Assembly: GCA_024635485.1 (NCBI GenBank)
Contig: JAGXIV010000012.1
Location: 1-35,542 of the forward strand
Origin: a bacterium
Lineage (GTDB): Bacteria > Patescibacteriota > Gracilibacteria > BD1-5 > UBA6164
DNA: 35,542 nt
Direction: 5' to 3'
Positions 1 through 35,542 of the stretch are shown in pieces (positions within the stretch are counted from its first letter, which is position 1; the number at the start of each line of letters is the position of its first letter). The position numbers and the translations under genes are program-made. Under the pieces are notes generated by a model. It did no database searches and was not told the DNA's origin. It was given only the letters and a program-made list of their open reading frames with translations.

Positions 1-370
1 AACTAATATCTTCTTCTGAGAGTAGTCGAAAGCTCTGCAATTGAGTTCCTAAGAAATTTGCACTATTTTTCATGAGAGAAAGTGATGATTCACTGAGTGA
101 ATTTTGTGATTTAAGAATGACAATATTGTTGAGGTATCCTTGACGTTCTTCTTTTGAAGCCATAGCAAAAATTACTTCACCGGACTTTGGAACTGGAAGT
201 GAACTCGGAGAAATAGTATTCCAATTCGATGGAACTCAAATAGATATATTTTCAATATTTTGTAATACAAGTCCAGATTCTTCATCAATTTGAACAACAT
301 CATCGTTTGAAATTAAACTACATGAGGAAAGCATTAATATACAGATGTAACTGAAAATATATTTTTTCAT
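1..370 (-). CDS. Putative lipoprotein, C-terminal part outside window
   Basis: About 123 residues are visible from the ATG at 368-370; the 3' end lies beyond base 1. The N-terminus is MKK, a hydrophobic stretch, then LSSC, which fits a lipoprotein signal peptide with the lipid-modified Cys near residue 16. An in-frame TGA at 236-238 must be read as Gly, otherwise the protein would stop after 44 residues. The rest is polar and rich in Ser and Glu, with no domain I recognise. It lies 2 nt downstream of a small membrane-protein gene on the same strand, so the two are probably co-transcribed. Export to the cell surface is inferred from the signal only; the function is unknown. Confidence 0.7.
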
Positions 371-372
371 AT

Positions 373-696
373 CTAGATAAGTGGAACAAGAAATAAAATA
401 AAACAAAGACCAAGAACTCAAATTCCTCAAAGTATAAGAGTTCGAGGAATTCTAGAATGACCGTATTTTAGGAGCGCAAAAATTAGATAGAGCGTGTAGC
501 TGCTAATAAGTGCAATGTAGAGAGGAAGTAGAAAAATCTCTAAATAGTCTTTAAATACTCATGCACTCAATAAAAAAAACACAAGAAAAAATGAAAAAGA
601 AGACACAAGAAATACGAGTTTTGAAGAGAGATAGAGGATAGGAAATCTCTCTTGTGGGTTACTCAGAGTAGTAGAAAAAGTTTTTTTCAGGCTCAT
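373..696 (-). CDS. Small hypothetical membrane protein (107 aa)
   Basis: The frame runs from ATG at 694-696 to TAG at 373-375 and is open only if three in-frame TGAs are read as Gly. About three hydrophobic segments are visible (roughly residues 28-48, 53-73 and 88-106), so an integral membrane protein is likely. There is no recognisable family motif. Its stop lies 2 nt before the ATG of the downstream lipoprotein gene, which suggests a two-gene unit. It diverges from gatC, so the 697-761 gap should hold promoters for both directions. No clear consensus could be assigned there. Confidence 0.6.
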
Positions 697-761
697 ACTT
701 GATTTTATTATCCCCCTCTATATAGTAGGGGAAGAAATTACTGCCTAAAATATATGTAAAA

Positions 762-1049
762 ATGAGCATATCGCAAGAAGACTTACAAAAGATAAGTAAA
801 AAACTTTCTAAAATTCCAGCGGATAACCCAAAACTTCTTCAAAATATTTCAGATATTGTTGAATATATGGATTTACTTGCAGAAGTGGATACTGAGAATG
901 TTATTCCTACCATTTCTGTTGTGGAAAACTATGCACTACTACGAGAGGATATTAAAATTGATGCTCCTGCAACTCCAGACGAGCTTCTTGCTTGTAGTAA
1001 ACAAAAAGTAGTTGCACATCAAATCGTACTTCCAAATATTATGAACTAA
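762..1049 (+). CDS. gatC: Asp-tRNA(Asn)/Glu-tRNA(Gln) amidotransferase subunit C
   Basis: A 95-residue protein with the usual GatC length and layout: an N-terminal helix, a central segment with ISDIVEYMDLLAEVDTENV and a later LREDI motif, then a C-terminal VLPNIMN close to the family's typical 'VP.vl' ending. GatC stabilises the GatA-GatB complex, which converts misacylated Glu-tRNA(Gln) or Asp-tRNA(Asn) to the correct amidated form in the cytoplasm. gatA and gatB are not in the window. The protein contains no glycine, so it says nothing about the code. recF follows within about 8-26 nt depending on its start. No Shine-Dalgarno motif precedes the ATG. Confidence 0.85.
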   Translation: MSISQEDLQKISKKLSKIPADNPKLLQNISDIVEYMDLLAEVDTENVIPTISVVENYALLREDIKIDAPATPDELLACSKQKVVAHQIVLPNIMN

Positions 1050-1056
1050 TTAGGCT

Positions 1057-2094
1057 TTGATTCAAACGCTTCACATGAAAAATTTTAGAAATTTCGCTTC
1101 TCGTGAAATTTCTTTTTGAGCCTGACAAAATATTATCATTTGAAATAATGGAAGATGAAAATCTAATATACTCGAGGCTCTCAGTATTCCTGTCAACCCT
1201 ATGGTAGAAAGTCATCCAGAATATCTCGTTCGTACAAATTGTGACACACTCTATATATGATATAGTTTATCACAAGAATCACTGAGCTTTTCCTATACAA
1301 AAAGTACAAAAAAAAGAAAATATGGTCTTGGATGAAAATCCACTACAAAACAAAGAATCAAAAGTTTTTATCCGCATATCGTGAGTTTTCATCCACAAGC
1401 TATGAATCTCATGTACCTCGGTCCAAGCGAAAGGAGATCATTTTTAGATGAGCTCCTTGGGCAAGCGTATGAGAAATACTCTACACTCCTGAGAAATTAT
1501 AAAACTATACTACTGAGTCGAAATAAAATTCTAAAAAATATTTCTGATGGAAAATCAAGCCTCTCTGAATTAGACTTTTGGAATCAAAAATTTATTGCTT
1601 CAGCTACAGAAATATATAAATATAGAAAACTCTTCGTCGAATTCTTACAAGAAAATGCATTTGGACTCAAAAAATTCTTGTTTTGAAAAGTTGAGAATAT
1701 AGAATTTGAATATAAAACAAGCATTGATTTACAAGATATAGAGCATTCATTCTCAAAAGCATTACATGAATTACAATCTCGCGAAATACTGCTGCGAAAA
1801 ACACTCAGAGGCCCTCATCTTGATGATTTTGATATACTGCTAGATTGAATTCCTCTAATTCATTTTGCATCTCGTTGAGAAGTGAAAAGTATCCTATTAT
1901 GAGTCAAGTTTTTAGAAACTCAATATTTGGCTGAAAATTCTTCACAAAAAGAAATTATTTTTATTATTGATGATATACTCAGTGAACTTGATTTACAGCA
2001 TCGAGATATGCTTTTAGTTCATATTGGATCACGTCAATCTGTGATAAGTTGTATTGAGGATATAGGAATCGAGTGAAATAAAATATACATATAA
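1057..2094 (+). CDS. recF: DNA replication/repair protein RecF
   Basis: About 345 residues, close to the usual 350-370. RecF is an SMC-like ATPase that helps RecR and RecO load RecA at gaps. The start region reads LKNFRNF-like ('HMKNFRNF'). Walker A is GNNGRGKSN, with Gly residues encoded by TGA. The conserved PSERRSFLDELL segment follows, then a coiled-coil-like middle, TLRGPHLDDFD, ASRGEVKS (Gly = TGA) and the Walker B/D-loop IIDDILSELD near the C-terminus. At least ten in-frame TGAs are needed to keep the frame open, several at invariant glycines. I chose TTG 1057 because the resulting N-terminus fits the family; ATG 1075 is an alternative. It follows gatC closely, probably in one transcript. 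Confidence 0.88.
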
Positions 2095-2177
2095 ATAAAT
2101 AGTAGTTTTTGTAAAGGAAGTTTTAATTTTTTAGTTGAGAATAATCTCGTAAACGAGTACTATAAAGAAGAATATAG

Positions 2178-2208
2178 ACTTTTTAACATTCCAAAATACT
2201 TTTTAACA
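2178..2208 (+). repeat. Paired 11-bp direct repeat upstream of surface-protein gene
   Basis: ACTTTTTAACA occurs at 2178-2188 and again at 2198-2208, a 20-nt period, ending 12 nt before the ATG at 2220. The recF-2220 gap (2095-2219) otherwise holds no gene. Two copies about two helical turns apart could be a protein-binding site, but in such AT-rich DNA chance is possible. Confidence 0.3.
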
Positions 2209-2219
2209 ATCAAAGTCCT

Positions 2220-3629
2220 ATGAAATGATACATCAAATCATTCCTTTTCCTTCTAAGCTTTTGTATAGTTTCTCCAAGTTTTGCCGCAGGAGCACTTGAC
2301 CATTTTGAAGTAATCCTCTGAAAAGAAACAGCGAAAGTTGGAGAGGCCCTTGATATTACAATCTCAGCGGTAGATAAAAACAACGAAATAATTACCACTT
2401 ATACAGGTGATATTCTTGTCTTCTCAGAGAGTGATAAAGAAGCTCAATTTCCAAATGATCTTGCAGAAAATAGTTATTCATTTACTACAAGTGATACTGG
2501 AAGTGTGAAGTTTGAAAATGCTGTACAATTTCAAAATGCTGGAAATCAAGATGTCTACGTATATGATTTGAATGACGAAAATATTCTTGGTCTTGCTGAA
2601 GTAACTATTACTGAAAATGAAGCTGCAGCAAATCTAGATATTGAAATAAATAGTCCAGAAAATGGAATCACAATAGGAAAAAACACAATTAAAATATCCG
2701 GAACAACACAAAAAAATTATCAAGTACGAATTGTTGTGAATAAGGGAGAATGAATATTTACAACCAGTAACGGAGACGGAGTTTTTGAAAAAGAAATCGA
2801 AAACCTTCAACAAGGTGCAAATAGTATACAAGCATTTGTTCTTAATGCAGATGATGAAGTAGTAGGAGAATCAGAAGCAATCAGTATCAAAGTAGATGCA
2901 AGTTTACCAAGCTTTAAAAGTATAAGTATTACTCCTGAAGGAAGCGTCCAAGCAGATGAACTTATTACTATACAAGTTGTTTCAAGTATTGGGCTTACAG
3001 AAGTAACTGCTATCGTTGATGATGCTATTACAGTTTTGGAAGAAGGAAGAGATGGGATATATACTGGTAAAACTCGAGCTCCAAAAAAGGATGGTCGTTA
3101 TGGAGTAGATATTATTATGAAAGATGAATTTGCTCACGAAGTTCGTGAAGCAAATGCAGCAACTCTGATCGTTGATGGAGTAGCACTTAATGCTGCAGCA
3201 ACAGAAGAAAAACCAACTGTTATTGAAACGATAAATTCAACAGAAACTCCGACTGAGCTTAACCTCACTATTACAGGTATAGAACTCACAGAACTCAAAA
3301 CAAAATCTATTCTTACTTGGGATGCGGTCGCAGATGCGAGTAGTTACAATATTTACAAAAAGATATCAGAAAATCAGATAGAACTTATAGAGAATGTAGA
3401 AGAAGCTCGATATGAAATAGATATAATTGGCGATGAAATGAAATATGATGACTTTGCTATTAAAGCAGTTTGAATGACTGCTTCAGGTCAAACTATCCAA
3501 TGAGATCTTTCAGAAATGACTCGAGTACAAACAGGACCTGAGCTCTATATAATGTTAGCTCTCCTTGCTTTTCTCATGACAGGATGAGTATTTTATCTCA
3601 GAAAAAATACGTGAAATACTTATTCATAA
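2220..3629 (+). CDS. Secreted/cell-surface protein with Ig-like and fibronectin-like regions (469 aa)
   Basis: ATG at 2220 gives a signal peptide (basic start, hydrophobic residues about 6-20, SFAAGA cleavage-like site). The mature part starts with an Ig-like segment about 100 residues long. Next comes a bacterial Ig/'filamin-like' part with INSPENGITIGKN and KISGTT (residues ~140-220), a further beta-rich region, and a fibronectin-III-like segment around residues 350-420 (SILTWDAVADASSYNIYKK). The C-terminus has TGPE, one hydrophobic segment (LYIMLALLAFLMTGG) and a short basic tail, which suggests a membrane or sortase-like anchor. Six in-frame TGAs are Gly. Function unknown; adhesion or surface-layer roles are inference. 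The gene ends at a strong bidirectional terminator. Confidence 0.75.
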
Positions 3630-3640
3630 TAAGAGTAATA

Positions 3641-3682
3641 ATATTAAAAAAGAACTGGAATAATTCAGTTCTTTTTTAATAT
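3641..3682. terminator. Bidirectional terminator between convergent genes
   Basis: A perfect 17-bp inverted repeat pairs 3641-3657 with 3666-3682 around an 8-nt loop. The stem has a CAGTTC core with six T after it on the plus strand and, by symmetry, on the minus strand too. The minus-strand gene's stop (3676-3678) lies inside the right arm. Confidence 0.85.
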
Positions 3683-4467
3683 ATATTTCTCAGTCCTTCT
3701 CCTACAAAATTTCATCCATTTTTTTTAATACAATCTAAGAAGAAGAGATATAAATCATGATTCAAATTTTTACTGAGTTCTTTCAGTCTATTGAACGACA
3801 TATTATATTTATAGGGAGCAATGTTCACAAATATATCTAGATTCAAAATAGATCCATATTTTTTTAGAGCTTTCGTGATAGTTTCAACTGCAATACCATC
3901 CTCGAGTGAATCAACAAGACAAGCTTCAAGAAGAGATAATTCTAATCCTGAAATTTTGAGTTGTAATCCATCTATTTCAATAGTTTTATGAAGTGGGAAA
4001 GTTCTTGAGAATAAATTAAGTGTCTTCCCTTCTTTTTTTCATTTGAGTGTTTTAAAAATTATCTCGCTAGATCCTATTTTTACTTTTTTATTTACATCTC
4101 TGTTAATGACAAAAATTTTTTCTGAAATAGAATAGTTTTTAAGATGAAATTCAAGTGCTTTCGTTCCGGAGATATAATACTGACTTCCACAATTCTGAGT
4201 TATATATTTTTTAGCTAGCTTCAAGTAGTACTTCTCAAGTAAATCAACACTATTAAGTTTTACATCCTCATCATCAGGAACTATATATACTCAAGCTTTC
4301 AAAGATACTATAATTCACGTTGCTTTCAGTCTATACACCAGTTTAGATACCTTAGTATTATATTCTGCTCTCTGTTCTGGATCAATAATATCATGAATTT
4401 CATCTTTAAAAATAACTTTTCATCAACTTCTTCACAATACTTTAACAATTTTGTTAAAATCATTCAT
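3676..4467 (-). CDS. AbiEi-like antitoxin/transcriptional regulator (orphan)
   Basis: A 263-residue protein from ATG 4465-4467. An N-terminal winged-helix-like part (residues ~1-70) ends in KLVYRLKATGIIVSLKAGVY, matching the 'L.r.gliv.l.rGvY' wing of AbiEi-type antitoxins. The next part contains YYISGTKALEFH, like the 'YYlsg.sAL..h' motif at the start of the AbiEi C-terminal domain. In AbiE systems AbiEi represses its own operon and is paired with the AbiEii nucleotidyltransferase toxin. No AbiEii is beside it: the next gene on this strand is a murein hydrolase running away from it. About seven TGA codons are read as Gly. Family assignment is by eye from these motifs; it could be another wHTH regulator. 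Two 16-bp direct repeats lie 50-90 nt upstream. Confidence 0.55.
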
Positions 4468-4498
4468 TCTCTTTATTCTTATTAAATAGCCTTAAATT

Positions 4499-4556
4499 AA
4501 CTATAAAAATAATATAGTTTTTACTATGAAAATCAAATATTTTTTACTATGAAAAT
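4499..4556. promoter_or_regulatory. Direct and inverted repeats upstream of AbiEi-like gene
   Basis: The 16-mer TTTTTACTATGAAAAT is present at 4518-4533 and 4541-4556, a 23-nt period. Next to it AACTATA (4499-4505) and TATAGTT (4513-4519) form a 7-bp inverted repeat. This block lies 31-89 nt upstream of the AbiEi-like ATG, so it is a candidate operator for autoregulation. The remaining 4557-4678 stretch shows no gene or obvious signal. Confidence 0.4.
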
Positions 4557-4678
4557 AAATGAGTTTTAAACTACTATATTCTCAGTCTCGTATATAATGT
4601 TCGCGCCTCCTACATTTTTTACATTCTCCTCTCTTATTTTTTTTAGTATAAAATATACATACTATTTTTAGAATATTA

Positions 4679-4706
4679 AAAAAGCTCTCGATGAAGAGAG
4701 CTTTTT
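4679..4706 (-). terminator. Rho-independent terminator
   Basis: An 11-bp stem (4679-4689 with 4696-4706, GAGAGC core) with a 6-nt loop and T-run, 14 nt past the TAG at 4721-4723. It ends the murein-hydrolase transcript. Confidence 0.8.
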
Positions 4707-4720
4707 ATTATTTCCAATTT

Positions 4721-5086
4721 CTATTGCATAGAAGTTCTGTATTTAAAATCATCTGGGATATATTCTCATTTTACATGACTCATACATTTTGTGATGTTAT
4801 TATGCCAGTTAGAATCACTGGAAGCATAAATAGTTCCTGTTTTATTACCATATCGACTTAGTTGATCTAAGGTATTATATTTTCACAGAAATTTATTATT
4901 GAAAGTTGCTGTCATGGCAGCTATTGCAGATCGTGCATTTGGAAAATCTTTCGTGTCACCTCTATCATTGTTCCCTACATTTCAAATATTATACGCACTC
5001 TTGAGATATTTTCATAGAGAAGTTTCAGCAAGTCACACACACATCATAAATGTTGGGTCAATCCCTCAAGCGAGTGCTTCCTCCAC
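4721..5086 (-). CDS. Lysozyme/transglycosylase-like segment, separated by TAG from the M23 gene
   Basis: This 121-residue frame is the direct continuation of the M23 peptidase frame after an in-frame TAG (5087-5089). It begins with GTG immediately after that stop. It reads VEEALAGGIDPTFMMCVG, then LAETSLGKYLKS, then NIGNVGNNDRGDT and SAIAAM. An acidic residue in an 'AETSLG' setting followed by 'N.GNVGN' is typical of lysozyme-fold glucosaminidases and lytic transglycosylases, where that Glu is the likely catalytic acid. In-frame TGAs here encode conserved Gly. It may be translated by readthrough or re-initiation at GTG, or it may be a dead 3' part after a nonsense mutation or sequencing error. 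No ribosome binding site precedes the GTG. Confidence 0.55.
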
Positions 5087-6721
5087 CTAAATATCCCAGT
5101 TTCTAAAGTCTCAAACAGCATATGTATCCAAGAGATATTTCTGTCGTTCTAATTCAGAATCTCATTCTATAACAAATTTATTTCCACCTCAACTATTCGT
5201 AGATTTGAACTCATATCCCTTTCTTGATTTAAAATCAGATTTATATTTATATTCATATCGAGCTGGAAGCCCTGAATAACTGAGAAGTGAGAGATTGAGA
5301 TACTCTAGTGGGTCAGAATACTCTTCATTATCATACACAACAAAATGAAGATGTGGTCATGTAGTAAGTATTCCAGCTCCGTTCGTTCCATATTCTCATC
5401 CAGATTTCGCAAATACTTCTCATTCTTTTACATAATCATAGAGTCCTACATCTAACTCGTTAATATGTCAGTACAGTGTTACAAGTCAATCGCTATGCTT
5501 GAGAGCTACATAAGCATATCATGTGTTAACTGGTGGTTGCACATAAATAACATATCAATCCATAGGCGCTTTTACTTCTGTTCCCATCGGAGTTACAATA
5601 TCTATAGCATCATGATCTGTTCCTAATTGTGATTGATACTCTGCATCTCTAAAATAGGCACTAATTCCAAGATATGGGTTCACTGGCCAATTTAAAGGAT
5701 TATTTTCAAGTGGAACTCACCCAAGCCGAGACTCAGCATAAATTATTTTATTAATATTCTTACATTGATCAGAAAGTACTGATAGCTCTGTTTCTTGTTC
5801 TAAAATATCAACCAAGTCACAATTATATTTTTCCAAGAGTTTTTTCTTGGTATTGTTGAGTTTTATTTGCTCCTTGAGCTCTTTAACTTTGACATCTCTT
5901 TCAATTTCAATTTTTTCAGCTATATATCTTTGATATAGTTCTTCTTGTCCTTTTGTTATTTCAAGTATTCTTTGTTTTGATGCTCGTTTATCATCAAGAA
6001 TATTTCTTTCTAAAATTCACTGTTTTCGAAGATTTTTAAGATTATCTTCTGATTCTTGGAGTTCTAATTTTTTTTGATACAAAGAGAGAATAAAACTCCT
6101 ATGTTGTTCTATAAGCTGTTGACCTGTAAGTTGAATTATACTTTTAAAATATAAGTCATTCACCAGTTCATCGATTTTTTCTCAGGATAATAAAATAGAC
6201 TTAATATTATCTATATCATTATCAGTTGTTACGTAATCACCTTTTTTGTATAAATATACTATATATTCTAAAAGAATATCTGTACTCTCTTCAATTCGAG
6301 TTTTTAGTACATCAATCGTTTTTTTATTGACAGCTATTTCATCTTTTGTCGTTACAATTTGCTCATTTATTTTATTTACTTCCACAATAAGATCAGCAAT
6401 ATCTTTATCCATTTCATTAATAGATCATTCAAGTGAAGTGACCCTGTTAGAAACTTTTGCATTTTGCTCTTCCAGATATTCTCGTTTTGATTGTATTTTA
6501 TCTCCGATACTACTATAAACATTCAGATTATTATATGTTTTAAGAATTTGTTTATCTTCTTCACCAAGAAAAAGTGTGTCACTCTCAAAAATCATTTCTT
6601 TCTCTTGTCTTTTAAAATTTTCTAAAATTTGTCATTTATCTGCATTTGTAAGCGCAAAAACAACTGGGATTGTGAGACAAATAAGCAGTGGAGTGAATGT
6701 GATGAGACGTGATGTTTTCAT
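5087..6721 (-). CDS. M23 family murein endopeptidase with coiled-coil (EnvC/NlpD type)
   Basis: A 544-residue secreted protein. ATG 6719-6721 gives a signal peptide (LITFTPLLICLTIPVVFA). Long Lys/Glu/Gln-rich coiled coils follow (~residues 30-330). The peptidase M23 (LytM) domain (~residues 365-475) carries the zinc-binding HxxxD as HDAID and the HxH as GPHLHF. Most of its glycines, including the one before PHLHF, are TGA. M23 enzymes cut peptidoglycan peptide cross-bridges; the coiled-coil layout recalls EnvC-type regulators of division. After the M23 domain the frame continues for ~70 residues, then meets TAG at 5087-5089, past which a lysozyme-like domain is still in frame. Without that TAG it would be one 666-residue two-domain hydrolase. 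It follows the 122-aa membrane protein gene by 4 nt. Confidence 0.85.
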
Positions 6722-6725
6722 TATT

Positions 6726-7094
6726 TTAGAGTCCTTGAATAAATAATTCTGCAAGTACTATTATTATAAACGATAAAATGGCTGGCAGCAAGAATGGTAT
6801 TTTAAATGACATAATTACTACTAGACTAAGTGCAAATATAGTGAAGAAAAAAGATTGCCGCAAACTCGTCAAAACATGGTACATTCGTACTTCTCCTCGA
6901 AAATATATTTTCTTAAAAAAATATATAAGTAATGTGAGAAAACTTGTTGTTGCGAAACTGAAACTTAAAGTCAAAAATGAAAGTGCGAGTGTAGGATAAG
7001 AATATGGATCTAGATATGAAAGAAGCAATACAAAACTCGTACCACTTATAAGTGAAATTGCCAGGAGTATGAGGAGTATAAATCTTCTTCTCAT
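6726..7094 (-). CDS. Hypothetical four-helix membrane protein (122 aa)
   Basis: ATG 7092-7094 to TAA 6726-6728. The protein starts MRRR and has four strongly hydrophobic segments (about residues 5-25, 34-58, 77-95 and 100-118) with a basic loop KKIYFRGEVR between the second and third. No family is recognised. It lies 9 nt after the YmdB-like gene and 4 nt before the M23 peptidase gene, so it belongs to the same operon. It has only three glycines and none is TGA. Confidence 0.6.
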   Translation of the reverse strand: MRRRFILLILLAISLISGTSFVLLLSYLDPYSYPTLALSFLTLSFSFATTSFLTLLIYFFKKIYFRGEVRMYHVLTSLRQSFFFTIFALSLVVIMSFKIPFLLPAILSFIIIVLAELFIQGL

Positions 7095-7103
7095 GAGTAT
7101 TTG

Positions 7104-7913
7104 TTATTTTTGGAGGTAAGATATATTTTCTATCGAAATACATTTTTTTGTTATTTCATCTATTTCTACTATAAGGGCATTAACTTTATAACGACCACTT
7201 GTTTTTTGTTCAATTTTTCATCTTTGTATCCCTGATAAAAATCTTTTTTTCACAGACGAGAATTCTGCTCCTATCACTCAATCAAAAGGTCCATTCATTC
7301 AAACATCACCTATTAAACCAGTTCATCCAGCGAGAATATGAGCATCATTTGTTTGTATATGTGTGTGAGTTCCATAAACTACACTTACTTTTGAGTCTAA
7401 AAAGTGAGCAAGGCCATAGATTTCTGCGGTTGTTTCTCTGTGAAAATCGACTATCACCGCATCATAGCTCTTTGGATCAAGAGAATCAAGTATCTCTTGA
7501 GCTTTGAGAAAAGGATTTAATACCTTATGTGACATAAATACTTCACCAAGCAATTGAAACACGAGGAGTCTTTTTCAATTCTTCTCCACAATAATATATC
7601 CTTTCCCTACTTGTTTAAAACTACTATTTTCGTAAAAGTTAGCAGGACGAATAAGTGTACAATCTTTTTTTTCAAAAAATGTTTTAATACTGGGAGCATT
7701 ATCAAAAATATGATCTCCTCATGTCATAACATCAACTCAGAGAGACTCAATAAATTCAGCATGTTCTGCAACTGGACCTCTTCCAGAAGTTGCATTTTCT
7801 ATATTCACGATAGTAAAATCCGGATTATATTTTTTTTTGAGTTCTGGAATGTTTTCTTTCATTGCCTTTCGTCACAATCGACCGTATACATCTCAGAAAA
7901 TTAAAACTTTCAA
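7104..7913 (-). CDS. YmdB-type metallophosphoesterase (TIGR00282 family)
   Basis: A 269-residue protein of the family's usual length. The metal-binding motifs are all visible: FGDVYGR at the N-terminus, NIENATSGRG, GGDHIFDN, VDFHRET and YGTHTHIQTND. Family members are 2',3'-cyclic-nucleotide phosphodiesterases; B. subtilis YmdB affects biofilm and motility decisions. The start is TTG 7911-7913: an in-frame TAA lies a few codons upstream and no ATG or GTG comes before the first conserved motif. TGA codes for Gly in FGD, GDH, GTGLIGDVG and other conserved places. It lies between a membrane-protein gene (25 nt) and the 122-aa membrane-protein gene (9 nt), probably in one operon. Confidence 0.85.
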
Positions 7914-7937
7914 AACAGGGAGAAATTAAAAGATAAA

Positions 7938-9014
7938 TTATTTTTTTCTGAGTAACACATGATAATAGAATGAAGACAAAAGAAGAACAAATATTCCACT
8001 AAAAAGAAAATACCTTATAAAAACAAGGAGAAAAATAATTCTCGAATATAATACGCTTCTATCAACCAAATCCTCTTGGCTATCGTCATCATATTTTTTA
8101 GTAATATATTCATAATATTTCACATCACCTGAATCAATATTTTCTACTGCTTGAGATTTAAAAGCAATAGCATCTTGCATATTATCTATTTCAATAGAAA
8201 GTGTATCTTGTGTGAAATTTAAAGGAGAAAGTACTACTCCATAAATAACAACAAGAAATGCAAATTTAAAAATACTCTTTCAAGTTGTAAGTTCTATGGA
8301 TTTTTTTATATATGCACGTGCTCAAAGTTTAGGATCATCTTTTTTTTCAAATGCCATAATAACAAAAGCAAAAATAACTCTGTAAAGTATATATAGTTCT
8401 GATGCTATAAAAACGAATAAACTTATAAATAAAATCACTGCCCCTGAACTGGTACTCAATGGCATAATGTTATATGGACCAAATGCATAAAAAATAACTC
8501 AAGCAAAAATAATTGCAGGAGCGAGTGTATAAACAAAAGTCCAAGAAACGAGTGCAAAAAATGTAAGAATGTGAGGTCGAGAATAATAGAGATTTTTTTT
8601 AGGATGCAGTAACTTTCATTTGACGTAGTTACTGTAAAGTTTAGCGAGTAAAAATAAATAGTAGGTTGTTGCAATAAGAAAAGCAAGTACCATTACTAAA
8701 AACAAAAAGAGCATAAAAACAAACCAAACTGGATTATTTGCGAGTGCTTGCAAGAGTAAGTCTTGAGAAGCAACTGATGTTGAAAATATACTCAACCATT
8801 TAATAGGATCAAATAAACCAAAAATTGATATGAGTATTGCAAAAGGCACCATCACTATGAGTCAAAGTACAAGAGTCCAAAGATAGATAACTATCTTTGA
8901 GAGAGTCCATCAAATAAAATTTTTGTAAACAAATAGCACATCAGCCCAAATTCTTTTGAGTTCAAGAGTGAATTCGCTAAAAAAATCTTTCTCTTTCTTT
9001 TTACGTAAAAACAT
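7938..9014 (-). CDS. Hypothetical polytopic membrane protein (358 aa)
   Basis: ATG 9012-9014 to TAA 7938-7940, open only with seven TGAs as Gly. A charged N-terminus (FLRKKKEKDFFSEF) is followed by about six hydrophobic segments. A hydrophilic stretch rich in Asp and Glu (~residues 285-325) precedes a last transmembrane helix and a LLRKK end. The overall plan resembles uncharacterised glycerophosphoryl-diester or 'DUF'-type multi-pass proteins, but no signature is clear enough to name. It is the first gene of the minus-strand run that continues through the YmdB-like and M23 genes, and it diverges from the sugar-transferase gene. Confidence 0.55.
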
Positions 9015-9048
9015 AATGTATTTTTTGTTTGAGAAGTAGTAAAACATC

Positions 9049-9079
9049 ATTATACTACCCAAAAAATAGTGCTTTGCAA
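9049..9079 (-). promoter_or_regulatory. Possible promoter for the 358-aa membrane protein operon
   Basis: A perfect TATAAT on the minus strand (9049-9054) with TTGCAA at 9074-9079 upstream; the 19-nt spacer is slightly long. It lies 34 nt before the ATG at 9014, in the divergent gap. Confidence 0.35.
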
Positions 9080-9140
9080 AATTTTGAATGCAGTAGAGTT
9101 GACTATTTAATCTCTATACTTGAGAATCAAAAAAAATGTT

Positions 9141-10616
9141 ATGAAACACCATGAACTTACATTCTCAGCAGTGAAGATTCCACTTGATTTTTTTATCATT
9201 TTTTTGTCATTTTTTCTCGCAAAACAAATTAGGCTCATTTCTGATCTCATACCAGGACTTTATCTTCCAGTTCAAACAATAGAAACCTCATATTTGAGTA
9301 TATTTGCTCTTTTTTGAGCTGTATTATATATTTTTTTATTTGCAAGTCATAGACTCTACAGTCTTCAAATTTCGCATTCTAAAATCGCTGAAATCCTCGA
9401 TATTATTCGCTATGGAATATATTGGTTTCTCTTTTTCTCTGTAGGAGTATATCTATGAAATGGAATCGTGTATTCTGGAGCGGAAATTCCAAGACTTATT
9501 ATCATGTATACCACTATACTTTCCATTATTTGAAGTATTTCTACTCGTATACTTCTTAATTTTATACAATCACTCCTCATTTCTAAAAAACTTATTTCTC
9601 AACGCAATATTCTACTAATCTCCAATAAATCCGATCAGCAAATGAAAGGAATATTGAGAGATATACATAGTTCAAAAATCTATAATGTAATCTGATACGG
9701 AAATACAGTGCAGTCCCCTACTCTGTCTATGAAATTTTTTAAGTGAATTAAAAATATTGAAAACATCATTTCCTCGCATGAATGTGATGAGATATTGTAT
9801 ATTGATAGTGATTTCAATAAAAAAGAACTCTACAAACTTTGGGAATTATCAAGAATTTATGGAGTCAGATACAGGTACATTACAAATAATTTCGATGTCA
9901 CAAAAACCAACACTACTCTCTCGCTTATAAATCAAACTCCTGTAATAGAAATACAAAATACTCCACTAGAAAATTGGGGAAGAATTACAAAACGAATATT
10001 TGATGTAAGCATATCTATTTGAATTGTCCTACTGACACTTCCCTTCTGGATTATAATAGCATTACTTATAAAAAAAGAAGACCCAGATGGACCAATCATA
10101 TATAAAAATAGAAGAATTGGACAGCATGGAAAAATATTTAACTGTTATAAATTTCGCTATCTTAAATGGGAATATTGCATTAAAGAAAGTTATGGAACTC
10201 AAAACGATACAGATCCTGCAATTGAATTTGAAAAAAAACTAATTCTAAGCCAAAGTACCCGATCATGACCACTGTATAAAATTAAAAAAGACCCAAGAAA
10301 AACCAAAATTTGAAATTTTCTAGAGAAATACTCTATAGATGAACTTCCTCAATTTCTGAATGTTATTTTTGGAGATATGAGTATCATTGGTCCACGACCA
10401 CATCAACCTCGTGAGGTTGGTCAATATGAACAATACCAACAAAGACTTTTGACAGTAAAGCCATGAATTACAGGTATGGCTCAGGTAAACGGACGAGAAA
10501 AAAATAACTTTGTAAAAGAAGCAGAACTTGATATATTTTATATAGAAAATTGGAGCTTTTTACTGGACTTAAAAATTATGCTCAAAACTGTAACTATTAT
10601 CTTTTCACATAAATAA
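9141..10616 (+). CDS. Polyprenyl-phosphate sugar-1-phosphate transferase (WbaP/WcaJ type)
   Basis: A 491-residue membrane enzyme. The N-terminal half has about five hydrophobic segments and a nucleotide-binding-like middle. The C-terminal 'bacterial sugar transferase' domain starts near residue 285 with KRIFDVSIS and a membrane segment. It carries CYKFRYL, the [20 protein letters not shown] signature, GPRPH and [13 protein letters not shown]. These enzymes move a sugar-phosphate from a nucleotide sugar to undecaprenyl phosphate, starting exopolysaccharide or O-glycan synthesis at the inner membrane. TGA codes for conserved Gly in KPGITG and elsewhere. ATG 9141 is chosen; TTG 9120 would add seven residues. 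The next gene starts 4 nt after the stop, so they form an operon. Confidence 0.88.
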
Positions 10617-10620
10617 ATCC

Positions 10621-12180
10621 ATGATTTCATTATTTAAAAATATATTTATATTCTTTTTTATAGTCTGAACTTTTAGTTTCACTTCTGTTCAAGCTGCAAC
10701 CGTAGAAGAACTTGAAAGTACACTTGAAGAGTACTGACTCGCATATCAAAAAAATAGTTTTATAGACAATCCTGTACTCATAGATTTATCCCCCCTTGAA
10801 ACACTCTTATCTGAAAACTTTCCAGATACCACACTTGAATATGAATGGCTTATATTATGACAGCAAACCCAAACATGACCGGTTTTAGATATTAAATTTG
10901 AAAGTCCAGGAGAAAAGACTATAGAGTTAAACATGTATACTCAAACGCAAGAAACAGATGAAAACTGAGAACTTAAAAGTGTAAGAACTCGAGTTTACCA
11001 ATCAGATATTTCAGTTTTTATTTATGAAAAAAGTATTCCAGTTTTACTGAGCAATGCTTCACAGAACTGAGAGTTTCAAAATTTTGTTAGTTCAGCTCTT
11101 GATCAGTGAGTATATGTGAGAATTCTATGACAATATGATGAACAAAATATTTCTAGTGATGAAGTTATAGAAAAATGGGATGAGTATATAGTATCTTTTC
11201 CTGAAAATTCAGACTATCTTGTTATTTGGTGAGAAAAAGAGTTTCTATTTTCAGCTCTTTGATGATTGGCTCAAAGTATAGGAAATAATGAAACAAGAAA
11301 TTTTGTACTGATTTCTTCATATAATAGTACTATCCTACAAAACTATATAGGAAATATTATTGCAGGAACAAATTTTATAAAAAAAGCCTTTATCATAGAT
11401 GAGTCACTGAGTTATCAAATTATAAAGAATCCTGAATCTATTTGAAGTCTCGAAACTGAAGTATCACAAAATAGCTTTAGTTATACACCCATTTCTACTG
11501 ACATATATATTTCTCCCTATCTGTTTGCTTCACATTTTGTAAATAGACTTTCAGCAAATGGAGTGAGTGTAAGTGATATCTACATTATACTTTTACTCCC
11601 TATTTTTCTTACATTTATTGCTGCATGAAAACACCTCATTGGGTTTTCAACGATTGGAAATATTGTTCCTATATTCTTAGCGCTCCTCTTCTTAAAAATG
11701 TGACTCATAAGTATGTTCGTGTTTCTAGGAGTATTATTTATAGTAAATATTCTTATATCTATATTTATGGGAAAATATACACTTTTGTATACTCCAAAAG
11801 TTGTCTGTATTACCATTATAAATCTCCTTGCATTTATGGCATTTTATCAAGGACTACAATATTTTAATCTTCCAATTTTACAATACGACAATGTTCTTTA
11901 TATCGCGCTTTTCCTAGTCATATCAGAAAGACTTATTACATTAATCACCTCAAAAGAATTCTGAGAATATAAAAAGAGTATTACAGGAACACTCTTTATT
12001 GCTTTATTATGTTACGCATTTTTCTATTTTGATACATTTAGAGTGTTCCTCTTTTCGTATCCAGAACTCTTACTCATTTTAGTTCCATTCAATTTTTATC
12101 TTGGTAGGTTTACAGGTCTTCGAGTCACAGAATATCTCAGATTTAGAGAGATTTCACATAATAGTGATTCTGAAGAATAA
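10621..12180 (+). CDS. 7TM protein with inactive-transglutaminase-like extracytoplasmic part (519 aa)
   Basis: The protein has a signal-like N-terminus (residues ~5-25), a ~290-residue extracytoplasmic region with no recognised motif, and seven to eight membrane segments from about residue 315. The membrane part begins IYIILLLPIFLTFIAAGKHL, then IGFSTIGNIVPIFLALLFL. This strongly resembles the '7 transmembrane helices usually fused to an inactive transglutaminase' family (7TM_transglut), in the 'LLLP..at..a..R..iG..tfg...P..lal.fl..G' stretch. About 16 in-frame TGAs encode Gly. It lies 4 nt after the sugar-transferase gene, so a role in envelope polysaccharide or surface processing is a reasonable inference. 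It ends 1 nt before the convergent tsaE stop. Confidence 0.65.
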
Positions 12181-12181
12181 A

Positions 12182-12571
12182 CTAGCTTGTCTCTATTTCC
12201 CTCATATTTTCAACTTCTTGCTTTTTTAAAGTAATTTTTAGATCTGGAATATAGTATGGTTCTAATAATTCTGGCCACTCTACTAAAATAATTCCTTCGT
12301 TATTGTCCAAAATTTCTTCTCAACCAATCGAAACAAATTCATCATAATCACGGAGCCTATATAAATCAAAATGAGTCATATATTCATATGTATTATAATA
12401 TACATAGGTGGGTGAAGTAACGGCAATATTATTTCCCAATTGCTTTTGTATAATACTTTGAGACAGTGTTGTCTTACCAGCTCAAAGATCACCATATATA
12501 AAGACTAACATAGGTTTTTTGAGAGATAATTTTAAATTATGTATTTCTTGGAGTGAAAATATTTGCTTCAT
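12182..12571 (-). CDS. tsaE: tRNA threonylcarbamoyladenosine biosynthesis ATPase TsaE
   Basis: A 129-residue protein, slightly shorter than the usual ~150. Walker A is GDLGAGKTTLSQ (the second Gly is TGA). The family motifs SPTY and HFDLYRLRDYDEF follow, then an EGIILVEWPE segment that matches the Walker-B-like 'i.liEWpe'. TsaE hydrolyses ATP to turn over the TsaB-TsaD complex that makes t6A37 on ANN-decoding tRNAs; it is cytoplasmic and essential in many bacteria. tsaB and tsaD are not in the window. It converges on the 7TM gene with 1 nt between stops and diverges from the STAS gene. Confidence 0.9.
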
Positions 12572-12595
12572 ATAGTAAGTTTTAAGGTATAAAAT

Positions 12596-12624
12596 TTGCG
12601 TTGACTGACTTTTTAAGATATAAT
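12596..12624 (+). promoter_or_regulatory. Candidate sigma-70-type promoter for STAS gene
   Basis: A perfect TATAAT (12619-12624) with TTGCGT (12596-12601) at a 17-nt spacing, 38 nt before the ATG at 12663. TTGACT at 12601-12606 looks better as a -35 but is only 12 nt from the -10. Confidence 0.4.
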
Positions 12625-12662
12625 AAAAACATACTATATTTAGCCGTAATTATGCAAATTAT

Positions 12663-13013
12663 ATGGAAACATTAATAGAAGTAAAAAAAAGAGAAGAATG
12701 AAAGGTTACTGTTTTTGACTTTGCTGGAGAACTAGATGAAACAAATGCTGATAAAACATTTTCAGGAATTTATGAAATGATTGGAGATTTTAGCAATAAA
12801 AATATTCTATTTAATCTCATGGCACTAAAATATCTTAATTCTAAATCAATAGGATATATTGCTGACGTGTTCTCAAATCTAGAAGAAAATGAAGGACAAA
12901 TGTATATTTCAAATTGTGATGAAGGTGTAAAAGATGTACTTGAACTCGTAGGTATTACTACTATCATTCCAACCGTTGATACAGAAAAAGAAGCACTCAG
13001 TGCTATGGCCTAA
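12663..13013 (+). CDS. STAS-domain protein (anti-anti-sigma factor-like)
   Basis: A 116-residue protein made of one STAS domain: VTVFDFAGELDETNAD (strand 1-2 with the typical 'G.lD'), NILFNLMALKYLNSKSIGYI (the 'vv.dl..v.ylDSsgl..l' region) and a C-terminal helix. Ser residues sit where SpoIIAA-type proteins are phosphorylated, but Asn replaces the usual Asp before them. Such proteins usually work by binding a kinase/anti-sigma factor; neither that partner nor a sigma factor is in the window. Only one of eight glycines is TGA. It has its own promoter-like sequence and a strong terminator, so it looks monocistronic. Confidence 0.8.
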
Positions 13014-13027
13014 GCATTGTATGTTTC

Positions 13028-13060
13028 AAAAAAGAGAGATGTAAGCTATCTCTCTTTTTT
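13028..13060. terminator. Bidirectional terminator, STAS / glycosyltransferase
   Basis: A 13-bp perfect stem (13028-13040 with 13048-13060; GAGAGAT core) with a 7-nt loop and T-runs in both directions. The minus-strand glycosyltransferase stop (13060-13062) overlaps its edge. Confidence 0.88.
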
Positions 13061-14154
13061 TATTGTACAAATTCTCTCAATTTTTCCTCAAATGCTCATA
13101 ATCCAAATTTTTGAGCCTGTACTTCACAGCTTTCTTTCATTTCCACTGCTCTTTGTGGAGTGATATATGCTACTGCATCCATAATATCTTGTATTTCAAA
13201 GTCTTTTTGAATGAGAAAACCTGTTTTTTCATGAATAATAGTTTCTTTCAGCCCACCATCATTGACTCAAATTACGGGCTTTCCTGCTGACATACTCTCA
13301 ACTGGACTCATTCCAAAGTCTTCATCAATTGGTATATATATAGTCGCTCTTGCATTTCATACATAGCTATATAAATCATCGTTGTCTTCTAAGGTAATAC
13401 ATTGAATATTTGTACATCCAGTAGCAAGAGCAAAAACTTTTTCTCTTTGTGGGTCATTTTTTCAGTAGATAACTATAAGCTTTTGATCTGGCATATGTGT
13501 AAATGCTTCTACGATTTTATCTACTCTTTTTGCGTCAGCAAGTCTCGCAAAACTTAGGAAATAATCTCAATGTGAAATATGGCGAAATTTGGAAGTGTCT
13601 ACCGGTGGATAGAGAACTTTTGATTCGTATCACAAGTATCTTTTAATACGAGATTGAGTATTCAAGGAATTAGTAAGGATAAGATCCATTTTTTTGAGAT
13701 CTTTTTCATAGAGAAGTTTAAAAATATAGCATGAAATTTTAAAGGCTGGTCTCATTAAAGTCGGAACTTTTTTTAAATAGAGATTGTGCAAATCATAAAT
13801 ATACCTTGGAGGAGTATGACAATAGTAGATTTTTTTAGATTCTTTTTTACAGTTTCTGGCTGCACTTATAGAATCTCAACTAAATAATATAACATCATAT
13901 TCTTTCAAAAAACTCGTATAAAACATAAAATTATACTTCAATTTAATGTGTCGAAATCATTTTGTAAAAACTTCACTTGATACAGAAATCATTTTCCCAG
14001 TAAATCCCTCTTTCCTAAGATCAAAACTTCATGAGCTAAAAAATCCAGAAGCTATATCGGCATTCAGAGTTTTTCACATCATTAAAATGAGTCTTTCTCA
14101 ACCTCATTTATACAAAAATGTATCATGAAGTATTATTATTTTGGATGGGGTCAT
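13060..14154 (-). CDS. Glycosyltransferase family 4 (GT-B fold)
   Basis: A 364-residue protein of typical GT4 length. The N-terminal domain contains a glycine-rich KGGGERL-like start (its three glycines include two TGA), DVILFSGDS and YYCHTPPRY. The C-terminal domain has FLSFARLADAKRVDKIVEAF, the donor-binding VIYGKNDPQ, and the GT4 E-x7-E motif as FGMSPVESMSAGKPVIGVND followed by GG. GT4 enzymes are retaining transferases using nucleotide sugars for glycan assembly at the cytoplasmic side of the membrane. The acceptor cannot be told. Start ATG 14152-14154. The upstream Cys-repeat gene ends with its own hairpin, so this gene may be transcribed separately. Confidence 0.88.
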
Positions 14155-14170
14155 AGATATTTTTAAGACA

Positions 14171-14210
14171 AATTATATGAGAAACAGTGTATATTTTTTC
14201 TCATATAATT
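14171..14210 (-). terminator. Terminator-like hairpin after Cys-repeat protein gene
   Basis: A perfect 14-bp inverted repeat (14171-14184 with 14197-14210), 12-nt loop, beginning 5 nt past the TAG at 14215. The stem is AT-rich and no long T-run follows, so it could be a processing or stability element instead. Confidence 0.55.
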
Positions 14211-14214
14211 CAAT

Positions 14215-15330
14215 CTAATATCTAAGTTCTGGAAGACACATAGTAGTAACCTTTCACAAAGAACCAGGAATTGTAGATTCATAGACTCTTCCTACAAAAC
14301 ATCCATATTTATCCAGTTCAGACATTTGATCAACTCTATCTCCGGCTGCAAGTTTAAAATTTTCTTTATCAAAATGTACTATTGGATATGAAACTTCAAT
14401 GGTATTTCCTACATGAGTAATAGCTCCATAATATAATTCTTTTTGATTTGTTTCTTTTGTTTCTGATGTTTTAGGAACTGATGATGGTGTTGTTGATGCT
14501 TTTATATGAGTAATAGTTTGCGCTGTTGTATCAGATAAATACTTTTTACACACATATCAAGAAAGGCCATTATTTTTTTGTCCTTTTGAACTTATTATTT
14601 CTATTTTAAAACAGCCATATTTATTTTCTTCAGTGAGTTGTTTCAGCACATCTCCCCTATACATAAGTGTAATTGTTTCATTAAATGATGCATTAATAAG
14701 TTTGAGCATTTCAACACCAACTTTAAATTCTTTTCCAACATAACTTGTGAGAGAAGTACCTGGATAGTACTGAGTAGAAGAACTACTTACGTTTTCATAG
14801 TTTTTTATTTTATCAGTTGTATCAATACTTGTATCTTTCACCAAATTTTTACCTCCTATTGTTTGTACGGTTTGTGGAATTACAGGTTCTGTAGTAAGTG
14901 TTTGTCCTGTGGAAGTCTCTCACGACTGAGTAAGAGTCTCTCAAGAAGAAGTTGCTGATACATCTATTTCTCCTGTTCAGCTTGGTTCTTCTGTATCATC
15001 ATTATTTTTATTTCAAATTCAGAAAAGTCTTTCAAAGAAATTTAGATCCGCTTCCTTTGTTTCATTATTTTCATCTATACTTCATGTATTTGTTTTTCAA
15101 GTTCCGATTAATGTTTCACCAGAAGATGTGATTACTTCTCCACTGGAAGTTTCTTCTAATCTCTGTGCAAGAGCTTCTAAATTCTCCTCCCCAGTACTCG
15201 TAGAAGTTGATTGAGTAAGATTAGTTTGTGTAGTATTCTCTTCTGTATTACTTGAAGAAATAATAACGAGCATAAATATAAAAAATGCAAAAAGTAGAAT
15301 CCAACCTAGATTACGAGTAAAGAAGTTCAT
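14215..15330 (-). CDS. Membrane-anchored surface protein with Ser/Thr linker and two Cys repeats (371 aa)
   Basis: One N-terminal membrane segment (WILLFAFFIFMLVII, residues ~9-25) is followed by a ~150-residue low-complexity Ser/Thr/Glu region with SSGET-type repeats. The C-terminal half has two related units of about 85 residues. Unit one has YVGKEFKVGVEML, ENKYGCFKIEII and ends GYVCKKYL. Unit two has YYGAITHVGNTIEV, LDKYGCFVGRVY and ends TTMCLPELRY. Each unit therefore has one KYGCF Cys and one near its end, possibly a disulfide. I recognise no named family. ATG 15330 is chosen because it places the membrane anchor at the start; ATG 15384 would add 18 residues. It follows mutS on the same strand. 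In-frame TGAs occur in the linker. Confidence 0.65.
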
Positions 15331-15416
15331 AAAAGAAAATGTTAAGATGTACATATTGACAAAAAGAATACATAGCACTCTCATTTATACAACTTTTTTA
15401 ATATCTTTTGGATTGA

Positions 15417-16826
15417 TTATTTTGATTTTTTGAGCAGCTCTTGCAATTCAAAGAGTAGCTGCATAGATTGTAAAGGAGTTAATGTATTTATATCCTCAGA
15501 CTGTATTATATCCTTTATTTTAGAATATTTCAGAGAGACATTCTTATACTCAACAAGCTTTTGATTTGAAATAGAATTCTCATCTAAATTTTGAAATATA
15601 GAAAGTTGTGGAGCTGTGTGAGATTGAGTAAGATCTTTGAGAGTATTTCGAGCATTTAGTAATACTAGGTCAGGAATTCAGGCAAGTTTTGCTACTTCAA
15701 TTCAATAACTTTTTTTTATTCATCCTGGAATAAGCTTGCGAAGAAAAACAATATTATCTTCATTTTCTCACACAGCAACACTATAATTTTTCACTCATTT
15801 TAAATCACTTGCATGATCTATAATTTCATGGTAATGCGTAGCAAAAAGTGTTTTACTTCAGATCTCATTATGAATATATTCAAGAATAGACCAAGCGAGA
15901 CTCATACCATCATAGGTACTCGTCCCTCTTCAAATTTCATCAATAATAATAAAACTCTTTGAAGTAGCATTTCTTAAAATATATGCAATTTCTTGCATCT
16001 CAACCATAAAAGTAGATTGTCCTAAGAAGAGATTATCTCAACTTCATACTCGAGAAAATATCTTGTCTATAATTCATATTTCTAATTTTTGTCAGGGTAC
16101 ATAATATCAAATATGAGCTAAAATAAGAATTAATGCATTTTGTCTTAAGAAGGTTGATTTCCCTCACATATTAGGTCATGTTATAACTTGTATAAATGAG
16201 TCTGAATTTAATTCTAAATCATTACTTATAAAATCTGAACTGTTTGACTCGATAACTGGATGTCGTCATGATATGACACTAAGAGATTTTTTTTGTGTCA
16301 TAATTGGAATATTGTATCTCCTTTTTTGAGCAATAAATGCTCAATTTGAGTAAAAATCCAAAATAGACATTTTTCTACTTAACTTGTATATATTATTATA
16401 TTGTCATAATACAATATTACGAATGTTGCAAAATTCAACATATTCTTTTTGAGATACACTCATACTCGCGGTTTCTAATTTTTGCTCAAAATCCATTAAT
16501 TCTTTGGTTGTATATCTATGAACTTGTAACAAAGATTGTTTTTGAATAAATGAATCTGGTGTCTTGCTATGTTGTGATTTAGAAGTTTCTATAAAGTATC
16601 AAATATTCTTTGTATATTTGATTTTTAATGGAGAGATATTATACTGTTTACAGAGATCTTTTTGATATGCATCAAGCCAAATATGTGCGTTTTTGATAGT
16701 GATTCTATCAGCATCTATTTCAGAGTTATATCAATCTTTTATAATATCTCACGCAGTAATAAGATTCTGAGCATCTTCTTTGATTGCAGAATCAAGTAAT
16801 TCAATTATTTCATCAAGGAAATCCAT
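15417..16826 (-). CDS. mutS: MutS family protein lacking N-terminal mismatch-recognition domains
   Basis: 469 residues against about 850 for MutS. It starts within the core domain: [10 protein letters not shown] and [15 protein letters not shown] match the 'gyn.eLD.lr' and 'Lk..yn..fGYyie' region. Lever and clamp parts follow, then SGRHPVIE and the ATPase: Walker [29 protein letters not shown], Walker [27 protein letters not shown]. It ends with a short C-terminal segment. Twenty of 25 glycines are TGA. Domains I and II, with the mismatch-binding Phe-x-Glu, are absent. Upstream of ATG 16826 lies only the divergent intergenic region, so no N-terminal part is nearby. It may be a MutS-like ATPase with another role, or depend on a partner encoded elsewhere. 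Confidence 0.85.
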
Positions 16827-16932
16827 AAAAATACAAGGAGAAAAACTATAGTTATTTGATTTTCAGTGTATAGTGATTATCTTTTTTGTAAAGTCCTAAT
16901 TATCTCTCTCACTCGCTAAAATAATCTCCCTT

Positions 16933-18567
16933 ATGATTCATATTAAAGCAGAAGATACTATTATAGATATTGTTGAAAAAATAGAGTCTCAGAATACTTG
17001 AGATATCGTTTTAGATTTTCCACTTGGACATCCTATCTTGCATAACTATATCTCACTTAAAATCTTAAAAACAAAGGTTTGAGAAAGAAAGCTTATTATA
17101 GCTACAAATGACAGAATAGGACGTAAAATAGGAAAACAACTTTGAATACAATATTCACATATTAAAGATTCATCATTTTATGGAGAAACATCGAGCAAAA
17201 AACTCATGACTCATAATTTTACTTTTTTTGAATACCTGAAGTTTCAAATTAAATCTTATATTTCAGAATTACGACATTCACTAGAAAGCAATAAGAAACT
17301 CAACTCACTTTGAAAATATTCCCGAATCTATCACGAGAAAACCAGCATTTGAATATTCCTCTGAGCGCTTTTACTTTCTGTCCTACTTTTTGTATTTATT
17401 TATTACTTTGCTGTTAGTAAAACATACATATACATTACTCCAGAACTCAGTGTTAAAAAAGAAGCATATAACTTCATACTTAATGAAAAAGAAGAAAATA
17501 CTATACTATGAAATAACAAATACATCAAAGTTAACAATATAGTTCGAGAAGTTAGTATTAATGAGACCTACACGAGCAGTGAAATACAGAATAATAGTAA
17601 TGATGTTTCAGCTTGAAATATCAGACTCATGAATGAAACAGATGCTGAGATAGCACTGGTTTGAAATACGAGAGTTCAAACGAGTGATTGAATAGTATTT
17701 ACACTTAAGAATCAAGCAATAATACCTGCTGCTATAAAAGATAACTTTTGAAACACATCTCCATGAAGTGTGGAAGCAGCTGTCGTATCTCGCAATAGAG
17801 ATGATTCTGGAAATTTTATAGGAAGCAGATGAAATATACCTGCAGAAACAAAGCTTATTCTTCCAGGACTCAGTGAAGAAGAGCAAGCACTTATATATGC
17901 TGTAACTATAGATGACTTTAGTGGTTGAGTTGATGACTTTGATACTGTGATATCTCAAGAAGATATAGATAATGCCTACTTGCTTTTTGAAGTAAAGCTT
18001 AAAACAGAAGCACTTCGTATCCTCAAGAATTCGATTGCTGAAAATAATAAAATAAATAATACTCAAATAGATATTCTCTCAGGTTGAAAAAGTATTAGAT
18101 ATAGTGAAGCCATAATCAACCTTGAACCAGGGGTTGGGGTATGAGATATAAAGGATACTTTCATTCTCAACGGATCTATAGAAATTCAAGCTTATACATT
18201 TAACAGAGAGAGTATTATTCAAAAACTCAGAACCTTATTAACAGAAAGAAACTTAGAGTGAGTAGAAAAAATTTCTCTCGTAGATTCGAGTTCACTACGA
18301 ATGTCAGAAATCATTTCCTCACAAACCAATCCTTTTCAAATGAAAGCTACTTTTGAAATAGAAGCTCTCCTATTTCATGATTTTCTCCATACACAAAATA
18401 ACTATATCGAACAACTTAAGGGGAAAGTTGTCTGACTTCCAAAATCTGAAGCAATCAAGACCCTAATTAATGATCCAAAGATTCGAAATGTAGAAATTGA
18501 TATACGACCATTTTTTATAAAAACTGTTTCCAAAATACAAAAAAATATAATCTTTGAAGTAAGATAA
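16933..18567 (+). CDS. Patescibacteria-type 'baseplate J/gp47-like' membrane protein (544 aa)
   Basis: The N-terminal cytoplasmic domain (residues 1-~100) starts MIHIKAEDTIIDIVEKIESQ and has ISLKILKTKVGERKLIIATN and DRIGRKIGKQLGI. This is the pattern I know from Patescibacteria proteins annotated as baseplate J/gp47 family ('IIHId.dDdI..iid.i'). One membrane helix follows (~138-163, ending IYYF), then a ~370-residue beta-rich extracytoplasmic part with AAVVSRNRDDSGNFIGSR and GNIPAETKLILPGLSEEEQA. About 20 in-frame TGAs encode Gly. Despite the common name there is no phage context here. The role is unknown; a surface or secretion-related job is inference. It diverges from mutS and ends at a bidirectional terminator shared with the YihY-like gene. 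Confidence 0.65.
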
Positions 18568-18596
18568 AAAAACACTGATTATTCTCAGTGTTTTTT
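18567..18596. terminator. Bidirectional terminator with stop codon in its loop
   Basis: A 12-bp stem (18567-18578 with 18585-18596, CACTGA core), 6-nt loop and T-runs both ways. The TAA of the plus gene overlaps the left edge, and the minus gene's stop (18579-18581) lies in the loop. Confidence 0.88.
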
Positions 18597-19436
18597 CATA
18601 GCTTCTTTTCTTAAAATGTACTTTCCTTGAAGTTTCAAAGTATATGATATAATTTCAAATCATAAATAAAGAAGTAATGCAAGGTATTGTATCCATAACA
18701 TAAATACTATAATACTCGCTCCAGCAGCAAATTGGCTTCCAAAGTCGACAAATCAAAATATTAGACTCATTCAAATTATTGATATAACTGTTATTATTGA
18801 CATAAACAATCAAGCAATAAATGAATCTTTATAGTTCATTTTGGCAAGTATCATAAATTTTAAAAGAAATGCATAGAGTATACTATATATTGCAAGAGTC
18901 GTTCCAAAATTAATGATACTAATGAGCACTGAATTAGAAAATAATAGAGATATAATATTCTCAATAATAAATGAAGCACCAATCACACTAAGATATAAAA
19001 CTATAAATAATAAACCTACTAGATGTGTTTTAATAACGTAAAATAAATTTGTGGTTTTTCTATCTACCATCAGACCAAAGCTATTATTCACGGATAGAAT
19101 AAAGGTAGAAATAAGTTTGGTTCAGGACCAAAAAAGGAGAGATATCGTTATAATTCATATCCAAAGCCCTTGAATTTCAAAATCTTGTTCTAGGAATTGT
19201 TGTATGAGATCTCATGAATTTCATGGAAGTGTGCTTGCAATATTACTTATATAATTCCTAAAAAAATCAGAGCCCCCAAAAAGTATCTTTACTATAAAAA
19301 TGAGAAAGAGTATAAGTGCTGGTAGAGACAGCAAAGTATTAAAGGCAAAAGCACTTGCATGTACTCCTCCATTATGTCTTACAAAGGAGTTTTTTATATA
19401 TTTAATGTGTGATAGAGTTTTACTTACAAAATTCAT
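18579..19436 (-). CDS. YihY/BrkB family membrane protein
   Basis: 285 residues, typical length. The N-terminus shows the family's hallmark 'A.afs.llslpPlll' region as HASAFAFNTLLSLPALILF, then a loop and five further hydrophobic segments. A motif like 'a...W..s......a.n..fg' appears as SLLFWSGTKLISTF followed by LSVNNSFG. The last segment contains MLWIQYLALLLYLGFEI, matching the family's 'W.y....ill.GAe'. The family (formerly mis-named ribonuclease BN) is of unknown function and sits in the inner membrane. Eight or so TGAs are Gly. It is the last gene of the long minus-strand cluster, 96 nt after the DUF3147-like gene, from which a terminator separates it. Confidence 0.85.
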
Positions 19437-19473
19437 ATTTGATTTTTAGTTATGTACTGTAACATAGTATAAT

Positions 19474-19499
19474 AAAAACTCTCAATAATGAGAGTTTTT
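19474..19499 (-). terminator. Terminator between DUF3147-like and YihY-like genes
   Basis: A 10-bp stem (19474-19483 with 19490-19499, GAGAG core), 6-nt loop, T-run on both strands. In the minus direction it ends the cluster upstream of the YihY-like gene, which would then need its own promoter; TATACT-like sequence lies just after it. Confidence 0.7.
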
Positions 19500-19532
19500 T
19501 TAGGTTTTTAGAAATGAGCCTCATGTATGTTT

Positions 19533-19883
19533 TTATATAAGATTAATTCAAAACTTTTTTAAAAAGAATGAATAAACAAAAAATATAAGAAATGTCATAA
19601 TGATAGAACATCCCAAAGCTCCCCAAAATCAGAGCTTATCTAAAAAATATGGAAATGTCATAAACATCGGTAAGGTTGGAAGAACATACCAAAAAGTATA
19701 ATACATATGATTTGAAATTTTTAATGAACTTACTCACTCTGCGTACATCCAAAGTACTACAAGAATAGTCATGATTGGGAGTGAAATTAGGAGTGCCCCT
19801 AGTTTATCAGACATTTTTGCAACTTCTGAAACTCAAACAATAATAAGTGCTGTTATAAGATATTTTAAAATGAGATATGTCAT
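19533..19883 (-). CDS. DUF3147-like small membrane protein (116 aa)
   Basis: Four hydrophobic segments in 116 residues. The motifs VSEVAKMSDKLGALLISLPI and TILVVLWMY match the 'sE..krs..lGAllaslPl.sil..iw' region I associate with DUF3147. TFWYVLPTLPMFMTFPYFL matches its 'ffw.vlpsl..fl..p.ll' segment. The function of the family is unknown. Four TGAs are Gly. It follows xseA by 85 nt on the same strand and is followed by a terminator. Confidence 0.7.
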
Positions 19884-19968
19884 ACTTATTAGTTATGTAT
19901 CAATAATGGAAACGAAGATAAAAATGGAGTAAGATCATATTAATAATTCTCTGTGTTTGAATACATAA

Positions 19969-21207
19969 TTATCTTTTTGATTTTTTCAGAACCTTTATTT
20001 TATATAAAACTGTGTCTGTTACAAGCTGGTAGCTCTCTTCTAATTCAAGCTTATTGATTACTTTTCAGTGCTTATCAAGAACTAAACTATATCATTTTCA
20101 TAGTATTTTTTTAGGATTATTATATTCTATATTTTTAAATGTATTCTCCAAAGATTGAGATAGAATTTGAATATGATATTTTATTTTTTTATCTACTATG
20201 AAACCTTCGAGCTCTTTTTTGTATATCTGAACTTTTTTTGAGATATGGTATGGTATGTCTTTTCAAAATCACTCAAGTTCAAGACTATATCTTTTAAGTG
20301 TATCTTGAATTGAACCTACAATATATTCATATTCCGTTTCTATATCTTCTTTATATTCTTCATATATCTCAATAAGTAATTGCGCTGCTTCACTTGGTGT
20401 CTTGCAGTCATATCGAGAGACCATATCTAATATGCTCTGATCAACAGTATGTCACACAGCGCTTATAATTGGTAATCTACTATTACAAACAGCTTCACAT
20501 AGTCTTCTATCATTGGTCCAGTTCATTCATTCACTTCATCATCCTCATCTCACAATCGCTACTGCATTGAATTTCTTACCATCTGCAACTTGAGACTCAA
20601 TTTTTAAAAGTTGTTTTAATACTTCAAAGCTTGCTTTTTCTCAATGAACTAAGGAAGGAAATATTGTAAGTTTAAAATGAAATCAAGAATCATGTAGAAT
20701 TGTTTGAAAATCTCTCAATCACTCACTTTTTTCTCATGAAATAACCGCAATATGAAAGCTAGGTTCTCAAATCTCAGTACTATGATTCAAATAAAATATA
20801 TCTAAGTCCTTGAGTTCCTCAATATCTTCCTGTTTTTGTTTTTCTAGTCATCAAACATAGAACTCAGAATATATTTTTAGAATATTAATCGAGAAATTAT
20901 ACGTTTTATGAAATGTTGGTTTTACAGTAAGTAATAGCTTCTTCCCCACTAAGTCTTGTATATCTGAAATATTAATATCTTTTAAAAAAGAAGTCATAAT
21001 AGTTGAATTGAATATATTGGAGCGTGCTGAATCAACTATTTTACCATCTTCAATCTCAACTAAATCAATATAATAGAAATTTTTATATTTTTTAATAGCT
21101 TTTACTTCAGCTTCAATGGTATAACTATGATAGCCAATAATATCATCAAATTGTGATTTAATAATATCAAGAAATTGAGATAGTTTGAGTTTTATTTCTT
21201 CGTTCAT
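19969..21207 (-). CDS. xseA: Exodeoxyribonuclease VII large subunit
   Basis: 412 residues, normal length. Exo VII degrades single-stranded DNA from both ends to acid-soluble oligomers; the large subunit is catalytic. An N-terminal OB-fold (~residues 15-120) binds DNA. The catalytic domain contains IAVISGEKSEGLRDF, VRGGGSGEGMNW, NDRRLCEAV, and the signature PIISAVGHTVDQSILD followed by KTPSEAAQLL. A coiled-coil segment and the conserved C-terminal NPKKILGKGYSLV end the protein. Several conserved glycines, for example in the RGGGS loop, use TGA. The ATG overlaps the xseB stop by 1 nt (TAATG), a translational-coupling arrangement. Confidence 0.92.
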
Positions 21208-21407
21208 TATCTATTATCATCTTCTAATTTAGCACTGACGTCTTCTAATTTTTCACCACAAAATTTATAGAGTTCTTTCGCTTCTTTTTGAATTTTTATA
21301 AGTGTATCTACATCTATGACCTCATCCCTATCAAGGAGGTCTGAAATTTCTTTCAGTCTTTCAAAAGACTCTTTAAATGTTTTTGCATTGGGCATACAAT
21401 CACTCAT
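21207..21407 (-). CDS. xseB: Exodeoxyribonuclease VII small subunit
   Basis: 66 residues, typical of XseB. The motif KTFKESFERLKEISDLLDRD followed by EVIDVDTLIKIQKEAKELYK corresponds to the family's 'sfEeal..Le.iv..Le.g...Ldesl..ye.g..L...c'. The C-terminus has YKFCGEKLEDV. It assembles in several copies around the XseA coiled coil. It overlaps xseA by one base. The start ATG 21405-21407 is used; an internal ATG four codons later is possible. It lies downstream of tRNA-Trp and its terminator. Confidence 0.9.
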   Translation of the reverse strand: MSDCMPNAKTFKESFERLKEISDLLDRDEVIDVDTLIKIQKEAKELYKFCGEKLEDVSAKLEDDNR

Positions 21408-21456
21408 TAAAAAATTAATTCTTATATACTATACGGAAAAATAATTATATCAAAAA

Positions 21457-21477
21457 AAATCCTCTCTTTGAGGATTT
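21457..21477 (-). terminator. Terminator after tRNA-Trp
   Basis: An 8-bp stem (21457-21464 with 21470-21477, ATCCTC core), 5-nt loop, followed in the minus direction by an eight-T tract. It lies 17 nt past the tRNA 3' end. Confidence 0.75.
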
Positions 21478-21493
21478 AGTTGCTAATCTTAAA

Positions 21494-21568
21494 TGGCAGG
21501 CCCACTAGGAATCGAACCTAGCTCGCAGGATTTGGAATCCTGAATTCTAACCGATGAACTATGGGCCT
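21494..21568 (-). tRNA. trnW: tRNA-Trp (anticodon CCA)
   Basis: A full cloverleaf of 75 nt. Acceptor stem AGGCCCA/TGGGCCT, D arm GTTC/GAAT, anticodon stem CAGGA/TCCTG around loop TTCCAAA, T arm CTAGG/CCTAG around TTCGATT, discriminator G and an encoded CCA end. The anticodon CCA reads UGG only; G73 is usual for bacterial tRNA-Trp. This fits a code in which UGA is not tryptophan. The tRNA-Gly(UCA) that would read UGA is not in the window. It lies between tsf and xseB on the same strand. Confidence 0.95.
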
Positions 21569-21572
21569 AGAA

Positions 21573-21629
21573 AAATTTTAAAAATAAGATGTTTTACAAG
21601 GCTTAATTTGTCTCTTATTTTTAAAATTT
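21573..21629 (-). repeat. 17-bp perfect inverted repeat between tsf and tRNA-Trp
   Basis: 21573-21589 pairs perfectly with 21613-21629 around a 23-nt loop. It starts 8 nt past the tsf stop and ends just before the tRNA 5' end. The stem is nearly all A/T. It may be a terminator for tsf or a cleavage element releasing the tRNA from a joint transcript. Confidence 0.6.
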
Positions 21630-21636
21630 AAAAAAA

Positions 21637-22423
21637 CTATATTGCGTATCTCTTAAAACTCGTAAGTTTTGTAGAAGCTAGGAAATCTTTTACTTTCATA
21701 GATGGATCAATAACGAAAGCTTGTTCTAGAAGTGATACTTCTGATTTAAATTTCCCCATTTTTCCTTCTATAATTTTAAGCAGAACTTCATCTGGCTTAT
21801 TTCACATTGCAGGGTCATTTTTCATCATTTCAAGCTGAATTGATTTCTCTTTTTCGATAACATTATCAGAGATTTCATCTGCAGAAAGATAATCAGGGTT
21901 AGCAGCAGTAACATGCATAGCAACTTGTTTTAGTTTTTCTTCATCCCCTCCAGCTTCAGCTACTACAACAGCAGCAATTTTAGCATTAGAATGAACATAA
22001 GATGCAACAGTTCCTCCTTCTATAATCTCAAAATCTTTAATTTGAAGGTTTTCACCCATTTCAAGAGAGTAATTTGATTCTAGAAGTGTTTGAGCTTCTT
22101 GTTTTGATCCTACTCCATTATTTTTCAGGTGAAGTGCAATAACTTCGAGCATGAGCTTAAATTTTTCAGAGTTTGCTAGAAAATCAGTTTCACAAGAAAC
22201 AGATACAACATAGGCTTTATCTCCTTCAATAACAATTTTGAGACCACCTTCAAGTGCTTCTCTATCTGCTTTTTTTTGCAGCTTTTGCGAGACCTTTTTT
22301 TCTGAGCTCTTCAATAGCTTGTTCTATGTCACCGTCAGTAGCTTCAAGAGCTTTTTTACACTCCATCATACCGATACCTGTTCTTTCTCTGAGTTCTTTT
22401 ATAAGAGCAGCAGTAATTGCCAT
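21637..22423 (-). CDS. tsf: Elongation factor Ts, with a +1 frameshift in an A8 tract
   Basis: EF-Ts recycles EF-Tu-GDP. The N-terminal part from ATG 22421-22423 is unmistakable: [51 protein letters not shown]. It then runs into TAG at 22262-22264. The rest ([51 protein letters not shown]) continues in the +1 frame to TAG 21637-21639. The frame changes in a run of eight A (T8 on the plus strand, 22270-22277), where seven A would restore KAAKKADREA. So a one-base insertion, a sequencing error or transcriptional slippage is involved. The gene must function, since tsf is essential in nearly all bacteria. Only one Gly codon near the C-terminus is TGA. Confidence 0.85.
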
Positions 22424-22465
22424 ATTATTATTTTTAAACATATAAATTTCAATTATTCTGTTTTT

Positions 22466-22816
22466 TTATTTCTTAAATACCCCCTCAATTTTATCTTCTA
22501 TCACATCAAGTAATTCTACTTCAATTTCTTGTCACTTAAAAGCCTTAAAAGCAAAATATATCGAAAGCCCTATATAGAGTAAGATAGAAATATTCGCAAA
22601 AAACTGATTAAATAAGAATATAAGAATCAAAATCCCTACAGAAAGAAGAAGTGAATATTTCACATGATGCAGTAATGCTTCTTTATTTGTTTGTGCCAAA
22701 AAGTACATTGATATAGCACCTACAAAAAAAGGAAAATACGCTAGAGCATGAACTATGTTTTGTTTATTCAAAAAAGAAACCTGAGTTGAAGCAATTTTTG
22801 GGTCTTCTTGAGACAT
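22466..22816 (-). CDS. Small DUF4870-like membrane protein (116 aa)
   Basis: A polar N-terminus of ~20 residues leads to three hydrophobic segments: IVHALAYFPFFVGAISMYFL, then KYSLLLSVGILILIFLFNQF, then ISILLYIGLSIYFAFKAF, with LLHHVKYSLLLS between the first two. This layout ('a.l.YfpflG......t.....r.Ha.qs..l') resembles DUF4870/Tic20-like proteins. The acidic C-terminal tail (QEIEVELLDVIEDKIEGVF) is reached only by reading TGA 22529-22531 as Gly. It lies between rpsB and tsf, which are usually adjacent, with 93 and 42 nt to each side. Function unknown. Confidence 0.65.
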
Positions 22817-22909
22817 ATACGGATAGTAAAGAAATAAAAGATACTTCTATTGTAATAAAAACCAGAATACATCTAAATTATTTTTTAGAATTTTAATTGA
22901 GCATCAAGC

Positions 22910-23653
22910 TTATGCAGCTTGTTTTGCATCATTTTCTTTTGCTGGTGCTTCAGTTTTATTTACTGGAGCGACTTTTTTAGGTTGAGCTTTGAAACCATCC
23001 TTAAGAGCAGTAGCAAGATAATCAAGTGATTTTACAGAATTCGTATTTGCAGGAATTGATTCTTTTACTTCATGAGGATTTCCATTGGTATTATAAATTG
23101 CATAACAAGGGATTCCAAGAGTACGAGCTTCTTTAATAGATTGTTCTTCGTACACTCCATCAACTACAAAAAGTGCATCTGGAGTTTTCTTCATTTCTTT
23201 TAGACCTTTAAAGGCTTTATCAAGTTTTTCAAGCTCAAGCATTTTAGCTGCTTTTTCTTTTTTAGTAAGCATTTCAAGTCCTCCCGTATCAGCATCTTTA
23301 ATAAGCTTTAGGTATGTTGAAATTCTTCCCTTAATAGTTTTAAAGTTTGTTAGTAGACCAGGAACCCATTTTTCTGTTACGTAAAAGTTTCCAGTAGATT
23401 CAGCAAGTTTTACAAAAGCGTCTCTAGCTTGAAGTTTCGTAGCAACAAAAAGAATTTTCTTCCCTGCAGCATTCATATCTCGTAATTGAGCATTTACTTC
23501 TTCAAGTTGATTTGCTGTCTGTGTTAAGTCAATAATATGTACTCCATTAGTAGAACCATATATATATGATTTCATTTGTGGATTCCAGTAATTAGTTTTG
23601 TTTCCAATATGTAAGAGATTATCAAACATATCTTTTAGCATTTTTTTATCCAT
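22910..23653 (-). CDS. rpsB: 30S ribosomal protein uS2
   Basis: 247 residues. The family features are clear: MDKKMLKDMFDNLLHIGNKT with YWNPQMKSYIYG (the usual 'GvHfGH.tr.wnPkM..yif'), GVHIIDLTQTANQL, GKKILFVATKLQARD, EKWVPGLLTNFKTI, DALFVVDGVYEEQSIKEART, LGIPCYAIYNTNGNP. A Lys/Ala-rich tail follows. S2 binds the 30S head-platform junction and helps recruit S1. All 14 glycines use GGN and none TGA, unlike most neighbours. ATG 23651-23653 fits the family start; an upstream in-frame ATG would add eight residues. Confidence 0.95.
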   Translation of the reverse strand: MDKKMLKDMFDNLLHIGNKTNYWNPQMKSYIYGSTNGVHIIDLTQTANQLEEVNAQLRDMNAAGKKILFVATKLQARDAFVKLAESTGNFYVTEKWVPGLLTNFKTIKGRISTYLKLIKDADTGGLEMLTKKEKAAKMLELEKLDKAFKGLKEMKKTPDALFVVDGVYEEQSIKEARTLGIPCYAIYNTNGNPHEVKESIPANTNSVKSLDYLATALKDGFKAQPKKVAPVNKTEAPAKENDAKQAA

Positions 23654-23742
23654 TGGATGGTGTGTTAATATATACAAGTCTTAGAGTGTAAGACTTTAAA
23701 TAAATATTTCTGTGCATTATACATGCTTCCCAAAAATATTAA

Positions 23743-25038
23743 TTACGCAGCAGCGTCTTCTTTTTTAGCTTTTGCTGGTGTTTTTTTTGCAGCTGGTTTT
23801 TTATCTTCAGAAGAATCTTCTTTAGTAGAAGCTTTTTTCTCTGCAGATTTTTTAGGAGCTACTTCAGCGTCGATTTTGTCTTCTTCGCTTGGTCCTTCTT
23901 TTACTTGTGGTTTAGAATCTTCTTTCATTCCTTCAGGAACTGGTTGTAGTGCCTTAAGTGAAAGTCCAATTCTCTTTTTAAGAGGTTCAAAGTTAATAAT
24001 TTTAGCTTCAACTTCTTCTCCAACTTTTACGTGATCTCTAATATCTTTTACAACATGATGAGAGATTTCAGATAAATGGATAAGACCTTGTATTCCACCA
24101 TCAAGATCCATGAATGCTCCAAATTGAGAAATTCTTGAAATTGGTGCTTTAATAGTATCCCCTGTTTTCACTTTTTTAGCAAGTACATCCCAAGGATTAT
24201 CCTTAAGTTGTTTGATAGAAAGAGAGATTTTTTCGCTATCAAGTCCGATAACTTTTACTTTAACTTTCATACCAACCTTTGCAAACTTCCCAGGATTATT
24301 TACATGACCCCAATCAATTTCAGAAACATGAACGAGACCTTCAAGTCCATCAAAAGTAACAAATAAACCATATGAAAGTATACCAGAAACAACCCCTTCA
24401 ACCACATCACCCTCTTTGAGTGTTTCAAGTGCTTTTGTTCGTTGTTCTTCCATTGCAGCTTTTTCAGAGAAAATAATTTTCTTTCCTCCATCGTCTACAT
24501 TGATAACTCGAACTTGGAAATCAACTGTAAGAAGTGAATTCAAGTGTTCAAGAATTTTTTCTGGATCTGCTCCTTCAACACGTGGATAATGAAGAGGTGT
24601 CAGTTGAGAAACTGGGATAAATCATTTGAGACCATCGATATCAACCAAAAGTCCACCTTTATTTGCTTCACTCGCTCGAACAGTCATAACTTCTCCTGTT
24701 TCGAAGTTAGAGTTCAGAGTGTTCAGACTTTTAATTTGATTCGCTCTTTTAAGAGAGAGTATTAGAAGTCCTCTTTCAACAGAATCTCCTAGAACCATAA
24801 CGTCAATATTTTGACCTGATTCAAGTTTTTCTATATCAACACTGTTCCCAAGTTCTTTAGAAATAACAAGACCTGTAAATTGGTTATTCACATTTACAAG
24901 AATATTTTTCTTTTCAATCTTTTCAATTACCCCAGTAATTACCTCCCCTTCTTTTGGGTATTGTATTTCTGGAGAGTTTTCAAATAACTCTGAGAAGAGT
25001 TTTTGATCAGCACTCAGTGCTTTTTCTTTTTTTGCCAT
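23743..25038 (-). CDS. rpsA: 30S ribosomal protein bS1
   Basis: 431 residues with four S1 RNA-binding (OB-fold) repeats: about residues 30-97 (GEVITGVIEKIEKKN), 112-180 (GEVMTVRASEANKGG), 196-268 (GDVVEGVVSGILSYGLFVTF, GLVHVSEIDWG) and 282-354 (GDTIKAPISRISQFGAFMDL, GLIHLSEIS). A ~70-residue tail rich in Lys, Ala, Glu and Ser (KKPAAKKTPAKAKKE) ends it. Four repeats instead of six is a known short form. S1 binds mRNA leaders, which matters here because recognisable Shine-Dalgarno motifs are scarce. One TGA near 24625 encodes the conserved Gly of a DGLKGFIP segment; the other ~33 glycines use GGN. A hairpin-rich leader precedes it. Confidence 0.93.
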
Positions 25039-25081
25039 AGCGTAAAAGAATATTAAAAAATAAAGTAGTGAAATCCTTACT

Positions 25082-25112
25082 CAGTGAGCGCAATCACTGT
25101 GACCATCGGTCA
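25082..25112 (-). promoter_or_regulatory. Two tandem hairpins in the rpsA leader
   Basis: CAGTGA/TCACTG pair at 25082-25087 and 25094-25099 (loop 6), directly next to TGACC/GGTCA at 25100-25104 and 25108-25112 (loop 3). They lie 44-74 nt upstream of the rpsA ATG and are GC-richer than their surroundings. S1 is known to regulate its own synthesis in E. coli; an autoregulatory leader here is inference. Confidence 0.45.
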
Positions 25113-25210
25113 GGAATCATTTTCAAAAAGGCTAGAGATTTGAAAACGTATCCGAGAACTTCGCTTAAAAATTAAGTAGTAAAAATTTGAAATAAATTTC
25201 CACTATATAA

Positions 25211-25324
25211 TTTTGAAGTTTTTATTTTGAAAATGGGGTGCCCAAAGGGGCTCGAACCCTCGACCTCCAGAGTCACAACCTGGCGTTCTAACCAACTGAA
25301 CTATGGGCACCATATACTTCAAAA
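25211..25324 (-). repeat. 9-bp inverted repeat flanking tRNA-His
   Basis: TTTTGAAGT (25211-25219) and ACTTCAAAA (25316-25324) could extend the precursor's acceptor helix and guide end processing. The match may also be chance. Confidence 0.3.
25234..25311 (-). tRNA. trnH: tRNA-His (anticodon GTG)
   Basis: A full cloverleaf with encoded CCA. Acceptor GTGCCCA/TGGGCAC is preceded by an extra G that pairs with C73, the identity element of tRNA-His. Anticodon stem CCAGG/TCTGG surrounds loop TTGTGAC (anticodon GTG); T arm GAGGG/CCCTT surrounds TTCGAGC. It lies upstream of rpsA on the same strand. A 9-bp inverted repeat, TTTTGAAGT at 25211-25219 and ACTTCAAAA at 25316-25324, flanks it. Confidence 0.95.
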
Positions 25325-25416
25325 TACGCTTTTTTTTCAAAAAGCCACAGAAGTATATAAAATTTAAGCCCTGAGTCAAAAGATTTTTCTGATATATTTG
25401 GCTATTTTTCTAGAGT

Positions 25417-25428
25417 TATGCTAGCATA
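25417..25428 (+). promoter_or_regulatory. 12-bp palindrome upstream of mgtC-like gene
   Basis: TATGCTAGCATA is a perfect palindrome 27 nt before the ATG at 25455, next to TATATAGTA-like sequence. It is a possible operator. The rest of the divergent gap 25312-25454 shows no gene. Confidence 0.25.
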
Positions 25429-25454
25429 TCATATATAGTATTTAAAACCCAAAT

Positions 25455-26132
25455 ATGGAAGTACTTCAAAATGGAGAAATTGTCATCAGACTTATGGTTA
25501 CACTTATAATATGCATAATATTATGACTTGAACGAGAACTCAAAAGCCAGCCTGCAGGTATCAGAACTCACATTCTCATATGAGTGGGTTCTTGTCTTAT
25601 AATGATACTCTCAATTATGATTCCTGAACTATACGGTTCTACGGTGAATGATCCGGGAAGAATTGCAGCACAGGTAATTTCTGGTGTATGATTCCTCGGA
25701 GCTGGAGCGATTATGAAACATGGATATGATACAAAATGACTTACAACTGCTGCAAATATATGGGTAACTGCTGCAATAGGACTTACCATTTGAGCAGGAC
25801 TCTATATCCCTGCAATATTTACAACTTTTATTATTCTTCTCAATTTAGTGATAATTACAAAAGTGAAACAAAAATATCTCCATACACATAAATATTGTAA
25901 TATCTTTATAACTTTTGATACGAAACAAAAAACACTCGAAAATATATACAATCAAATAGCACAGGAACCGATTAAAATTATTTCTAAAAATATCAAGGAA
26001 ACTGATTCAGGGGTAACCCTCGATATAATTTCAAAAATTCACCCAGATACAAATCTTTTTACTCTTAAAAAGAATATTGAACGAATTACAAAAGCTAAAA
26101 AGATCTCTATTTCAGAACGAGTTTCCATTTAA
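25455..26132 (+). CDS. MgtC/SapB family membrane protein
   Basis: 225 residues. The MgtC domain (residues ~8-130) has ILGLERELKSQPAGIRTHIL, IGVGSCLIMILS, the invariant VISGVGFLGAGAIMKHG and GLTTAANIWVTAAIGLTIGA followed by GLYIPA. All are hallmark motifs, with several glycines as TGA. A soluble C-terminal part (~140-225) resembles the ACT-like tail of longer members. MgtC proteins are linked to growth in low magnesium and to control of ATP synthase in pathogens, but the family is broad. It stands alone on the plus strand, diverging from tRNA-His, and faces a convergent minus-strand gene across 73 nt. Confidence 0.9.
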
Positions 26133-26205
26133 ATCAAGCTTGAAAATTATTTTCAGTGATTTCATTTAAGAAAACTTGCAATATTATCAAAGCGAGCACG
26201 AATAT

Positions 26206-26568
26206 TTATTGAGTCACAGAACGAATAAAGCTTCTGAGTATTTTTAAATATCTCTGAGATTCTCTCTCTAATATTTTATTTTCTGGAGTTCATAAGCCAT
26301 GAACGAGGCTATTTCTCAATTTATGGACATTCCAAATTTCTTGAATATTTGGAATTTCTTTGGGTTCTTTTTTGAGTATTTCTCAAAACGTCCCTGTATA
26401 GCCTAGTAATTTGAGTGTATGATGATATATTTTATCGCAATCAATAATTTGCTCTTTCATAGAAAGATTCTCAATATTTTTAATACTCGCGAGAAGTTGC
26501 CGTGCTTCTCAAGAACTAATGGTTCTATATTTATTCCATCAGAAGATCCATCAAAGAATTTTTAACAT
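26206..26568 (-). CDS. Hypothetical soluble protein (120 aa)
   Basis: ATG 26566-26568 to TAA 26206-26208. The frame begins MLKILGWIFGWNKYRTISSG and has a helical middle with KIYHHTLKLLGYTGTFGEIL and a C-terminal WNVHKLRNSLVHG. The last phrase resembles the helix 'hklRN.laHg' of HEPN-like or DUF4145-like proteins, but this is a weak match. Five or so TGAs are Gly. It starts 1 nt after the stop of the PH-like gene, so the two are almost certainly translated from one mRNA. Confidence 0.55.
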
Positions 26569-26569
26569 T

Positions 26570-27529
26570 TTATATATCAAATCAAATAAGAAGCGTCGCA
26601 TCATAATCATCAAAATCTTTGAATTTCGGAATGAGATACTCATGAACGGCAAGTCATGGAGAGCTTGAGATTACAGATTTTCTATTAATTTCATGAAAGT
26701 TTACTGTAGGAAAAATAACTTTTTCTCATGCAGTAAGAACTATTGCTTCGTCTGGGTCACGCAAACTGGCATCATGAGTTGCTGCAAATAAAACTTTTTT
26801 TCTTAAAGATTCATACACTCAATGATTTCTCTCTTCTTCCATTGAAAAGATATTTTTTCTATCATTTCAGTCAAGCAATACGACTTCTTTCATTCCAGGA
26901 ATATTCAGTAGCACCATTTTTTCTTTTTCTATAGCATCTTCTAAAGTTTCTTGAGAATCTACAATTTGTAATTTTCAGCTTTCAAAATCTATATCGTTTT
27001 CTTTTGATTCAGAATTAGTAAAACGAAGGAGTTGAGGAAGACTCTTCATAGATTTTCTTTCAGACTCTTCGAGCATATGAAGAGCATTAAGTATTTTATA
27101 AACTTTTTCAACGTGAGGAATATGTTTTGCTTCTAAATCACCTACAGCCCCAGCACTACTTCGAGCAAATATAGTCCCATATCAAAGAACATAATGCATA
27201 ACATTGTTTTTGGAGAATGCCATGTCACGGATATTTTTAAAGTGAATCGACATATGAAATTTGGAAAAAACTCCATTTCGAACTTTTACTATTATTTTCT
27301 CATTTGAAATAATAAAGTAAGATTTTACCCAAAAGAAATAAAACCAAGCAAAAATAATTGCTCCAATAAATATTTCTCACAAAATAATAAGTACTACTGA
27401 AATTTTTAGAAAAAATAATATTACAGAAGAAATAATGAGAAATGGAATAAATACAGAAAGTGATTTTGATATTGGTACTATTATGTGTTGATGTGTTTTA
27501 TAGAGAATGGTATCGGTATAGTGTTGCAT
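26570..27529 (-). CDS. Membrane protein with bacterial PH-like domain (319 aa)
   Basis: Two adjacent hydrophobic segments (about residues 24-46 and 48-68, ending FAWFYFFWVKSYFI) are followed by YFIISNEKIIVKVRNGVFSK and HFKNIRDMAFSKNNVMHYVL, then YGTIFARSSAGAVGD. This is the pattern of YdbT/YdbS-type bacterial PH (bPH2) domains: 'y.vt..ri......l......i....i......'. The C-terminal ~170 residues are acidic and have no recognised motif. Function unknown. It has no close upstream gene on its strand: the FMN-reductase gene ends 65 nt away behind a terminator. Confidence 0.65.
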
Positions 27530-27576
27530 AATTTTTTGTTAATTTCTCGCATTTTACTACATTCATCAAAAAAATA

Positions 27577-27590
27577 AAGCCAATAGGCTT
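27577..27590 (-). terminator. Terminator after FMN-reductase-like gene
   Basis: AAGCC/GGCTT stem (27577-27581, 27586-27590), 4-nt loop, followed in the minus direction by ATTTTTTT. It lies 4 nt past the stop. Confidence 0.65.
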
Positions 27591-27594
27591 CTTT

Positions 27595-28107
27595 TTAAAG
27601 AGATTTTATTTTTTGAGCGAGTTCGATGAGTTTTTCTCTCACTTTTTCATTGATGAGTTCTCCATCTTTAAAATCCATAAACCAAGTAAAGGGAGTTGGC
27701 ATAATATTTGTGGTAGAATATTCAAATTGCAGTGCATTAAATAGATCTCTGCTCGCCATATAGGTATTTGGTCCTCCAGAATTTACAATAATTCCAACTG
27801 GCTTTCCAGAAACGGAAGCTCCACAAATATCAATAAAGTTTTTTAAAACTCCACTCATCGTGTATTGATAGACTGGCATTCCAAAAATCACTCCTTCACA
27901 TTTTTCAATTTTGTGAAACGCTTCTTGCATATCTTTTGGATAATGCTCCAAATTCCCTCCATTACAAAATTCCATTTCCACTTTTCGAAGGTCCACATAT
28001 TCTACTTCAACACCTTCCCCCACACAATATGTTTCAAATGCTCGACACACAATATCTGTATGACTTCCCTCTCTTAAACTCGATTGAACAATTGCTATTT
28101 TTTTCAT
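27595..28107 (-). CDS. NAD(P)H-dependent FMN reductase / flavodoxin-like protein
   Basis: 170 residues with a flavodoxin-like fold. MKKIAIVQSSLREGSHTDIV has the FMN-phosphate loop 'S.r.gS.t'. EGVIFGMPVYQYTMSGVLKN followed by FIDICG matches the 'gii.gtPvY...msG.lK.flD' signature, and KPVGIIVNSGGPNTYMAS gives the second flavin-binding loop. Members reduce FMN or quinones with NAD(P)H, or act as iron-sulfur flavoproteins. All 14 glycines are GGN and none TGA, whereas the upstream neighbour has 5 of 7 as TGA. This could mean recent acquisition from a standard-code organism, or expression-linked codon choice. It follows the membrane-protein gene by 11 nt. Confidence 0.88.
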   Translation of the reverse strand: MKKIAIVQSSLREGSHTDIVCRAFETYCVGEGVEVEYVDLRKVEMEFCNGGNLEHYPKDMQEAFHKIEKCEGVIFGMPVYQYTMSGVLKNFIDICGASVSGKPVGIIVNSGGPNTYMASRDLFNALQFEYSTTNIMPTPFTWFMDFKDGELINEKVREKLIELAQKIKSL

Positions 28108-28118
28108 AGTTTACTTTT

Positions 28119-28778
28119 TTATTTTACAAAATAATCAATTTTATCTATTGGTATTGCTTTTCAAATATTATTTTCATCATTTATTAAAACATATTTTCAG
28201 TTTTGGTAATATGATTTATATTCTATTCAATCATACATAACCTCAAATGAGTAGATATTTAAAATTAAAGGGAGCTTATGTCAAAAAATGAGAATAGGAA
28301 TTACACATACGAGTATTTTAAATATAAAACCTAATTTATCGTCCTTTAATTCTTTATTATTTTTAAATGTTTCAATAATAAGTACATACAATAAAAATAA
28401 AAATAATAATGTAACAAAGAAGTTAAAATAAAAATTAAATACTAAATACAAAGTTCCATTTTTATCAAAAAGTTCTATATAAAAAAATGCAAAAAACAAA
28501 GGAATTGAAATAATTAGTGCAATAGATTTTTTTTTGAAGTATGGATAAAATTTTTTATGAGTTAAAATAAATAACGAAATTAAAAATATACATAGTGGAA
28601 CTATTATTAAAGCAAAAGCTATTAGAGAATCGCTTAAAGACTGAGACCAATTAAAAAGACTTAATAAATTAATTTGATTTAAAAAATATAATTGAATAAA
28701 TACTCAATAAAAAAAAGAAAAAATCGATAGAGTAAAAACTATATCTTTTATCTTATTTAATGATAATAACTCTTTCAT
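28119..28778 (-). CDS. Hypothetical membrane protein (219 aa)
   Basis: ATG 28776-28778 to TAA 28119-28121, with five TGAs as Gly. Five hydrophobic segments are visible (about residues 12-35, 52-75, 84-102, 110-135 and 148-167). A ~50-residue soluble C-terminus contains YDGIEYKSYYQNGKYVLIND. The protein is rich in Phe, Leu, Ile and Lys. No family is recognised. It starts 3 nt after the lepA stop and ends 11 nt before the FMN-reductase gene, so it sits in a lepA operon. TGA supplies 5 of its 7 glycines. Confidence 0.6.
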
Positions 28779-28781
28779 TTA

Positions 28782-30665
28782 TTATTTTTTTAATAAATTT
28801 ACAAATGCTTCACTTGGAAGTGATACTTTCCCAAATTGTTTCATCTTTTTCTTTCCTTTCTTTTGCTTATCGAGAAGTTTATTTTTTCTGGAAACATCTC
28901 AACCATAGAGTCCAGCTGTTACGTCTTTTCTAAAAGCTGAAAGCGTTTCTCTGGCTACAACATTAGATCACACTGAAGCTTGAATTGCAATAGAAAACTG
29001 AGCTCGAGGAACTACTTCTTTGAGATTTTTCGTGATTTTTCCTCAAATAAATCTTGCTTGAGAATCATGACAAATAAGTGAAAGTGCTGCGATTCTTTCT
29101 CCTGCGATGAATATATCAAGTTTCACGAGTTTATCTTCGTTATATTTTAAAAATTCATAATTCAAAGACGCATATCCACTTGATAGTGATTTCATCTCGT
29201 CATAAAAGTCACCAATGAGTTCATTCATAGGAAGTTCATAGGTCAGCATTACACGACCTTGGTCAATAAATTGTTGATTTTTAAATACTCATCTTCGTTC
29301 TTGTGCCAGTTGCATCATAGCTCAAACATGCTCAAGAGGAGTTATGAGTTCAATTTTTGCAATAGGTTCAGATATTATTTCAAAAGTATCTCTAGATGGA
29401 AGATCTTCTGGATTTGAAACAGAAATTATTGTTTTCGTTTTTGTTTCGTGCTCGATAAGTTCAGGGGCAAGTCTTGAATATTCTGATTTTTTATCTCCGT
29501 ACATTCTAATTTTGTAGGTAACTTGTGGAGCTGTCATGATAACATCCATATCAAACTCTCTGAATAATCTTTCTTTTACGATATCAAGATGCAGCAGTCA
29601 GAGAAACCCACATCTAAATCATTGTCCGAGTGCAGCAGAAGCCTCCGTTTCTTTTTGGAGAGCAGAATCATTGAGCATGAGTTTTTCCATTGCATCAGCC
29701 AATTGAGGATACTCATCAGTAGCAACAGGAAATACTCACGCGTAGATAAATGGAGTTACTTTTTTGAATCCTTCAATCGCTTTTTCTTTTGATGGTTTAT
29801 CTTTTGGACCTTCAATATTTGCGGGTTTCCACAAAGTATCCCCTACTTTTGCATCTTGAATAGATTTGAGTCATGTAACAACATATCCAACTGATCCATT
29901 ATCAATCAGTGGAGCACTCGTATATCCTGGAGCAAAATATCCTACATCAAGAGCCTCTATTTTTTTCCCTGTATTAAGGAAATGAAGTGAATCTCATTTT
30001 TTAATCTGGCCTGAAAATACTTTAACATATGATACAACTCATCTGTATGGGTCATACTGACTATCAAAAACAAGAGCTTTGAGTTCTTGTTTTTCAACCT
30101 CTATACTTGATTCAAATACTACTGGTTTAGGTATTCTCTCGAGTACTGCATCTAACACCGCTTCTACATTTTCTCCTGTTTTGGCTGAAATTGGAATAAT
30201 ATCAGATAAATCACACCCTAAAAGATTAATAATCTCTTCACTTACTCTTTCTACATCAGCTGCTGGTAGATCAATTTTATTAATAACTGGAATAATATCG
30301 AGATCATTTTCCATAGCAAGGTATACATTTGAAAGCGTTTGAGCTTCTATTCCCTGTGTCGCGTCCACAATAAGGAGACATCATTCTACCGAAGCAAGAC
30401 TCCTTGAAACTTCGTACTGAAAATCGACATGTCCCGGAGTATCAATAATATTAAATTGAAGTCCTTTCCACATCATTCGGACAGGTTGCAACTTAATAGT
30501 AATTCCTCGTTCTTGTTCAAGCTCCATAGTATCAAGCATTTGACCATGCTTCATATCACGTTTATCAATCGTACCCGTTATCTCAAGAAGTCGGTCTGCT
30601 AGAGTCGATTTTCCATGATCTATATGGGCAATAATACAAAAATTTTTAATTTGATCTAAATTCAT
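28782..30665 (-). CDS. lepA: Elongation factor 4 (LepA), ribosome back-translocating GTPase
   Basis: 627 residues, slightly longer than the usual ~600. G1 is [16 protein letters not shown]2 has [14 protein letters not shown]3 is [17 protein letters not shown]4 is [13 protein letters not shown] and G5 is ISAKTGENV. Domain II, III and IV follow, with the LepA-specific [20 protein letters not shown] region. The C-terminal domain has [20 protein letters not shown] and ends [11 protein letters not shown], as the family does. LepA binds stalled or misplaced elongation ribosomes. Several glycines (for example after ASVE and DPYR) are TGA, so LepA is less TGA-poor than S1 or S2. It heads an operon with a membrane protein and an FMN-reductase-like gene. 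Confidence 0.96.
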
Positions 30666-30746
30666 TTTCTTTTCTTATTTTATGGCTAAATTTTGCGTGT
30701 AGTGTAGTTATTAATTTAAAAAAGTAAATGTCGTCTTTGAATTGAA

Positions 30747-33700
30747 TTAATTTAGTATAAGTAATATCTTTTCACGTGTTGCAAAAGTTGTGAGAAATAT
30801 ATCTACGATAGAGTTTTGAAAGCTTTTAGGAATTAAAATAGTTATCATATGAAAAGCAAGGAGAAGAAAAAGAGTGAATAATCACGCGAATAATACTATT
30901 TTTTGTGTGAGAGTAAGCATGATATTTTTATCTTCTGATCAAGTTTCATAGGCTTCAGCTTGAGAAATTTTTAATGTTGGTATTCTGCTGCTTTTAGTTG
31001 TTGATTTCTTTTTCTTTTTTGCAAACCAGCCAGATCTTTGAGCTGCCAGTATTTTAAAATTTCACACATCTGAAAGGATATATTCTGAGTTTCATGAATA
31101 TATCTTCAGTGCATAATCATAGTTTCATTCTCAAATATTTTTAGTTTTGAGTAAAATTTTTCAGTTTTTATCGGAATTGAGAGTGAGAACGACTTTTCCT
31201 TCAGAAATAATTTCAATTCTCGCATTTGGAAACGTAGATCACGAAATCTTAAATCAATCTCTTTTGAGAACTAAGAATTTGAGCTTCATATATTTCTTCA
31301 ATATTTTTTCATGTTCATTTTGAGGAATCAAATTCAAAAGTTCAAATAATGAAAATCACTGAAACACTTCTCCACTCAGCAATTCATTATCTCAGATTTT
31401 TCTTTGATAGTTTATTGAAAAAAGTTCAACATCTCCACAAGAAAGAGTAACAGAATCTTTTGAATTTCAGAGTGTCAGTTTCGTTTCAAATGAAAAATAA
31501 TATTTAGTTTCTCATGGAGCTAGAATATCATTTCATAGAATGTATTTTTTAGAACTATCTTGAAGAACACATCCTTGCATATTTTTTGACTCTCAAGAAT
31601 TATTTACTATCTCTATAAACTCAAGAGTATCCTTTCAGGCAGGATTTGGAAGTATCTTTCCCACACTGACTCACGTCATATCTCTCAGTAAGAATCTGTT
31701 TGATTTTTCAGAGAATAACACTCATTCTACATCATTTTTTTGAGCGCTTTGCAAGACAACATTATTTGAGACTTCTACATAAAAATCTTGTGTTTCTATT
31801 ATATCTTCTCCTCTCAAAATTTCTAATATAATTTCATACTCTCACGTCTCTATCCACATTCCAGAAGGATTTTGTTTTTCTGAGAATGTTTCTCCATTTA
31901 TTGTCCAGATATAACTGAGTCCTTTTTTATTTCAATCAATTTCTGCTGTAAGATTGATATTACATTTTTTTACTCAAAGACAGCTCAGTTTATTTTCTGT
32001 CAGTGTTTTTTCATGAGAGAGTTTTCATTGCAGTACAATTGATGATGTAATTGAAGAAGAAACTACTTCTTTTTCTAAATCTTGAGATAATAGTTCTTCA
32101 TCTTTTGAAAAAATATCTGGAATATTTGTGACTGTAAAATTAATTTTCTTGAAATTTGTATCATTTCACTTTTCGTATACCGTGAGGGAACCATTGAATT
32201 CTCAAAGTCCATATTTAATAATACCTGGATTACATCGAGTATATGTTGTAGCACTACTAGCTATTCATTGTCAAAAATCCCACAAACATCTATCATCTTT
32301 TTCTTGTGCTTGATAATTAAGATTCATTGAACATGCTTCTTTTTTACAAGAAAAATTATTAAATCAATTTTTTAGAACCCCAGATTGGACAATGATATCT
32401 TTGATAGCTACAAAATAGGATTTGATAGTTTTTCATGCTACAGAAGTTCATCATGAAGTAATTTTTGAAGTATTTGATGGAACATATCATTTATTTTCTA
32501 TTATAATTCGTTTCTCTGTAAATATATCTGGAAAATTTTTATGTATAATTTTGAAACTCACTTCAAAATTTCAAACTGGAAAATCCACAGAATTTGGATT
32601 ACATTTTTGTTCTTCTCACGTCTCCTTTCATATTCAAAAATTTATTTCACAATAATAGTCTGTTGACTTAATTCAATCTCAAAAACTAGCTTCCAGATTA
32701 AAATTAACTTTACATGTTTCTTTACTTGTGTCACAATGAAATTCGTCGCTTCAAAACTCTCAAAAAATATAACTAGGTCTTTGCAGTTCAAAGAAAATTT
32801 CAGGTATTTTTAAGGTCTCTAAAAATCATGCATTCTCTGTGTTATAAGAAGTTTCTCACTCTTCACTTCGCAAATCTCATGTAGTAGACTGATCATTTCA
32901 TCAGTTTTTTATATTCCAAATTTCTATACGTTTTTCAGAATATATTTCTGGCTTACTTTTTGAATATATTTTAAAAAATACTTCTGAAATTCACACTGGA
33001 AATATGAGAGTATTTGGATTGCATTTTTGCTCTTCTCAAGTAAATCACAAAATTCAAAAATCTATTACACAACTATATTCTCATTCTGGAAAATCAGAAC
33101 TAAAACTCTCAAGCAGTGAAAAATTAACTTTACATATATCTTTAGAAGTATCACAGTTATAAATATCACTACTCCCACTCTGTTTTACATAACTGGCTTG
33201 TTGAAAAGAAATATTAATTTCAGGAACATCAAGAGCTCAAGAGGAAATAAAATCATTAATTTTTCAGTCTTGATAATCACTAGGTCATCCTCAGCTATTA
33301 TTTTCTTCAGGAGAAATTTCATCTGAAAAATATACTTCTCAAGAAAATATTTTCTGAATAATATCATCTTCCTTAATATCCTCAAAACTTAGAAATTCTC
33401 ATTTCACAGAATTTTCGTAATATATCGAATCTACTAAAATTCATTCATTGTCATACAAAAAAACGCTTTCATCTGAATTGTTCAGAATGATTTTCGTAAG
33501 ACTTCGAGAAAATTGTTTTCTCTCACCTGATACTAATATGTCTTCAGATCAAAATAAATACTGCTTCCCTGCAGTATCTTCAAGTACATATCAAGATAGT
33601 GACCTCGTTTCTGTATAATTATTTTTGAGAGTTATATATTCTAAGTTTTTATCATCCGTCGTATTTGGGAATACTTCTGATATTTCAAAAAGAGCATTCG

Positions 33701-33755
33701 CTGATACGCTGAAAACAAAAAAGAATATAAATCATAGTACTAAGTTCTTGAGCAT
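30747..33755 (-). CDS. Large surface protein with lamin-tail domains and Cys-rich repeats (1002 aa)
   Basis: ATG 33753-33755, then a signal peptide (LGFIFFFVFSVSANA). A lamin-tail-like domain (LTD, residues ~20-115) reads ISEVFPNTTDDKNLEYITLK and later GYVLEDTAGKQY. Three Cys-containing repeats follow near residues 185-275, 330-420 and 455-545. The first two share CDTSK..CKVNF and GEEQKCNPN; the third is divergent (CNPG). A PKD-like part comes next (~580-665, YIWTINGETFSEKQNPSG), then a second LTD (~690-795, KILPNPAGKDTLEFIEIVNN). A membrane helix lies near residues 950-978, with a short tail. More than 60 TGAs encode Gly. Probably a membrane-anchored extracellular protein; binding or structural roles are inference. 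It follows the DUF2304-GT2 gene by 88 nt. Confidence 0.8.
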
Positions 33756-33843
33756 TCTGCGTTGCTAAGATATATATTCAAAGTATATACAGATCTGATT
33801 AATTATCTAAATTTTCAACTAGACAGATCTATATTTTTGAGTT

Positions 33844-34884
33844 TTACTTAAAGAATTTTGCCCAAATCGTATGAAATACTATGAAAATCGCATTACTTGA
33901 TTTCTGTCCTTTTGCGAGACTATAATCCGTATAGATAATATCAACTGATACTTCCCCATATGCAAGATTGTTCTGAGAAACTTGTTCTGTGATTTCAGAA
34001 GCATAGGCCATTGAATCTGCAGTGAGATGTATTTTATAAAGTGCTGAATTTCTAAAGACTCTATAACCATTATGTGCATCTGTAAGCTTGACTCCACTGA
34101 CTAGGTACGTAAAGAGTCTTCCTCCTTTTAAGATATATTTTCTTATAAATGGAATATTTTGAAGTGATCATTTTTTAAGAAAACGTGAGCCAAAGACAAC
34201 ATCGAGATGAGGATATTTTTTAAACGCTTTTTTAAATTTTGAGTAATCTGAAATTCTATGTTGCCCGTCAGCATCAAAGGTCACAACAAACTTCGTTTTT
34301 CCATATCTTCTCAAATATTCAAATCATGTTTCAAGAGCCGCTCCTCCACCTCTATTTTGAAAATGTTTTATGTCGATAATTCATGGATGATTCTCCTTCA
34401 TTTTGTGAATAATTTCACTTGTATTATCTCTGGATCCGTCATCAACAATAAGAATATTTTCATACCCAGCTTCAAGTATTGATTGAATAGTAGATTCTAA
34501 TACGCTTGCTTCGTTATAACTTCGAACAAGAAATACTTCATTTCCCTCGATTATTTTTTGAGAGCTTGAACCTATAGCAAGTTCTCTCACCATTTTAGAA
34601 ATATAATGTTTATTATTCTCTACTTTACTCAAAAGTAATAATACAAAATAGAGTAGAAAAATAATTGAACCATATACCAAAACATCAGCTCACCTTTGGA
34701 GTCCAAAAATCTTTCCAAGTTCATTCAAGACTCAAGGAAAAAAAGTAAATACAAGTAAACCTCCACCAATAAGTATAAATACGAAAAAATGAAGTGCATT
34801 AAACTTTTCTTTTTGAGCAATATCCAGAGCCAAAATAAATATTACAAGACCAGAAATGATAAAAAATACTTCGAGTAAGGTCAC
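33844..34884 (-). CDS. DUF2304-glycosyltransferase family 2 fusion
   Basis: 346 residues. The N-terminal ~115 form a DUF2304-like three-helix membrane part (IISGLVIFILALDIAQ, FFVFILIGGGLLVFTFFPG, GADVLVYGSIIFLLYFVLLL) ending in a linker with KMVRELAI. The GT2 domain (GT-A fold, from ~residue 120) has FLVRSYNEASVLESTIQSIL, ILIVDDGSRDNTSEI, FQNRGGGAALETGFEYLRRY and the DxD-type FDADGQH, then the GSRF and HNGYRVFR motifs. It resembles dolichol-/polyprenyl-phosphate hexose synthases. The start is GTG 34882-34884, because TAA precedes it in frame by three codons. DUF2304 and GT2 are normally adjacent genes, here one chain. Several TGAs are Gly. Confidence 0.85.
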
Positions 34885-34933
34885 ACTTGATTTTTAATAA
34901 TTATAATTTCTCGTAATTTTATGGAAAATGCCT

Positions 34934-34961
34934 TTGCAGTCAAAGAAATTGTTTTTATACT
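34934..34961 (+). promoter_or_regulatory. Candidate promoter for Nudix gene
   Basis: TTGCAG (34934-34939) and TATACT (34956-34961) with a 16-nt spacer, 28 nt before the ATG at 34990. Confidence 0.4.
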
Positions 34962-34989
34962 AATAATGAAATAATTTTAATTTTTTCCC

Positions 34990-35424
34990 ATGCAAAAAAA
35001 ATATGATTGAATTCCTCAGTGTTATTACCGTGTTTCAGCCAAAGCTCTAATCAGAAACCAAGAATGAAAAATAGCTTTGTGTAAAGAAAACACTGGATAT
35101 TGGGACATACCTGGTGGTTGAGTTGATCATTGAGAAGATATCAAAGACGCTCTTAAAAGAGAAGTTATGGAAGAAATGTGACTCGTTGTCACTTCTATTT
35201 CTGAAAATCCTATTTATACCTTTCTCGCAGAGAGTTCTGGAATCGCAAGTCCAAAAAGACCTATTTGCTTTATACTCTATGAAGTAGAAGTAGAGAATTT
35301 TGATTATACTCTTAGCTTTGAATGCGCTGAATTATGATTTTTTTCTGTAGAGGAAGCACTTGAAATACAACTGTATTATCCAAATGAAAAAATTATGCGA
35401 GAAATAAAAAAACAAGAAGCTTAG
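34990..35424 (+). CDS. Nudix hydrolase
   Basis: 144 residues. The Nudix box G-x5-E-x7-REUxEExGU is complete: GGVDHGEDIKDALKREVMEE followed by MGL. It is preceded by WDIPGGG, the usual 'w.lPGG'. Six of the protein's ten glycines, including two within the box, are TGA codons, so in standard code the enzyme would be destroyed. Nudix enzymes hydrolyse nucleoside diphosphates linked to another moiety; the substrate (oxidised nucleotides, ADP-ribose, capped RNA) cannot be told. It is a single gene, convergent with recG; the two stop codons overlap on opposite strands within the terminator loop. Confidence 0.92.
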
Positions 35425-35439
35425 GCTTCTTGTTTTTTT
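35406..35439. terminator. Bidirectional terminator, Nudix / recG, with both stops in its loop
   Basis: A 15-bp perfect stem (35406-35420 with 35425-35439) around the 4-nt loop TTAG. The loop carries the Nudix TAG (35422-35424) and, on the minus strand, the recG TAA (35421-35423). The right arm ends in seven T. Confidence 0.9.
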
Positions 35440-35542
35440 GGTTTATCAAACATTTCTTCAATATCATCACGGATTTGTGAGACGAGTTGCAAGTCTGTGA
35501 TATCAGCAATTTTGAGATCAGGAAGACCCGATTGTCTCACTC
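35421..35542 (-). CDS. recG: ATP-dependent DNA helicase RecG, C-terminal end
   Basis: Only the last ~40 codons are in the window. VRQSGLPDLKIADITDLQLV matches the conserved RecG end 'GtrQsGlp.fkiadl..d..ll', followed by a helix and a Lys-rich tail (DKPKKQEA). RecG remodels stalled replication forks and Holliday junctions. The assignment rests on this one motif, which is distinctive. The gene continues beyond base 35542. Confidence 0.8.
   Translation of the reverse strand, partial: VRQSGLPDLKIADITDLQLVSQIRDDIEEMFDKPKKQEA

Follow-up and report, generated by a model that had tools for sequence, protein, structure and literature searches.

The in-frame TAG that interrupts a murein hydrolase gene in this Gracilibacteria genome is most likely an ordinary break in one draft assembly, and not a special decoding signal. 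The window, the whole 35,542-nucleotide stretch of DNA that was analyzed (contig JAGXIV010000012.1 of assembly GCA_024635485.1), carries this premature stop at 5087..5089 on the minus strand, where a near-invariant tryptophan codon, TGG in relatives, appears to have become TAG in a single genome, inside a gene for a coiled-coil, M23 and GH73-like murein hydrolase. Such a single-genome change may represent either a recent nonsense allele or a consensus error, without a recoding or regulatory role, and we assign this reading a probability of roughly 0.93. If the allele is real and very recent, the cell would make an M23 protein cut approximately 25 residues into its glucosaminidase domain; alternatively, the TAG would be a base error, or a base from a minority strain, in the draft consensus.

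Under NCBI table 25 (UGA = Gly), the whole hydrolase frame (4721..6721, minus strand) comprises 666 codons and is broken at codon 545; its minus-strand translation reads M...RNWDI*VEEALAGGIDPTF...RTSMQ*. The true end of the frame is also a TAG (4721..4723, minus strand), directly followed by what reads in the sequence as a terminator-like hairpin and T run (4660..4720, minus strand; AAAAGCTCTCTTCATCGAGAGCTTTTTT). The upstream part (5090..6721, minus strand; 544 aa) begins with a signal-like N-terminus, MKTSRLITFTPLLICLTIPVVFA, and continues through a long coiled-coil-like region, the M23 domain, and a linker into the first helices of a second domain. The downstream part (4724..5086, minus strand; 121 codons) encodes the remainder of that second, GH73-like glucosaminidase domain and bears no signs of decay. 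A preliminary description had reported the in-frame TAG, the continuation of the same frame for 121 codons without a shift, the adjoining GTG, and an unchanged use of UGA for glycine across the stop, all of which are borne out: 15 in-frame TGA codons precede the premature stop and 6 follow it, GTG is the codon immediately 3′ of it, and the 121 codons beyond are genuine coding sequence, matched in relatives with E-values reaching 1.8e-68.

The strongest evidence comes from those relatives. The downstream part was searched in 99 genomes ordered by kinship, 72 of which hold it, the window's own genome included; flanking DNA was then fetched for 70 relatives, ranging from the same genus to the same class, with one further genome left out (its match is cut at a contig end). 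Where named, these relatives are nearly all Gracilibacteria assemblies. Every one of the 70 encodes a single open frame across the stop site and hence one unbroken chain, laid out as a signal-like N-terminus, a coiled coil, an M23 peptidase, and a GH73-like glucosaminidase domain; in four, the frame is cut far upstream by a contig end, not by a stop. Two separate genes with their own starts, the arrangement named at the outset as a refutation of the first interpretation, occur in none of them. In the family alignment, the stop column is occupied by tryptophan in 69 relatives, always as TGG, and by arginine (CGA) in one; none of the 70 has a premature stop, leaving this assembly alone among 71 genomes. 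Since the homologs are not two genes and TGG occupies the column in 69 of 70, what remains is a lone change from a near-invariant tryptophan, which fits two of the options first offered for the stop: an error in the assembly, or a TGG codon that recently mutated to TAG. The following column is usually valine across the family, encoded by GTA, GTT, GTG or GTC, and mostly by GTA or GTT; judged from the alignment, the GTG after the premature stop is an inherited valine codon, not a start. The comparison shows that many relatives can serve to weigh an in-frame stop in a recoded bacterium's draft assembly.

The position of the stop within the protein is also informative. The M23 domain (5309..5617, minus strand) matches profile PF01551 at 72 bits, against a curated cut-off of 28.7 (E 4.6e-20), and two motifs picked out by eye in its translation, HDAID and GPHLHF, are candidates for its zinc-binding H...D and HxH residues. 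In its signal-like N-terminus, long coiled-coil-like region, and M23 domain, the hydrolase resembles M23 (LytM-type) endopeptidases of EnvC/NlpD-like layout; unlike these, it has an extra C-terminal GH73-like domain, as do all relatives examined. The glucosaminidase profile PF01832 matches the part after the stop weakly, at 19.8 bits and thus below its cut-off of 30.2, and matches 26 of 59 relatives at E <= 0.01 (best 4.3e-06); the AETSLGK motif of this domain contains an invariant Glu. For the C-terminal part, a structure was modeled from the intact gene of the nearest relative (genome G005) together with 58 further homologs; the model (mean pLDDT 86.8) aligns with the Clostridioides difficile Ecd09610 domain (8yxk; Z 11.8, 3.6 Å over 132 residues, model residues 43–189) and with pneumococcal LytB (7pj4; Z 11.6, 2.7 Å over 126 residues, model residues 45–178), and lytic transglycosylases and goose-type lysozymes score lower, at Z 7.7 or less. 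By the best structural matches of this model, the second domain is predicted to have a GH73 fold; cleavage of murein at the glycan bond following GlcNAc would be its putative activity. The likeness to GH73 endo-beta-N-acetylglucosaminidases (Ecd09610, Streptococcus pneumoniae LytB, Staphylococcus aureus Autolysin E, FlgJ) extends over most of the domain, but sequence identity is only about 15%, and the window copy, as above, falls short of the PF01832 cut-off. A sequence-profile search of solved structures returned a sole weak match, to a toxin B subunit (E 0.096), which was taken as chance.

The stop column corresponds to residue 68 of the model, within a helix (65–74) and approximately 25 residues inside the GH73-like domain. 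The preliminary description had the TAG splitting an M23 peptidase from a lysozyme-like domain; the stop does lie 3′ of the M23 domain, but according to the model it would fall within the second domain and would not part the two. Termination at this point would leave the upstream product with a stub of the second domain, and a piece made from the downstream part would be without both the first helices of its domain and an export signal, a configuration that speaks against two useful products.

The downstream part shows no sign of having been released from selection. Between the window and its nearest relative, G005, dN is 0.068 for the downstream and 0.166 for the upstream part; saturation at synonymous sites (dS > 1.7) allows only a rough bound to be placed on the age of the stop. 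Among sites conserved in at least 85% of the family, the window departs at three in the downstream part; all three departures are common to intact G005 and so do not postdate the split. For the same reason, what had looked like an excess of changes at conserved positions downstream disappeared. The absence of downstream decay implies that the stop is of very recent origin, an artifact, or harmless. This does constitute a point against the favored single-genome reading, as strong downstream conservation would also be expected under readthrough.

Whether the TAG reflects sequencing or biology is a closer question. The draft genome comprises 1.14 Mb in 39 contigs and is approximately 93% complete. 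On the same contig, approximately 17 kb from the TAG, the EF-Ts gene (21637–22423, minus strand), which is single copy in the genome, has its start (ATG, 22421–22423) and its body in different frames; alignment to G005 places the extra base in an A8 run (22270..22277, minus strand; T on the plus strand), one base longer than in G005. A true knock-out of EF-Ts is implausible. The frameshift is likely a consensus error, or, if real, is possibly rescued by slippage on the poly(A) run; a frame break in a single-copy gene such as this indicates that base-level errors are probably present in the contig. Only two clear breaks were seen in 181 genes shared with G005, the TAG and the EF-Ts shift, and both fall on this contig, which holds 25 of the 181. 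Several other apparent breaks were dropped, some because they lay in antisense frames or in tRNA genes translated as protein, others because they fell 5′ of the genuine start or reflected alternative starts. The rate of breaks in G005 is similarly low: of 175 genes, one has an interior TAA and at least one is clearly frameshifted. Consensus errors and true nonsense alleles alike are to be expected now and then in draft genomes.

Because EF-Ts on the same contig contains a homopolymer frameshift, we lean slightly toward error over a nonsense allele, with the caveat that the two differ in kind, the EF-Ts break being an indel and the TAG a substitution. An erroneous or minority-strain base in the consensus accordingly has about an even chance of accounting for the TAG, and a true nonsense allele somewhat less than that; the species is represented here by a single assembly, and the consensus alone does not separate the two. 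The premature TAG by itself matters little, but the contig is flagged for base-level breaks, the TAG and the EF-Ts frameshift, and later readings of the window should allow for them.

Were the allele real, the lineage might be losing the glucosaminidase half of the protein, with the truncated M23 protein as its lasting form. Truncation would be the direct effect of the TAG, and loss may be tolerated because the genome encodes two other M23 peptidases (G000:C29:66360-66629, L041; G000:C12:52379-52738, L043), which could partly cover for a broken hydrolase. However, no further damage has accumulated downstream, so that any such decay has not been long under way, and assembly error fits the same observations equally well. 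We consider lasting loss of this domain unlikely, though it merits more weight than the explanations discussed below.

It is also conceivable that some ribosomes pass the UAG, through readthrough or suppression, yielding a full two-enzyme protein alongside a shorter one. This explanation draws on the purifying selection seen downstream, where dN is low and no conserved residue has been lost since the split from G005, and on a precedent: readthrough has been proposed for in-frame stops of conserved bacterial genes, and a survey documented such stops with purifying selection beyond them (Belinky et al., 2021; PMC7918605). The present case likewise has a stop within a conserved coding frame and low dN downstream. 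However, that survey was restricted to stops common to two or more species, a filter intended to exclude artifacts, and the hydrolase TAG, present in one assembly only and in one of 71 genomes here, fails it. Recency, moreover, explains the downstream conservation just as well.

The decoding apparatus, as far as it was recovered, argues in the same direction. No tRNA with a CUA anticodon was found among the 32 tRNA genes of the approximately 93% complete assembly, and the one release factor gene found is of RF-1 type, having PET where RF1 carries its PxT tripeptide; among what was found, there is no means of decoding UAG. (Genes for tRNA-Phe and tRNA-Gly(UCA) are likewise absent among the 32, probably through missing contigs or poor model scoring, which makes the negative for a CUA tRNA provisional; tRNA-Gly(UCA) is expected where UGA encodes glycine.) In a gene comparison of approximately 398 kb of the window's genome with 738 kb of G005, the 175 genes in common end in TAA in 146 cases and in TAG in 29, and across the 181 shared genes (55,376 aligned residues) just one interior TAG, that of the hydrolase, lies in well-aligned coding sequence. 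Genome-wide recoding of UAG is rejected on this basis, and UAG is an ordinary stop in this genome, the hydrolase gene's own end included. Around the premature stop, no stimulatory RNA structure was detected beyond that of shuffled sequences (z +0.34 and −0.33). A recoding or regulatory role of this TAG thus finds no support, and the cell presumably stops there. The programmed readthrough with two products first entertained is further disfavored by the predicted position of the stop inside the second domain; we regard readthrough as very improbable, and give equally little credence to the related notion of a UAG fixed in this lineage, read most simply as tryptophan, with two lengths of hydrolase being made.

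Stop–start re-initiation, likewise raised at the outset, whereby translation would end at the TAG and restart at the adjoining GTG to release a free glucosaminidase domain, can be virtually dismissed: the GTG does lie immediately 3′ of the stop, but its column is one of valine in the family, with GTA or GTT the prevailing codons, none of the 70 relatives divides the gene in two, and a product begun inside the second domain would have neither export signal nor first helices.

As to the role of the intact enzyme, the preliminary description had suggested that a dual-domain murein hydrolase fits a cell that attacks the walls of other cells. Vampirococcus, of a related group, is described as predatory and as having two murein endopeptidases, one of which its authors assign to the prey and one to its own wall (PMC8080830); for groundwater Gracilibacteria, host lysis has been left open (PMC11452946). 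Handling of the cell's own wall may fit the hydrolase as well as attack on others would, and predation need not be invoked here. The nearest relative has another lone break of the hydrolase kind: near base 18,440 on the plus strand of L164 (G005:C7), an interior TAA stands where the window's genome has a sense codon, in a gene pair that is 94% identical.
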